Below, in pieces: positions 1 through 64,000 of a DNA stretch of 64,000 nucleotides. The DNA lies in the NCBI RefSeq assembly GCF_012570745.1, contig NZ_CP046212.1, forward strand, positions 64,118 through 128,117. Direction: 5' to 3'. The position numbers and the translations under genes were made by a program. Origin of the DNA: Enterobacteriaceae endosymbiont of Donacia dentata. GTDB lineage: Bacteria > Pseudomonadota > Gammaproteobacteria > Enterobacterales > Enterobacteriaceae. The stretch's first letter is position 1; each line of letters begins with the position of its first letter. The notes under the pieces were generated by a model that was given only the letters and a program-made list of their open reading frames with translations, did not search any database and was not told the DNA's origin.

Positions 1-738
1 ATATACAATATTAATTGTATTACATTTTAAATAATTACAAATATATTTTAAATTAATTCCAAATATAAAATTTTTTAACCATGGAATACATACTGTATTG
101 TCATTTAATGATATTAATGTATTATGAATAATTTTTTTATTTTTTAATTTATTTTCCTTAAATATATTTAAATTATAAAAAAAAGGATTATGATTTTGTT
201 TATCATATACTTCTTTAATAAAAAAAGAAATTTTTTTTATATTGTAATTAAATAAATTATTTTTAAATAAAATATTAATTTTAGATTTAATTTCTTCTAA
301 AGTCTCATATTTTACAAATATAGATGTAATAAATATTATTTCTATATTAAAAATATTTGCTATATCACAATTTAATTTAAATAATAATTGTTCTATATAT
401 ATAGAATGCATACCTTCTATAAAAAAAATATCTGTATTATTTATATTTTGAAAATATTTTTTAATTATATCATTGATAATACTATTATATTTAATAGTAT
501 TATTTAATAAATTTATATCATTTATTTTTAAAGAATTTATTAGTTTAATATTAGGATAATATTTTTTTAAAATAGAATTAGTATGGTTAAAATTATATTT
601 TTCTATTTGAGAGATTGGTTTAAAAAATGTACATTTTAAGTTTTTATTTTGTATATTATTTAATAACCCTAAGTTTATACTAGTAAAAAAATGTTCATCT
701 ATATTTAGGGGTATAGACATAATTACTTTTTTTAGCAT
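1..738 (-). CDS. pta: Phosphate acetyltransferase, N-terminal part (runs off left edge)
   Basis: Pta interconverts acetyl-CoA and acetyl phosphate in the cytoplasm and pairs with acetate kinase. About 246 codons are visible, beginning with ATG at 738; the frame is open to base 1, so the remaining two-thirds, including the catalytic PTA domain, lies outside. The visible part matches the N-terminal P-loop-like/DRTGG regulatory region of E. coli Pta: an opening MLKKVIMSIPL, then FFKPISQ near residue 40, FFIEGM, LNCDIANIFNIEIIF, and a CIPWLKNF segment. A downstream ATG at 720 is an alternative start. It lies 47 bases downstream of ackA on the same strand, the standard ackA-pta operon order. Confidence 0.93.
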   Translation of the reverse strand, partial: MLKKVIMSIPLNIDEHFFTSINLGLLNNIQNKNLKCTFFKPISQIEKYNFNHTNSILKKYYPNIKLINSLKINDINLLNNTIKYNSIINDIIKKYFQNINNTDIFFIEGMHSIYIEQLLFKLNCDIANIFNIEIIFITSIFVKYETLEEIKSKINILFKNNLFNYNIKKISFFIKEVYDKQNHNPFFYNLNIFKENKLKNKKIIHNTLISLNDNTVCIPWLKNFIFGINLKYICNYLKCNTINIVY

Positions 739-785
739 AATTATTTACCTTTTTTTATTTTATAAATTTTATTAAATTAATCTTG

Positions 786-1991
786 TTAGTTATTAATAAT
801 TTTAAATGTATCTTGTGCAATCATAAGTTCTTCCTTTGTAGGTATAACTAGTATTGGAATACTATTAATAGTATTAATTAAACCAGATTTTCCATGTATC
901 ATTTTATTATTTAATTTTTTATCAAGAAAAATATTTAAAATTTTTAATTTTTCTATTGTTTTTTCTCTTATTAAAATACTATTTTCTCCTATTCCTCCTG
1001 TAAAAATAATTGCATTAATTTTTTTTTTTATTAGAATACTATAAGAAGCTATATATTTAGATAAATAATGTATAAATATTTTAATAGCTTTTTTTATTTC
1101 TGGATTTTTTGAATAATTTTCTTCAAGATATCTAAAATCACTAGTTATATTTGTTAAACCTAACATACCTGATTTTTCAGTTAAAATTTTATAAATTTTA
1201 TCTATCTTAATAGATAATTGTTTATTCATATAAAAAATAATTGCAGGATCAATATTACCACATCTTGTCCCCATTACTAAACCTTCTAAAGGAGTTAAAC
1301 CCATAGAAGTATCAATACTTTTACCATTATTTATAACAGTTACAGAAGACCCATTACCTAAATGACATGAAATACAATTAAATATCTTAAAAGGTATATT
1401 TAACATTTTAGCAGCTATCATAGATACATATTTATGACTTGTACCGTGAGCCCCATAACGACGTATTTTATATTTTTTATAAAATTTTATGGGTAAAGCA
1501 TATAAAAATGATGTTTCAGGTATTGTTTGATGAAAAGCTGTGTCAAATACAGCAACTTGCTTATTTTTTAATTTAGGTAAAAGTTTTATTATTTCTTTAA
1601 TACCTATTAACTGAATAGGATTATGTAAAGGAGCAAAAATTGATGCTTTTTCTATCGCTTTAATAACTTTTTGATTAATTATTACGGAATGTGTAAATTT
1701 TTCTCCTCCATGAACTATACGATGACCCACTGCTATTATATTATTAAATAATAATGTATTTTTTTTTAAAACTTTTTCTACTAAATAATTCAATACTATT
1801 TTATGATTAGTTTTTTCATTAAATTTTACTTTTTTTTTAATATTTTTAGTATTCCATGTAATATAAGAATCTTTATTTTGAAAATATTCAGCTAAACCAT
1901 AAAATAATACTTCTTTTTTTAAAGGGTTTATAATTGAGAATTTTAAAGAAGAACTACCACAATTAATAACAAATACTAATTTTTTTAACAT
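786..1991 (-). CDS. ackA: Acetate kinase
   Basis: AckA transfers phosphate from acetyl phosphate to ADP, giving acetate and ATP. At 401 residues it has the usual full length. Visible signatures are the N-terminal VINCGSSSLKF with substrate-binding Asn, GHRIVHGG near residue 90, FDTAFHQTIP with the catalytic Asp near 150, RRYGAHGTSHKYV near 180, HLGNGSSV (adenosine/phosphate loop) near 210, and FTGGIGENS near 330. It is the first gene of the ackA-pta unit. Together with ptsG and the glycolytic genes further along it suggests ATP generation by acetate fermentation. The roughly 160-base AT-rich stretch upstream, shared with the tRNA genes on the other strand, must carry its promoter, but no clear one stands out. 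Confidence 0.97.
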   Translation of the reverse strand: MLKKLVFVINCGSSSLKFSIINPLKKEVLFYGLAEYFQNKDSYITWNTKNIKKKVKFNEKTNHKIVLNYLVEKVLKKNTLLFNNIIAVGHRIVHGGEKFTHSVIINQKVIKAIEKASIFAPLHNPIQLIGIKEIIKLLPKLKNKQVAVFDTAFHQTIPETSFLYALPIKFYKKYKIRRYGAHGTSHKYVSMIAAKMLNIPFKIFNCISCHLGNGSSVTVINNGKSIDTSMGLTPLEGLVMGTRCGNIDPAIIFYMNKQLSIKIDKIYKILTEKSGMLGLTNITSDFRYLEENYSKNPEIKKAIKIFIHYLSKYIASYSILIKKKINAIIFTGGIGENSILIREKTIEKLKILNIFLDKKLNNKMIHGKSGLINTINSIPILVIPTKEELMIAQDTFKIINN

Positions 1992-2153
1992 ATATTTTCC
2001 TAAAAAAGTATTATATAATTATTAATGTATATATTTTAATATATATAAAAAATAATATATATTATTTTTTATATAATATATATTAAATTTTATAATAAAA
2101 ATAAAAATAATATATACATAATTTTTAATATAAGTTATTATAAATAATAATAT

Positions 2154-2225
2154 GGCGCATTGGCAGAATGGTTTATGCAGAGGATTGCAAATCCTTTTAT
2201 TTCGGTTCAATTCCGGGATGCGCCT
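2154..2225 (+). tRNA. cysT: tRNA-Cys (anticodon GCA)
   Basis: The acceptor arms GGCGCAT (2154-2160) and ATGCGCC (2218-2224) pair fully. The anticodon stem GAGGA/TCCTT encloses TTGCAAA, giving anticodon GCA, and the T arm reads CCGG around TTCAATT. Discriminator base T is as in E. coli tRNA-Cys. The 3' CCA is not encoded; a T run follows directly. It is followed 21 bases later by tRNA-Leu, the cysT-leuZ pair of the E. coli glyW-cysT-leuZ cluster, with the Gly gene gone. Confidence 0.96.
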
Positions 2226-2246
2226 TTTTTAATATTTAAGAATTTT

Positions 2247-2332
2247 GCCCAGATGGTGGAATTGGTAGACACAAGGGACTTAAAATCCCTCGGCATGTTA
2301 TTGCTGTGCGGGTTCAATTCCCGCTCTGGGTA
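2247..2332 (+). tRNA. leuZ: tRNA-Leu (anticodon UAA)
   Basis: A class II tRNA with acceptor arms GCCCAGA and TCTGGGT (G-U at the first pair, as in E. coli). The anticodon stem GGGA/TCCC encloses CTTAAAA, giving anticodon UAA. A long variable arm lies near 2290-2310 and the T arm is GCGGGTTCAATTCCCGC. The closest match is E. coli leuZ. UUA is the dominant leucine codon in a genome this AT-rich, so this should be a major tRNA. CCA is not encoded at the 3' end. Confidence 0.96.
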
Positions 2333-2344
2333 TAAAACATATTA

Positions 2345-2809
2345 TTAAAAATAATTATGTTTTTGTAAAATGTTATGAAAATAAATAAATACTAATGGTT
2401 TTTGTTTAATTAAAATATCATTATATAAGTTTTTATCAAAATTATTTAAAGAATATAAAAAAAATAAAATAATAAAACATCCTTTACAAAATCCAAAAAA
2501 TAATCCTAATATTTTATTAAATATATTTAAATTATAATATCTTATTTTTTTATTTACATAATTATTAATTATATATCCTAATGATAAAGATAATATAAAT
2601 GATATAAGGAATAAAAAAATTTTTTTATAATACAAATTATTAATTACTGTATTTTTTATATAAAATAAATGATAAAGATATTTTTTAGATAAATAAAACG
2701 ATATAAACCAAATTAATATCGTTAATATTTCTTTGATAAGACCTCTAAAAAAACTAAATAATGAAGATAATATTATTATTAATATAAATAAATAATCAAT
2801 CATAAACAT
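2345..2809 (-). CDS. cvpA: CvpA-family membrane protein
   Basis: A 154-residue inner-membrane protein with four hydrophobic segments (about residues 3-20, 27-45, 65-85 and 105-120). It aligns with E. coli CvpA (162 aa), with the family signatures IDYLFILIIILSSLFSFFRG at the N-terminus and ILGLFFGFCKGCFIILFF in the last helix. In E. coli CvpA is needed for colicin V production and has been linked to envelope stress; its molecular activity is unknown. In E. coli, dedD-folC-accD-dedA lie between cvpA and truA. Here all four are missing and only about 200 AT-rich bases remain (2810-3010). Confidence 0.9.
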   Translation of the reverse strand: MFMIDYLFILIIILSSLFSFFRGLIKEILTILIWFISFYLSKKYLYHLFYIKNTVINNLYYKKIFLFLISFILSLSLGYIINNYVNKKIRYYNLNIFNKILGLFFGFCKGCFIILFFLYSLNNFDKNLYNDILIKQKPLVFIYFHNILQKHNYF

Positions 2810-3010
2810 ATTTTTTTTTATATTTAAAATTGTAATTAAGTTATTTTATCTTTTTAATGACTAAAAGAATATAAAAATTTTTAATATTTAAATAATTTTA
2901 TTTTTTTAAATAAAAAGTTCTATTTTAGAATAAAATTCTATATTTTTATATATATTTTTATTTTAAAATAATAAAAAATATTATTTTATTTAAAAAAATA
3001 ATATTAATAA

Positions 3011-3838
3011 TTAAATTAATTGTTTTAAAAAAACATATGAATTCCAATTAAAATAAGGAATACAAAAATGTTTTGGATATTCAACTTCTACTAAAAATAA
3101 TCCATCTGGTTTAACTGTTGCAGCAGCTTTAGTTATATCTTTAGTTTTAATTAATTCTGATATCCAATTTTCTTCTTTTTTCCCGAGTCCTATTTCTAAT
3201 AAATTACCTACAATATTTCTAACCATATGATATAAAAAAGCATTTGCCTTTATATCAATTAAAATATAGTTTCCATATTTTTGAATATTACAATTAATAA
3301 TTTTACGAAAAGAAGATATATTTTGTTTATTACTAGATTTAAAAGAAGTAAAATCATGTTCTCCTAATAGATATTTTATTGCATTTTTCATTTTCATAAT
3401 ATTTAAATTATATTTATATGAAGTAACTAAACCATTTAAAATAGCTGATCTATATGAATTATTATATATAATATAAAAATACCTACGTGATAATGCACTA
3501 AATCTTGCATGAAATTCTTTTTTTACTGATATTAACCAATTTATAACTATGTCTTTTGGTAAAAGACTATTAATACCTAAAATCCAGGATTTTTTCTTTC
3601 TAAAACTATTTGTTTCAAAATGAATAACTTGTCCTAAACTATGAACACCTATATCAGTTCTACCAGCACAAATAATTTTTACATTATGATTAGCAATTTT
3701 TGAAATAGCATTTTCAACACATTCTTGTATAGTTTTTCGATAATATGTTTTTTGTTTCTGCCATCCATAATAATTTTTACCATTATATTCTACTCCTAAT
3801 GCAAACTTATATTTTTTTTGAGATTTAATTTTTATCAT
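3011..3838 (-). CDS. truA: tRNA pseudouridine(38-40) synthase TruA
   Basis: TruA isomerises uridines 38, 39 and 40 in the anticodon arm of many tRNAs. The 275 residues match the E. coli length. The N-terminal GVEYNGKNYYGWQKQ, the catalytic motif CAGRTDIGVHSLGQV (Asp near residue 60) and the C-terminal FLYHMVRNIVGNLLEIG are all intact. The ATG at 3838 gives a start matching the family. It lies divergently from dacA; the 164-base gap 3839-4002 must hold both promoters but has no diagnostic box. The ~200 bases downstream (2810-3010) contain no gene and look like a scar left by loss of dedD, folC, accD and dedA. Confidence 0.96.
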   Translation of the reverse strand: MIKIKSQKKYKFALGVEYNGKNYYGWQKQKTYYRKTIQECVENAISKIANHNVKIICAGRTDIGVHSLGQVIHFETNSFRKKKSWILGINSLLPKDIVINWLISVKKEFHARFSALSRRYFYIIYNNSYRSAILNGLVTSYKYNLNIMKMKNAIKYLLGEHDFTSFKSSNKQNISSFRKIINCNIQKYGNYILIDIKANAFLYHMVRNIVGNLLEIGLGKKEENWISELIKTKDITKAAATVKPDGLFLVEVEYPKHFCIPYFNWNSYVFLKQLI

Positions 3839-4002
3839 TTTTATACCTACATATTTTTTTTAAAAATTTTATTTTACTAAAATTTTAGTTACATTTTTTT
3901 TAAAATTATATAAAATAACATTTTTAATAAACATAATTTAATCGTTTTTAATAATCTTAATTATAAAAAATATAATATATACTTATATATGAGTAAAATA
4001 TA

Positions 4003-5217
4003 ATGAAAATACGTAAAAAAACTAACAAAAAAATTAATCAAATTACAAAATTAATTATTACCATACTTACAATATATTCTACAATAATATATGCTCATGA
4101 AAATATATTTACTATTTTACCTCAACCAAATATTAGTGCTAAATCATATATTTTAATAGATTATAATACAGGAGTTATTTTAACAGAAAAAAATAGTGAT
4201 GAATTTCACAAACCAGCTAGTCTTGCAAAAATTATGACTAGTTATGTAATCTCTCAAGCCATATCAAAAGGAAACATACATCGTCATGATGTTGTTGTTG
4301 TTAATAAGAATTCTTGGGCCACAGGTAATGAAGAATTTAATGGATCTTCATTAATGTTTCTACAAATTGGAGATCATATTTCTGTCGAAAATTTAATAAA
4401 GGGAATTATTTTACAATCAGGTAATGATGCTTGTGTAGCTATAGCAGAATATATATCTGGAAATCAAGAAAAGTTTGTAAATTTGATGAATTTTTATGCA
4501 AAAAAAATAGGATTAAAAAATACTTGTTTTAAAAATGTTCATGGATTAGATGAATCTGGACAATATACTACAGCAAAAGATATGGCAATTATGGGAAAAG
4601 TATTAATTCATGATTTTCCTTATGAATATTCTATTTATAAACAAAAAAGTTTTACTTTTAATAATATTTTTCAAAAAAATCGTAATTTACTACTATGGGA
4701 TAGTACTTTAGATGTAGATGGTATTAAAACAGGGCATACTGAAAATGCTGGTTATAATATTATAGCTTCTGCTACAAAAAATAACATGAGATTAATTGTT
4801 GTTATTTTAGGTGATAAAACAGAAGAGGATAGAAGAAAAAATAGTAAAAAATTACTAAATTGGGGTTTTGAAACTTTTCGTACAATTAATCCTATAAAAA
4901 AAAATCAAAAAATAGCATCTATTCCTATTTTATATGGGAAATATAGTTCTGTAAGAGTAGGAATTAAAAAAAATGTTTATTTAACAATTCTTAAAAATCA
5001 GGAAAAAAAAATAAAAATTTTATATTATATTAAAAATAACAAAATATTAGCTCCAATATATAAAAATCAAGTATTAGGTAGTATGACTTTTATAATTAAT
5101 AATCATATAATTGGAAAATATCCATTAGTTTCTTTAGAAAAGGTTTCAAAAGGTAATATTTTTATTTGTTTACTAGATTATATAAGATTATTAATAAGTA
5201 AATGGATGCATCAATAA
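4003..5217 (+). CDS. dacA: D-alanyl-D-alanine carboxypeptidase (PBP5 type)
   Basis: A periplasmic DD-carboxypeptidase that trims the terminal D-Ala from peptidoglycan pentapeptides. The 404 residues equal E. coli PBP5. A basic N-terminus followed by a hydrophobic stretch (about residues 15-30, ending near YAHE) looks like a Sec signal peptide. All penicillin-binding motifs are present: SLAK (nucleophile Ser), SGND and KTG in DGIKTGHTENAGYN. The C-terminal amphipathic segment (YIRLLISKWMHQ) fits the PBP5 membrane anchor. The dacA-lipB-lipA order identifies it as dacA rather than dacC; ybeD is missing between dacA and lipB. Its retention implies a remaining peptidoglycan layer. Confidence 0.94.
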   Translation: MKIRKKTNKKINQITKLIITILTIYSTIIYAHENIFTILPQPNISAKSYILIDYNTGVILTEKNSDEFHKPASLAKIMTSYVISQAISKGNIHRHDVVVVNKNSWATGNEEFNGSSLMFLQIGDHISVENLIKGIILQSGNDACVAIAEYISGNQEKFVNLMNFYAKKIGLKNTCFKNVHGLDESGQYTTAKDMAIMGKVLIHDFPYEYSIYKQKSFTFNNIFQKNRNLLLWDSTLDVDGIKTGHTENAGYNIIASATKNNMRLIVVILGDKTEEDRRKNSKKLLNWGFETFRTINPIKKNQKIASIPILYGKYSSVRVGIKKNVYLTILKNQEKKIKILYYIKNNKILAPIYKNQVLGSMTFIINNHIIGKYPLVSLEKVSKGNIFICLLDYIRLLISKWMHQ

Positions 5218-5241
5218 AAATAATTTTTAATAGCTACTATT

Positions 5242-5871
5242 ATGTATAAAAAAAATTTTATCATACGAAATTTAGGAATAGAACCTTGGTATATAACCTA
5301 TAAGAAAATGAATAATTTTAATTTAAAAAGATATGATAATACATTAGATGAAATATGGTTAGTTGAACATACTCCTGTTTTTACTCAAGGTAAAATATAT
5401 AATATTTCAGATATCTTATATTATTATCATAACATACCAATATTTAATACTGATAGAGGAGGTAAAATTACTTATCATGCTCCAGGACAACAAATTATGT
5501 ATATTTTAATTAATTTAAAAAGAAGAAAAATAAATATTAAAAATTTAATATTTATTTTAGAAGAAACAGTAAAAAATATTTTATCATATTTTAAAATTAT
5601 TCCTGATATTTATCATTGTAATCCTGGTGTGTATATTAATAATAAAAAAATAGCATCTATAGGAATAAAAATTTCAAAAGGATGTTCTACACATGGTATA
5701 GCATTTAATATAAATATGAATTTATTACCTTTTAAATATATTAAACCATGTGGTTTTAAAAAATTAAAAATGACTCAATTAAAAAATTTTATTCCAAATA
5801 TAAAAATATTTAAAATTAAAAAATTATTAATAAAAGAATTTATTTTATTAATAAATAATTATAGTAATTAA
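5242..5871 (+). CDS. lipB: Octanoyl-[ACP]:protein N-octanoyltransferase
   Basis: LipB transfers the octanoyl group from octanoyl-ACP to lipoyl domains, the first step of lipoate synthesis. The 209 residues match the family. Motifs seen are DRGGKITYHAPGQ, IASIGIKISKGCSTHGIAFN (catalytic Lys region), and KPCGFKKLKMTQL with the acyl-carrying Cys. It starts 24 bases after dacA. The octanoyl donor must come from the fatty-acid genes found elsewhere in the window (fabD-fabG-acpP-fabF, fabI). Confidence 0.95.
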   Translation: MYKKNFIIRNLGIEPWYITYKKMNNFNLKRYDNTLDEIWLVEHTPVFTQGKIYNISDILYYYHNIPIFNTDRGGKITYHAPGQQIMYILINLKRRKINIKNLIFILEETVKNILSYFKIIPDIYHCNPGVYINNKKIASIGIKISKGCSTHGIAFNINMNLLPFKYIKPCGFKKLKMTQLKNFIPNIKIFKIKKLLIKEFILLINNYSN

Positions 5872-5951
5872 TTTTAACTAAAATAGTTTTTTTAAAAAAA
5901 TTTTAATTATAATATTAAATTATTTATTTTAAAATAATTCTTTATAATTAT

Positions 5952-6821
5952 ATGAAACAAAAATTTTTAAAAAAACCTGATTGGATAAAAATTAAATTTC
6001 CATTAAATAATAATAAAATTCAAAAAATAAAATCTATTTTAAAAAAAAACAAATTATATTCAGTTTGTGAAGAAGCATCTTGTCCTAATTTAATAAAATG
6101 TTTTGGAAAAGGACAAGTAACATTTATGATTTTAGGAAACATATGTACTCGAAATTGTCCATATTGTGATGTAATTCATGGTAGACCTATAATAAAGTAT
6201 AATAAGAATGAAGCATCTAATTTAGCAAATACTATTTCAAAATTAAATCTTAAATATGTTGTTATTACTTCTGTAAGTCGTGACGATTTACATGATGGAG
6301 GTGCTAAACAATTTGTTAATTGTATAAAAAAAATACGTGAAAAAAATTTTAATATTAAAATAGAAATTTTAGTACCAGATTTTAAAAATTGTATTGAAAA
6401 AGCTTTAAATATATTTAAGTATTCATTACCTGATGTTTTTAATCATAATATAGAAACAGTAAAAAATTTATATTATAAAATAAGACCTTTTGGTAAATAT
6501 AAAAAATCTTTAATATTATTAAAAAAATTTAAAAATTTATTTCCAAAAATTATAACTAAATCCGGTCTAATGGTTGGGTTAGGAGAAACAGATACAGAAT
6601 TATATAATACTATATCAGATTTAAAATTTAATGGAGTTGATATTTTGACTATTGGTCAATATTTACAACCTAGCAAAAAACATTTACCTGTATATAAATA
6701 TTATAGTTTACAAGAATTTATTAAAATTAAAGAAGAAGCTATAAAAATAGGTTTTAAAAAAGTAATGTGTGGTCCTTTTATACGTTCTTCTTATAATGCA
6801 CAAAAAAATTATTTTAATTAA
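5952..6821 (+). CDS. lipA: Lipoyl synthase
   Basis: A radical-SAM enzyme that inserts two sulfurs into protein-bound octanoyl groups, completing the lipoyl cofactor of 2-oxo acid dehydrogenases. The auxiliary cluster motif C-x4-C-x5-C is seen in CEEASCPNLIKC. The radical-SAM motif C-x3-C-x2-C is seen in CTRNCPYCD, and the C-terminal RSSYNA serine ligand is present. At 289 residues it is slightly shorter than E. coli LipA (321), trimmed mostly at the N-terminus. It lies 80 bases after lipB. Keeping both genes implies that a lipoyl-dependent dehydrogenase such as PDH is active. Confidence 0.96.
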   Translation: MKQKFLKKPDWIKIKFPLNNNKIQKIKSILKKNKLYSVCEEASCPNLIKCFGKGQVTFMILGNICTRNCPYCDVIHGRPIIKYNKNEASNLANTISKLNLKYVVITSVSRDDLHDGGAKQFVNCIKKIREKNFNIKIEILVPDFKNCIEKALNIFKYSLPDVFNHNIETVKNLYYKIRPFGKYKKSLILLKKFKNLFPKIITKSGLMVGLGETDTELYNTISDLKFNGVDILTIGQYLQPSKKHLPVYKYYSLQEFIKIKEEAIKIGFKKVMCGPFIRSSYNAQKNYFN

Positions 6822-6840
6822 AATAATTTTATATAAATAA

Positions 6841-6941
6841 TTGCCTCTGAAAAAAAATAATTTTTATAAAAATTATTTAAAATATTATTTTAAATTTAAT
6901 AAATAGTTAAATATAAAAATTTTTAATCTTATCAGAGGCAA
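6841..6941. repeat. Inverted repeat between convergent lipA and cspE; candidate bidirectional terminator or small structured RNA
   Basis: Perfect 10-base arms TTGCCTCTGA (6841-6850) and TCAGAGGCAA (6932-6941) enclose 81 bases. Directly inside the left arm lies a 24-base perfect palindrome (6855-6878), which could stack onto the outer stem. The arms are far richer in G+C than the surroundings. A T run follows on the plus strand (6956-6963). The position between two convergent genes favours transcription termination, but the large spacing is unusual for a simple terminator. Confidence 0.55.
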
Positions 6942-6978
6942 ATATATATTAAACCTTTTTTTTGCTAATTAAATGAAT

Positions 6979-7188
6979 TTAAAGTGCAACAACATTAGCA
7001 GCAGAAGGTCCTTTGGCTCCGTTAGTGATTTCAAATTCGACTCTTTGCCCTTCGGTTAATGTTTTAAAACCACTACTTTGAATTGCAGAAAAATGTACAA
7101 AAACATCCTTACTACCATCTTCAGGAGTAATGAAACCAAAGCCTTTAGATTCATTAAACCACTTAACGTTACCTTTAATCTTGGACAT
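6979..7188 (-). CDS. cspE: Cold-shock family RNA chaperone CspE
   Basis: A single cold-shock domain protein of 69 residues that binds single-stranded RNA/DNA, melts RNA structure and can act as a transcription antiterminator. It carries RNP1 (KGFGFI) and RNP2 (VFVHFS) and is almost identical to E. coli CspE; the [13 protein letters not shown] tail separates it from CspC. The ATG at 7188, preceded by AGGT, is the right start; a TTG one codon upstream is not needed. It has visibly higher G+C and stronger conservation than its neighbours, which indicates intense purifying selection and high expression. Confidence 0.96.
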
Positions 7189-7213
7189 CAATTATTACCT
7201 TTACATAAAAATA

Positions 7214-7230
7214 GACACTAAAATTGTGTC
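7214..7230 (-). promoter_or_regulatory. Small hairpin in the cspE 5' region
   Basis: GACAC and GTGTC arms surround a 7-base loop, centred about 34 bases upstream of the cspE start. It would lie in the mRNA leader. Leaders of cold-shock genes are often structured, but this 5-base-pair stem is weak and its role is inferred only from position. Confidence 0.25.
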
Positions 7231-7398
7231 ATTTAAAAGTACATCAATTAATAGTTCATTTGTCTAGTGAAACAAATCAAAAAAGTGAGAAATATCGAAT
7301 TTTTAAATATTTTTTAAGAAAATTATCTCAAATATTTATTATTTTTTCAAATTTATTAAATTTTATTGATAGAATAAATATTTTTTAAGATAAAATTT

Positions 7399-8178
7399 AT
7401 GAATTTATTATTTGGTAAAAAAATATTAATTACTGGAATTTTAAATAAAAAATCTATTGCATATGGTATAGCCCAAGTTATGTATAAAAATAAAGCAAAT
7501 TTAATTTTTACATACCAAGAAAAAAAAAATAAAAATAAAATAGAAAAATTAGTAAAAAAAATGACAAAATATCCAATTATAAAATGTAATGTTTCAAAAG
7601 ATAAAGATATTAAATTTTTATTTTTAAAAATATCTAAAATATGGAATAAATTTGATGGTTTTGTTCATTCTATAGCATTTGCATCTTTTAACACATTAAA
7701 AAATAATTTTATTAAAAATATTTCTCGTACAGAATTTCAAATATCTCATGATATTAGTTCTTATAGTTTATTAGGTATGATAAAAAAATGTGTACATTTA
7801 CTTAATAGTAAATCTTCAATAATAGTTTTAACTTATTTAGGTGCAAAAAAATTCATACCAAATTATAATATTATGGGATTAGCAAAAGCTTCATTAGAAG
7901 CTAATATTCGTTATATTGCATGTAATATTGGTAATAAAAATATAAGAATTAATGGTATTTCTCCTGCACCAATAAAAACTATTGCATCTTCAAAAATAAA
8001 AAATATTAATCATATAATAAAATTATATAAAAAAAATAGTCCTTTATCAGAAAAAATTACTATTAATCATATAGGTAATGTAGCTACTTTTTTAGCTTCT
8101 GATTTATCATTAGGAATTACAGGAGAAATAATTAATTTAGATTCTGGTTTTAGTATACAAATAATTGGAAATAATTAA
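7399..8178 (+). CDS. fabI: Enoyl-[acyl-carrier-protein] reductase (NADH)
   Basis: FabI catalyses the last reduction of each fatty-acid elongation cycle. The 259 residues match E. coli FabI. Seen are the nucleotide-binding GILNKKSIAYGIA, FDGFVHSIAFA, HDISSYS, and the active-site set Tyr in TYLGAKK, Tyr in PNYNIMG and Lys in GLAKASLEAN. It stands alone here, about 210 bases from divergent cspE, and is the only enoyl reductase visible in the window. Confidence 0.96.
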   Translation: MNLLFGKKILITGILNKKSIAYGIAQVMYKNKANLIFTYQEKKNKNKIEKLVKKMTKYPIIKCNVSKDKDIKFLFLKISKIWNKFDGFVHSIAFASFNTLKNNFIKNISRTEFQISHDISSYSLLGMIKKCVHLLNSKSSIIVLTYLGAKKFIPNYNIMGLAKASLEANIRYIACNIGNKNIRINGISPAPIKTIASSKIKNINHIIKLYKKNSPLSEKITINHIGNVATFLASDLSLGITGEIINLDSGFSIQIIGNN

Positions 8179-8294
8179 TAATTATAAATTATATTAATTT
8201 GATAAATATTTTAATAAATGATAATTTTAAAATTTAGTTAATATTAAATTTAATTTTGTATAAAATTATATATTTTTATAAAAAAGGATTAATT

Positions 8295-9836
8295 ATGATA
8301 ATTGGAGTATTAAAAGAAAAATATTTTAAAGAAAAAAGAATAGCAATAACACCTTCAAATATTAAAAAATTAATAAAATTAGGTTTTGAAGTATATATTG
8401 AAAAAGGAGCAGGAGATCTTTCTTATTTTAAAGATGAAGATTTTAAAAATAAAGGTGCAAAAATAGTCAACAATACAAAAATTTGGGAAGCAAATATAAT
8501 AATTAAAATTCATCCACTTGATGAAAAAGAAAGTCAATTAATTAAAAAAAATAGTATATTAATTAGTTTTATTTGGCCTTATAAAAATAGTAAATTATTA
8601 AATATTTTAGCATTAAAAAATATAACTACAATTGCAATGGATACTGTTCCTAGAATTTCCAGAGCTCAATCTTTAGATGCTTTAAGTTCAATGAATAATT
8701 TAATTGGATATAGAAGTATTATAGAATCAGCATATTTATTAGGCAGGACTTTAAACGGTCAAATAACTGCCGCAGGAAAAATTCTTCCAGCAAAAGTAAT
8801 GGTAATTGGAGCAGGAGTAGCTGGTTTATCTGCTATTGGTACAGCAAAAAGTTTAGGAGCAATAGTTGTTGCTTTTGATAAAAAAAAAGAAGTAAAAGAA
8901 CAAATTCATAGTATGGGTGCTGAATTTTTGGAATTAAAAAGTGAACAAGATAATAATGATGTTCATGAATATAAAACTATTTCATCAAAAAATAAAATAC
9001 AATTAGAACAAGAATCTTTTAATAGTATAGTAAGTAAAACAGATATCATTATTACATCTGCAATTATTCCAAATAAAAAATCTCCTATTTTAATTACAAA
9101 AAAAATGATTGAAAAAATGAAACCAGGTAGTATTATTTTTGATCTTGCTATTGAAAATGGAGGTAATTGTGAATTAACACAGAAAAATAAAATGATTATA
9201 ACTAATAATAATATTAAAATTCTAGGTTATACAAATTTACCGAGTAAATTATCATCACAAGCTTCCCAATTATATAGTACCAATATTATAAATTTATTAG
9301 ATCTATTATCTAGAAATAATTTTGGAAAAATTAATATTAATTTAAAAGATGAAATTATTAGAAATATGACTATTATTTATAATAGTAAAATTATTTGGCC
9401 CGCACCTATATCTTCTAAAAAAAAAAATGTAGAAAAAATAAATAATTTTACAAATATAAAAAAAAATTTAGCTAAAAAAAAAAATACATGTTTTTTAATG
9501 AATAAATATTTTTTATATACTGTAGGATTATTTTTTCTTTATTATATAACTAAATATATTCCTAGTGAAATTATTCCTCATTTTATAATTTTTTTATTAT
9601 CTTGTATAATAGGATACTATGTAGTATGGAATGTAAGTCATAAATTACACACACCTTTAATGTCTGTAACAAATGCTATTTCTGGTATTATTGTTATTGG
9701 TTCTATATTACAAATTAGTAGTGATTATTTTACTATAATTATAATAGCTTTTTTTGGAATTTTATTATCTAGTATCAATATCTTTGGAGGATTAACTATT
9801 ACTCAACGTATGTTAAAAATGTTTAATAAAAATTAA
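8295..9836 (+). CDS. pntA: NAD(P) transhydrogenase subunit alpha
   Basis: With PntB, PntA forms the membrane transhydrogenase that uses the proton gradient to reduce NADP+ with NADH. The ATG at 8295 has a good ribosome site (AAGGA at 8284-8288) and matches the E. coli start; an ATG 13 codons upstream (8256) lacks support. This gives 513 residues, as in E. coli. Domain I carries [21 protein letters not shown] and the Rossmann motif [11 protein letters not shown]. Near the C-terminus about four hydrophobic helices include [20 protein letters not shown] and end at [14 protein letters not shown]. It is followed by pntB after 13 bases. Confidence 0.96.
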
Positions 9837-9849
9837 GGAGAATATATAA

Positions 9850-11253
9850 ATGTCTGATAGGTCATTAATTTTTACATATACTATATCAGCAATATTATTT
9901 ATATTAAGTATTGCAAATCTTTCTAAACAAGAAACCTCTAGAAAAGGTAACTTGTTTGCCATTATTGGTATGATTATTGCTATTATTATAGCTATATTAA
10001 AATCAAAAATTAACAATATTGGTTACGTAATAACAGCAATTATTTGTGGAGCAATTATAGGAATTAATATATCTAAAAAAATTGATATGACTAAAATGCC
10101 TCAATTAATTGCAATATTACATAGTTTCGTTGGATTAACTGCAGTTCTTGTTGGCTTTAATAATTATTTATTATTAATATATAATAATATTATATTTAGT
10201 AATAATACTAATATGCAATTAGTAGAAATATTTATTAGTATTTTTATAGGTTCAGTTACCTTAATAGGATCTATTATTGCTTTTAATAAATTATCTGGAT
10301 TTATACAATCAAAAACTTTAAATATAAAATATAAAAATCAAATACATATTTTTTTATTATTAATATCATTTATATTAATGATTATTTTTTTAAAAATACA
10401 TAATATTAAATTACAAATTTTATCCTTAGTATTAATGTTTTTAGTTTCATTATTATTTGGGTTTCATCTAATTATGAGTATTGGTGGAGCTGATATGCCT
10501 GTAGTTATATCTATGTTAAATTCTTATTCAGGATGGGCAGCTGCTTCTTCAGGATTTATGTTAACTAATGATTTATTAATTATAACCGGAGCTTTAGTAG
10601 GTTCTTCAGGAGCTATACTTTCATATTTAATGTGTAAAGGAATGAATAGATCTTTTCTTAATGTTTTACTTGGGGGAGCAAAAAAAAATTTTGAACAAAA
10701 TAATGATATTATTATTAATAAAAATACTCAAGATTATAAAAATATATCTATTGGTAACACAGTAGAAATATTAAAAAGTTCTAATAGTGTTATTATTGTT
10801 CCTGGTTATGGATTAGCAGTATCTCAAGCACAATATCCACTTTCTACCATGATAAAAAAATTAGGTTCATTACATATTAAAGTTAGATTTGCTATTCATC
10901 CAGTAGCAGGACGTTTACCTGGACACATGAATGTTCTATTAGCAGAAGCTAATATTCCATATAATTTAGTATTAGAAATGGAAGAAATTAATAAAGATTT
11001 TACCGATACAGATACAGTATTAATAATTGGAGCTAATGATACAGTAAATCCATCTGCTCAAGAAGATGTTGATAGCCCAATATCTGGAATGCCTATTTTA
11101 GAAGTATGGAAAGCTAATAATGTAATTATTTTAAAAAGAAGTATGAATAAGGGATATTCAGGAATTACTAATCCTTTATTTTATAAAGATAATAGTTATA
11201 TGTTATTTGGTGATGCTAAAGATACAATAAATAAAATGTTAGAAATAATGTAA
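9850..11253 (+). CDS. pntB: NAD(P) transhydrogenase subunit beta
   Basis: A 467-residue partner of PntA. The N-terminal half is membrane-embedded, with about nine hydrophobic segments including FGFHLIMSIGGADMPVVISMLNS. The C-terminal NADP-binding domain III has VPGYGLAVSQAQYPL, the FAIHPVAGRLPGHMN signature and IGANDTVNPSAQED. An AAGGAG Shine-Dalgarno site lies at 9836-9841, touching the pntA stop, which implies coupled translation. PntAB is a direct NADPH source for fabG and other reductive steps; keeping both large genes in a reduced genome suggests NADPH is limiting. Confidence 0.96.
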   Translation: MSDRSLIFTYTISAILFILSIANLSKQETSRKGNLFAIIGMIIAIIIAILKSKINNIGYVITAIICGAIIGINISKKIDMTKMPQLIAILHSFVGLTAVLVGFNNYLLLIYNNIIFSNNTNMQLVEIFISIFIGSVTLIGSIIAFNKLSGFIQSKTLNIKYKNQIHIFLLLISFILMIIFLKIHNIKLQILSLVLMFLVSLLFGFHLIMSIGGADMPVVISMLNSYSGWAAASSGFMLTNDLLIITGALVGSSGAILSYLMCKGMNRSFLNVLLGGAKKNFEQNNDIIINKNTQDYKNISIGNTVEILKSSNSVIIVPGYGLAVSQAQYPLSTMIKKLGSLHIKVRFAIHPVAGRLPGHMNVLLAEANIPYNLVLEMEEINKDFTDTDTVLIIGANDTVNPSAQEDVDSPISGMPILEVWKANNVIILKRSMNKGYSGITNPLFYKDNSYMLFGDAKDTINKMLEIM

Positions 11254-11257
11254 GAAA

Positions 11258-11305
11258 AAAGTTTACTCGTTGTATAAATTTAAATTAAATACTTGAGTAA
11301 ACTTT
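11258..11305. terminator. Hairpin between convergent pntB and fnr
   Basis: AAAGTTTACTC (11258-11268) and GAGTAAACTTT (11295-11305) form a perfect 11-base-pair stem around a 26-base AT-only loop. It starts five bases after the pntB stop and ends 26 bases before the fnr stop, so it can end transcripts from both sides. A/T tracts follow on each side, but neither is a classic uninterrupted U run. Confidence 0.6.
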
Positions 11306-11331
11306 ATAAAAATTTAATAAATATAAAATTA

Positions 11332-12069
11332 TTAATTAATTAATTTAATTAATTTTAAATAGTTATTAATAATTATATGTTTTCCATGTATAATTAACAT
11401 TTTTCTTTTTTTAAATTTATTTAAAATACGACTAATTGTTTCTACTGTAAGTCCTAAATAATTACCAATATCACTTCTATTCATAGATAAATTAAATTCT
11501 TTTGGTGAATATCCTCTCATTTTAAATTTTTTAGATAAATCATATATAAATGTAGCTAATTTAATTTCTGCATTTTTTTTTAATAAAAGTGATATGAAAT
11601 AATACCCTATTTTTATTTCTTTACTCATTAAATTAATAATTTTTTCCCCAAAAGAAGGTATTTTAAAAAAAATACTATTTAATATTGATATAGGAATTTC
11701 ACATAACATAGATGTTTCTAATGCTTTAGTAAAATTATTATAAATACCATTATTAATGGTATCTAATCCAATTAGATCACTTGTTAAATAAAATCTAATT
11801 ATTTGTTCATTTCCTTTTTTAGTAAAATTATAACTTTTTATAGTTCCTGATTTTACAGTAAATAAAGAATGCATTCTATCTTTAGATCGAAATAATATTT
11901 CTCCTTTTTTTATTAATTTTTTTCTTTTAATTATTTTAATAATTTTTTGAAATTCTAACTTATAAAGTTTATAAAAGATACATAATTTATGCGTAGAACA
12001 ATTTTTACAATCAATAATATAATTTTTCAAATCCATATTTTTTATATTATATTTTTTTTTCAGAATCAT
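11332..12069 (-). CDS. fnr: Fumarate/nitrate reduction regulator FNR
   Basis: A CRP/FNR-family transcription factor that senses oxygen through a [4Fe-4S] cluster and activates anaerobic genes. The 245 residues are collinear with E. coli FNR (250). The cluster ligands are Cys21, Cys24 and Cys30 in DCKNCSTHKLC and Cys123 in SMLCEIP. The cAMP-like beta-roll (residues 50-130), dimer helix and helix-turn-helix follow; the recognition helix VETISRIL keeps the Glu, Ser and Arg that contact TTGAT half-sites. It is convergent with pntB. No autoregulatory FNR box was recognised by eye in the 133-base upstream gap. Confidence 0.95.
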   Translation of the reverse strand: MILKKKYNIKNMDLKNYIIDCKNCSTHKLCIFYKLYKLEFQKIIKIIKRKKLIKKGEILFRSKDRMHSLFTVKSGTIKSYNFTKKGNEQIIRFYLTSDLIGLDTINNGIYNNFTKALETSMLCEIPISILNSIFFKIPSFGEKIINLMSKEIKIGYYFISLLLKKNAEIKLATFIYDLSKKFKMRGYSPKEFNLSMNRSDIGNYLGLTVETISRILNKFKKRKMLIIHGKHIIINNYLKLIKLIN

Positions 12070-12202
12070 TTTTTTACTCTCTTAAATATTAAAATAAAAA
12101 AAGATTATTATGAGTTAAAATATAATTAATTATTGAATAATTTTAAATTTTATTAATCGTATAAAAAATTTTGTTAATTCTTTTACAAAATATTAAAAAA
12201 TA

Positions 12203-14644
12203 TTATAATCTTTTAATAGGAGAAGTAGCATATCTTTTTGCTGCATGTGCCCCAGCACCTTTATTTTTATTTAAATTAATTGAATGATTAATTAATTTAT
12301 CATTATAACAATTTGTAAAAGTATTTTGTATTTTTTTATTGCTTGATGATAGATAATGCTTATACATTTTTCTTTTTGTTAATAAATGGTTATTTTTTAT
12401 TTTTATTTTAGATTGATGTTTATTTATAATATTAGAAATAATTATATTTTTTTTTAAAATGATATTTTTATGAGCATGTAATCTAATTTTATCTAGCACT
12501 ATTTTATTAATTTTCATATGATTTTTAAATTTATCTAATTTTATTTTATTTTCTATAGATATAGAAATTTTAGATAAATTAATTTTTTTATTATCTACAT
12601 TATGAATATTTTTTGTATTTAAAATTTTTTTTAATCTAATATTATTTAAATTATGATTATTATTTTTATTATTAAGTAATAAATTATTATCTATTTTTTT
12701 TTGATTTTTTTCTATTTTTTTTAACCTAAAAATAGGAATAATTTTATCTTTATTAAAAGATATAATCTTATTTATTTTATTTAATTTTTTATTTACATAA
12801 TTTTTTGGGTAAGAAAAAAAATTTTTATTATAATAATTTAATATAATTTTATTTATAAAAAATTTTTTTTTAAAAAAAAATTTAATTATTTTTTTTGTGT
12901 AAAGAAATTTTTTACAGAAATTTTTTAAAAAACTAAAAAATTTGTATTTATTTATATTAATAAAATTAAATAATTTATTTATTTTTAAAAAAAAATAATT
13001 TCTTCTTTTTATCGCTTTTTTGTCATAAATACCAAAATTATTATTTTTAATATTATGTTTTATTAAATTATTTTGAATAAATCTATTATTAAAATAATAA
13101 TTACTATGTTTACTTAAATTTAATTCATTAAATTTTCTTATAAAAGAATGAATAATTTTTTTATCTTCACCATGTTGGATACGTAACAAATAATAATTTG
13201 GTGTATTAAGTTTATTGTTAGGAATAATAAATATTCTAATTTTTCGATTTTCAATTATATTAACTGCATCTTTTTTTTCATTTAATAAATAAAAAGCTAT
13301 TTGAATTGGTACTATTGCATACACTTCTTTTGTATTTTTTTTAAATGATTCTTCTTCTATTAATCTTAAAATAGATAAAGATAAAGATTTATTATCTCTT
13401 ATAGTTCTATTACCTAAACACCTAGGACATAAATAATAATTAGATTCATTTAAAGAAGAACATAATCTTTGACGAGACATTTCTAATAAACCAAATTTTG
13501 AAATATGCCCTATTTTTATTTTAGCTCGATCTTTACGTATTTTATATAGTAATCTTTTTTCTACAATTTTTTGATTTTTTGAATAAGACATGTCTATAAA
13601 ATCTATTACAATTAATCCACCTATATCTCTTAAACGTAATTGTCTAATAATTTCATCTGTAGCTTCTAAATTAATATTTAGTGCAGTTTCTTCTATATCA
13701 ATTCCTTTAGTTGCTTTTGATGAATTTACATCAATCGATGTTAAAGCTTCAGTTGTATCTATAACAATAGAACCTCCTGAAGAAAGACATACTTTTCTTT
13801 GAAAAACTGTTTCTATTTGTGATTCTATTTGATAATAATGAAATAAAGGGATAATATTTTTATGTAATTTAATTTTATGATTTAAATCAAATCTTCCTAA
13901 GATATTAATATGTTTTTTTGCTAATTTTAATATTTTAGGATCATCAATTAAAATTTCATTTATATCTTGGCATAAATTATCTCTTAAAGATCTGACAATC
14001 AAATTACTTTCTTCATGTATTAAAAATGGAGCTAACTTATTTTTAGCTTTTTTTTTTATTTCTTTCCAATGTTGTAATCTAAATTTTAAATCTGAAGTAA
14101 GTAATTTAATATTTTTACCTAATCCTGCTGTACGAATTATTAAACTCATATTATGAGGTAAATGTAATAATGATAAAATTTTTTTTAATTTTTTTCGATC
14201 TTCTCCAATAATTTTTTTAGAAATTCCACTAGAATTTGATTTATTTGGCATTAAAATTAAATAACTTCCCACTAAATTAATAAATGTTGTTAATGATGCT
14301 CCTTTATTTCCTCTTTCTTCTTTATTTATTTGTACAATAATTTCTTTTCCAATTGGTAAAAAATCTTTAATATTTGTTTTATTATATATATTTTTATTAT
14401 AATAGTTAGGTAAATATTCTTCTGTAATTTCTTTTATTGGTAAAAAACCATGTTTATTTACTCCATAATCTATAAAAATTGCTTCTAAACTTGGTTCAAT
14501 ACGTACAACTTTTCCTTTATATATATTAGATCTTTTTTTTTTATGATTAATGTTCTCTATATTTAAATCATATAATTTTTGTCCATTTACTAGAGCAACA
14601 CGTAATTCTTCATGTTGAGTAGCATTTATTAACATTCTTTTCAT
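12203..14644 (-). CDS. rne: Ribonuclease E, shortened C-terminal half
   Basis: The essential endoribonuclease for mRNA decay and rRNA/tRNA processing. At 813 residues it is shorter than the 1061 of E. coli. The catalytic half (about 1-510) is complete: S1 domain (about 35-125), 5'-sensor/RNase H region, DNase-like site with DTTEALTSIDVNS and IGGLIVIDFIDM (metal-binding Asp residues), and the Zn-link CPRC. Residues about 530-790 are a Lys/Asn/Ile-rich, low-complexity stretch with no recognisable RhlB or enolase motif. The last 20 residues resemble the extreme C-terminus of E. coli RNase E, the PNPase-binding site. It is divergent from rluC, as in E. coli. Confidence 0.95.
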   Translation of the reverse strand: MKRMLINATQHEELRVALVNGQKLYDLNIENINHKKKRSNIYKGKVVRIEPSLEAIFIDYGVNKHGFLPIKEITEEYLPNYYNKNIYNKTNIKDFLPIGKEIIVQINKEERGNKGASLTTFINLVGSYLILMPNKSNSSGISKKIIGEDRKKLKKILSLLHLPHNMSLIIRTAGLGKNIKLLTSDLKFRLQHWKEIKKKAKNKLAPFLIHEESNLIVRSLRDNLCQDINEILIDDPKILKLAKKHINILGRFDLNHKIKLHKNIIPLFHYYQIESQIETVFQRKVCLSSGGSIVIDTTEALTSIDVNSSKATKGIDIEETALNINLEATDEIIRQLRLRDIGGLIVIDFIDMSYSKNQKIVEKRLLYKIRKDRAKIKIGHISKFGLLEMSRQRLCSSLNESNYYLCPRCLGNRTIRDNKSLSLSILRLIEEESFKKNTKEVYAIVPIQIAFYLLNEKKDAVNIIENRKIRIFIIPNNKLNTPNYYLLRIQHGEDKKIIHSFIRKFNELNLSKHSNYYFNNRFIQNNLIKHNIKNNNFGIYDKKAIKRRNYFFLKINKLFNFININKYKFFSFLKNFCKKFLYTKKIIKFFFKKKFFINKIILNYYNKNFFSYPKNYVNKKLNKINKIISFNKDKIIPIFRLKKIEKNQKKIDNNLLLNNKNNNHNLNNIRLKKILNTKNIHNVDNKKINLSKISISIENKIKLDKFKNHMKINKIVLDKIRLHAHKNIILKKNIIISNIINKHQSKIKIKNNHLLTKRKMYKHYLSSSNKKIQNTFTNCYNDKLINHSINLNKNKGAGAHAAKRYATSPIKRL

Positions 14645-15010
14645 AATAACTTACTCATATATTTTTTTATAAACTAATTAATATATATTAAATTTAAAAA
14701 ACGGTATAATAAAAAATTGTATTTAATATTTTATGAATTATGTTTTTATTGAAATTATTAATTATTAAAAAATAGCAAAAATACATTACAATGATTTATA
14801 AATAATTATAATTATTAAAATGTGTTTTATTATAATTAATTATATTTTAATTTATTTACTAAAATTTTAATAAAATCATTTACTAGAGATAAATATTAAC
14901 ATAAAATTTTATATTTAATAATAATTTTTTGTTAAATATATAACATATTATTATCTTTTATAAAAATTTTTGATTATATTAATAAAATTATTAATTTAAT
15001 TTATAATAGT
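14645..15010. other. rne-rluC divergent intergenic region (366 bases)
   Basis: No open frame, tRNA or strong hairpin is visible; the sequence is almost pure A/T with some AAAATTTT-type palindromes. In E. coli the rne side of this gap is transcribed as a leader of about 360 nt through which RNase E regulates its own mRNA. The similar size here suggests the long leader persists, but I could not recognise the conserved leader hairpins. It must also carry the rluC promoter. Confidence 0.4.
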
Positions 15011-15961
15011 ATGTATAAAATAATAAAAATGAAATTTATAACTGTTCCTTCTCATATTGATAAACAAAGAATAGATAATTTTATAATTAATAAATTTAAA
15101 AATGTTCCTAAAAGTATGATTTATCGTATGTTAAGACAGGGTAAAATAAAAGTTAATAAAAAAAAAATTTTACCAAATTTTAAAATAAAATCTCAAGATA
15201 TAATAAAAATTCCTTCTATATATATTAATAAAATTGATCCTATTAAACATAATTTAAGTTTAGAAAAAAAAATATTTTTTAAAAAAACTATAATTTTTGA
15301 AGATAAATATATTTTAGCTATAAATAAACCTTCTGGTATTGCGGTTCATGGAGGTAGTGGTATTAATTATGGAATTATTGAAAATTTTCGATTTTTATTT
15401 AAAAAAAATTTTTTTTTAGAACTTGTTCATAGAATAGACAAAGAAACTTCTGGAGTCTTGATGATGGCAAAAAAAAGATCAGTACTAAAAATGTTACAAA
15501 AACAATTAAGAGAAAAAAAAATAACTAAAAATTATATTGCTTTAGTTAAAGGTAATTTTTTTAAAAAAAAATATCATTATATTAAAAGTTATTTATTAAA
15601 AAATAATTTTAATAAAAAAATTAAAGTACAAATAAATAATAATATAGGAAAATATTCAGAAACTAAATTTAAAATTATCAAAAATTATAAAGATATAATG
15701 TTAGTAAAAATAAAACCATTAACAGGTAGAACACATCAAATTAGAGTACATATGTCCCATATAGGTCATCCTATACTTTTTGATCAACGTTATGGTGACC
15801 AAATTTTTAATGAAAAATTAAAAACAATTTTTAATTTAAATAGATTATTTTTACATGCTAAAAATATTAAATTTATACATCCTATAAATAATAAAAAAAT
15901 TAATATATATGCTCCTTTAAGTAAGGAATTAAATAATTGTTTATCAAAAATAAATTATTAA
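15011..15961 (+). CDS. rluC: 23S rRNA pseudouridine(955/2504/2580) synthase RluC
   Basis: Modifies three uridines of 23S rRNA. The 316 residues match E. coli RluC (319). An N-terminal S4-like RNA-binding domain (RIDNFII, VPKSMIYRMLRQGKIKVN) precedes the RluA-type catalytic domain with HRIDKETSGVLMMAK (catalytic Asp), INKPSGIAVHGG and GRTHQIRVH. The start is either the ATG at 15011 or the in-frame ATG at 15029; neither has a strong ribosome site. It opens the block rluC-rpmF-fabD-fabG-acpP-fabF-tmk-holB-ptsG-hinT, which follows E. coli order. Confidence 0.95.
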   Translation: MYKIIKMKFITVPSHIDKQRIDNFIINKFKNVPKSMIYRMLRQGKIKVNKKKILPNFKIKSQDIIKIPSIYINKIDPIKHNLSLEKKIFFKKTIIFEDKYILAINKPSGIAVHGGSGINYGIIENFRFLFKKNFFLELVHRIDKETSGVLMMAKKRSVLKMLQKQLREKKITKNYIALVKGNFFKKKYHYIKSYLLKNNFNKKIKVQINNNIGKYSETKFKIIKNYKDIMLVKIKPLTGRTHQIRVHMSHIGHPILFDQRYGDQIFNEKLKTIFNLNRLFLHAKNIKFIHPINNKKINIYAPLSKELNNCLSKINY

Positions 15962-16069
15962 TATATATATTGCATATATAATAAAAAATATCTAAAATAT
16001 ATTTGATTTTAACATAATTTAATTAAATATATAAAAAATTTTATAATAAAAAAGGTATTTAAAAAAAAC

Positions 16070-16252
16070 ATGGCTGTACAAAAACATAAAAAATCTAGAT
16101 CTAAACGTGGTATGAGACGTTCTCATGATAAATTATATAGTAATAAAATTTTATTAATTGATAAAAAAACTGGTAAAAAACATTTATATCATCATATAGA
16201 TGATGATGGTTTTTATAGAGGAAAACAAATTATTATTAAAAATAATAATTAA
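16070..16252 (+). CDS. rpmF: 50S ribosomal protein L32
   Basis: A 60-residue large-subunit protein beginning [20 protein letters not shown], the L32 signature, and ending [17 protein letters not shown]. As in E. coli it precedes the fatty-acid cluster, coupling ribosome and membrane synthesis. plsX and fabH, which follow rpmF in E. coli, are absent; only 24 bases separate it from fabD. Confidence 0.97.
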
Positions 16253-16276
16253 TATTATTTTAATAATATAAAAATT

Positions 16277-17271
16277 ATGAATTTTTTTAATAAAAAAAAT
16301 ATTATAAATCATAAAAAATATGCTGCAATTTTTCCTGGACAAGGAATACAATTTATAGGTATGTTGTCTTCTTTATATAATAATTATGAAGTTATAAGAA
16401 AAACTTTTAATTATGCTTCTGAAATTCTTAAATATGATTTATGGAATTTAATTCAATATGGTTCATTAAAAAAATTAAATAAAACTTATCATACACAACC
16501 AGCAATTTTAACATCATCTATAGCTATATATAGATTATGGTTACAAAAAAATAATAATATATTATTACCTAATATCGTTATGGGTTATAGTTTAGGAGAA
16601 TATACTGCAATGGTTTGTAGTAATATTATTAATTTTTCTGATGCTATTAAAATAGTAAGATTTAGAGGTAAATTGATGCATAAGTTATCATCTAGTTTAA
16701 ATGATTGTAATAAAAATGGATATTATATGCAAACAATTATTGGAATAAAAAAAAAATAGTGGAAAATATTTGTACAAAAATTTCTAATAAAAATAATTTT
16801 GTATCAATATCTAATTATAATTCATATACTAATATTACTATTAGTGGGAATAAATTAGCTATAATTGAAGCTATAAAAATATTTAGATTTTTAGGTGCAC
16901 ATATTATACCTATAAATATAGATGTACCTTCACATTGTTTATTAATGAAACCTATAGTATATGAATTTAAAAAATTTTTAAATAAAATTATCATTCACAA
17001 ACCAAAAATTATATTTATTAATAATATTAACTGTAAATATGAAAAATCACCTAAAAAAATTAAAAAATATTTAGTTAAACAATTATATTCTACTGTAAAT
17101 TGGGTAGGATGTATAAATTTTCTAAAAAAAAAAAATATATTTAACATAATCGAATTTACTCCTAAAAAAATATTTCAAAAAATATCTAAACCAATTTTAA
17201 AAAATTTTAATATAAATTCAATTTATGATTCAAAATCATTTCTAACAACATTAAAAAAATATAAAATTTAA
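16277..17271 (+). CDS. fabD: Malonyl-CoA:ACP transacylase, reading frame broken at an A10 tract
   Basis: FabD loads malonyl groups onto ACP. The gene is in two frames. Part 1 (16277-16759, 160 aa) has FPGQGIQ, the QPAILTSS region and the nucleophile motif GYSLGEY (Ser105), and ends IGIKKK-stop. Part 2 continues in the -1 frame from about 16750 to 17271 with VENICTKIS, ITISGNK, VPSHCLLMKP (catalytic His), LVKQLY and the final helix. The break falls exactly at ten A residues (16747-16756); one extra A, or a -1 slip, restores one continuous FabD of E. coli length. Both catalytic residues and all motifs are conserved on both sides, so I read it as functional through slippage rather than dead, or as a sequencing error. 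The GTG at 16759 is not a credible independent start. Confidence 0.85.
16747..16756 (+). other. A10 tract, candidate slippage site in fabD
   Basis: Ten consecutive A residues follow GGAAT and precede TAGTGG. In frame 1 they give Lys-Lys-Lys-stop. With eleven A residues in the mRNA, or a -1 ribosomal slip on AAAAAAA, translation reads Lys-Lys-Lys-Ile-Val-Glu into the downstream half. Poly(A) polymerase slippage that rescues gene function is documented in Buchnera and Blochmannia; applying it here is inference. Confidence 0.6.
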
Positions 17272-17281
17272 TCTTATAAAA

Positions 17282-18028
17282 ATGAATATTAATCTTAATG
17301 GTAAAATAGCTTTAGTTACTGGTGCAAGTAAAGGTATAGGCTATAATATAGCTAATACATTAGCTATGTGTGGAGCTTATGTTATTGGTACATCTACTAA
17401 TTTAAATGGGATAAAAATAATAAATCATTATTTAGGTAAAAATGGTATTGGTTTAATTCTTAATTTTAAAAATAATTCTCCATATATTATTAATAATTTT
17501 ATTAGATATATTATTAAAAATTTTAAAAGTTTAGATATATTAGTTAATAATTCTGGAATAATATATAATAAACTTGTATTAAATATGAAAGATTATCAAT
17601 GGGATAATGTTTTAAAAGTTAATTTAACTTCTGTTTTTAGACTATGTAGAGAAGTTATTTATTATATGTTAAAAAAATCATTTGGTCGTATAATTAATAT
17701 TAGTTCTGTAATAGGTACTATTGGTGGTATAGGACAATCTAATTACGCAGCAACCAAAGCAGGAATTATAGGATTTAGTAAATCTTTAGCTTTAGAAGTA
17801 GCACATAGAGGAATTACTGTAAATGTTATATCTCCTGGTTATGTAGAAACTGATATGACATTAAAATTAAAAAAAAAATATCGTGATAATATAAAATTAA
17901 AAATTCCATCTAAACGTTTGGGAAATCCTCAAGAAATAGCTGATGCTGTAATTTTTTTAGTTTCTGATAAAGCATCCTATATAACAGGAGAAACATTACA
18001 TATTAATGGTGGTCTATATATGAAATAA
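17282..18028 (+). CDS. fabG: 3-oxoacyl-[acyl-carrier-protein] reductase
   Basis: NADPH-dependent first reduction of the elongation cycle. The 248 residues show the short-chain dehydrogenase plan: TGASKGIG cofactor loop near residue 13, NNSG near 90, the catalytic Ser in NISSV, Tyr and Lys in SNYAATKAG, then SPGYVETDM and ITGETLHINGG at the end. It starts 11 bases after the fabD stop in the conserved fabD-fabG-acpP-fabF order. Confidence 0.96.
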   Translation: MNINLNGKIALVTGASKGIGYNIANTLAMCGAYVIGTSTNLNGIKIINHYLGKNGIGLILNFKNNSPYIINNFIRYIIKNFKSLDILVNNSGIIYNKLVLNMKDYQWDNVLKVNLTSVFRLCREVIYYMLKKSFGRIINISSVIGTIGGIGQSNYAATKAGIIGFSKSLALEVAHRGITVNVISPGYVETDMTLKLKKKYRDNIKLKIPSKRLGNPQEIADAVIFLVSDKASYITGETLHINGGLYMK

Positions 18029-18094
18029 TTTTTTATTTTACTTATAAAAATAAAAATAATGATATTATATTAAAATATTTTACTAGGAAATATA

Positions 18095-18343
18095 ATGAAT
18101 AAAAATGATTCTATTATTAAAAGAGTTAAAAAAGTTATTGCTAATGTTTTAGAAATTAAAGAAAAAAATATTACAAATGATACTTCTTTTAAAGATTTAA
18201 ATGTTGATTCTCTTGAAACTATTGAAATTATAATGTCATTAGAAGAAGAATTTAATATTGAAATTTCAGATGAAGATACTGAAAAAATTACTTCTATTCA
18301 AGAAGCAATTAATTATATTAATAATTATGAAAATCAAAATTAA
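18095..18343 (+). CDS. acpP: Acyl carrier protein
   Basis: An 82-residue acidic carrier of growing acyl chains as phosphopantetheine thioesters. The modified serine is Ser39 in VDSLET, and helix II LETIEIIMSLEEEFNIEI and the acidic C-terminal helix are typical. AGGAAA near 18085 is the likely ribosome site. It also supplies octanoyl-ACP for LipB. Confidence 0.97.
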   Translation: MNKNDSIIKRVKKVIANVLEIKEKNITNDTSFKDLNVDSLETIEIIMSLEEEFNIEISDEDTEKITSIQEAINYINNYENQN

Positions 18344-18424
18344 TTTAAAAAAATTAAAAAATAAAATATTTAATTTTTTTATTTTAATAAAATATTATAT
18401 ATTTTTTATATAGATAAAAATTTA

Positions 18425-19666
18425 ATGTATAAACGTAGAGTAGTAATTACTGGTATTGGTATGATTACTCCTATAGGTAATTCAATAAAATCTAATTGGT
18501 GTAATCTTATAAATGGAAATAGTGGTATAAATTTAATTAATACTTTTAATACAAATAAATATAAAACTAAAATTGCTGGTCTTATAAAAAATTTTAAATA
18601 TAAAAATTATTTTATAAATAAAAAAAAAAAAAATATTGATTTATTTATACAATATGGATTAGTTGCTTGTAAAGAAGCTATTAAAAATTCTGGTATAATA
18701 TTTAAGAAAAATTATAATCCAAGATTTGGTGTTTCTGTTGGTTCAGGATTAGGTGGTATAAATTTAATTGAAAAAAATTCTTATATTTTAAATAAAAAAG
18801 GTTTAAAAAAAATAAGCCCTTTTTTTTTCCCATCTACTATCATAAACATGATAACAGGAAATATTTCAATTGACTATAAATTAACTGGTCCAAGTTTATC
18901 AATTAGTACAGCTTGTAGTTCAGGAATTCATAATATTGGTATAGCTTTTAAAATAATATCTTATAATGATGCTGATATTATGATCGCTGGAGCATCAGAA
19001 AAAGCTGTTACTCCTTTAAGTTTAGGTGGTTTTTGTGCTATGAAAGTTTTATCTAAAAGAAATAATCAACCTAAAAAAGCAAGTAGGCCATGGGATAAGG
19101 ATAGAGATGGATTTGTAATTGGAGATGGAGCAGGTATATTAATTTTAGAAGAATATAATCATGCAAAAAAAAGAAATGCAAATATTTTTGCTGAATTAAT
19201 TGGATTTGGAATGAGTAATGATGCATATCATATAACTTCTCCTTCTTTAAATGGGAAAGGAGCTCAGTTATCTATGTTAAATGCATTAAAAGATGCAAAT
19301 ATTAATCCTGAAAAAATTCAATATATAAATGCACATGGCACATCTACTGTATTAGGAGATATAGCAGAAGCAAATGCTATTAAAATAGTTTTTAAACATA
19401 ATTATTCTAAATTATTTGTCAGTTCTACTAAATCTATTACTGGACATTTATTAGGTGCTGCAGGAGCAATTGAATCTATTTATTCTATTTTATCATTAAA
19501 AAATCAAATAGTTCCACCGACAATTAATTTAGATCATCCTGATAAAGATTTAAATTTAGATTTTGTACCTCATTTTTCACGTAATGTAAATAATATGAAA
19601 TATGTACTATGTAATTCTTTTGGTTTTGGAGGTACTAATGCGTCATTAATTTTTAAAAAAATATAA
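18425..19666 (+). CDS. fabF: 3-oxoacyl-[acyl-carrier-protein] synthase II
   Basis: A condensing enzyme that extends acyl-ACP with malonyl-ACP. The 413 residues equal E. coli FabF. The Cys-His-His triad is complete: STACSSG, NAHGTSTVLGD and SITGHLLGAAG, with the closing FGFGGTNAS. Because fabH is missing from this cluster, FabF could be the only condensing enzyme in the cluster, and priming may need another route. The gene holds a 14-A tract in a Lys-rich loop near residue 66, yet its frame is intact. pabC and mltG, which follow in E. coli, are gone. Confidence 0.96.
   Translation: MYKRRVVITGIGMITPIGNSIKSNWCNLINGNSGINLINTFNTNKYKTKIAGLIKNFKYKNYFINKKKKNIDLFIQYGLVACKEAIKNSGIIFKKNYNPRFGVSVGSGLGGINLIEKNSYILNKKGLKKISPFFFPSTIINMITGNISIDYKLTGPSLSISTACSSGIHNIGIAFKIISYNDADIMIAGASEKAVTPLSLGGFCAMKVLSKRNNQPKKASRPWDKDRDGFVIGDGAGILILEEYNHAKKRNANIFAELIGFGMSNDAYHITSPSLNGKGAQLSMLNALKDANINPEKIQYINAHGTSTVLGDIAEANAIKIVFKHNYSKLFVSSTKSITGHLLGAAGAIESIYSILSLKNQIVPPTINLDHPDKDLNLDFVPHFSRNVNNMKYVLCNSFGFGGTNASLIFKKI
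18620..18633 (+). other. A14 tract inside the intact fabF frame
   Basis: Fourteen consecutive A residues encode Lys-Lys-Lys-Lys and part of the next Asn codon. The genomic frame is open on both sides. A tract this long would be expected to yield mRNAs of several lengths, only some of them in frame. Confidence 0.6.
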
Positions 19667-19720
19667 TGTATTATTAAAAATAAAATTTTAAATAATAAAA
19701 AATATTTAACATTTTCAATA

Positions 19721-19800
19721 ATATTTGAATAATTAATAATATATATATATATTATATATAATTAATTTTAATTTATTTTTATTTAAAAATATTCAAATAT
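19721..19800. repeat. Inverted repeat with AT-dinucleotide core in the fabF-tmk gap
   Basis: ATATTTGAATA (19721-19731) and TATTCAAATAT (19790-19800) are perfect 11-base inverted arms around 58 bases. The core contains an (AT)7 run at 19739-19752 and a smaller AATTAAT/ATTAATT mirror. It could terminate the rpmF-fabF transcript or be a relic of the pabC-mltG deletion. No gene is present in the 169-base gap. Confidence 0.35.
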
Positions 19801-19835
19801 AATACTATTTTTAGTAGTAAAATTTTAATAAAAAA

Positions 19836-20465
19836 ATGAAAAATAATAAATTTATTGTAGTAGAGGGTATAGATGGATCTGGGAAAACAACAATTTGTAA
19901 TTATATAGTAAAATTATTAAAAAATTTTAATATTACAAATATTATATTAACTCATGAACCTGGAGGTACTCCTATTGCAGAAAAATTAAGAAATATTATA
20001 AAATTTGAAAAAAAAGAAAATTTTTCTTATAAAACAGAATTATTATTAATATATGCTTCTAGATTACAATTATTAAATAATATTATAAGACCTAATATTA
20101 ATACACATTGGATATTATCTGATAGATATGATTTATCTTCTTATGCTTATCAAATTGGAGGAAGAAAACTAAATAAAAATTACATAATTTTTTTACAAAA
20201 TTTTATTAAAAATAACATAAAACCTGATATTATTATTTATTTAGATGTAAATCCTATAATAGCTTTAAAAAGAATTAAATTTAAAAAAAAAGATAGAATT
20301 GAAAACGAATCTATAGATTTTTTTTCTAGAGTTCGTAATTATTATTTAAAAATAGCAAAAAAAAATAAATTCATTAAAATAGTTAATGCGAATAATAATT
20401 TAAAAAGTGTTAAATTTTTAGTTAAAAAAATAATTATAAAATTAATAAAATCTATAGAAATATAA
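19836..20465 (+). CDS. tmk: Thymidylate kinase
   Basis: Phosphorylates dTMP to dTDP for DNA synthesis. The 209 residues carry the P-loop EGIDGSGKTT, the DR(Y/H) substrate motif in SDRYDLSSYAYQ, THEPGGTP, and the LID region with KKKDRIE. It lies two bases before holB, forming a tight tmk-holB pair as in E. coli. Confidence 0.96.
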   Translation: MKNNKFIVVEGIDGSGKTTICNYIVKLLKNFNITNIILTHEPGGTPIAEKLRNIIKFEKKENFSYKTELLLIYASRLQLLNNIIRPNINTHWILSDRYDLSSYAYQIGGRKLNKNYIIFLQNFIKNNIKPDIIIYLDVNPIIALKRIKFKKKDRIENESIDFFSRVRNYYLKIAKKNKFIKIVNANNNLKSVKFLVKKIIIKLIKSIEI

Positions 20466-20467
20466 AA

Positions 20468-21469
20468 ATGAATAAACTTCCTTATCCTTGGTTAGATTTT
20501 TTATATAAAAAAATAATTTATCAATTTTTAAGTAAAACAAATTATAATACTTATACTTTTTGTTCAATAAATGGTTTAGGTACTATTTCTTTAGTATATG
20601 AATTAATCAAATGGATTTTTTGTATAAATAAAAAAGATTTATATAGTTGTTGTATTTGTCATCATTGTTTATTAATAAAAGAAAATAATTATCCAGACTT
20701 GCATATTATTAAATGTAATAAAAATCAAACAAGTATTAGTATAGAATTAATTAGAGATTTAATAAAAAATATTTATAATTCTCCTTATCAAGATAAAGGT
20801 AAAATTATATGGTTTCCTTATGCAAAACAGTTAAATATATCATCTAGTAATGCTATTTTAAAAATTTTAGAAGAACCGCCTATAAATACTTGGTTTTTTT
20901 TACAATGTACTAATAAATATGAAATATTATCTACAATCTATAGTAGATGTCAATTTTGGAATATATATCCTCCTAGTGAAAAATTAGGTATATTTTGGTT
21001 AAAAAATAAATTTAAAAATAAAATAATTTTTAAAAAAAAATATATACAAACAGCATTACGATTATGTAATCATGCTCCAATTTATGCATACAAATTGTTA
21101 AATAATATAATATGGAAAGATAGAAAAACTTTATATAATATTTTTATCTCTTCTTTAGAAGAAGATATAATGAAATTATTATATATATTAAATAATAAAA
21201 ATATTTTATTATATCTAAATTGGATATATCTAATTTTATTAGATACAATAAAATTACATCTTAAAATAAAAGAAAAATATTTTTATAATTTAGATCAAAT
21301 TATTTTTATAAATAAAATATCTAATTTAATTTTTATAGATAAAATTTTATTAATGATAAAAAAAATATTATATTATCGTAATATTTTAATAAAAATTAAT
21401 ATAATTAATCATGAATTAGTATTAATTAATTTATTATTATCTTTAGAAAAGATTTATAAAAATAAATAA
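20468..21469 (+). CDS. holB: DNA polymerase III subunit delta prime
   Basis: Part of the clamp-loader complex. The 333 residues match E. coli HolB (334). The N-terminal PYPWL, the zinc-binding cysteines CCICHHC, ISIELIRDLI, the NAILKILEEPP sequence and SRCQFW are all seen. As in other delta-prime proteins the P-loop is degenerate (NGLGTIS), fitting a non-hydrolysing stator role. The C-terminal third is divergent and Ile/Lys/Asn-rich, a product of base bias. Confidence 0.93.
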   Translation: MNKLPYPWLDFLYKKIIYQFLSKTNYNTYTFCSINGLGTISLVYELIKWIFCINKKDLYSCCICHHCLLIKENNYPDLHIIKCNKNQTSISIELIRDLIKNIYNSPYQDKGKIIWFPYAKQLNISSSNAILKILEEPPINTWFFLQCTNKYEILSTIYSRCQFWNIYPPSEKLGIFWLKNKFKNKIIFKKKYIQTALRLCNHAPIYAYKLLNNIIWKDRKTLYNIFISSLEEDIMKLLYILNNKNILLYLNWIYLILLDTIKLHLKIKEKYFYNLDQIIFINKISNLIFIDKILLMIKKILYYRNILIKINIINHELVLINLLLSLEKIYKNK

Positions 21470-21503
21470 TATTTTTCAAATGTAATTAAATTAAGGTTTC
21501 AAA

Positions 21504-22970
21504 ATGTTTAAAAATACATTTTCTAATATGCAAAAAATTGGTAAATCTTTAATGTTACCTGTATCAGTATTACCTATAGCTGGTATATTATTAGGTATAG
21601 GTTCAGCTCATTTCCATTGGTTACCTCAAATTATTTCTAATATTATGGAAAAAACAGGTAGTTCTGTATTTACAAATATGCCACTAATATTTGCTATTGG
21701 TATAGCTTTAGGATTTACTAAAAATAATGGTACATCTGCATTAGCATCAGTTGTTTCTTATGGTATTTTGACAAAAACTGTTGAAGTAGTAATTCCTATT
21801 TTATTACATAATAAAATTACACAAGAAATAATAATGCAAAAACATCTTTCTGATACGGGAATTTTAGGAGGTATTATTGCTGGTTCTATTGCCGCTTATA
21901 TGTTTAATCATTTTCATAAAATTCAATTAGTTGAGTATCTTGGTTTTTTTTCTGGAATACGTTTTGTTCCTATTATTTCTGGATTAATATCTATTTTTAT
22001 AGGTTTATTATTATCTTTAATATGGATACCTATTGGTAAATTAATACAAAATTTTTCATATTGGGCTGTTTATCAAAATCCAATATTTGCATTTGGTATT
22101 TATGGCATAATAGAAAGAGCATTATTACCTTTTGGTTTACATCATATATGGAATGTTCCATTCCAAATGGAAATTGGTTCATTTGTTAATACAGTAACTA
22201 AATTAACATACCATGGTGATATTGCAAGATATATAGCTGGAGATCCGTCTGCAGGTAAGTTAGCAGGAGGTTTTTTATTTAAAATGTATGGATTACCAGG
22301 AGCTGCTATTGCAATATGGCATACAGCAAAAAAAGAAAATAAAAAAAAAATTGGTAGTTTAATGTTATCTGCAGCATTAACATCATTTTTTACAGGAATT
22401 ACTGAACCTATAGAATTTTCATTTATGTATGCAGCACCTATATTATATATTATTCATATTATTTTATCTGGATTATCTTTTCCTATTTGTATTTTATTAG
22501 GTATGAGAAACGGAACTAGTTTTTCTCATGGTTTAATAGATTTTATTATTTTAAGTGGTAATGGAAGTAAAATATGGTTATTTCCTATTATAGGTATTAT
22601 CTATACTATTATTTATTATAGTATATTTAAAATATTAATAAAAAAATTAAATTTACAAACTCCTGGTAGAGAAAAAATAAAAAATGATATATACGAAGAT
22701 AATAATCTATTATCAGAAAATTATATTAAAAAATTAGTAAATGCTTTTGGAGGAATTAATAATATTACTAATTTAGATGCTTGTATTACCAGATTACGTA
22801 TAAGTGTTGTAAATACAAATAAAGTTGATAAAAAAACAATAAAATTACTAGGATCTTCTGCCGTTTTTATTTCAGGTAATGGTATTCAAGCTATATTTGG
22901 AACTAAATCTGATAATATAAAAACAGAAATGGAAGATTTTATAAAAAGAAATAAAATAAATAAAAATTAA
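21504..22970 (+). CDS. ptsG: Glucose-specific PTS permease EIICB
   Basis: Imports glucose with phosphorylation. The 488 residues comprise the membrane EIIC domain (about 1-385, roughly ten hydrophobic segments, with the GITEPIEF substrate-site signature) and the cytoplasmic EIIB domain (about 400-475) with the phosphorylated Cys in [13 protein letters not shown]. It starts with AAGGT before ATG and stands in E. coli order (holB, lost tatD, ptsG). It implies that EI, HPr and EIIA-Glc exist elsewhere, and that host glucose is the main carbon source for the glycolytic genes seen here. Confidence 0.95.
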
Positions 22971-22995
22971 GATAAATTACTATAAAATAAATTTT

Positions 22996-23346
22996 ATGAA
23001 GAATAAAAAAAATATATTTCAAAAAATTTTATCTGGAAAAATTACTACTGATATTATTTATCAAGATAATTTAGTGACTGCTTTTAACGATATAAATCCT
23101 CAGTCTCCAGTTCATATTTTAATTATACCTAATACTTTTATAAGTACTCTTAATGATATTAAAAAAAATGATGAATTAATATTAGGAAGAATGTTATTTG
23201 TTGCATCTAAAATAGCAAAAAAAAAAAATATTTCTGAAAAAGGATATAGAATTATAATTAATTGTAATAAACATGGATGTCAAACAATATTTTATTTACA
23301 TATGCATTTATTAGGTGGAAGACAAGGTATAAAAGATTTTTTTTAA
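22996..23346 (+). CDS. hinT: HIT-family purine nucleoside phosphoramidase HinT
   Basis: Hydrolyses AMP-lysine and related phosphoramidates. The 116 residues align end to end with E. coli HinT (119): FQKILSGKITTDIIYQD, PVHILIIPN, and the terminal HMHLLGGR. The His triad is altered: where E. coli reads His-x-His-x-His, this protein has Tyr100-Leu-His102-Met-His104, so the first His is replaced by Tyr while the nucleophile position is kept. Activity may be changed. It is the last gene of the plus-strand block. Confidence 0.93.
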   Translation: MKNKKNIFQKILSGKITTDIIYQDNLVTAFNDINPQSPVHILIIPNTFISTLNDIKKNDELILGRMLFVASKIAKKKNISEKGYRIIINCNKHGCQTIFYLHMHLLGGRQGIKDFF

Positions 23347-23396
23347 GAAATATTTAAAAAAATCAAATAATATTTTGTAACTAATAATATTTATTA

Positions 23397-23433
23397 TGCT
23401 ATGTATTAATAAATTTATATTAAATACATAGCA
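23397..23433. terminator. Bidirectional terminator between hinT and gapA
   Basis: TGCTATGTATT (23397-23407) and AATACATAGCA (23423-23433) form a perfect 11-base-pair stem with a 15-base loop. A run of T follows on the plus strand (23437-23442). It lies between convergent hinT and gapA, 22 bases before the gapA stop. Confidence 0.7.
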
Positions 23434-23455
23434 GTAATTTTTTCAAAAGTTATTT

Positions 23456-24457
23456 TTATTTAAAAATATGTAAGATTAAATTTAATATTTTTGCAGAATA
23501 TCCTGTTTCATTATCATACCAAGAAATTAATTTAAAAAAATTATTATCAATATTGATACTTGCTTTTTTATCAAATATAGATGTTAATAATGATCCATTA
23601 AAATCACTTGATACAACATCATCTTCTGTATAACCAATAATATTTTTCATATAATTATTGGATGCAAATTTAATAACTTCATAAATATTTTCTAATGTAG
23701 TTTTTTTTAAAACTTTAACTGTAAAATCTACTACAGAAACATTAGCTACAGGTACTCGTAAAGAAATACCTGTTAATTTATTATTTAATTCTGGTAAAAC
23801 TATACCAACAGCATTTGCTGCTCCAGTACTTGAAGGAATAATATTTTGATAAGCCCCTCTACCACCTCTCCAATCTTTTCTAGAAGGACTATCTACAGTT
23901 TTTTGTGTAGAAGTTACTGCATGAATAGTTGTCATTAATCCATTTTCAATAATATAATTATCATTAATAATTTTAGCTAAAGGAGCTAAACAATTAGTAG
24001 TACATGAAGCATTAGAAATAATTTTTTCTCCTTTATAATTATTTAAATTAACTCCACTTACATACATAGGAATAGAATTATCTTTAGGAGGTGCTGTAAT
24101 AATAACTTTTTTTGCACCAGCAAAAATATGTTTATTAACAAGATTTTTTGTTAAAAAAATACCAGTAGATTCTACTACAACATCAATATCTAAATCACCC
24201 CATTTTAATTTACTAGGATCTGATTCAGAAAAAATTTGTATAGTATCTTTACTATTTATAATTAAATTATTATTTTTAACTTTAATTTTTCCATTAAAAT
24301 GTCCGTGTGTAGAATCATATTTTATCATATAAGCCATATAATTTATTTCTAATAAATCATTAATTGCTATAATTTTTACTTTAGTATTTTTTTGAGCAAT
24401 ACGAAAAAAAATACGACCTATTCTACCAAATCCATTAATAGCAACCCTAATAGACAT
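23456..24457 (-). CDS. gapA: Glyceraldehyde-3-phosphate dehydrogenase
   Basis: NAD-dependent glycolytic enzyme. The 333 residues hold INGFGRIGR at the N-terminus, the active-site [14 protein letters not shown] with catalytic Cys, [11 protein letters not shown] with the catalytic His, [20 protein letters not shown] phosphate loop, and the C-terminal [10 protein letters not shown] good AGGAG-like ribosome site precedes ATG. It is the first of several minus-strand genes in the E. coli 39-40 min region (gapA, sppA, xthA). Confidence 0.97.
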
Positions 24458-24502
24458 TTAATTATCTCCTAAAAATAAAAATATAATAAAATTATTTATA
24501 TT

Positions 24503-26314
24503 TTATATAATATATAAAGAATATGTTTCTTTTAAACTATAATTTTTATTATTTAATGATAAAAAATTTTCTTTAAAAAAATCTTTTATGTAAATTTTAA
24601 TAATGTTAGACAAAATATAACTATGTGATTCAATAATAAAATTTAATAAATTAAAAGTCTTGATATTTTCCCATTGTAATTTAACATGTTTAATTTTTGT
24701 TAATTGAGATATTTTTAATACTGCATAATCAAAATCACCTAATGCATCAACTAAACCATGTTTAATAGCATCTTTTCCTGTAAAAATTATACCATTAGCT
24801 ATTTTTTTAACTTCTTCTATAGGTTTATTTCTTCTCTGAGAAACTAGATTAATAAATTTTTCATAGCCATTTTGTATACTTAATTTTAATATTCTTTTTG
24901 CTACATATGGCATTTTTTTACTCATAACAATCCTAAATCGATCTGATATATTTACTACATCTTTATTTATACCTAATTTTTCTAAAAATCCACTAAAATC
25001 AGTTACAACACTAAAAATACCTATAGAACCAGTTATAGTTGTAGGATCACTTATAATATAATCACCTGCTGTAGAAATCCAATATGCTCCTGATGTAGCC
25101 ATACTACCCATTAAAACTACTATTGGTTTATGAACTTTTCTTAATAACTTTAGTTCACTATAAATATCCTGAGCAGCCATTATATCTCCTCCAGGACTAT
25201 TAACTTTTAATATTAATCCTTTAATATTTGGATTTTTATAGACATTATGTATTTCACCAGTAATTATCTTACTTGTATTTTTACCGTACTGCATTAATCC
25301 ATCTACAGTTATAACTGCAATATTACCATTATTTTCTTCTATATTATTTAATTTATATATATTTATATAATCATTGAGATTAATTTTATTATATGTTTCT
25401 TTTGAATTATTCCATCCAAATTTTTTGATCATTTCTATTTCAAATTCAGAATTAGTACCAATTTTATCTATCAATCCATTTTCTAATGCAAATAAAGCAA
25501 AATCTCCATGATATTTTTCTAAAGATAATAAAAAATTTTCATCAGATGGAAAAATTTTTTCTGGTTTTATATTTCTATTATTAGAAATAGTTGTTAAATA
25601 ATCATCCCATAAATCGTTAAGTAATTTTTGCATGATTATTTTATTATAATTAGACATATTATTTCTTAATAAAGGTTCTACAGCTGATTTATATTTTCCT
25701 ATTTTAAATACATTAGGTTTTATTTTTAATCTGTCTAACATATTTTTATAATAAAAACTACCTGTTTCAAAACCATGTAATTTTACATGACCAAAAGGAG
25801 ACATAATAATTTTATTAGAAAAACTAGCTAAATAATATTGATTTTGATCATATATATCTGCAATTGCATATATTTTTTTACCTGATTTTTTAAAATCATT
25901 TAAATATTTTCCAATATAACGTAATGTAGACATATCGTGAATATTAAAGTTATTCAATCTTAGTATAATTCCAGAAATGTTTCTATTTTTTTTTGCATGA
26001 TTAATAGATTTAACTATATCTAATATAGAATAATTTTTTTTTTTTTGTATATATTTATTAAATAAATTAAATAATAAACCATTTTTATATACAGTATCAT
26101 TATTAATATTTTCTTCAAAATTAATTTCTAATACTTGATTATTTTTTTTAAATGTTCTATTAATACTTTTATTATGTTTTATATTATGTATGTAATAAAA
26201 TATTATAGAAACTAATAATATAAAAATTATATTTATAATTAGTATTCTAGTAAAATTAATCAATGACCATAAAGAACAACAAAAAAATTTTATTAAACTA
26301 AAAAATTTAATCAT
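24503..26314 (-). CDS. sppA: Protease IV, signal peptide peptidase SppA
   Basis: An inner-membrane serine protease that degrades cleaved signal peptides. The 603 residues compare with 618 in E. coli. One N-terminal transmembrane segment (about 22-44) is followed by two tandem SppA domains. The catalytic Lys sits in IGKYKSAVEPLLR (first domain) and the nucleophile Ser in MGSMATSGAYWIS (second domain), with KVNSPGGDIMAAQDIY between. Its presence fits continued protein export. Confidence 0.95.
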   Translation of the reverse strand: MIKFFSLIKFFCCSLWSLINFTRILIINIIFILLVSIIFYYIHNIKHNKSINRTFKKNNQVLEINFEENINNDTVYKNGLLFNLFNKYIQKKKNYSILDIVKSINHAKKNRNISGIILRLNNFNIHDMSTLRYIGKYLNDFKKSGKKIYAIADIYDQNQYYLASFSNKIIMSPFGHVKLHGFETGSFYYKNMLDRLKIKPNVFKIGKYKSAVEPLLRNNMSNYNKIIMQKLLNDLWDDYLTTISNNRNIKPEKIFPSDENFLLSLEKYHGDFALFALENGLIDKIGTNSEFEIEMIKKFGWNNSKETYNKINLNDYINIYKLNNIEENNGNIAVITVDGLMQYGKNTSKIITGEIHNVYKNPNIKGLILKVNSPGGDIMAAQDIYSELKLLRKVHKPIVVLMGSMATSGAYWISTAGDYIISDPTTITGSIGIFSVVTDFSGFLEKLGINKDVVNISDRFRIVMSKKMPYVAKRILKLSIQNGYEKFINLVSQRRNKPIEEVKKIANGIIFTGKDAIKHGLVDALGDFDYAVLKISQLTKIKHVKLQWENIKTFNLLNFIIESHSYILSNIIKIYIKDFFKENFLSLNNKNYSLKETYSLYII

Positions 26315-26343
26315 TTTTCACCTATTAAAAAAATATAAATTTA

Positions 26344-27153
26344 TTAATTAATTTTAAAATTTACCCAAATAGGAGCATGATCTGAAGGTTTAATTAAATT
26401 ACGTATAGAATAATCTATATTAGAATCAATATAATATTTAATTAATGATTTAGTTATTAAAATATTATCAATTCTTAATCCTTTATTCATAATATATCCT
26501 TTATTTCTATAATCAAACCAAGAAAATTTATTATTTATTAAAGGGTGTTTTAAACGCCAAATATCAAATAATCCCCAATTAAGTAGTTGATAAATACAAA
26601 ATCTTTCTTCTGGTAAAAAAGAACATTTTCCTTGTTCTAACCATTTTTTACGATTTCTTTCTCCTATACCAATATCTAAATCAGTAATACTCACATTAAT
26701 ATCACCTATAACTATAATATGATTATTTGGATTTAAATTTTTTTTAATATAAAGATATAAATTATTAAAAAATTTTATTTTATATTTAAATTTTATAATA
26801 TTTTTTTTATTATCTCCTTGAGGAAAATAACAATTTATTATTTTTATATTACCAATAGAACTATTTAAATCAATCATTATTAATCTTTTTTGGTTATCAT
26901 CATTACTTTTTAAAAATCCTTTTTTAATATTAATTGGTTTAATCTTACTCAAAAAACAAACACCGTTATATTTTTGTTGACCATATGTAAAAATATTATA
27001 ACCTAATTTAGATAATTTTTTTTTAGGAAAATTTTCATTATTAACTTTTATTTCTTGTAAACCAATAATATCAGGATTATAAATTTTTATAATTAATTTT
27101 AACTGATGTATATGAGCTCTTAATCCATTAATATTAAATGAGATAATTTTCAT
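26344..27153 (-). CDS. xthA: Exodeoxyribonuclease III
   Basis: The main AP endonuclease and 3' repair exonuclease of base-excision repair. The 269 residues match E. coli. Motifs: SFNINGLRAH, GLQEIK (metal Glu), FPQGDNK, GDINVSITDLDIGI, KCSFLPEER, SWFDYRNKG, and the C-terminal PSDHAPIWV with catalytic His. It indicates that base-excision repair is partly kept. Confidence 0.96.
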   Translation of the reverse strand: MKIISFNINGLRAHIHQLKLIIKIYNPDIIGLQEIKVNNENFPKKKLSKLGYNIFTYGQQKYNGVCFLSKIKPINIKKGFLKSNDDNQKRLIMIDLNSSIGNIKIINCYFPQGDNKKNIIKFKYKIKFFNNLYLYIKKNLNPNNHIIVIGDINVSITDLDIGIGERNRKKWLEQGKCSFLPEERFCIYQLLNWGLFDIWRLKHPLINNKFSWFDYRNKGYIMNKGLRIDNILITKSLIKYYIDSNIDYSIRNLIKPSDHAPIWVNFKIN

Positions 27154-27222
27154 AATAATTTAAGTTTTTTAAAATTACCATTTTATATATTATATTTTTT
27201 ATAAGTAAAATATTCATTATTT

Positions 27223-28707
27223 TTATAATATAAATTTAAATAAAAAACACAATTTTTCTATTAATTTATGCCAATATGGTCTTTTTATCCATAAATTATA
27301 TTCTAATTTTTTAGATTTTAAAATATATTTATTTTGTGTAAGTAAAAGTGAATTATTAAAAATAATATCATATATAATCAAATTAATTTCAAAATTTAAA
27401 TATAAACTTCGTATATCAAAATTTACAGTACCTATAAAACTAATTTTTTTATCTATAATAATACTTTTTGTGTGTAAAAAACCTTTTTTTAGTTGATAAA
27501 TTTTAACACCAAATTTTAATAGTTTATAAAAAAAAAATTTATTAGCCCAATAAATTAAAATTGAATCATTATATTTTGGTATAATAATTTTTACATTTAC
27601 TCCTCTTTTAGCAGCAATACAAATTGCTAATAATAAATTATTACTTGGAATAAAATATGGAGTTGTTATGATTAAACTTTTTTTACATAAATATATTGCT
27701 GTAATTAAAGAATTATGAATAATTTGTGTTGATAATTTTAATCCAGAAAAAACTACTTGTATTTTATTAATATTATTTTTTTTTATATTTTTATATTTAA
27801 CTAAATTTTTTTTTAGTTGTTTAATAGATAAAATATTTTTACCTGTTTCAATTTTCCAATCATATGAGTAAATAATACTTATTGTATTAACTATTGGTCC
27901 TTTTATACGAATCATTAAATCAATTAAATTTCCTATTTTAATATCTTTTTTAAAAAATTTAACATCTATCATATTCATACTACCAACATAAGCAATTTTA
28001 TCATCAATTAAAACTATTTTTTTATGTTGTCTTAAATCTATACGATAAAAAAAAAATTTAAAAATTGTAATTTTTAATGATTTAACAATAAAAATACCTG
28101 TTACTTTTAACATAATCTTATACCAAGAACTATAAAAAAATTTTCTACTTCCAATAAAATCTAACATAATATAACATTTGACTCCTCTTCTCGCTGCCAT
28201 TATTATAGATTTTGAAAATTTATCAACTAATCCTCCTGGTATCCATATATAAAAAACAATATGTATACTATTTTTTGCCTTATTAATATCATTAATTAAT
28301 AATTTAATTGATTTGAAAGATGAATTTATTAATTTGATTGAATTATTAGACATACTTAAAATATTTTGTTGGTTTTTACATAATTGAAATAGTGATTTAA
28401 TTTCTGAAATTGTATTTTTATTTTTATAATACAATTTATAATATTTTTGTAAATTTTTTAATAATTTAGTATAATGAACCCATATTTTTTTAGATTTTTT
28501 ACATTTAAATTTTTTTTTAGAATAAATTTCTACAAAAATAAAATAAAAAATTATTCCAATAGTAGGGAAAATATATAAGGTAAAAAACCACAATATATAA
28601 ATATTTATGTCTTTATATCTTATAAAAACTCTAATTATAATATAAATTATTATAAATATATGAATATATAATAATATTTTATGTAAGAAATGCATAAAAT
28701 TAATCAT
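27223..28707 (-). CDS. clsA: Cardiolipin synthase A
   Basis: Joins two phosphatidylglycerols to cardiolipin in the inner membrane. The 494 residues compare with 486 in E. coli. Two N-terminal hydrophobic segments (about 10-28 and 36-58) are followed by two phospholipase-D HKD motifs: HKKIVLIDDKIAYVGSMN near residue 232 and HTKSIIIDKKISFIGTVN near 412. The C-terminal LWIKRPYWHKLIEKLCFLF is typical. Either of two N-terminal Met codons could start it. Confidence 0.94.
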   Translation of the reverse strand: MINFMHFLHKILLYIHIFIIIYIIIRVFIRYKDINIYILWFFTLYIFPTIGIIFYFIFVEIYSKKKFKCKKSKKIWVHYTKLLKNLQKYYKLYYKNKNTISEIKSLFQLCKNQQNILSMSNNSIKLINSSFKSIKLLINDINKAKNSIHIVFYIWIPGGLVDKFSKSIIMAARRGVKCYIMLDFIGSRKFFYSSWYKIMLKVTGIFIVKSLKITIFKFFFYRIDLRQHKKIVLIDDKIAYVGSMNMIDVKFFKKDIKIGNLIDLMIRIKGPIVNTISIIYSYDWKIETGKNILSIKQLKKNLVKYKNIKKNNINKIQVVFSGLKLSTQIIHNSLITAIYLCKKSLIITTPYFIPSNNLLLAICIAAKRGVNVKIIIPKYNDSILIYWANKFFFYKLLKFGVKIYQLKKGFLHTKSIIIDKKISFIGTVNFDIRSLYLNFEINLIIYDIIFNNSLLLTQNKYILKSKKLEYNLWIKRPYWHKLIEKLCFLFKFIL

Positions 28708-28749
28708 ATTAAAATCTAATATTTTAAAACTTAAATTTTTTAAATTCTT

Positions 28750-29781
28750 TTATACTTTAAAAAGAAAATGTATAATATCTCCATCTAAAATAACATATTT
28801 TTTACCTTCTATTCTAATTTTACCTGCTAATTTTATTTGTGTTTCATTTTTATAAAGTGCATAATCTTTAAAATGAATTACTTTAGCTCTTATAAAACCT
28901 TTTTGAATATCACTATGAATTTTTTTAGCAGCATCTAATGCTGTAGTTCCTTTTAAAATGCTCCATGATTTTGTTTCTTTTATTCCTACAGTATAAAAAG
29001 TATGTAAATTTAATAATTTAAAACTTAAAATTATTATTTTTTTTAAATTAATATTTTTTTTTAAAAAAATTAATTTTTTTTCTTTTTGAGGAATTTTTAA
29101 ACATATTTTACAAACTAAATATTTTTTAATTAAAATATTTATTTTTTCTAAAAAAAAATTATTTTCAATTTTATTTCTACTTAGATTGGCTATAATCATC
29201 ATAGGTTTTATTGTTAATAATTTTAAATTTTGTAAAAATTTTTTTTCTTTTAAATTTAAACTTAAAAAATTAAGTAATTTTCCTTTTTTTAAATAATCTA
29301 AACAAATTTTTAATAAATATTTCCATTTATAAAAATTTTTATTTAAGATATTGTTTTTTAATTTATTTATTAAATTAATATCAAATTGAATAATTTCATT
29401 ATTTATTATATTAATATCTTCTATAGGATCAAATGATAAGTTTATTATATTTTTATCATTAAAACAACGAACTACATGAATAATAGCATCAACTTCTGAT
29501 ATATTATATAAAAATTGATTACCTAATCCTTCTCCTTTAGAAGCTCCTTTTATTAATCCTGCAATATCTACAAAAGTTACTATAGATTGTATAATTTTTT
29601 TAGATTTAGCTAATTTAGCTAAATAAAATAATCTATCATCAGGTACAGTAACTATACTAGTATTTGGTTTTATTGTACAAAAAGGATAATTTAAAGCATC
29701 TACATTAGAATTAGTTAATATATTAAATAAAGTAGACTTACCTACATTAGGTAGACCTATAATACCACATTTTAATCCCAT
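28750..29781 (-). CDS. ychF: Ribosome-associated ATPase YchF (Obg family)
   Basis: An Obg-like P-loop ATPase that binds ribosomes. At 343 residues it is shorter than E. coli (363). The N-terminal G1 GLPNVGKST, switch region DIAGLIKGASKGEGLGNQFL and the C-terminal TGS domain (KGFIRAKVIHFKDY, DGDIIHFLF) are clear. The nucleotide-specificity motif NxxE, normally NVNE after the YIAN strand, reads NLSR here, and the following helical region is shortened. Its ATG overlaps the pth stop by one base (TAATG), as in coupled pairs. Confidence 0.94.
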   Translation of the reverse strand: MGLKCGIIGLPNVGKSTLFNILTNSNVDALNYPFCTIKPNTSIVTVPDDRLFYLAKLAKSKKIIQSIVTFVDIAGLIKGASKGEGLGNQFLYNISEVDAIIHVVRCFNDKNIINLSFDPIEDINIINNEIIQFDINLINKLKNNILNKNFYKWKYLLKICLDYLKKGKLLNFLSLNLKEKKFLQNLKLLTIKPMMIIANLSRNKIENNFFLEKINILIKKYLVCKICLKIPQKEKKLIFLKKNINLKKIIILSFKLLNLHTFYTVGIKETKSWSILKGTTALDAAKKIHSDIQKGFIRAKVIHFKDYALYKNETQIKLAGKIRIEGKKYVILDGDIIHFLFKV

Positions 29782-30380
29782 TATTTAACCTTATTATTTT
29801 TAGAATGTAAGTAATTAATAGCTTTATTATAATTTTTAGTTTTAATTAAAAGTATTAAAGCATTAATACTATTTTTAATAGCAAAATTAATTTTGTTTTT
29901 TTCTATTTCTGTAGGATAATTTAATACAAAATTATTTATTTCTGATTTATTATGTGGACGTCCAATACCTATACGTAATCTATAAAAAGAATTATTATTA
30001 AAAATTTTAATAATATTATTTAGTCCATTATGACCTCCACTACTCCCTCCATATTTAAATTTTATTATTCCCGGTAAAAAATCTAATTCATCGTGAATAA
30101 CTAAAATATTTTTAAAATAAATTTTATAAAAATTGATAATATTAAATATTGGTTTACCTGAATTATTTATAAAAGAATTAGGAATAAATAAAATTATTTT
30201 ATATTTTGCAATATAAATTTCACTAACATAACCATCAAATTTTTTTATTTTTTTAAATTTTACATCAAAATTTTTAGATAATTTAATAAGATAATCAGAA
30301 CCTAAATTATGGCGAGATCCAATAAATTTATTATTTATATTATTTCCTAATCCTATAATTATTTTAATATAAGTATTCAA
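29781..30380 (-). CDS. pth: Peptidyl-tRNA hydrolase
   Basis: Recycles peptidyl-tRNAs dropped by ribosomes. The 199 residues carry GLGNNINNKFIGSRHNLG (catalytic His), the NSFINNSGKP loop, IHDELDFLPG with catalytic Asp, and GGHNGLNNI plus RLRIGIGRP near the C-terminus. It is followed by overlapping ychF and preceded by prs, the E. coli arrangement minus intervening genes. Confidence 0.96.
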   Translation of the reverse strand: MNTYIKIIIGLGNNINNKFIGSRHNLGSDYLIKLSKNFDVKFKKIKKFDGYVSEIYIAKYKIILFIPNSFINNSGKPIFNIINFYKIYFKNILVIHDELDFLPGIIKFKYGGSSGGHNGLNNIIKIFNNNSFYRLRIGIGRPHNKSEINNFVLNYPTEIEKNKINFAIKNSINALILLIKTKNYNKAINYLHSKNNKVK

Positions 30381-30401
30381 ATATTTACCTATTTATTATT
30401 T

Positions 30402-31349
30402 TTATTTAAACATTATAGAAATAGATTCTTCATTACTAATTCTTCTTATTGTTTCTGAAAGCATATGAGATAAAGATAATACTTTAATATTATTTAATTT
30501 TTGTATTTTTTCATTTAGTGGAACACTATCACATACAATAAGTTTATCTATTACAGAACTAAAAATATTTTTAGCTGCATTACCAGAAAAAATAGCATGT
30601 GTAACATATGCTAAAACTTTTTTGGCTCCATTATTTTTTAATGCTTCAGCTGCTTTACATAAAGTTCCTCCTGTATCAATAATATCATCTATTAAAATAC
30701 AATCACGTTTATTAACATCTCCAATAATATGCATAATTTCTGTTATATTATTAGTTCTTCTTTTATCTATTACTGCCATATCTATGGTTCCATTAAATAA
30801 TTTTTTTGCCATTGCTCTCGCACGAACTACTCCACCAATATCAGGAGAAACTATTATTGGATTATTTAATTTATATTTTAATATATCCATTAAAAATATA
30901 GGACTAGCAAATATATTATCTACAGGAATATTAAAAAATCCTTGAATTTGTTCTGCATGTAAATCTACTGTTAGTATTCTATTTACTCCTACTTTAGATA
31001 AAAAATCAGCTATTACTTTAGCAGTAATTGGAACTCTAGCAGAACTAATTCTTCGATCTTGTCTAGCATAACCAAAATATGGAATAACTGCTGTTATTCT
31101 ACCAGCTGATGCTCTTTTAAAAGCATCAATCATAATAATTAATTCAATTAAATTATCATTTGTAGGATTACAAGTTGATTGAATTATAAAAATATCATCT
31201 CCTCTTACATTTTCATTTATTTTAACAGATATTTCTCCATCACTAAAACGTCCTACAAATATTTTACCTAAATTAATATATAAATGATTAGCAATCTTAG
31301 TTGCTAATTTTATAACAGAATTTCCAGAAAATAATTTCATATTAGACAC
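30402..31349 (-). CDS. prs: Ribose-phosphate pyrophosphokinase
   Basis: Makes PRPP from ribose 5-phosphate and ATP; PRPP feeds purine, pyrimidine, NAD and histidine synthesis, so it supplies the first enzyme of the his operon (hisG). The 315 residues equal E. coli Prs. Seen are [16 protein letters not shown], the PRPP loop [24 protein letters not shown] and the conserved end [10 protein letters not shown]. The lolB and ispE genes that precede it in E. coli are missing; a 179-base divergent gap separates it from prfA. Confidence 0.97.
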
Positions 31350-31528
31350 TAATTCACCACCTATTTAATTATAAAATTAATTTTTTTTTAATATTAAATG
31401 ATAATAATATAAATAAATTTTTATATATAAATTATGTATATAAAATATATTTTATATTAAAATACTAATAAAATATTATTTATAATATATAATATTATAT
31501 TTGTACTTAAAATACTAAAATAAATTTT

Positions 31529-32608
31529 ATGAATCCTTATATTATTAAAAAACTTAATATATTACAAAAAAGATATAATTATATAATAAAAAAATTAAAT
31601 AATTATAAATTATATAATGATTATAATTCTTTGCGTAATTTATCAACTGAACATGCAAAATTATCTAACATAATTAAATTATTTATCAAATGGAAAAAAA
31701 TTAAATTAAATTTAAAAAATAGTGAATCACTATTAAATGATAAAGAAATATATTCTATAGTATTAGAAGATATAAAAAATATTAAAAATAAACAAAAAAA
31801 AATAGAAAAAAAAATAAAAAATTTTTTTATTTCTAAAAATACAAAAGACAATCGTAATTGTTTTCTAGAAATAAAATCTGGTTCAGGAGGAAATGAAGCA
31901 GCAATATTTGTAAGTGATATTTCTAGAATGTATATTAGATATGCTGAATCTAAAAAATGGAAAGTAGAAATTATTCATATACATTATAGTGAACATGGAG
32001 GTTTTAAAGAAATTATTTTAAAAATTACTGGTATTGGAGTATATGGAAGATTAAAATTTGAATCAGGAGGACATAGAGTACAAAGAGTACCAGAAACAGA
32101 ATCACAGGGTAGAATACATACTTCTACTTGTATTATTGCTGTTATGCCAGAACTATTAAAAACAGAAATTCCAGAAATAAATAATCAAGATTTAAAAATT
32201 GATACATTTAGATCTTCTGGAGCAGGTGGACAACATGTAAATACAACAGACTCAGCTATTCGTATCACTCATATTCCAACAGGAATAGTAGTTGAATGTC
32301 AAGATGAAAGATCTCAACATAAAAATAAAGCTAAAGCTTTAGAAGTTTTGATAGCTAGAATTAATGCAATAGAGATTGCAAAAAAAAATAGAGATCATGC
32401 ACTAAAAAAAAAAATATTATTAGGTACAGGAGATCGTTCAGATAGAAATAGAACATATAATTTTATTCAAAAAAGAGTAACAGATCATCGTATTAATTTA
32501 ACAATTTATAAATTAAATGAAATTTTGAATGGAAATTTAGATATATTAATAAATCCTATTATACAACAATATAATACTAATAAATTATCAAATATAATAA
32601 AAAAATAA
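31529..32608 (+). CDS. prfA: Peptide chain release factor 1
   Basis: RF1 releases peptides at UAA and UAG. The 359 residues are full length. The GGQ loop ([17 protein letters not shown]), a codon-recognition region [14 protein letters not shown] (PxT type) and [21 protein letters not shown] are intact. It starts a plus-strand translation block. hemA, which precedes prfA in E. coli, is absent. Its TAA stop is immediately followed by the prmC ATG. Confidence 0.97.
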
Positions 32609-33451
32609 ATGATTATTAAAAAATGGTTAAAATATTCAGCTAATTTACTAAAAAAAAATAAGATATTATTATATCATTTAGAATCTGTAATATTATTATC
32701 TTTTATTTTAAAAAAATCTAAATCATGGATTTATGGTTTTTGTGAAAAAAAAATAAATTATACAAAATTAAAAATACTAAAAGATTTATTACAAAGAAGA
32801 ATTAAAGGAGAACCTATAGCATATATATTAGGTTTTTGTGAATTTTGGTCATTAAAAATTTATGTTTCTCCTTATGTTTTAATACCTCGTAAAGATACTG
32901 AAATTTTAGTAAATATTATTTTGCAAAAAATTAATAATAATACTACAAAAATATTAGAATTAGGTACTGGTAGTGGTGCAATTGCTATTGCAATTGCTTT
33001 TGAATATAATTTTTTAAATATTATTGCTATTGATATTTGTAAAAATATACTTAATATAGCAAAATATAATGCTAAAAAATTAAATATTTATAATATTACT
33101 TTTTTAAAAAGTAATTGGTTCAGTAAATTAAAAAATAAAAAATTTGATATTATTTTTAGTAATCCTCCATATATAAGTATTGACAAATATTTTTTTTTAG
33201 AAAAAGAACTAAAATTTGAACCTTTTACATCATTAATTTCCCTTAAAAAAGGGACAAAAGATTTAAATTATATTATTTCAAAATCTTTAAAATATTTAAA
33301 TAATTATGGTTGGTTAATATTAGAACATGGATATAAACAAGGATATATTATAAAAAAAATGTTTCAAATAAAAAATTTTAAAAATATTAATCAATATACC
33401 GATATACAAGGATATAATAGAGTTATATGTGGACAAAAAATTATAAATTAA
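32609..33451 (+). CDS. prmC: Release factor glutamine methyltransferase
   Basis: Methylates the Gln of the GGQ motif in RF1 and RF2. The 280 residues show an N-terminal helical domain, the SAM-binding LELGTGSGAIAIAIA and the NPPY motif (SNPPYISID). It abuts prfA with no spacer. A weak AAAAAATTTT/AAAATTTTTT foldback (33450-33487) covers its stop and may end the transcript. The rest of the 158-base gap before thrS shows nothing. Confidence 0.95.
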   Translation: MIIKKWLKYSANLLKKNKILLYHLESVILLSFILKKSKSWIYGFCEKKINYTKLKILKDLLQRRIKGEPIAYILGFCEFWSLKIYVSPYVLIPRKDTEILVNIILQKINNNTTKILELGTGSGAIAIAIAFEYNFLNIIAIDICKNILNIAKYNAKKLNIYNITFLKSNWFSKLKNKKFDIIFSNPPYISIDKYFFLEKELKFEPFTSLISLKKGTKDLNYIISKSLKYLNNYGWLILEHGYKQGYIIKKMFQIKNFKNINQYTDIQGYNRVICGQKIIN

Positions 33452-33609
33452 AAAATTTTAAAAATTTAATTATTATAAAAATTTTTTGAGAAATTAAATA
33501 TATTTAATACTAACTAAATAAAAAATAACAAATATTATTCTAATATTTTATATATATTTTATAAAAAATTTTTGTTATTATTAAATAATATTTTTATTAT
33601 AAAAAAAAA

Positions 33610-34878
33610 ATGCAACAAAATTATAATTTAAAAAAAATAGATAAAAAATTAAATTTATTTAATAAAAAAAAATTATTAGAAAAGGATCATAGGTCTATAG
33701 GAAAAAAATTAGATTTATATCATTTCCAAAATGAATCTCCGGGAATGGTTTTTTGGCATAATAATGGTTATATTATTTTTCGTGAATTAGAAAATTTTTT
33801 ACGTTTAAAATTAAATCAATATAATTATATAGAAGTAAAAACTCCTTTAATAACTGATATTTCTATATGGAAAAATACAGGACATTGGAAAATTTATAAA
33901 AAAGCAATTTTTACTACTTATTCCGAAAATAGAAAATATTGTATTAAACCTATGAACTGTCCTGGACATATACAAATTTTTCAACAAAAATTAAAATCAT
34001 ATAGAGATTTACCATTAAGAATTGCAGAATTTGGTATTTGTCATAGAAATGAATCATCAGGATCACTACATGGTTTAATGAGATTAAGAAATTTTACTCA
34101 AGATGATGCACATATATTTTGTACAAAAAATCAAGTTATACAAGAAATAGAAAATTGTATTAATATGATGTATGATATTTATCGTGTTTTTGGTTTTAAA
34201 AAATTTTTAATTAGATTATCAACAAGACCTTTAAATAAAATTGGTAATGATAAACTTTGGGATCAAACAGAAAATGATTTATCTTATATTTTAAAAAAAT
34301 TAAATATTAATTTTGAATATAAAATAGGTGAAGGAGCATTTTATGGTCCTAAAATAGAGTTTTCTTTTTTTGATTGTTTAAATAGAGAATGGCAATGTGG
34401 TACAATTCAATTAGACTTTACATTACCACAATGTTTAAATTTATTTTATATTAATAAGAAAAATATACATGATACTCCAATTATTATACATCGTGCTATT
34501 TTAGGTTCAATAGAAAGATTTATAGGTATTCTTCTTGAAGAATTCTCTGGTTATTTACCTATTTGGTTAGCACCTATTCAAATAATAATATTAAATATTA
34601 GTGAAAAACATAATGATTATGTTTTAAAAATATTTAAAATAATTAAAAAAAATAATATTCGTGTAGAATATGATATAAAAAATCAAAAAATATCATTTAA
34701 AATTAGACAATATACTATTCAACATATTCCTTATATTTTTATATGTGGAGATCAAGAAATTAAAAATAATACAATTTCTGTTAGAAATTGTTTTGGTAAA
34801 AATTTGGGATTTATGAACATTCATGATATTATTAACAAAATAAAAAAAGAAATTATTAATTATAGTTTAAAAAATTAA
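33610..34878 (+). CDS. thrS: Threonyl-tRNA synthetase lacking the N-terminal TGS and editing domains
   Basis: A class II synthetase charging tRNA-Thr. Only 422 residues are present against 642 in E. coli. The protein starts just before the catalytic core (KDHRSIGKKLDLYHFQNESPGMVFWHN) and keeps motif 1, motif 2 (CHRNESSGSLHGLMRLR), the zinc ligands in NCPGH, DDAHIF and IHRAILG, and the anticodon-binding domain. The N1 (TGS) and N2 (editing) domains, about 220 residues, are wholly missing, and the 158 bases upstream hold no remnant. It cannot clear Ser-tRNA-Thr in cis. It leads the thrS-infC-rpmI-rplT unit. Confidence 0.96.
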   Translation: MQQNYNLKKIDKKLNLFNKKKLLEKDHRSIGKKLDLYHFQNESPGMVFWHNNGYIIFRELENFLRLKLNQYNYIEVKTPLITDISIWKNTGHWKIYKKAIFTTYSENRKYCIKPMNCPGHIQIFQQKLKSYRDLPLRIAEFGICHRNESSGSLHGLMRLRNFTQDDAHIFCTKNQVIQEIENCINMMYDIYRVFGFKKFLIRLSTRPLNKIGNDKLWDQTENDLSYILKKLNINFEYKIGEGAFYGPKIEFSFFDCLNREWQCGTIQLDFTLPQCLNLFYINKKNIHDTPIIIHRAILGSIERFIGILLEEFSGYLPIWLAPIQIIILNISEKHNDYVLKIFKIIKKNNIRVEYDIKNQKISFKIRQYTIQHIPYIFICGDQEIKNNTISVRNCFGKNLGFMNIHDIINKIKKEIINYSLKN

Positions 34879-34892
34879 GGAGATAAAATATT
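34878..34892 (+). promoter_or_regulatory. Shine-Dalgarno site and AUU start codon of infC
   Basis: AGGAGA (34878-34883) overlaps the thrS stop and is followed six bases later by ATT at 34890. In E. coli the AUU start lets IF3 repress its own translation because IF3 discriminates against non-canonical starts. The codon is preserved here although base drift could have made it ATG. Confidence 0.8.
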
Positions 34893-35429
34893 AAAAGTGG
34901 AAAAAAAATATTACAACTATTACGACCTAATAAAATAAATAAAAATATTAGAAGTAAAATTGTAAGATTAATAGGATTAAAAGGGGAGCAAATTGGTATA
35001 ATTAACTTAAAAGAAGCTTTAAAAAAAGCAGAAAATACTGGATTTGATTTAGTTGAAATTAGTCCTAATTCTATACCTCCTGTATGTCGTATAATGGATT
35101 ATGGTAAATTTTTATATGAAAAAAATAAAATTTCTAAGGAGCAAAAAAAAAAGCAAAAAATAATACATTTAAAAGAAGTTAAATTTCGTCCTGGAACAGA
35201 TATAGGAGATTATCAAGTTAAGTTACGTAATTTAATACGCTTTTTAAAAAAAGGGGATAAGATAAAAGTAACCTTAAGATTTAGGGGTAGAGAAATGTTA
35301 CATACTAAACTTGGTTTTTTTATGTTAAATCGTATAAAAAAAGATTTAGAAAATTTAGCAATAGTTGAATCTTTTCCTAAAAAAGTCGAAGGTAGACAAA
35401 TTACAATGATATTAATTCCAAAAAAATAA
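34890..35429 (+). CDS. infC: Translation initiation factor IF-3, AUU start
   Basis: IF3 binds the 30S subunit, prevents premature joining and checks the start codon. The frame is open from ATT at 34890 to 35429, 179 residues, matching E. coli IF3 (180). The true N-terminus reads (M)[16 protein letters not shown], collinear with E. coli, followed by [40 protein letters not shown] and a C-domain with [17 protein letters not shown]. The first ATG, at 35094, would cut off 68 residues and is an internal Met. It is the second gene of the thrS unit. Confidence 0.96.
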
Positions 35430-35477
35430 AAATTAATAAAAAATAAATTTTTATTAAAAATTATTTAAGGTTAAAAT

Positions 35478-35675
35478 ATGATAAAAATTAAAACAGTACG
35501 AAGTGTTTCAAAAAGATTTAAAAAAACCAGTACTGGAAAATTTAAACATAAGCAATCTCACTTAAGGCATTTATTAACTAAAAAAAGTAAAAAAAAAAAA
35601 AGATTATTAAGACAAAAAAAAATAGTTAAAAAAGGAGATACATATTCATTAAAAACTTGTCTTCCTTATTTATAA
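35478..35675 (+). CDS. rpmI: 50S ribosomal protein L35
   Basis: A 65-residue basic large-subunit protein: [25 protein letters not shown], then [18 protein letters not shown]. An AAGG site lies at 35467-35470. It lies between infC and rplT as in E. coli, where L20 represses rpmI-rplT translation; whether that repression persists cannot be read here. Confidence 0.97.
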
Positions 35676-35723
35676 TAATAAAGAAGAAATAAATATTTTA
35701 AACAAAATATTAGGAGTTTTTAC

Positions 35724-36071
35724 ATGGTAAGAATTAAACGTGGTGTTACTTCAAAAGCTAGACATAAAAAAATTTTAAAACAAGCAAAAGGTTATTATGG
35801 ATCTAAATCTAGGACTTATCGTTCTGCTTTTCAGGCAATTATTAAATCGGGACAATATTCTTATAGAGATAGAAAACAAAAAAAAAGAAAATTTAGGCAA
35901 TTATGGATTATGCAAATTAATGCAGCTGTAAGAAAAAGAAAAATTTCTTATAGTAATTTTATATATAATTTAAAAAAACATAATATTAATATAAACAGGA
36001 AAATTTTAGCTAATATGGCAATATCTAATAACGTATCTTTTAATAAGTTAATAAAATATTCAATTAATTAA
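35724..36071 (+). CDS. rplT: 50S ribosomal protein L20
   Basis: An assembly-initiating large-subunit protein of 115 residues (E. coli 118). Signatures: [46 protein letters not shown] and [23 protein letters not shown] precedes ATG. The pheM leader peptide and attenuator that follow in E. coli are not present in the 59-base gap before pheS. Confidence 0.97.
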
Positions 36072-36130
36072 GTAATTTTTTATTAAATTTTTATATTTTT
36101 ATTTTTTAGTATATTAATGAGAATATTTTT

Positions 36131-37129
36131 ATGAAATCTAATGATGATTTAATAATCAATGCTAAAAAAGAAATTTGTGAAACAAAAGATATTATTAATT
36201 TAAATAAATTAAAAATTAAATATTTAGGTAAAAAGGGTTATATCTCTTCTCAATTTTTACTCATAAAAAAATTAAATAAAAAAGAAAAAATTAATAAAAG
36301 TATCATTATTAATTATCAAAAAAAAATAATTAAAGAAATAATACAAAAACGTAAAAAAGAAATAGAATTTAAAATAAATAGTAAACAATATTTATCACAG
36401 GAAATAGATATATCATTACCAGGTAAATTTATTAAAATAGGTTCTGAACATCCTTTAAGTTATATTATTAAAAAAATAGAAAATTTTTTTATAAAAATAG
36501 GATTTCAAATAGTCATGGGTCTTGAAATAGAAGATAGTTTTCATAATTTTGATGCATTAAATATTCCTAAAAATCATCCAGCAAGAACAAAAAAAGATAC
36601 ATTTTGGTTAGATAAAAATATATTATTACGCACACAAACTTCTAATGTACAAATTAGAATAATGAAAGAAAAAAAACCTCCTATACGTATATTAACTGCT
36701 GGAAAAGTTTATCGTAATGACTGCGATAGTAATCATACACCAATGTTTCATCAAATAGAAGGTCTATATATTAATAAGAAAGTAAATTTTGTGGATTTAA
36801 AAGGAATTTTATCTTTATTTTTAAATTTTTTTTTCGGGGAAAAATGTAAAATACGTTTTAGACCTTCATATTTTCCTTTTACAGAACCTTCTTTAGAAAT
36901 AGATGTTTTAAATAAAAATAAAAAATGGGTTGAAGTTTTAGGAGCTGGTATGGTACATCCTAATGTATTAAAAAATGTTAATATAAATTCATCTAAATAT
37001 TGTGGATATGCTTTTGGTATAGGAGTAGAAAGATTAACTATGCTATATTATAATATAAATGATATTCGTTCATTCTATAAGAATGATTTGCGTTTTCTTA
37101 AACAATTTAAATTAAATAATTTTATATGA
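36131..37129 (+). CDS. pheS: Phenylalanyl-tRNA synthetase alpha subunit
   Basis: Catalytic subunit of the alpha2-beta2 enzyme. The 332 residues match E. coli (327). An N-terminal coiled-coil (residues 1-90, Lys-rich) precedes the class II core with HPLSYIIKKIENFF, MGLEIEDSFHNFDALNIP, HTPMFHQIEG, PSYFPFTEPSLEID, VEVLGAGMVHPNVL and motif 3 GFGIGVERLTML-like AFGIGVERLTML. Its stop overlaps the pheT start (ATGA), indicating coupled translation. Confidence 0.97.
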   Translation: MKSNDDLIINAKKEICETKDIINLNKLKIKYLGKKGYISSQFLLIKKLNKKEKINKSIIINYQKKIIKEIIQKRKKEIEFKINSKQYLSQEIDISLPGKFIKIGSEHPLSYIIKKIENFFIKIGFQIVMGLEIEDSFHNFDALNIPKNHPARTKKDTFWLDKNILLRTQTSNVQIRIMKEKKPPIRILTAGKVYRNDCDSNHTPMFHQIEGLYINKKVNFVDLKGILSLFLNFFFGEKCKIRFRPSYFPFTEPSLEIDVLNKNKKWVEVLGAGMVHPNVLKNVNINSSKYCGYAFGIGVERLTMLYYNINDIRSFYKNDLRFLKQFKLNNFI

Positions 37130-39255
37130 TTAAACTTAGTGAATTATGGTTACGTAAATGGTTAAAAAATGATGAAGATATCAGTATTCTATCTAAAAAA
37201 TTAACAAAATTAGGTTTTGAAGTAGAAAAGATTGAACCTATTTATATTAATAAAAATTATGATAATATTTTACATATAAATATTCCATTTAATAGACCTG
37301 ATTGTTTAAGTATATTAGGTTTATCAAGAGATTTATTTACTTTATCAAATAATAAATTTTTTGTTGATACTCCTTATAATAGTTTAATAAAAAAAACTAA
37401 AGAATATAAAATAAACATTTTTTTTGATAACAATATAAAAAATAAATTATATAAATATAATTATTGTATAATTAAGAATATTGATTTAAAAAAAAAAAAT
37501 TATATCATTATTAATGATAGGTTATATAAATCAGGTTTTTATATACATAAAAATCCATTATTAAATATTCGTAATTATATATTTTTAGAATTAGGCTATC
37601 CTATCCAATTATATGATTTAAATAAAATTAAAGAAAATATTTATATAATTAATAATACAAAAAATAAATTTAATTTTATTGATACTGAAAATCAAAAAAT
37701 TAAATTCATTAATAATAAAAATAATGATTTTTTAATTATTAAAGATAATAATAAAATATTATCTATACCAGGAATAACTCAAAATAAAGAAATAATAGTA
37801 GAATCAAATACAAAAAATATTTTAATAGAATGTTTATTTTTAAATAAAATATATATTAATTCACTTTTAAAAAAATATCATTCTTATGATAATATTTTTA
37901 ATATGTATAAAAGATATTTAGATCCATTAATTATAAAAAAAGTAATAATAAGAACAGTAAATTTAATATCAGAAATATTTGGAGGAAAAATAGGTAATAT
38001 ATATTCATTTAACATAAATGATATTAATTATATTCCTAAAAAAATAATATTATCCTTCGATAAAATAAAAAAAATTTTAGGTTTTAGTATTAATAAAAAA
38101 AATATTAATAATATTTTAATTAAACTTGGTTTTCTTATTTTAAAAGAAAAAGTGAATTATTATATTATAAAAGTACCTAGTTGGCGTAATGATATAAATA
38201 TAGAAGAAGATATAATAGAAGAAATTATACGTATATATGGATATAATAAAATTCCTAGTAAAGTAAAAATATATTTAAATAAAAATGATATTTTAAAAAA
38301 TAATAAATTTACATTAAAAAATAATAAAATTAATTTAAAAAACATTAAAAATATATTAATTAATAGAGGATATTACGAAGTAATTAATTATAGTTTTATC
38401 AATCCTAATATACAATCTATATTGTATCCTAAAATAGATTTTATTAAAATTAAAAATCCCATTACCAAAGAAGTATCTGTAATGCGTAATTCATTATCAT
38501 ATGGTTTAATAAATAATATTATTTATAATCAGAATAGACAACAAAAAAATTTACGTTTTTTTGAATATGGTTTATGTTTTTATAAAAATTTTAAAAAAAA
38601 ATTAGGTATATCACAAGAATTTATATTATCTGGAATAGTTAATGGTAATATACAAGAAGATTACTGGAATGAAAAAAATAGAACAATAAATTTTTATGAC
38701 TTAAAAGGTGATTTAGAATCTATTTTTAATTTTTTTACTAAACAAAATAAAATTGAATTTCGTAAACAATGTAATATGACAATATTACATCCTTACATAA
38801 ATGCATCAATATATTTTAATAATATATATGTTGGATATATTGGTATGTTACATCCTAAATTTATTAGTTATTTTAATATAGAAAATAAAAATACTTTTTT
38901 CTTTGAATTATTTTTTAATAAGATTATTATTAATAATATTTTTTTTATAAAAAAAAATATTAATTTTCCAATTAATCGCAGAGATATTTCTTTTTTTATT
39001 AATAAAAATATATATTTTATAGATATTTTAAATGAATTAAATTTATTAAATTTAAAAGAAATAATAAAAATAAATATTTTTGATGTATATCAGAGTAAAA
39101 ATATTCCTATAGGCTATAAAAGTATTACTTTAAGTTTATTTATTCAAAATAAAAATTATACTTTAAATGAAAAAGAAATAAGTTTTATTTTACATAAGTG
39201 TATTTTAACATTACAACAAAAATTTCAAATTTTATTAAGAAATCATATTATCTAA
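37126..39255 (+). CDS. pheT: Phenylalanyl-tRNA synthetase beta subunit lacking the N-terminal tRNA-binding (EMAP/OB) domain
   Basis: Beta subunit holding editing and tRNA-binding modules. It has 709 residues against 795 in E. coli. The start MIKLSELWLRKWLKNDED is conserved. After FEVEKIEPIYINKNYDNI the sequence jumps to INIPFNRPDCLSILGLSRD, so about 90-100 residues of the EMAP-II-like OB domain are deleted cleanly. The B3/B4 editing region, B5 DNA-binding-like fold (SWRNDINIEEDIIEEIIRIYGY), core and C-terminal anticodon-binding FDX domain (INFPINRRDISFFI) remain. ihfA, next in E. coli, is gone. Confidence 0.95.
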   Translation: MIKLSELWLRKWLKNDEDISILSKKLTKLGFEVEKIEPIYINKNYDNILHINIPFNRPDCLSILGLSRDLFTLSNNKFFVDTPYNSLIKKTKEYKINIFFDNNIKNKLYKYNYCIIKNIDLKKKNYIIINDRLYKSGFYIHKNPLLNIRNYIFLELGYPIQLYDLNKIKENIYIINNTKNKFNFIDTENQKIKFINNKNNDFLIIKDNNKILSIPGITQNKEIIVESNTKNILIECLFLNKIYINSLLKKYHSYDNIFNMYKRYLDPLIIKKVIIRTVNLISEIFGGKIGNIYSFNINDINYIPKKIILSFDKIKKILGFSINKKNINNILIKLGFLILKEKVNYYIIKVPSWRNDINIEEDIIEEIIRIYGYNKIPSKVKIYLNKNDILKNNKFTLKNNKINLKNIKNILINRGYYEVINYSFINPNIQSILYPKIDFIKIKNPITKEVSVMRNSLSYGLINNIIYNQNRQQKNLRFFEYGLCFYKNFKKKLGISQEFILSGIVNGNIQEDYWNEKNRTINFYDLKGDLESIFNFFTKQNKIEFRKQCNMTILHPYINASIYFNNIYVGYIGMLHPKFISYFNIENKNTFFFELFFNKIIINNIFFIKKNINFPINRRDISFFINKNIYFIDILNELNLLNLKEIIKINIFDVYQSKNIPIGYKSITLSLFIQNKNYTLNEKEISFILHKCILTLQQKFQILLRNHII

Positions 39256-39256
39256 T

Positions 39257-39282
39257 ATAATTTAAAAAAATTTTTAAATTAT
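39257..39282 (+). terminator. Terminator-like perfect palindrome after pheT
   Basis: ATAATTTAAAAA and TTTTTAAATTAT form a perfect 12-base-pair A/T stem with a 2-base spacer, starting two bases after the pheT stop and followed by TTT. It is the likely end of the thrS-pheT transcript. The remaining 115 bases before ribC contain only short A/T palindromes. Confidence 0.5.
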
Positions 39283-39397
39283 TTTAATAAATAAAAATTT
39301 ATTTTAATTTAAATTAATAAATTAAATGTTCTTTATTATAAAGATGATGATTGTTTGTTAATATATAGTTAATAAAATATTAAAAGTTAATTAAAAA

Positions 39398-40018
39398 ATG
39401 TTTACAGGAATTATTAAATCCATAGGAAAAATTAAAAATATAATTTATAAAAAAAATTTATATTTTATATATGTACAAATAAAAAAAAAATTTAGAAAAA
39501 ATTTAAAAATAGGACAATCAATTTCTAATAATGGTTGTTGTTTAACAATTATTAATTTATATAAAAACATAATTGTTTTTAACATATTAAAACAAACTTT
39601 TAATATAACTACTTTTAAAAAAATTAAAATAGGTGATTATTTAAATCTTGAAAAACCTATTACAATAAATAATTTTATTGGGGGGCATTTAGTTTTAGGA
39701 CATATTACTAATATAGCTAAAATTATTAATATTAAAAATTATAATTTTTCTAAAATTTTATGGATAAAACCAAATAATATTCTTCAGATGAATTATATTT
39801 TTAAAAAAGGATCAATATGTATTGATGGTGTTAGTCTAACTATAGATAAAAAATTAAAAAACAAATTTAGTGTAAATATAATTCCAGAAACATTATTAAG
39901 AACTACATTATCAAATAAAAAAATTAATGATTATGTAAATATTGAAATTGATTTATATGCTTATATTATAGTTAAAACAGTAAAAAAAATACATAAAAAT
40001 AATATTAAATATATTTAA
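39398..40018 (+). CDS. ribC: Riboflavin synthase alpha chain
   Basis: Dismutates two 6,7-dimethyl-8-ribityllumazines to riboflavin. The 206 residues contain the duplicated lumazine-binding barrels: MFTGIIKSIGKI, NGCCLTI, NLEKPITINNFIGGHLVLGHI in the first, and SICIDGVSLTID and IPETLLRTTL in the second. It supports flavin supply, a common host-benefit trait. In E. coli ribC is next to mdtK, which lies nearby here on the opposite strand after tyrS and tRNA-Val. Confidence 0.96.
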   Translation: MFTGIIKSIGKIKNIIYKKNLYFIYVQIKKKFRKNLKIGQSISNNGCCLTIINLYKNIIVFNILKQTFNITTFKKIKIGDYLNLEKPITINNFIGGHLVLGHITNIAKIINIKNYNFSKILWIKPNNILQMNYIFKKGSICIDGVSLTIDKKLKNKFSVNIIPETLLRTTLSNKKINDYVNIEIDLYAYIIVKTVKKIHKNNIKYI

Positions 40019-40037
40019 TAAAATTAAAGGAATATGG

Positions 40038-41327
40038 ATGTTTATAAAAAAAAAAAACATAAATATTATAAAAATATTAGAAAATCGTAATATTTTATAC
40101 CAAGTAACTAATAGAAATAATTTATATAATATTTTAAAAGAAAAAAATATTAATCTTTATTGTGGTTTTGATTTAACAGCAGATAGTTTACATATAGGTC
40201 ATCTTATACAATTAATTACACTTCAATATTTTCAAAGATTAGGACATAAACCAATTATTTTATTAGGAGGAGCTACAAGTTTAATTGGTGATCCTAGTTT
40301 TAAATTTAAAACAAGACAAAATAATTCAATAGATCTTATAAATAAATGGCTTCAAAAAATTAGTTTACAATTAACGAATTTTTTAGATTTTAATTGTGGA
40401 AAATATAGCGCAAGTATAATTAATAATTATGAATGGTTCCATAAAATGGATATTTTATTTTTTTTAAAAAAAATAGGGAAACATTTTTATGTTAATCATA
40501 TGATGAATAAAGATGCAATAAAAAAAAGAATGAAAAATAATAATATAGAAGGTGGAATATCTTTTAAAGAATTTTCTTATAATTTATTACAATCCTATGA
40601 TTTTGCTTATTTAAATAAAAATTTTAATGTTATACTACAAATTGGTGGATCTGATCAATGGGGACATATTGTTTCTGGTATTGATCTTGTGAAAAAAATT
40701 AATAAAAAAAAAGTTTTTGGTTTAACAACAAAATTAATTGTTAAAAATGATGGAACAAAGTTTGGAAAAACAGAAAATAAAACTATTTGGTTAGATTCTA
40801 AAAAAACTAGTCCATATAAATTTTTTCAATTTTGGTTAAATATACCAGATTCCACAGTATTTAATTTTTTATATATGTTCACTAATTATGAAATTAATTT
40901 TATTAATTCTTTCAAACAAAAAAATCAAAAAATTAAAAAAGATAGTTTACAATATTTATTAGCTGAATATATGACAAAAATAGTTCATGGTGAAAAAAAA
41001 TTAAACATATCAAAAAAAATAACTAATTTACTTTTTAATAAAAATATAAATGATTTATCAGAAAAAGAATTTTATACATTACTAAATAATATTGATAATC
41101 TTTATGTAGAAAACAAAAAATTTGATTTATCAACAATTTTAGTTTTAAGTAAATTTGTATCATCTCGTACTCAAGCACTTACTATGATAAAATCACGTGC
41201 AATATATATTAATAATGAAAATGTATTAGATAATTCATTTATATTTACAGAATATCATAAAAAATTTAATCATTTTACTTTATTAAGAAAAGGAAAAAAG
41301 AATTTTTGTTTAATTTATTGGAAATAA
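40038..41327 (+). CDS. tyrS: Tyrosyl-tRNA synthetase
   Basis: A class I synthetase of 429 residues (E. coli 424). It has CGFDLTADSLHIGHL (HIGH motif), GGATSLIGDPS, IQIGGSDQWGHI-like LQIGGSDQWGHIVSGID, and the KMSKS equivalent KFGKTENKTIWLD. The C-terminal S4-like domain (VLSKFVSSRTQALTMIKSRAIYINNE) is kept, unlike the domain losses in ThrRS and PheT. AAAGGAATATGG precedes the ATG. Confidence 0.96.
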   Translation: MFIKKKNINIIKILENRNILYQVTNRNNLYNILKEKNINLYCGFDLTADSLHIGHLIQLITLQYFQRLGHKPIILLGGATSLIGDPSFKFKTRQNNSIDLINKWLQKISLQLTNFLDFNCGKYSASIINNYEWFHKMDILFFLKKIGKHFYVNHMMNKDAIKKRMKNNNIEGGISFKEFSYNLLQSYDFAYLNKNFNVILQIGGSDQWGHIVSGIDLVKKINKKKVFGLTTKLIVKNDGTKFGKTENKTIWLDSKKTSPYKFFQFWLNIPDSTVFNFLYMFTNYEINFINSFKQKNQKIKKDSLQYLLAEYMTKIVHGEKKLNISKKITNLLFNKNINDLSEKEFYTLLNNIDNLYVENKKFDLSTILVLSKFVSSRTQALTMIKSRAIYINNENVLDNSFIFTEYHKKFNHFTLLRKGKKNFCLIYWK

Positions 41328-41351
41328 AAAATAATATAACTATAATTTTTA

Positions 41352-41424
41352 TGCGTTCTAGAGGAATTGAACCTCTGACTTTCACTATGTCATAGTGACA
41401 CTCTAACCCCTGAGTTAAGAACGC
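41352..41424 (-). tRNA. valV: tRNA-Val (anticodon GAC)
   Basis: Read on the minus strand, GCGTTCT pairs with AGAACGC, the D arm is CTCAGGGGTTAGAG, the anticodon stem TCACT/AGTGA encloses ATGACAT (anticodon GAC), and the T arm is AGAGGTTCAATTCCTCT. The discriminator is A and CCA is not encoded. In E. coli the valV/valW GAC genes lie in this same ribC-mdtK neighbourhood. Confidence 0.95.
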
Positions 41425-41473
41425 ATATATTATAAATAAAATCTTAACATTAAATATAATATATGTATTTATT

Positions 41474-42820
41474 TTAATAGTCAATTTTTTGTATTTTCAT
41501 AATACGTAATATAACTAAAAATGCTGCAACTGTTAATCCAATTATAAACCCAATCCAAAAACCAGCAGGACCCATTGGGGATACAATAAAATTAGTAATA
41601 GATAAAAAATAACCAATAGGTAAACTTATTACCCAATAGGAAAAAAAAGTAATTAAAAAAATAGATTTAGTATCTTTATATCCTTTTAATATACCACATC
41701 CGATAACTTGAATAGAATCTAAAATTTGATAAATAGATGCTAATAAAATTAAATGTGAAGCTAAATTTATAGTGTTTTTACTATGATTATAAAAAGAAGC
41801 TATTTTATTTTTTAAAATAATACTTATAAAAAAAATAAAAAAAGATATTATTATTCCTATAATTTGTGAAATCCAACTAATAATTTTTGCTTTTTCTTTA
41901 TAACCTAAACCAAGATAAAATCCAATTATTATAGTTGTAGAAATACTTAAAGATAAAGGAATAACAAAAATAAATGAACTAAAATTTAAAGCTATTTGAT
42001 GACTAATAATACTTTCTATTTCCATATTAGAAGATATTAAAAAAAAAACAATACTAAATAATGTTATTTCAAAAAAAATAGATAATCCAATAGGAATACC
42101 TAATTTTAGTAATTTCATTAGTATTTTAATATCAGGTTTATTAAATAAACTAAAATATTTAATATCATGAAATCGTTTAGATTTTGACATACATCCTAGA
42201 GTAAGAAAAAACATTATCCAATAGATTAAAACAATAGATATACTACATCCAATTCCTCCAAATTTTGGTATATAACCTAAACCATATATAAAAATATAAT
42301 TTATAGGTATATATAAAATTACACCTAACCAATTAATTAACATATCTGGTATAATAAACGATAAACTTATACATTGGCATCTTAATACTTGTAATAATAA
42401 ATATCCGGGTATACTCCAGGAAATAATTTTTAAATAAATTTTTGTTTTTAAAATTATAAATTTATTTTTAGATAAAAATGATATTAAAAAACCAATTTTA
42501 TAAAAAATTAATATCATAATACAAGATATTATTATTACTAATAAATATGATTGTTTTATATAATTTGTTATATTTTTTCTCTTATTAGATCCATTAATTT
42601 TAGTAATAATAGGGATTAAAGATAATAAAATACCATGACTAAATAATATTATTGGTAATGATATTGATGTACCCATAGCTACAATAGCCATATCTATATT
42701 ACTATAATATCCAGACATAATACTATTTATAATACTTATTAAAATACATGCTATTTGTGTTAAAATAATTGGTATTGTAAGATTAAATAATTTTTTTATT
42801 TCAATTAAATATTTTTGCAC
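41474..42820 (-). CDS. mdtK: MATE-family multidrug/Na+ antiporter MdtK
   Basis: A 448-residue inner-membrane exporter with about 12 hydrophobic segments, collinear with E. coli MdtK (457). Signatures are MQKYLIEIKKLFNLTIPIIL at the start, MSGYYSNIDMAIVAMGTSI, IPGYLLLQVLR, YQILDSIQVIGCGILKGYKDT, and GPAGFWIGFIIGL near the end. It starts with GTG at 42820 preceded by AAGGAT; the overlapping ATG two bases upstream is out of frame. A drug exporter is an unexpected survivor in so small a genome; it may export host or metabolic cations. Confidence 0.95.
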   Translation of the reverse strand: MQKYLIEIKKLFNLTIPIILTQIACILISIINSIMSGYYSNIDMAIVAMGTSISLPIILFSHGILLSLIPIITKINGSNKRKNITNYIKQSYLLVIIISCIMILIFYKIGFLISFLSKNKFIILKTKIYLKIISWSIPGYLLLQVLRCQCISLSFIIPDMLINWLGVILYIPINYIFIYGLGYIPKFGGIGCSISIVLIYWIMFFLTLGCMSKSKRFHDIKYFSLFNKPDIKILMKLLKLGIPIGLSIFFEITLFSIVFFLISSNMEIESIISHQIALNFSSFIFVIPLSLSISTTIIIGFYLGLGYKEKAKIISWISQIIGIIISFFIFFISIILKNKIASFYNHSKNTINLASHLILLASIYQILDSIQVIGCGILKGYKDTKSIFLITFFSYWVISLPIGYFLSITNFIVSPMGPAGFWIGFIIGLTVAAFLVILRIMKIQKIDY

Positions 42821-42959
42821 ATATATCCTTTTTTACTTTTAATATTTATTGAATTTTACATAATATTATAAATATATAAATATATTTTTAAAAAAAAATT
42901 TGAAATTATTTAATATGATTAATATAATTAAATTTATTTAATAAAATTAAGGAAATTTT

Positions 42960-43277
42960 ATGCAAATTTTAAAAAAGATTAAAGAACAAATAAAAAGTAA
43001 CCCTATTATTTTATATATGAAAGGAAATCCCAATAATCCTAAATGTGGTTTTTCAAATAAAGCTGTAAAAATTATTATGTTTTATAAAATAAAATTTTAT
43101 TATGTTGATGTTTTAAAAAATCCTGATATTAGAAATTTTTTACCAAAATATGCTAATTGGCCTACATTTCCCCAATTATGGGTAAATAATGAATTAATAG
43201 GAGGATATGATATTATATATTCACTACATAATACAAAAAAATTAAAAATGATTTTAAACTATAAAAAAAATAATTAA
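42960..43277 (+). CDS. grxD: Monothiol glutaredoxin 4
   Basis: A 105-residue CGFS-type glutaredoxin that carries [2Fe-2S] clusters with BolA-like partners. It shows IILYMKGNPNNPKCGFSNKA (single active Cys), WPTFPQLWVNNELIGGYDI and the glutathione-binding TFPQ region. A AAGGAA site precedes ATG. Relevant iron-sulfur clients in this window are LipA and FNR. It lies close to rnt, as in E. coli (lhr is missing). Confidence 0.96.
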   Translation: MQILKKIKEQIKSNPIILYMKGNPNNPKCGFSNKAVKIIMFYKIKFYYVDVLKNPDIRNFLPKYANWPTFPQLWVNNELIGGYDIIYSLHNTKKLKMILNYKKNN

Positions 43278-43288
43278 TTTTATATATT

Positions 43289-43930
43289 TTAAAATAAAAA
43301 TTTTGGAGGCCATCCTCCTATTTCTTTCCATTTATTAACTAATTTACAAAATAATTTAGCAGTACGGTTAGTATCATATAAAGCTGAATGTGCTTGATTA
43401 TTATCAAAAGAAATTCCCATAGCATGACATGATTTAGCTAAAACAGTTTGTCCTAAAATTAAACCACTCATTGAAGCAGTATCAAATGTAACAAAAGAAT
43501 GAAATGGATTATAATTTTCCATTTTTGTACGTTTTACAGCTTCCATAATAAAACTATGATCAAAATTAGCATTATGAGCTACTAAAACTGCTTTTTTACA
43601 TTTATGTTTTTTTATATCTTGAGATATTTTTGAAAAAATAATTTTTAAAGCTTTACTTTCAGTTATAGCACCTCTTAAAGAAGTATTAATATTTATTCCA
43701 TTAAAAGCTAATGCTTCATGAGATATATGAGATCCATTAAAAGGTAAAATATGAAAATGTAACATTTCATTTTTTTCTAACCAACCATTATTCATTTTTA
43801 ATGTTATTATACTAATTTCTAATATAGCATGATATTTTGAATTAAATCCTGAAGTTTCAATATCAATTACAACAGGATAAAATCCTCTAAATCTAGAAGA
43901 TAAAAGATTTAATTTTGATAACTTATTCAT
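43289..43930 (-). CDS. rnt: Ribonuclease T
   Basis: A DEDDh 3'-exoribonuclease that trims tRNA and 5S/23S rRNA ends. The 213 residues contain ExoI PVVIDIETSGFN, ExoII LVAHNANFDHSF and ExoIII HSALYDTNRTAKLF, giving all acidic ligands and the catalytic His. It should act on the 3' ends of tRNAs, which matters here because none of the tRNA genes seen encodes CCA. Confidence 0.96.
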   Translation of the reverse strand: MNKLSKLNLLSSRFRGFYPVVIDIETSGFNSKYHAILEISIITLKMNNGWLEKNEMLHFHILPFNGSHISHEALAFNGININTSLRGAITESKALKIIFSKISQDIKKHKCKKAVLVAHNANFDHSFIMEAVKRTKMENYNPFHSFVTFDTASMSGLILGQTVLAKSCHAMGISFDNNQAHSALYDTNRTAKLFCKLVNKWKEIGGWPPKFLF

Positions 43931-44230
43931 TTTTTAAAATTTTTAAAATGTATTTATATTAATTTTATATACATAAATAAATTATACTTTTATATAAAAA
44001 ATTACAAGTAAAAATTACTATATATATTTTATTTATTAAATAAAATTTTATAATAAAAAATTATTCTATATTATTTAATAATAAATTATTAATTTAAAAA
44101 AATTATTAATTATAAAATTATATATTAATTTTATTAATTACAAATTATAACAATAAAAATTTATATTTTTAATTAAATTTTTATATAAAATAGAATTTTT
44201 TATAATAATAATAATTTTATTAATTTAAAT
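43931..44230. other. Gene-free 300-base stretch between rnt and tsaB
   Basis: Nearly pure A/T with no ORF, tRNA or strong hairpin. Both flanking genes are on the minus strand, so it should include the tsaB 3' end and the rnt promoter. I see nothing else in it. Confidence 0.5.
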
Positions 44231-44911
44231 TTAAAAAATATTTTTAATATAATTAATTTTATAATGTTTTTTTATTCTTTTTTTATTCAATAAAATATTA
44301 TTAATAATATCAATCATTACTTCTGATGAAGTAAATAAATTTTTAATAAAATATATTTTTAAATTTTTGTTTAATATTTTTTTTATATTAATTTCTGTAT
44401 TTTTATCAATATTAGAAATTAAAACCCATATTCCTTTTAGTATTAAAATTTTTTTTATAAAATCATCATAATGTAATAAACATTCACTATTTTTACCAAT
44501 CCATAATCCTTTTAAATTTTTTTTATATAAAGCAAAATACATATAATTTTTATTATATTTTATTACAGTTATAATATTTGTAATTCCAGTTAATTTCCAA
44601 GATTTTTCGGCAATAATCATTAAATGAGATAAACCTATTTTAGGTATATTAAGTGCATAAGATATACTATCTATTATTGCTATACCTATTCTTAGGCTTG
44701 TAAAATTTCCGGGACCTAAATTACACCCTAATAAATTTAAATCAGTTAAAAATAAACTATTTTTTTTTAAAATATGATGAATTAAGTGTAATATATATTT
44801 AATATGTGAAAAAGGACAATATTTTTTTTCATTATAAATAATATTTTTACTTTTTAAAGTAATAAAACAATATTCAGTAGATGTATCAATAATCAAAATA
44901 TTTTTATACAT
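44231..44911 (-). CDS. tsaB: tRNA threonylcarbamoyladenosine synthesis protein TsaB
   Basis: A partner of TsaD/TsaE in making the t6A37 modification of ANN-decoding tRNAs. The 226 residues align with E. coli TsaB (231): ILIIDTSTEYCFITLK, HIKYILHLIHHIL, and the ASKHA-family GPGNFTSLRIGIAIIDSISYALNIPKIGLSHL. The C-terminal third is divergent and Lys/Ile/Asn-rich. It lies divergent from hslV. t6A enzymes are among the last to be lost from reduced genomes. Confidence 0.93.
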   Translation of the reverse strand: MYKNILIIDTSTEYCFITLKSKNIIYNEKKYCPFSHIKYILHLIHHILKKNSLFLTDLNLLGCNLGPGNFTSLRIGIAIIDSISYALNIPKIGLSHLMIIAEKSWKLTGITNIITVIKYNKNYMYFALYKKNLKGLWIGKNSECLLHYDDFIKKILILKGIWVLISNIDKNTEINIKKILNKNLKIYFIKNLFTSSEVMIDIINNILLNKKRIKKHYKINYIKNIF

Positions 44912-44967
44912 AAGATTTTATTATTAATTAAATATAAATTTATTGTTTAAAATTCAAATTATGTTAT

Positions 44968-44991
44968 AATTTTACTGTTTTTGGTAAAATT
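44968..44991. promoter_or_regulatory. Hairpin in the tsaB-hslV divergent gap
   Basis: AATTTTAC and GTAAAATT arms (8 base pairs) around an 8-base loop TGTTTTTG, about 170 bases upstream of hslV and 57 upstream of tsaB. It could belong to either leader or be an operator. The E. coli hslVU leader carries a stabilising stem-loop, but no sequence match was seen. No heat-shock (sigma-32) promoter was recognised. Confidence 0.25.
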
Positions 44992-45163
44992 AAAACTGTT
45001 TTTTATAAAAAAATTATTTTATTAAATAATACTATATATCATATAATAATTATTAATTTAATTAAGTTAAATTTTATTAAAAATATTAAAATATTAATAA
45101 AAATATTTAAACATTTATAATGTTATGAGATATAAAAATAATAATTGAGGATAATGTAAACTC

Positions 45164-45691
45164 ATGACAACAATAGTTAGTGTAAGAAAAAATGGAAATG
45201 TAGTTATCGGTGGTGACGGACAAGCAACTTTAGGTCATATTATAATGAAAGGAAATGTAAAAAAAATTCGTAAATTATATAATGATACAGTAATTGCTGG
45301 TTTTGCTGGTGGTACTGCAGATGCTTTTACACTTTTTGAATTATTTGAACAAAAATTAGAAATACATCAAGGAAATTTAATAAAATCTGCAGTAGAATTA
45401 GCAAAAGATTGGAGAACAGATCGTATTTTACGTAAGTTAGAAGCATTATTAGTAATTGCAGATAAAATTACTTCTTTAATAATTACAGGGAGTGGAGATG
45501 TAATTCAACCTGAAAATAATATAGTTACTATTGGTTCTGGTGGCCCATATGCACAAGCCTCTGCACGTGCTTTATTTGAAAATACTAATTTAAGTGCATA
45601 TGAAATAGTAAAAAAATCTTTAAATATTGCAGGAGATATTTGTATATACACTAATCATAATTTTACAATTGAAGAATTGCCATCTAATTAA
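45164..45691 (+). CDS. hslV: ATP-dependent protease HslV, proteolytic subunit
   Basis: A proteasome-like Thr protease forming a dodecamer capped by HslU. The 175 residues match E. coli (176). After Met removal the nucleophile Thr begins [24 protein letters not shown]; Lys and Gly-rich GGTADAF loops and [13 protein letters not shown] follow. A GAGG lies 14 bases before the ATG, a long spacing. It is followed by hslU after a short gap. Confidence 0.97.
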
Positions 45692-45722
45692 TATATAAAT
45701 AAGCATGAGGAAAATGCTAATT

Positions 45723-47042
45723 ATGTCTGAAATGACTCCAAAAGAAATAGTTAATGAATTAAATAAATTTATCATTGGTCAAGAAAATGCAAAAAAAGCT
45801 GTAGCTATTGCGTTAAGAAATCGTTGGAGACGCATGCAACTTGATGAAAATTTAAGGCAAGAAGTAACTCCTAAAAATATATTAATGATAGGACCTACGG
45901 GAGTAGGTAAAACTGAAATTGCTCGTCGTTTAGCAAAATTAGCTAATGCACCTTTTATAAAGGTAGAAGCAACTAAATTTACTGAAATTGGTTATGTAGG
46001 AAAAGAAGTAGATTCAATTATTAGAGATTTAACTGATGTTGCTATAAAAATGATACGTATAAAAGAATTTAAAAAAAATTGTAATAAAGCAAGAAAAATG
46101 GCTGAAGAGAGAATTATTAATGCATTAATACCTAATAAAAATAATTGGAATCAAGATGATAATATTACATCTATTCGTGAAAAATTAAAAACTAAATTAA
46201 AACAAGGATTATTAGATAATCAAGAAATTGAAATTAATATATCAAGTTCTCCTATGGGAATTGAAATTATGGCACCTCCAGGTATGGAAGAAATGACAAG
46301 CCAATTACAATCATTATTTCAAAATTTAGGAGGTAATAAACAAAAAAAACGTAAATTAAAAATTAAAAATGCTATTAAATTACTTTTAGAAGAAGAAGCA
46401 AATAAATTAATTAATAACGAGAATATTAAACAAAAAGCTATAGAATCAGTTGAACAAAATGGTATTGTATTTTTAGATGAAATAGATAAAATTTGTAGAA
46501 GAAATAATAATATATCTTCAGATGTTTCACGAGAAGGAGTACAACGTGATTTATTACCATTAGTAGAAGGATGTACAGTTTCAACAAAACATGGAATGGT
46601 TAAAACAGATCATATTTTATTTATTGCATCAGGATCATTTCAAATATCTAAACCTTCTGATTTAATTCCTGAATTACAAGGTAGATTACCAATAAGAGTA
46701 GAATTAAAAGCTCTTACTAGTAATGATTTTGAAAGAATTCTTATAGAACCAAATGCTTCTATCACAGTACAATATAAAGCATTATTGGCAACTGAAAAAA
46801 TAAATATTATTTTTACTGAAGATGGTATTAAAAGAATAGCTGAATCTGCTTGGAAGGTAAATGAAACAACAGAAAACATAGGAGCAAGAAGATTACATAC
46901 TATTCTTGAACATTTAATGTCAGATATATCTTACGATATTGATAAATATAATAATAAATCGATTACTATTGATAAAATTTATGTAAGTAAACATTTAGAT
47001 TCACTAATTATAAATGAAGATATTAGCAGATATATTTTATAA
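45723..47042 (+). CDS. hslU: HslU ATPase, unfoldase subunit of HslUV
   Basis: An AAA+ unfoldase of 439 residues (E. coli 443). The ATG at 45723 gives [20 protein letters not shown], exactly the E. coli start; in-frame ATGs at 45705 and 45714 lie on or too near the GAGG site (45707-45710). Walker [27 protein letters not shown] pore loop, Walker [11 protein letters not shown], sensor-2 [10 protein letters not shown] and the C-terminal SRYIL that docks in HslV are present. The I domain (about 110-240) is kept. Confidence 0.97.
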
Positions 47043-47136
47043 TAAATTAATTATTATGTTTAAATAATAAATATTAATCATTTACATTTAGTGATTATAT
47101 TTTTAGATTACATAATCTTAAATAAGTAAAATAATA

Positions 47137-47754
47137 TTAACTATTTCTTTTTTTTAGAATTTCTATAATATTATTTAAATTAATATTTTTAAATTTTAAA
47201 AGTATAATTAAATGATAGATTAAATCTGCTGTTTCTTCAATAAAATCTGTTTTATTATCATAATTTGCAGCTATAATAGTTTCTATAGCTTCTTCTCCTA
47301 CTTTTTGTGATATTCTTTTTAAACCACTTTGATATAATTTATAAGTATACGAAAAAGGTTTCATATTATCCTTTTCTTTTTTTTTATCTAGATATTTTTC
47401 TAATAAATATAAAAAAGTAAAATTTGATGTAAATTTTTTAAAACAACTATATTCATTTAAATGACATGTTTTATTAATTGATTCTACTAAAATGAGTAAA
47501 GTATCTTTATCACAATCTGTAGTAATATTTTTTAAAATTAAAAAATTACCTGTTGTTTCTCCTTTTGTCCATATTTTTTTTTTAGTTCGAGAAAAAAATG
47601 TAACTTTTTTTGTATTTAAAGTTATTTTTAAAGATTCCTTATTCATATAAGCATGCATAAGAATTTGTCCAGAAATTTTATGTTGTATAATAGTAGGTAT
47701 TAATCCATTAGTTTTTATCCAATTTAAATTATCTACAAAATCTTTTTTTAACAT
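47137..47754 (-). CDS. hisI: Bifunctional phosphoribosyl-AMP cyclohydrolase / phosphoribosyl-ATP pyrophosphatase
   Basis: Steps 2 and 3 of histidine synthesis in one 205-residue protein. The N-terminal HisI domain has [36 protein letters not shown] signatures with zinc-binding Cys in DCDKDTLL and CHLNEYSCF. The C-terminal HisE domain has [23 protein letters not shown] and [14 protein letters not shown]. It is the last gene of the operon and overlaps hisF by seven bases. The 94 bases after it, facing hslU, contain only a 14-base AGATTA/TAATCT palindrome near 47104. Confidence 0.96.
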
Positions 47755-48527
47755 ATTCTTACCTCTATATTTTTTTTGTATAAAAATTGTTTTAATACTT
47801 GAATATTAATAATATTTTTATGAAAAACCGATGCTGCTAAAGCGCCATCTACATTAATTTTTTTATTAAAAACATTATAAAAATCTTTTTTAGAACCTGC
47901 TCCTCCAGAAGCAATTAAAGGAATTTTACAAATTTTTCTTATTTTTTTTAATTGTTTTAAATCATAACCATTACATAATCCATCCTGATTCATCATATTC
48001 AATACTATTTCACCTGCTCCCAAATCTTGTACTTTTTTAATCCATTCAATTGTTTCCCAATTAGTTATTTCAGTATATTTTATATTACCAGTATATTTGT
48101 AAACATAATATTTTTTTGTTACACTATTATAATAAGAATCAACACCCACTACAACACACTGTGTACCAAAATATTTTGATAATTTTGTAATTAAAGAAGG
48201 ATTATTTAATGCAGGAGAATTTATAGATATTTTTTCAGCTCCTAAATGTAATATTTGTGCAGCATCACTTATTGATTGTATTCCTCCTGCTACACAAAAA
48301 GGGATATTAATTAAATTAGATATTTGAGATATCCATTTTTTATTAACTAATCTATTATCAATTGATGCTGTAATATCATAAAATATTAATTCATCTGCTC
48401 CTTCTTTATCATATTTAGAAGCTAATGATAAAATATCTCCTATAATTTGATGATTCTTAAATTGTTTACCTTTTACCACTTTATTTTCATAAACATCTAA
48501 ACAAGGAATTATTCTTTTTGCCAACAT
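47748..48527 (-). CDS. hisF: Imidazole glycerol phosphate synthase, cyclase subunit
   Basis: With HisH it converts PRFAR to imidazole glycerol phosphate and AICAR. The 259 residues form a TIM barrel: [16 protein letters not shown] with catalytic Asp11, [29 protein letters not shown] near the second Asp, and [15 protein letters not shown]. It overlaps hisA by 19 bases. The AICAR by-product may feed purine synthesis if those genes exist elsewhere. Confidence 0.96.
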
Positions 48528-49249
48528 AAATTAGCCTCTTTGAAAGAAAATATTTTTTCTAAAAAAGCTCTTCCAATGATTATATCTTTTACTCCACTTT
48601 TTTTTAAGTTTTTAATATCTTTCAAAGTAGAAACACCTCCTGATGCTTGAAAAAATACTTCTGGGTATTTTTTTACAATTTCAGTATAAAGATTTATATT
48701 TGGTCCTAATAATGTACCATCTTTAGAAATATCTGTACATAAAACATATTTTAAACCTATATTTAAAAATTGTTCTATAATATCTTCAAAAATAATATTA
48801 CTTTTATTTTGCCATCCATTAATAAAAACTATTTTTTTATGATTTTTATCAAATTTAATATCCAATGCTAGAATTAAGGAGTATGGATTATATAATTTAA
48901 ACCATTTTTTAACATTATCAAGATTTTTTATAATTGAAGAACCTAATATAACTTGTGCATTAGGTATTAAATTAAAAATAAAATCTATATCTGTTTGAGT
49001 TCTAATACCTCCTCCTATTTGTATAGAAATAAAATTAATTTTAGATAATTCTTTTAATAAAAATATTTGTTTTTTACTAGGATCTTTTGCACCATCTAAA
49101 TCTATTAGATGTATTTTTTTAGCTCCTTGTTCTAAATATTTTTTAATATAAAAAAAAGGTTTGTGTAAATATTTACGTTTAACATTAAACTTACCCTGAT
49201 GTAATCTAACAACTTGTCCTTTTATTAAATCAATAGCTGGAATAATCAT
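48509..49249 (-). CDS. hisA: ProFAR isomerase
   Basis: Isomerises ProFAR to PRFAR. The 246-residue TIM barrel begins [19 protein letters not shown] with catalytic Asp8, and has [29 protein letters not shown] with the second Asp, [14 protein letters not shown] and [12 protein letters not shown]. It lies nine bases after hisH and overlaps hisF. Confidence 0.96.
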
Positions 49250-49258
49250 TTTTTTGTT

Positions 49259-49849
49259 TTATATTTTTAAAAAATTTTTAATTAATTGAATACCATTATT
49301 TCCTGATTTTTCTGGATGAAATTGCACTCCAAAAAAATTATCTTTTTGTATAGCAGAACTAAATAAATTTTCGTAATTTGTTTCAGCTATAGTATAATTA
49401 TTTAAATGAATATTATAACTATGAGAAAAATAGAAATAAGATCCTGTATATATATTATGAAATAATGGAGATTTTTTTGTAATATTTACTTTATTCCATC
49501 CCATATGAGGAATAGGAACATTTTTATTATTCATTAAATATGTTGAATAATTTAAAATTCCTAAAGTATTTATTCCTTCATTTTCTTCACTATGTTTTCC
49601 TAAAATTTGCATTCCTAAACATATTCCTAAAATATCTTTTTTACAATTTTTAATTAATTTTAATAAATTATCATTTTTTAATTTTTTTATTGCAGAATAT
49701 GCTGAACCTACTCCTGGTAAAAAAATTTTATCAGCATTTAAAATTAAATTTTTATCATTTGTAATTTGAGATCTAAATCCTATTTTTTCAATAGTAGATT
49801 GTAAAGAGTAAAAATTACCACAAGATGTATCTAAAATAACAATATTCAA
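49259..49849 (-). CDS. hisH: Imidazole glycerol phosphate synthase, glutaminase subunit
   Basis: Supplies ammonia to HisF. The 196 residues carry the glutaminase triad: nucleophile Cys in ILGICLGMQILGKHSEE, and His and Glu in FGVQFHPEKSG. The oxyanion strand region LPGVGSAYSAIKKL is also present. Its ATG overlaps the hisB stop by four bases. Confidence 0.96.
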   Translation of the reverse strand: MNIVILDTSCGNFYSLQSTIEKIGFRSQITNDKNLILNADKIFLPGVGSAYSAIKKLKNDNLLKLIKNCKKDILGICLGMQILGKHSEENEGINTLGILNYSTYLMNNKNVPIPHMGWNKVNITKKSPLFHNIYTGSYFYFSHSYNIHLNNYTIAETNYENLFSSAIQKDNFFGVQFHPEKSGNNGIQLIKNFLKI

Positions 49850-50913
49850 TTTAATACTCCTTTTGAACTGGGAATAATATTATTTACAATTTTTATTGCT
49901 TGCTTTAAAGTACATCCGAAGGATTTAAATAAACTTTCAATCTTATGATGGTCATTTTCTCCATTAACTTTTAAATATATATTACATGACATAGAATATG
50001 ATAAAGAATAAAAAAAATGTTTAACCATTTCAGTACTTAAATCACCAATTTTTTGATATTTAAATTTAGCATAATATTGTAAATATGGTCTACCTGATAA
50101 ATCTATTGCACATTTTGCTAGTGATTCATCCATTGGTAATAAAAATCCAAACCTATTAATTCCCTTTTTATTACCAATAGCTTTTGATAAAGCTTTTCCT
50201 AATGAAATTGCAATATCTTCTATTGTGTGATGATCATCAATTTTTAAATCTCCTTTACTAGAAATATTTAAAATAAATCCTCCATGTATTGCTATTTGTT
50301 CTAACATATGATTTAAAAAATTAATCCCTGTATTAATTATACTTTTTCCTTTTTTATCTAAAAATAATTCTACATATATTTTTGTTTCTTTTGTTACTCT
50401 TTTTATTATAGCATATCTTTTAAATGGTGTTAGTTTACTTAAAATATTTAACCAATTACATTTTTTTTTATTATATAAAATACCATTAATGCCAATATTA
50501 TTTGCTAATTCTAAATCTGTTAAACGATCACCTATAACATAACTATTTTTTTTATCTAAATTATTATTTAAATAAGATTTTAACATTGTTGTATTTGGTT
50601 TTCTGCATATACAATTATTATATGAAAAATGTGGACATATAAAAATATCTTCAAATTTTATATCTTGAGATTTAAAAATATTAAGCATAAAATTATGTGG
50701 TATATTAAAATTTTTATAAGGAAAAGATTTAGTACCTAAACCATCTTGGTTTGTAATAATTACAAATAAGTAAGATAATTTTTTTAGTTTTGATAAAACA
50801 GTAATAACATGTTTTTCAAAAAAAAGTTTATTTATATGATCAATTTGATAATTATCTTTAGGTTCAGATATTAATGTACCATCTCTATCTATAAAAAGTA
50901 TTTTTTTTAACAT
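49846..50913 (-). CDS. hisB: Bifunctional histidinol-phosphatase / imidazoleglycerol-phosphate dehydratase
   Basis: A 355-residue fusion as in enterobacteria. The N-terminal HAD phosphatase has FIDRDGTLISEP (nucleophile Asp), VITNQDGLG and the zinc-binding CPHFSYNNCICRKP. The C-terminal dehydratase has GINFLNHMLEQIAIHGGF, DDHHTIEDIAISLG, and NGENDHHKIESLFK metal-binding His clusters. It sits between the hisD-hisC fusion (35 bases upstream) and hisH. Confidence 0.97.
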   Translation of the reverse strand: MLKKILFIDRDGTLISEPKDNYQIDHINKLFFEKHVITVLSKLKKLSYLFVIITNQDGLGTKSFPYKNFNIPHNFMLNIFKSQDIKFEDIFICPHFSYNNCICRKPNTTMLKSYLNNNLDKKNSYVIGDRLTDLELANNIGINGILYNKKKCNWLNILSKLTPFKRYAIIKRVTKETKIYVELFLDKKGKSIINTGINFLNHMLEQIAIHGGFILNISSKGDLKIDDHHTIEDIAISLGKALSKAIGNKKGINRFGFLLPMDESLAKCAIDLSGRPYLQYYAKFKYQKIGDLSTEMVKHFFYSLSYSMSCNIYLKVNGENDHHKIESLFKSFGCTLKQAIKIVNNIIPSSKGVLN

Positions 50914-50948
50914 ATATAAAATTCTATTTATAATAATAATTAATTATC

Positions 50949-53357
50949 TTAACAAGATAATTTTTTTAATTCAAAAATTAATTTTTTACATTCATTAAAT
51001 GTTCCTATTGTAATTCTTAAACAATTTTTTAATCTATTTTCATGATTTTGATTTCTAACAATTATTTTCTTTTTATATAATTCTTTAAAAATATAATGAG
51101 AATTAAAAAATTTTATTAAAACAAAATTTGTTTCACTATAAAATATTTTTTTTATAATTTTATAATTTTTTAAATTATTAATTAACCATTTTTTATTATT
51201 AATAATTTTTTTTACATTATTTTTCATAATAATTAAATTTTTAGGATATAGAGCTTGTATAGCTATATCTATTACAGGATTAGGTATTGGATAAGGAGCA
51301 ATAACTTTTTGTAAAATATTAATGATTTTACTATTAGTTAATATAAAACCACAACGTAAACCAGCTAATCCAAAAGCTTTTGATAAAGTTCTTAATATAA
51401 TTAAATTATGATATTTATCTATTAAATTAACTAAAGTTTTATTTATACAAAATTCAATATATGCTTCATCAATTACAATAATTATTTTATTTTTAACTAA
51501 CTCTAAGAGTTTTATTATATTATTTTTATTTATACAATTACCTGTAGGATTATTAGGATGACAAATAAATATTATTTTAATATTATAAAGATTTTTTTTA
51601 ATAAAATTAATATTTAATTCCCAATTATTTAAACTATTAATCATAATATATTTAATATTAAGTATTTCAGCATTAACACGATACATATCATATGTTGGAG
51701 GACAAAATAAAATTTTTTCTTTTACAGGATCACAAAATGTACGCATAATTATATCTATACCCTCATCAGCTCCTCTAGTAACTAAAATATTTTTATAATT
51801 TAAATTTACATATTTACTATAAAAATTAATCAGTTCTCGAGATTGTGGTTCTGGATATTTATTAAATGTTTTTTTATTTAAAGAAAAAAGAGAAATAATA
51901 GGAGACTCATTTGCATTTAATAAAATTGTATTATTATTAATATTATTATGTAATAATCTTGCTGATTTGTATGGTTTAAGACTAAAAATATTTTTTCTAA
52001 CCATATTATTTATATTAATATTTTTAATATTTAATAAATTTTTATTAATAAAATTTTTTCTTATAGTAATAGCGTTACTGTGACCTAATAAATTTTCTGA
52101 TTTTGACATAATTTCTACTGTATTAGAAATATTTAATAATCCTTTTTTTGTTAATTTTTGTACAGACATTTTTTTTTGGAAATCATATACTCCTAAACAA
52201 GAATAAGTTAATGCATGTCCATAAGTCGGTAAAACATGATTTGTTCCTGATGCATAATCTCCAGCAGATTCAGGAGACCAATTACCTAAAAAAATTGATC
52301 CAGCATTGATAATCTTAGGTAAAATTTGACGATAATTTTTACATTGAATTATAAGATGTTCAGGAGCATATTTATTTACTATTTTAATACATTCTTCCAT
52401 ATTTTTGACTATGATAATATAACTTTTACTAAGAGATTTTTTTGCTATTTTTTTTTTAGGTAATTTTTCTAATTTTTTATAAAGTTTGTTTTGAACTAAT
52501 TTTGCTATTTTTTCTTCAGTAGTAAGTAAAAATACTTGTGAATCAATTCCGTGTTCTGCTTGTGATAATAAATCAGCTATAATAAAATTATAGTTTGCTG
52601 ATTTATCTGCTAAAATCATTAATTCTGATGGACCAGCAGGCATATCTATAGAAACATTTTTATCAAAAATTTCATTTTGATTAGTAATTTGTCTTTTAGC
52701 CTCTGTAACAAAAAAGTTTCCTGGACCAAAAATTTTATTTACTTTATTAATAGATTCAGTACCAAAAGCCATCGCAGCTATAGCATGAGCTCCCCCTATT
52801 TGAAAAATATTTTTTATATTACATAAATATGCAGAAAATAAAATTTCATTAGATATAGGAGGAGGAGAACATAATATAATATTTGGACATAATGCTAATT
52901 TTGCAGGAATTCCTAACATTAATACAGTAGAAAAAAGTGATGATGTACCTCCGGGTATATATAATCCTACTTTAGATATAGGTCGATAAATTTGATGACA
53001 AAATACACCAGGTATAATTTTAATTATTTTTTTTCTTAGTAATTGAGATTTATGAAATTTATGTATATTATTATATGCTTGTTGTATAGCATTTTTAATA
53101 TCTTTTTTTAAAAAAAATTTTGAATTATTTATTTTTTCTTTATTTATTTTTAATTCATTAGTTTGAATTTTATCAAATAATAAATTATATTTTTTTAAAG
53201 CAGTATCACCTTTTTTTTTAACTTGATTTAAAATTTCTGTTACATTATGTTTAATTTTTTTATCAATTGAAAATATTGGTCTAGATAGTATTTGTTTTTT
53301 TTGAATTTTATCAGAATTATTCCAGTATATAAGATTATTTATAATAGTCATTTTCAT
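50949..53357 (-). CDS. hisD-hisC: Fused histidinol dehydrogenase - histidinol-phosphate aminotransferase
   Basis: One uninterrupted 802-codon frame. Residues about 1-437 are HisD (oxidises histidinol to histidine): [84 protein letters not shown]. Residues about 450-802 are HisC (PLP aminotransferase): [60 protein letters not shown] with the PLP Lys, and CLRITIGT. The join, around M452 (52004), is Asn/Ile/Lys-rich. In E. coli hisD and hisC are separate genes overlapping by an ATGA. The aminotransferase acts two steps before the dehydrogenase. Confidence 0.95.
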
Positions 53358-54253
53358 TCCATAATTTTTTCAATAGGTAAAACTAAGATTGAACTTACTC
53401 CTAATAATTTTAATTTTTCCATTGTTTCCCAAAATAGTGTTTCACTACTTACCATATGCATTGCTACTTTTTGAGTATTACCAATTAATGGTAGAATAGT
53501 AGGATTTTCAGCACCTGGTAATAATGAAATTACCTCTTTTAATTTTTTATTAGGAACATGTAACATTATATATTTTGATTCTCTAGCTTTTATAACTCCT
53601 TTAATTCTAGTTAATAATTTATTTATTAATTTTTGTTTAATTTCTTTAATTTTACCACAACGCTGTATTAAGCATGCTTGAGAATTATAAATAACTTTTA
53701 CTTCTTTTATACCATTTGCTTCTAAAGTAGCTCCAGTAGATACTAAATCACAAATAGCATCCGATAAACCTACTCTTGGTGCTAATTCAACAGATCCATT
53801 TAACATACAAGGTTTAAATATAATATTATGTTTATCAAGATATTTTTTTAGAATATTAGGATAAGATGTTGCAATACAAGAATTTTGTAGAGATTGTAAT
53901 CCTGTATAATTTTTATTAATAGGTATTGCTATTGATAATCTACATATCCCAAAATCTAATTTACGTAAAGTTAAATAATTAGCATTTTCACCTTTTGATA
54001 AACGAGTTAAAACCTCTTCTTCCAAAACATTTTTCCCAATAATTCCTAAATCAACAACTTCTTCCATAATTAATCCTGGAATATCATCATCACGTACTCT
54101 TAAAATATCAATTGGCATATTTTCTGTAAAAGCTATTAAACGTTGTTGCTGAAAATTAATTTTAAGACCACACTTTTTTAATAATTTACTAGATTCTTTA
54201 CTTAAACGACCAGATTTTTGCATAGCTATTCGTAAACGATTATTATCTAGCAT
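53354..54253 (-). CDS. hisG: ATP phosphoribosyltransferase
   Basis: First and normally histidine-inhibited step: ATP plus PRPP. The 299 residues equal the long-form E. coli HisG. Seen are [56 protein letters not shown] [20 protein letters not shown] (PRPP loop), and the C-terminal ACT-like regulatory domain with [12 protein letters not shown] and [25 protein letters not shown] precedes the ATG, and its stop overlaps hisD by four bases. No His-rich leader peptide lies upstream. Confidence 0.97.
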
Positions 54254-54322
54254 GCTTTATATCCTTTTTTTAGAATAATTTGAAATTCTTATAAAACATT
54301 TTACTTAAAATTAATTTTTATG

Positions 54323-54352
54323 ATTTTAAATAAAATTAAATTATTATTTCAA
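54323..54352 (-). promoter_or_regulatory. Possible promoter of the his operon
   Basis: Read on the minus strand, TTGAAA is followed after 18 bases by TAAAAT, 70 bases upstream of the hisG start. Such boxes occur often by chance in sequence this AT-rich, so support is weak. Confidence 0.2.
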
Positions 54353-54396
54353 CTAAAATAAATTATTTTTATTAAAATAATAAATATTTTTTATTT

Positions 54397-54425
54397 CAAA
54401 ATTATTTAAGTATAAAATAATTTTG
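54397..54425. promoter_or_regulatory. Hairpin between rnhA and hisG
   Basis: CAAAATTATTT and AAATAATTTTG form a perfect 11-base-pair stem around a 7-base loop, 32 bases after the rnhA stop and about 145 bases before hisG. It most likely ends the rnhA transcript. A remnant of the his attenuator is possible, but there is no leader peptide and no strong U run. Confidence 0.4.
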
Positions 54426-54456
54426 ATATTTTTTATATATTAAAATAATTATTTTT

Positions 54457-54921
54457 TTATTTTTTTGTATATCCTAAATCATTATTTATAGGATTTTTTG
54501 CTGAAATACGAGCTAATTTATCGCATTCATTATTCATTTTATGATATGAATGTCCTTTTATCCAATTCCAATTTACATTATGTTTTAATAACACTAAATC
54601 TAATCTTTTCCATAAATCAATATTTTTTACTATCTTTTTTTTATTACGTATCCAATTAAATTTTTTCCAATTATATATCCATTTTGTAATACCTTCTTTT
54701 AAATATCTACTATCAGTAGATATACAAATATTACAACTTTCTTTTAAAGATTCAAATGCTATAATAGAAGCCATTAATTCCATTCTATTATTAGTAGTTA
54801 AAAAAAAACCTTGAGTTAAAATTTTTTCATATTTATTATATTGTAAAATAGCTGCACAACCTCCTGGACCAGGATTATATATACAAGAACCATCTGTAAA
54901 AATATTTATATTTTTATACAT
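54457..54921 (-). CDS. rnhA: Ribonuclease HI
   Basis: Cleaves the RNA strand of RNA-DNA hybrids. The 154 residues (E. coli 155) hold the DEDD set: FTDGSCIYNPGPGG, NNRMELMASI, ISTDSRYLKEGI and NECDKLARISA. It is divergent from dnaQ with a 41-base shared promoter gap, exactly the E. coli rnhA/dnaQ arrangement. Confidence 0.97.
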   Translation of the reverse strand: MYKNINIFTDGSCIYNPGPGGCAAILQYNKYEKILTQGFFLTTNNRMELMASIIAFESLKESCNICISTDSRYLKEGITKWIYNWKKFNWIRNKKKIVKNIDLWKRLDLVLLKHNVNWNWIKGHSYHKMNNECDKLARISAKNPINNDLGYTKK

Positions 54922-54962
54922 ATAACTTCTTTTTAAAAATTTATTTTATTTATATAACAAAT

Positions 54963-55706
54963 ATGAAAAAAATTAATATACGTCAAGTAGTTTTAGATAC
55001 AGAAACTACAGGAATGAATTTTTCTCCTCCTTATTATATAGGTCATCGTATAATAGAAATAGGAATGGTTGAAATTGTTAATCGTAATATTACTAATAAT
55101 AATTTTCATACGTATTTAAATCCTGAACAAAATATAAGTCAAGATGCATTTAATATTCATGGAATTTCTAATGAATTTTTATCTAATAAGCCTATTTTTT
55201 TTGATATTGTAAATAATTTTTTAAATTATATAAAAGGGACAGAATTAATTATTCATAATGCACAATTTGATATTAATTTTTTAAATTATGAATTATCATT
55301 ATTAAAAAATAATTTACCTAAAATTGAAAATATTTGTAAGATAAAAGATACACTTAAAATAGCCAGGAATTTATTTCCAGGAAAAAGAAACTCACTTAAT
55401 TCTTTATGTTCTAGATTTCATATAGACAATAGTAAACGTGATTTACATGGAGCATTATTAGATGCAAAACTTTTAGCAAAAATTTTTTTGTTCATGACTA
55501 CTAAACAAAATACGTTTAAATTAGAACTTTCAAAAAAAATAAATAATAATATTGATATTAAATTACCTTTTTTTTATAAAAAATTAATTAAAAAAAAAAA
55601 TTTAATTATATATGCTTCTGATGAAGAATTAAAATTACATAAATTACAATTAAAATTAATTAAAAAAAAATGTGGATTTTGTTTATGGTCAAAAAAAACA
55701 ACTTAA
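54963..55706 (+). CDS. dnaQ: DNA polymerase III epsilon subunit (proofreading exonuclease)
   Basis: The 247 residues (E. coli 243) contain ExoI QVVLDTETTGMN, ExoII IHNAQFDINFLNYE and ExoIII HGALLDAKLLAKIF with the catalytic His. The C-terminal tail KKKCGFCLWSKK resembles the alpha-subunit-binding end of E. coli epsilon (KKGGSCLW). Proofreading is therefore likely retained. It is followed by tRNA-Asp as in E. coli (aspV). Confidence 0.96.
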   Translation: MKKINIRQVVLDTETTGMNFSPPYYIGHRIIEIGMVEIVNRNITNNNFHTYLNPEQNISQDAFNIHGISNEFLSNKPIFFDIVNNFLNYIKGTELIIHNAQFDINFLNYELSLLKNNLPKIENICKIKDTLKIARNLFPGKRNSLNSLCSRFHIDNSKRDLHGALLDAKLLAKIFLFMTTKQNTFKLELSKKINNNIDIKLPFFYKKLIKKKNLIIYASDEELKLHKLQLKLIKKKCGFCLWSKKTT

Positions 55707-55765
55707 AAATAAATAAAAAAATATTGATTATTAATAATATATAAAATATAATATTAAAATATTAT

Positions 55766-55840
55766 GGTGCGATAGTTCAGTTTGGTTAGAATACCGGCTT
55801 GTCACGCCGGGGGTCACGGGTTCAAGTCCCGTTCGCACCG
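55766..55840 (+). tRNA. aspV: tRNA-Asp (anticodon GUC)
   Basis: Acceptor arms GGTGCGA and TCGCACC pair fully. The anticodon stem CCGGC/GCCGG encloses TTGTCAC (anticodon GUC), the variable loop is GGGTC and the T arm ACGGGTTCAAGTCCCGT. Discriminator is G and CCA is not encoded. It lies 59 bases after dnaQ. Confidence 0.97.
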
Positions 55841-55860
55841 TATTTTAATAAAATATTAGT

Positions 55861-56694
55861 TTAATCATTAATAATCCATAATACACAAGATTTTTTATAT
55901 AACTCTAAATTATTTTTTAAAATATTAATTAAATCTGAGCAAATTTCTTTTTTATTTCTAAAATCATTAATCCAAAAAAAAACAGTAAAATTAATAGAAT
56001 TCTTAGTAATTTCATCAACAATAACATCTATAATAGAATTTTCTATTATTTTACTATTTATCGACATAGTATCTAATATTATTTTTTTTATTATATTAAC
56101 ATCTTCTTGTACTAAATCACGTGAAACACCTAAAGTAATTTTATTACGATATTCATTCGCTTTAGAAAAATTTATTATGTTTTCTGTAAGAATTTTACCA
56201 TTTGGTACAGATATAATACTTCCATCAAATGTCTTAAAAAGAGTACAAAAAATTTCAACATTAGTTATTTTACCAGTAACATTACCTATATTTATATAAT
56301 CTCCTACTTTAAAAATACGAAAAGTAATAATTAATAATCCTGATGCCAAATTTGCTAATGCACTTTGCCAAGCTAAACCCACGACTAGACCTATAGTTCC
56401 AAATGCTGCAAAAATAGATGATGTTTTTAATCCAATACTACTTAATGCGCTAACTATTACGAATATTGTTAAACTATATTTTAAAACGTTAGAAAGAAAA
56501 CCAATTGTTATTGGATCTATATTTCTAATAGTGAAAACATTTTTTATAGTTCTAGTAGCAATTTTTACTCCCCATAATCCAAAAAATAAAATCATACCAG
56601 CTAAAAAAAAATGTTCACCTTGATAAAAAATAAAAACTTTATTATGTATAATCCATGATTTTATGAAATCTAATACACTAGTAAATTTATTCAT
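55861..56694 (-). CDS. mscS: Small-conductance mechanosensitive channel MscS
   Basis: Releases solutes on hypo-osmotic shock. The 277 residues (E. coli 286) have three N-terminal transmembrane segments, the pore-lining TM3 region FGTIGLVVGLAWQSALANLASGLLIITFR, and the cytoplasmic beta domain with GDYINIGNVTGKITNVEIF and VPNGKI. The E. coli TM3 Gly/Ala packing pattern is partly altered (Trp in GLAWQSAL). It is last in the tktA-pgk-fbaA-mscS gene order of E. coli. Retention suggests osmotic variation in the host niche. Confidence 0.94.
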   Translation of the reverse strand: MNKFTSVLDFIKSWIIHNKVFIFYQGEHFFLAGMILFFGLWGVKIATRTIKNVFTIRNIDPITIGFLSNVLKYSLTIFVIVSALSSIGLKTSSIFAAFGTIGLVVGLAWQSALANLASGLLIITFRIFKVGDYINIGNVTGKITNVEIFCTLFKTFDGSIISVPNGKILTENIINFSKANEYRNKITLGVSRDLVQEDVNIIKKIILDTMSINSKIIENSIIDVIVDEITKNSINFTVFFWINDFRNKKEICSDLINILKNNLELYKKSCVLWIIND

Positions 56695-56750
56695 ATTTTA
56701 ATCATCCGTTTTATAAAATAATTTATATTCTTTTTTATAATTAAATTTTT

Positions 56751-57830
56751 TTATAAAGTATTAATTGCATTTAATTTCTTAAAAATTTTTTCTAATTTAT
56801 TTTTTATTGAAATTTGAGATGCTCTAATCCAGGATCTTGGATCATAATATTTTTTATTAGGTTTATTTAAACCATCAGGATTACCCAACTGCTTAGATAA
56901 ATATTGTTTATTTTTTTTAAAATATTCTAATATACCTTTCCATGTTGCCCATTGAATATCTGTATCAATATTCATTTTTATAACACCATATTTTATAGAT
57001 TCTTTAATTTCTACTGATGAAGATCCAGAACCACCATGAAATACAAAATTTATAGGATTTTTTGTAAGATTATGTTTTTTACAAATAAAATTTTGTGAAT
57101 TTTTTAAAATTTTTGGTAGTAATTTAACATTACCTTTTTGATATACTCCATGTACATTTCCAAAAGATGCTGCAATAATAAATTGAGGACTGATTAATTT
57201 TAATTTTTCATAAGCATAGTTAACATCATAAGGATCCGTGTATAATAATTTTTTAGTTAATTTACTATTATCAATACCATCTTCTTCTCCACCTGTACAT
57301 CCTAATTCAATTTCTAATATAATATTCATTTTTGACATTTTTTTTAAATATTTACTACAAATTTGAATATTATCTACAACAGATTCAGTAGATAAATCTA
57401 TCATATGAGAAGAAAATAAAGGTTTTTTGTATTTTAAAAAATATTTTTTATTTTCATTTAATAAATTATCAATCCATGATAATTTATTTTTAGGACAATG
57501 ATCAGTATGTAAAATTACTGGTATACCGTAATATTTAGCAATTTGATGTACATGTTTTGCTCCAGATATTGCTCCAATTACAGAAGCTAATTCAGGATTA
57601 ACATTTTGTAATCCTTTACCTGCAATAAAAGCAGCACCTGCATTAGAAAATTGAATAATAACTGGAGATTTTACTTTAGCTGCAGTCTCTAAAACTATAT
57701 TAATAGAATCAGTACTAATACAATTAATTGCAGGTAATGCAAAATTATGTTTTTTTGCTATTTTAAAAATAGTTTGTATATCATTACCAAAAATAACACC
57801 AGGTTTTACATAATTTAAAATTTTAGACAT
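56751..57830 (-). CDS. fbaA: Class II fructose-bisphosphate aldolase
   Basis: Zinc-dependent aldolase of glycolysis. The 359 residues match E. coli. Motifs: YGIPVILHTDHCPKNKLSWID (Asp and zinc His), LEIELGCTGGEEDGIDNS, the second zinc His in SFGNVHGVYQ, FHGGSGSS with the third, and KMNIDTDIQWATWKG. It follows pgk after 53 bases, as in E. coli. Confidence 0.97.
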   Translation of the reverse strand: MSKILNYVKPGVIFGNDIQTIFKIAKKHNFALPAINCISTDSINIVLETAAKVKSPVIIQFSNAGAAFIAGKGLQNVNPELASVIGAISGAKHVHQIAKYYGIPVILHTDHCPKNKLSWIDNLLNENKKYFLKYKKPLFSSHMIDLSTESVVDNIQICSKYLKKMSKMNIILEIELGCTGGEEDGIDNSKLTKKLLYTDPYDVNYAYEKLKLISPQFIIAASFGNVHGVYQKGNVKLLPKILKNSQNFICKKHNLTKNPINFVFHGGSGSSSVEIKESIKYGVIKMNIDTDIQWATWKGILEYFKKNKQYLSKQLGNPDGLNKPNKKYYDPRSWIRASQISIKNKLEKIFKKLNAINTL

Positions 57831-57883
57831 ATACCTACCTTATTATAAATTTTCATGTATAATTATTATTTTAATTTTTAATT

Positions 57884-59050
57884 TTAATTTTTTAGTGAAA
57901 TATTTTCTAATTTTGATATAACAGGTAATTTATTACCTTCAATATATTTTAAAAAAGCACCTCCACCAGTAGAAATATAAGAAATTTTATTAAAAACATT
58001 AAATAATTCTATGGCAGATATAGTATCTCCTCCACCTACAATTGAAAAAATATTATTATTATTAATAATGGCATTAATTATTTCTTCAGTTCCTTTACTA
58101 AAATTTTGGAATTCAAAAACTCCAACAGGTCCATTCCATAATACAGTTTTTGCTTTTTTTAATTCATTTTTTATTATATTAATTGTTTTATCTCCTATAT
58201 CGAGAATTTGTTCATTTCTTAATATTTTGTTTATTTTTTTTATTTTTACTGAAGTATTATTTGAAAATGAAGTACCTACTCTACAATCAACTGGAATAAT
58301 AATATTTTTATATTTTTTTATTATTTTTTGTGCTAATAAAACACTATTTGGCTCATATAATGAATTACCAATATCATTATTTAATGATAATATAGTATTT
58401 GCTATACCTCCTCCAACTATAACTTTATTTGATAATTTTGCTAATTTTTTTAAAATATTAAATTTTGTAGAAATTTTAGAACCACCAATAATGGAAATTA
58501 TTGGTTTTTTAGGATTTTTTAAAAATTTTTTTAAATTTTTTATTTCATTAATTAATAACATTCCTGCACAAGATTGTTTAGCAAAATTCATAATTCCATA
58601 AGTAGAAGAATGCATACGATGTGATGTAGCAAATGCATCCATGACAAATATGTCACATAAAGAAGCATATTTTTGGGATAATTTTTGATTATTATTTTTT
58701 TCACCAATATTAAAACGTACATTTTCTAAAAGTATTATTGTATTTTTTTTAAAATGAATTCCATTCAAATAATTTTTTTCTAAAATTACTTTATAATGTA
58801 AAATTTTTTCTAAATAAATAGCGATATTTTTTAAAGAATATAAAGGATTATATTGACCTTCAATTGGTCTACCTAAATGAGAAGCTAAAAGAATTTTAGC
58901 TCCTTTCTTTAAAGCATATTGAATAGTAGGTAATGATAATTTAATTCTAATATCAGAAATAATATTACCTTTTAAATCAATTGGAACATTGAAATCAGAT
59001 CTAATTAATAAAGTTTTATTTTTAATATTGATATCTGAAATATTTAACAT
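57884..59050 (-). CDS. pgk: Phosphoglycerate kinase
   Basis: Makes ATP from 1,3-bisphosphoglycerate. The 388 residues match E. coli (387): LIRSDFNVPID, ILLASHLGRPIEG, LLENVRFN, DIFVMDAFATSHRMHSST, SIIGGSKISTK, VLWNGPVGVFEF, and the C-terminal GGGDTISAIE and STGGGAFLKYIEG. The epd gene that separates it from tktA in E. coli is absent, consistent with loss of de novo pyridoxal phosphate synthesis by that route. Confidence 0.97.
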   Translation of the reverse strand: MLNISDINIKNKTLLIRSDFNVPIDLKGNIISDIRIKLSLPTIQYALKKGAKILLASHLGRPIEGQYNPLYSLKNIAIYLEKILHYKVILEKNYLNGIHFKKNTIILLENVRFNIGEKNNNQKLSQKYASLCDIFVMDAFATSHRMHSSTYGIMNFAKQSCAGMLLINEIKNLKKFLKNPKKPIISIIGGSKISTKFNILKKLAKLSNKVIVGGGIANTILSLNNDIGNSLYEPNSVLLAQKIIKKYKNIIIPVDCRVGTSFSNNTSVKIKKINKILRNEQILDIGDKTINIIKNELKKAKTVLWNGPVGVFEFQNFSKGTEEIINAIINNNNIFSIVGGGDTISAIELFNVFNKISYISTGGGAFLKYIEGNKLPVISKLENISLKN

Positions 59051-59096
59051 AAGTAAATTAATCCTATACTTTATAAGTAAAAATAATTTATTAAAA

Positions 59097-61097
59097 TTAA
59101 CTTAAAATTTTTTTTATTTTTGAAATAATATTTTTTGTAGTAAAACCAAATTTATTAAATAATGTGTTAGCAGATGCTGAATATCCAAAACTATCTACTC
59201 CAATAATATCACCATCTAAACCTACATATTTATACCAATAATTTTTTGATCCAGCTTCAATAGCTATTTTACATTTAATATTACTAGGTAACACATGATT
59301 TTTATATTCTTTTGTCTGTTTATCAAAAACATCAGTAGATGGCATAGAAACAACTCTAATTTTATACTTTAAAATAGATAATTTTTTATACACTTCTATT
59401 GCTAAAGGAACTTCAGAACCAGTAGCTATTAATATAATTTGAGGGTTACTATCTGAACAATCTTTTAATATATATCCACCATATGATATATAGGATATTT
59501 TATTTTTATTTCTTTCTTGTGTAGGTAAATTTTGTCTAGATAAAACTAAAATAGTAGGATTATTGATATTTTCTATAGCTTGTTTCCAAGCTATAGCCGT
59601 TTCAATTTTATCACATGGACGCCAAATACTTATATTAGGAATTAATCTTAAACTAGATAATTGTTCTATAGGTTGATGTGTAGGACCATCTTCACCAATT
59701 CCAATAGAATCATGTGTATAAATCATAATATTTCTAATTTTCATTAAAGCAGCCATTCTTATGGCATTACGACAATAATCTGAAAAAACTAAAAAAGTAG
59801 CAGTATAAGTAATAAAACCATTATATAATGCTATTCCATTAGCAATTGCAGTCATACCAAATTCTCTTACCCCATAATAAATATAATTTCCATTTTCAAT
59901 TTTATTAATTGGTTTGGAATTTTTTAAGATAGTTAAATTACTACTAGATAAATCAGCAGAACCTCCTAATAATTCTGGTAATAATTGAGAATATTTATTT
60001 AAAATATATTGAGATGATTCTCTTGTAGAATAATTTGTATATTTTTCATTTATTTTATTAATAAATTTATATGTTTCATTATTCCAGTTATTAGGAAGTA
60101 AATTTTTTAATCTTCTTTTTAATTCTATAGTTAAATTAGGAAATATATTAGAATATTCTTTAAAATTATTTTTCCATTTTAATTCTTTTATACTACCTAT
60201 ATTTTTTGCATTCCATTTATTATAAATTGATATAGGAATTTCAAAAGGTTTATAATTCCAATTTAATTGTTTTCTTGTTAAAATAATTTCTTTTATTCCT
60301 AAAGGAGATCCATGTGCAATATTTTTCCCAGATTTATTAGGTGATCCAAAAGCAATTATTGTATTGCAAATTAATAAAGTTGGTTTATTTTCTTTTAAAG
60401 ATTTAGCTTGTTTTATAGCTGTATCTATACTTTCAAAATTATGTCCATCTATATTAGATATAACATTCCATTGATAAGATTCAAATCTTTTTTTAGTGTC
60501 ATCACTACACCATTCTTTTGTATTACCATCAATAGATATTCCATTATTATCATAAAAAACTATTAATTTTTTAAGTTTTAATGTACCTGCTAAAGAACAT
60601 ACTTCATGAGAAATTCCTTCCATTAAACATCCATCACCTATAAAAACATAAATATAATGATCAATTATATTATAGTTTGGTCTATTAAATTGAGCAGCTA
60701 AAGTTTTTTCTGCAATAGCCATACCAACAGCGTTAGCTAATCCTTGCCCTAAAGGTCCTGTGCTAGTTTCAATACTAGGAGTACAACCAAATTCTGGATG
60801 TCCAGGAGTTTTAGAATATAATTTTCTAAAATTTTTTAAATCTGATATTGTTATATCATAGCCAGTTAAATGTAATAAACTATAAATTAACATAGAACAA
60901 TGTCCATTTGATAATATAAATCTATCACGATTTATCCATTTAGGATTATTAGGATTATGATTTAAATGATTACGCCAAAGTACTTCTGCTATATCTGCCA
61001 TACCCATAGGAGCCCCAGGATGTCCAGAATTAGAGTTTTGTATAGCATCTATACTTAAAAATCGAATTGCATTCGCAAGATCTCTTCTAGAAGGCAT
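59097..61097 (-). CDS. tktA: Transketolase
   Basis: Thiamine-diphosphate enzyme linking glycolysis and the pentose phosphate pathway, supplying ribose 5-phosphate for Prs and erythrose 4-phosphate. The start at 61097 ([15 protein letters not shown]) fits E. coli and has AGGAG just upstream; an ATG eight codons earlier is not needed. It has 666 residues. Seen are [18 protein letters not shown], the ThDP motif [18 protein letters not shown]...NNGISIDG, the [14 protein letters not shown]lu region, [19 protein letters not shown] and RPCDKIE. Confidence 0.97.
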
Positions 61098-61286
61098 TAT
61101 TACTCCTGAATTTTTATTCAAAAATTATTTTATGAAAATATTATTTATATAAAGAAATATATACTTAAAATGTTTTAAAATCTATTTATTATAAATTTAT
61201 AATTTTTATATATATTTTTATTAAAAAAATATATACTAATGATATATGATGTTTATTCTTATAATAATTATATAATGAGAGTTTGA

Positions 61287-62444
61287 ATGACAGAATATTT
61301 ATTTACTTCAGAATCAGTATCAGAAGGACATCCAGATAAAATAGCAGACCAAATTTCTGATGCTATATTAGATAATATAATAAAACAAGATATAACTTCA
61401 CGTGTAGCATGTGAGACATATATTAAAAATAATATGGTATTAATTGGTGGTGAAATTACAACTAAAGCTAAAATAAATATAGAAATTATTACTAGAAATA
61501 CTATAAAAGAAATAGGATACACTGATCCTAAAAAAGGTTTTGATGCAAATACATGTACAATATTAAATATTATAAGTAAACAATCAAAAGATATAAAAAA
61601 AGGAATAATTTCTAATTCAGATAAATATAATCAAGGAGCAGGAGATCAAGGTTTTGTATTTGGTTATGCAACAAACGAAACAGATGTTTTAATGCCTGCT
61701 CCTATTACATATGCACATAAATTAGTATATCAACAAGCAAAAATTAGAAAAAAAAGAATTATATCATGGTTAGAGCCAGATGCAAAAAGTCAAGTTACTT
61801 TTAAATATAAAAATAATAAAATTATTTATATAGATTCTGTAGTATTATCTACACAACTTTCTAAAGAAATACCATATAAAAAATTACAAGAAGCTATCAT
61901 GGAAGAAATTATTAAACCAGTATTACCTAAAATATGGATTAACAAAAAAACTAAATTTTTTATTAACCCATCTGGACGTTTTATTATAGGAGGTCCAGTT
62001 AGTGATTGTGGTTTAACAGGAAGAAAAATTATTGTAGATACTTATGGTGGTATGGCTAGACATGGTGGTGGAGCTTTTTCAGGTAAAGATCCTTCTAAAG
62101 TAGATAGATCTGCTGCTTATGCAGCTCGTTATATAGCAAAAAATATAGTTGCTTCATCTTTAGCATCACGTTGTGAAATACAAATTGCATATATTATTGG
62201 AATTTCTAATCCAATTTCAATAATGGTAAATACATTTGGTACTGGTAAAGTATCTAATACTAAATTAGTATCTTTTATAAAAGAGATATTTGATTTAAGA
62301 CCATTTAATTTAATAAAAATGTTAGATCTTTTAAAACCAATATATCAAAAAACTGCTTCTTATGGACATTTTGGAAGAAATATTTTTTCATGGGAACAAC
62401 TTAATAAAGTAGATGATTTTAAAAATATTTCTGGTATTAAATAA
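61287..62444 (+). CDS. metK: S-adenosylmethionine synthase
   Basis: Makes SAM from methionine and ATP; SAM is used here by LipA and PrmC. The 385 residues equal E. coli (384). Signatures: [44 protein letters not shown] (hexapeptide region), [32 protein letters not shown], and [22 protein letters not shown]. It is divergent from tktA with a 189-base gap; TATAAT at 61270-61275 is too near the ATG to be a -10 box. Confidence 0.97.
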
Positions 62445-62523
62445 AAATAAAATAATAAAAATGTTTTATAACTTTTAAAAAATATATTTCTATTTTATAT
62501 AATTCATTTTATTACGTTATTTT

Positions 62524-64000
62524 TTAAATTTTTTGTAATCCAACAACTTTTTCATTAGATTTTGTATTTATTACAATTACACCTTTAGTATTACGTCCAA
62601 TAATACAAATTTCAGATATATTAATACGAATTAATGTTCCCATATTTGTTATCAAAATAATTTGATCTTTATTTATTACTGGTAATGATCCTACCATTTT
62701 CCCATTTTTTGAACTAATTTTCATTGAAATAATTCCTTTTGTTGCTCTGGATTTTACTGGAAACTCTTTATTATTAGTACATTTACCATATCCATTTTCT
62801 GTGATAGTAAAAATATTATTTTCAAATTTATTTTGAATAACTATTAATGAAACTACACTATCTTTTTTTTTATTAGATATTTTAATTCCTTTTACACCCA
62901 TTGTATTTCTTCCCATAGTTCTAACTTTAGATTCATCAAATTTAACTACTTTACCTAAATTAGTAAATAACATAATTTTATTATGTTTACTAATTAAAGA
63001 TACTCCTATTAAACTATCATTTTTTCTTAACTTAATTGCAATAATTCCATTACGTCTTGGATTACTAAATTTAGTTAAATTAGTTTTTTTTACATTTCCT
63101 TGTAAAGTAACCATAAATAAATTCATATTTTCTGTATAGTTATTAACTATAAGAAAATTAGTAATAATTTCATTATTTTTTAAAGGTATAATATTTATAA
63201 TAGGTCTTCCTTTAGAATATCTACTTGCTTCTGGAATATTATATACTTTTAACCAATATAAACGTCCTTTATTAGAAAAACATAAAATATTATCACGAGT
63301 ATATGCTACTAATATTTTAGAAATAACATCATTTTCTTTTAATTTAATTGCTAATTTACCTTTTCCTCCTCTATGTTGTATATTATATTCAGTAATTTTT
63401 TGATATTTTATATATCCTTGATAAGATAATGTAATAATTACTTTTTCATCGTTAATTAAATCTTTTGTTTTAATTATAGAATTATTATCTAAAATAATTT
63501 TTGTCTTTCTTTTATCTCCAAATTCTTTTTTTATTAAAATTAATTCATTATATATTACTTCCATTAAATTTTTATAATTTTTAATTATTTTAATTAATTT
63601 TGAAATTTTATTTATTAAATATTGGTATTCTATACATAATTTTTTATGTTCTAAATTAGTTAATTTATTTAATTTTAATTCTAAAATAGATTTAATTTGT
63701 GTATAACTAAAACGATAATTATCATTAAATTTTATTAAGTTAGAATTTGTTAGATAAATATTTAAAATTTCTTTTTTTTCTAAATTAAATATTTTTAATT
63801 TATTTGGAATTTTCCAAGATTGTGAATATATTTCATTTTTTACATTTTCTAAAATTTTAGAAGAACGTATAATTTTAATAATTTTTTCTATATTTAATAA
63901 TGCAACTATTAAACCCTCTAATATATGTGCTTTATTTCGAGCTTTTTTTATTTCATAAAAAGTTCTTTTTGTAACAATTTCACGACGATGTGAAATAAAT
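62524..64000 (-). CDS. gyrA: DNA gyrase subunit A, C-terminal part (runs off right edge)
   Basis: About 491 codons are visible, from inside the breakage-reunion domain to the stop at 62524. The first residues FISHRREIVTKRTFYEIKKARNKAHILEGL lie in the tower/coiled-coil part, followed by a shortened insert, the coiled-coil return (LTNLEHKKL) and MEVIYNELILIKKEFGDKRKT. The six-bladed DNA-wrapping domain follows; its GyrA box reads QHRGGKG (QRRGGKG in E. coli). Later blades end RNTKGVIVINT. The tail stops at VVGLQKI, so the acidic C-terminal extension of E. coli is missing. The catalytic Tyr lies beyond the window. Confidence 0.96.
   Translation of the reverse strand, partial: FISHRREIVTKRTFYEIKKARNKAHILEGLIVALLNIEKIIKIIRSSKILENVKNEIYSQSWKIPNKLKIFNLEKKEILNIYLTNSNLIKFNDNYRFSYTQIKSILELKLNKLTNLEHKKLCIEYQYLINKISKLIKIIKNYKNLMEVIYNELILIKKEFGDKRKTKIILDNNSIIKTKDLINDEKVIITLSYQGYIKYQKITEYNIQHRGGKGKLAIKLKENDVISKILVAYTRDNILCFSNKGRLYWLKVYNIPEASRYSKGRPIINIIPLKNNEIITNFLIVNNYTENMNLFMVTLQGNVKKTNLTKFSNPRRNGIIAIKLRKNDSLIGVSLISKHNKIMLFTNLGKVVKFDESKVRTMGRNTMGVKGIKISNKKKDSVVSLIVIQNKFENNIFTITENGYGKCTNNKEFPVKSRATKGIISMKISSKNGKMVGSLPVINKDQIILITNMGTLIRINISEICIIGRNTKGVIVINTKSNEKVVGLQKI

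Follow-up and report, generated by a model that had tools for sequence, protein, structure and literature searches.

The gene fabD is carried in two reading frames that meet at a poly(A) tract in 19 of the 24 reed-beetle symbiont genomes that we compared. We consider it likely (roughly three chances in four, judging from the sequences) that a register one base short arose in an ancestor of these 19 and that full-length FabD has since been made through slippage of RNA polymerase at the tract. The case comes from the symbiont of Donacia dentata, in a stretch of 64,000 nucleotides of its chromosome (hereafter the window). The genome consists of two contigs totalling 465,589 bp, a chromosome of 458,942 bp and a plasmid of 6,647 bp.

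In the window, fabD consists of two open reading frames on the forward strand, one nucleotide out of register, which meet at ten consecutive A (16747-16756), as the earlier note had stated from the letters; ORF coordinates and profile matches agree. The 5' part (16277-16759) encodes 160 residues, ends at a TAG codon (16757-16759), and carries the Gln of PGQG, the Ser of GYSLGEY, and the Arg of FRGKLM. The 3' part (16759-17271) lies in the -1 frame, which is open from 16714, and carries the His of VPSHC and the Gln of KQLY. The placement of GYSLGEY in the first half and VPSHC in the second thus stands as first described. We take these five residues, including the nucleophilic Ser, to be the active-site residues of FabD. 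Both frames are open only across the 46 nucleotides from 16714 to 16759, and the change of frame must therefore occur there. The A10 tract, the proposed slippage site, is the sole run of at least eight A inside this overlap and is one nucleotide short of joining the frames. In the RNA, either an additional A or a ribosomal slip of -1 could cure the offset, in line with the earlier claim that either would rejoin the gene.

The two halves match complementary parts of the NCBIfam profile for fabD (TIGR00128, 290 positions): the 5' half covers positions 2-138 (E-value 1.9e-42) and the 3' half positions 144-287 (7.6e-25). Scored separately, they reach 144 and 87 bits and stay under the curated cut-off of 260.9, which all five orthologues from symbionts of Plateumaris pass (285-298 bits). 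A profile search of the two contigs of the window's genome found no second TIGR00128 locus. The neighbouring genes fabG (17282-18028), acpP (18095-18343), and fabF (18425-19666), all on the forward strand, are intact by ORFs and profile matches, as the earlier note had it, and served as control genes. The start codon used by other Donacia symbionts is gone from the window's fabD (16277-16330), and an in-frame ATG further upstream, at 16277, makes the N-terminus of its FabD about 11 residues longer. A search of a phage collection with fabD gave no match.

The comparison covered 24 genomes of the same genus, including the window's own and that of the Donacia piscatrix symbiont (NZ_CP046200.1). 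They represent 24 of the 26 published species, the remaining two being the symbionts of D. versicolorea and D. semicuprea. The fabD profile match falls in two frames in 19 genomes: 16 belong to symbionts of Donacia, two to those of Macroplea, and one to that of Neohaemonia. In the remaining five, all from Plateumaris, the match stays in one frame. In all 19 the second frame lies at -1 to the first and the tract occupies an identical site, beginning 164 nucleotides past the base that opens the GYSLG/GHSLG codons. The tract is A9 in one genome, A10 in 11, and A13 in seven; reading the alignment, these differences are substitutions at the 3' edge with no net indels. The five Plateumaris genes are in frame at the site, which is one nucleotide longer and lacks a long A run, a single-frame status that concerns the body of the gene only. 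The Gln, Ser, Arg, and His of the active site are kept in 24/24 genomes and the second Gln in 23, the exception being the symbiont of N. nigricornis, where His replaces the Gln of KQLY. In both Macroplea symbionts the PGQGxQ region has diverged to PGQDVL, with the first Gln kept.

A tree of rluC, fabG, acpP, and fabF, with Plateumaris set as the outgroup, splits the 19 from the five with an ultrafast bootstrap of 100 (98 with third positions alone). The simplest history suggested by these sequences is a single origin of the offset on the stem of the 19, since a single-frame fabD is also found in more distant relatives (e.g., the two genomes that we label G028 and G029). Among 43 clusters of coding A/T tracts of at least nine nucleotides in 8-kb loci, the fabD tract is alone in being present in 19/19 genomes; the next is present in 15. 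The offset is not a matter of chance: the same tract carries it in every genome outside Plateumaris.

Both halves of fabD appear to be under purifying selection, and the gene does not look like one in decay. We estimated dN/dS as medians of pairwise NG86 values, a method that is crude at 20% GC, from pairs with dS between 0.05 and 1; these were 160 and 166 of the 171 pairs among the 19 shifted genomes for the two halves, and 10/10 pairs in Plateumaris. The values were 0.320 in the shifted clade versus 0.268 in Plateumaris for the 5' half and 0.427 versus 0.386 for the 3' half, which exceeds all other genes of the comparison in each clade. The controls gave 0.311 versus 0.264 for fabG, 0.397 versus 0.237 for acpP, 0.229 versus 0.192 for fabF, and 0.327 versus 0.266 for rluC; tmk gave 0.328 in the 19, with a single pair in Plateumaris. 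From Plateumaris to the shifted clade, the fabD values thus rise 1.2-fold (5' half) and 1.1-fold (3' half), and those of the four controls 1.2- to 1.7-fold. The earlier note had proposed this comparison of both halves among relatives, and its outcome resembles that of the control genes. We also simulated neutral evolution along the third-position tree with the base frequencies of the control genes and an assumed kappa of 3. Under this model, in-frame stops should number 16.4 and 18.3 per sequence in the two halves; none was observed in any of the 38 half-genes.

A gene that has decayed offers a contrast. The MATE transporter gene of the window (41474-42820, reverse strand) is intact, and in the D. 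clavipes symbiont it is matched only in pieces spread over three frames; it has therefore truly decayed in one of two close species. Elsewhere in the window, thrS (33610-34878) has a profile match that begins at position 162 of 565, and its N-terminal part is absent, as if the editing region had been lost.

We used the length of A/T tracts of at least eight nucleotides in the window region, compared in six pairs of close species, as a clock; only 61 genes were called in this region of the window's own genome. For non-coding tracts, 11 of 47 comparisons showed a change in length (7 of 28 in a stricter run with three pairs). After scaling by the length of the tree, 5.2-6.9 changes would be expected of a neutral tract in the shifted clade, and the fabD tract shows no change of register (P of about 0.005-0.001), in a test that is rough, with few tracts, six pairs weighted alike, and changes that are perhaps not all due to slippage. 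With non-coding tracts of at least nine nucleotides only, 3/20 changed, for an expectation of about 3.4-4.4 and P of about 0.04-0.01; longer non-coding tracts were no more changeable than shorter ones. The third Lys codon of the site is Lys in all 19 shifted genomes and variable in Plateumaris. At the 5' end of the Plateumaris fabD lies another tract, of A9-A13, whose length varies by non-multiples of three among the five close species. Given no changes against the three to seven expected, the variability of this 5' tract, and the persistence of the internal tract in 19/19 genomes, the short register of the fabD tract looks maintained, and it is probably selection rather than chance that keeps it.

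Coding tracts changed length in 9 of 906 comparisons, five of them by a number other than a multiple of three. Three of these five lie within 25 nucleotides of a gene end (the start of fabD, rnhA, and infC); the remaining two are in dnaQ, where further gaps compensate, and in the MATE transporter gene. The start of the Plateumaris fabD is itself peculiar. Its A9-A13 tract occupies the position of the ATG of relatives, and in four of the five genomes there is no in-frame ATG, GTG, or TTG between the last stop and PGQG; the fifth has a TTG right at the end of the tract. In all five, the TTG or ATG codons upstream whose frame continues into the tract do not share the frame of the gene. Slippage at this 5' tract would account for this, as would initiation at a non-AUG codon.

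We surveyed internal breaks of genes by comparing the window region with five relatives and a further 100-kb stretch among four genomes, which together brought about 36% of the window's chromosome into the comparison for split genes. The second stretch revealed a split dnaG, the DNA primase gene, in the P. sericea symbiont. This gene mirrors fabD: it is in two frames in the five Plateumaris symbionts and in one frame in the 19 others. The Plateumaris frames overlap by 19 nucleotides around a tract of A11 (one genome) or A13 (four), and the offset has the same direction, -1, as in the fabD of the sister clade. At the aligned site of the 15 single-frame genes (out of 19) that were compared, A runs reach eight nucleotides in one gene and no more than seven in the rest; two of the 15 have an A9 slightly upstream. 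The two genes are split reciprocally, and thus each clade provides a single-frame control for the gene of the other. Besides fabD and dnaG, the survey hits that we inspected looked, by eye, like tRNA regions, ORFs of antisense appearance, a cold-shock gene, or leaders preceding the real start (dnaQ, pheT). The frame of the tail of rne differs between the two Plateumaris symbionts compared. A suspected second frameshift, in gyrA at the end of the window, was rejected: its frame is open and its score exceeds the cut-off in 24/24 genomes. It had looked broken because the ORF list began at an internal ATG.

Similar splits of fabD occur beyond this genus. Among 198 genomes drawn from the family, 53 from outside the genus are of at most 1.0 Mb (by hand count), and 50 of these have a fabD match. 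At least four of the 50 (labelled G120, G240, G156, and G166) have fabD in two frames, with the break at an A10 tract in each. The break is at the homologous place in G120, about 13 codons further on in G240, and just before GHSLGEY in G156 and G166; judging by the ORF coordinates, slippage in three of these genes would have to run in the direction required in the reed-beetle symbionts. From these four, fabD seems to be a recurrent site of poly(A) frame breaks. In one of the four genomes, fabG is also apparently in two frames.

Several other explanations of the split must be weighed against slippage of the polymerase. All the genomes come from one study and pipeline (PMC7289800), which could favour a homopolymer error of sequencing or assembly. 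However, as far as the excerpts of that paper tell, they were obtained with paired Illumina reads of 150 bp, plus PacBio for the symbiont of M. mutica (PMC7289800). The same offset is found in 19/19 genomes across tracts of 9, 10, and 13 nucleotides, Plateumaris is in frame in 5/5, and coding tracts elsewhere hold their register in 901/906 comparisons between close species. We give such an error hardly any credence. A pseudogene in slow decay would explain the broken frame and the somewhat high dN/dS of the 3' half, but it is very improbable when 19 species carry no further lesion, when stops are absent from halves in which 16-18 each would be expected, and when the genome has no second TIGR00128 locus. 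With the offset shared by the 19 and Plateumaris in frame, an error of assembly is very unlikely, and so is a recent decay. The halves might instead be translated separately, through reinitiation, and come together as a split FabD. In the window the TAG of the first frame indeed overlaps a GTG of the -1 frame, directly after the tract (16759), and two of the 18 shifted relatives have a GTG there too: the symbiont of D. clavipes and that of N. nigricornis, which in addition has an ATG further upstream. Yet the first ATG, GTG, or TTG after the tract follows directly in these three genomes only; it comes at +41 in two, at +77 to +131 in three, and at +185 to +189 in the other 11, just past the catalytic His. 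Free halves would also need neither a fixed register nor an A tract, and we hold this arrangement to be decidedly improbable.

A ribosomal -1 frameshift, in which two Lys tRNAs slip in tandem on A AAA AAA, would restore the same protein. The heptamer is in phase in 19/19 genomes (codons TTA or ATA, then AAA AAA), and the required direction suits such a slip. Against it, we found no conserved downstream stem (no consensus pairs, with 11 of the 19 sequences folded and about 100 nucleotides downstream included). A slip on this heptamer needs seven A, and the fabD tract never has fewer than nine in the 19. Transcription is favoured because seven A would suffice for the ribosome and the observed minimum is near the length of the RNA-DNA hybrid of RNA polymerase, which is 9-10 bp (review PMC5009743). 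Ribosomal slippage is thus unlikely here, and the slippage is most likely transcriptional.

Slippage of RNA polymerase would work as follows. A register one base short would have been fixed at the poly(A) tract of fabD in the ancestor of the symbionts of Donacia, Macroplea, and Neohaemonia. RNA polymerase would slip back on the A9-A13 tract and insert a single extra A (or any number equal to it modulo three). The slipped fraction of the transcripts would encode full-length malonyl-CoA:ACP transacylase, presumably in sufficient amount, and the unslipped transcripts a truncated N-terminal half. According to excerpts of the published work, insertions predominate among transcription errors in homopolymers of Buchnera and rise with length up to 11 nucleotides (PMC5574713), and slippage at poly(A) gives 12-50% of corrected transcripts in genes of aphid and ant endosymbionts (review PMC5009743). 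The proposal of the earlier note that fabD is alive and rescued at its poly(A) tract is therefore one that the data support: conservation in 19/19 genomes, zero stops, dN/dS like that of the controls, and the dnaG mirror case all point to it.

Rescue at poly(A) in Buchnera and Blochmannia had been called established, and the literature, as far as the parts available go, agrees: homopolymer frameshifts thought to be corrected by slippage are a recognised class there, including dnaG in B. vafer (PMC3017870, PMC4389277). These cases (Tamas 2008; via PMC5009743, PMC3017870) resemble fabD in concerning AT-rich insect endosymbionts, a single poly(A) indel, an otherwise undecayed gene, and an expected mix of transcripts. 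They differ in that slipped mRNAs were measured, for cell-wall and histidine genes, whereas here the gene is fabD, observed in the DNA of reed-beetle symbionts. The ancient frameshifts of Blochmannia (Wernegreen, Kauppinen, and Degnan 2010; via PMC3017870) are, like that of fabD, shared between species and undegraded. The Blochmannia case spans about 40 million years (PMC4389277) and that of fabD 19/19 species from three host genera; the reed-beetle subfamily diversified over 75-100 million years, and the clade of the 19 is younger (PMC7289800). Beyond the Blochmannia case, fabD adds the register test and a reciprocal gene in the sister clade. The dnaX gene of Thermus thermophilus (PMC1088944) also has a tract of the A9 class, two products, and mixed transcripts, but there the genomic frame gives the long product and slippage the short one, whereas in fabD slippage would be needed for the long product. 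The main texts of two papers on reed-beetle symbiont genomes mention no frameshift, slippage, pseudogene, or fabD, and among the matches listed in our searches we recognised no report of the fabD frameshift in these symbionts or of the reciprocal dnaG. The mechanism is known; the gene, the lineage, and the reciprocal dnaG case appear to be new within the literature that could be searched.

The finding would extend slippage-dependent expression to an essential gene of lipid synthesis, as well as to the DNA primase gene of the sister clade. Gene-calling programs and reconstructions of pathways could score both fabD and dnaG as broken. Public RNA-seq data of the symbionts (ENA PRJEB73718, Illumina, 2 x 150 nt) make slippage directly testable. 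The two clades also form a natural experiment, replicated across the phylogeny, on whether frameshifts of this kind are merely tolerated or actively kept. A further idea, on which we are doubtful, is that selection defends slippage as a fixed step of expression, so that sister clades run fabD and dnaG off frame in the same direction and a return to the frame is disfavoured. If this were true, the polymerase might, for example, add one A so regularly that the 'short' tract in the DNA is the right one or, alternatively, the yield of slippage might set the dose of the enzyme. The fabD of Plateumaris may then be a third case, in which slippage joins an upstream start codon to the gene.
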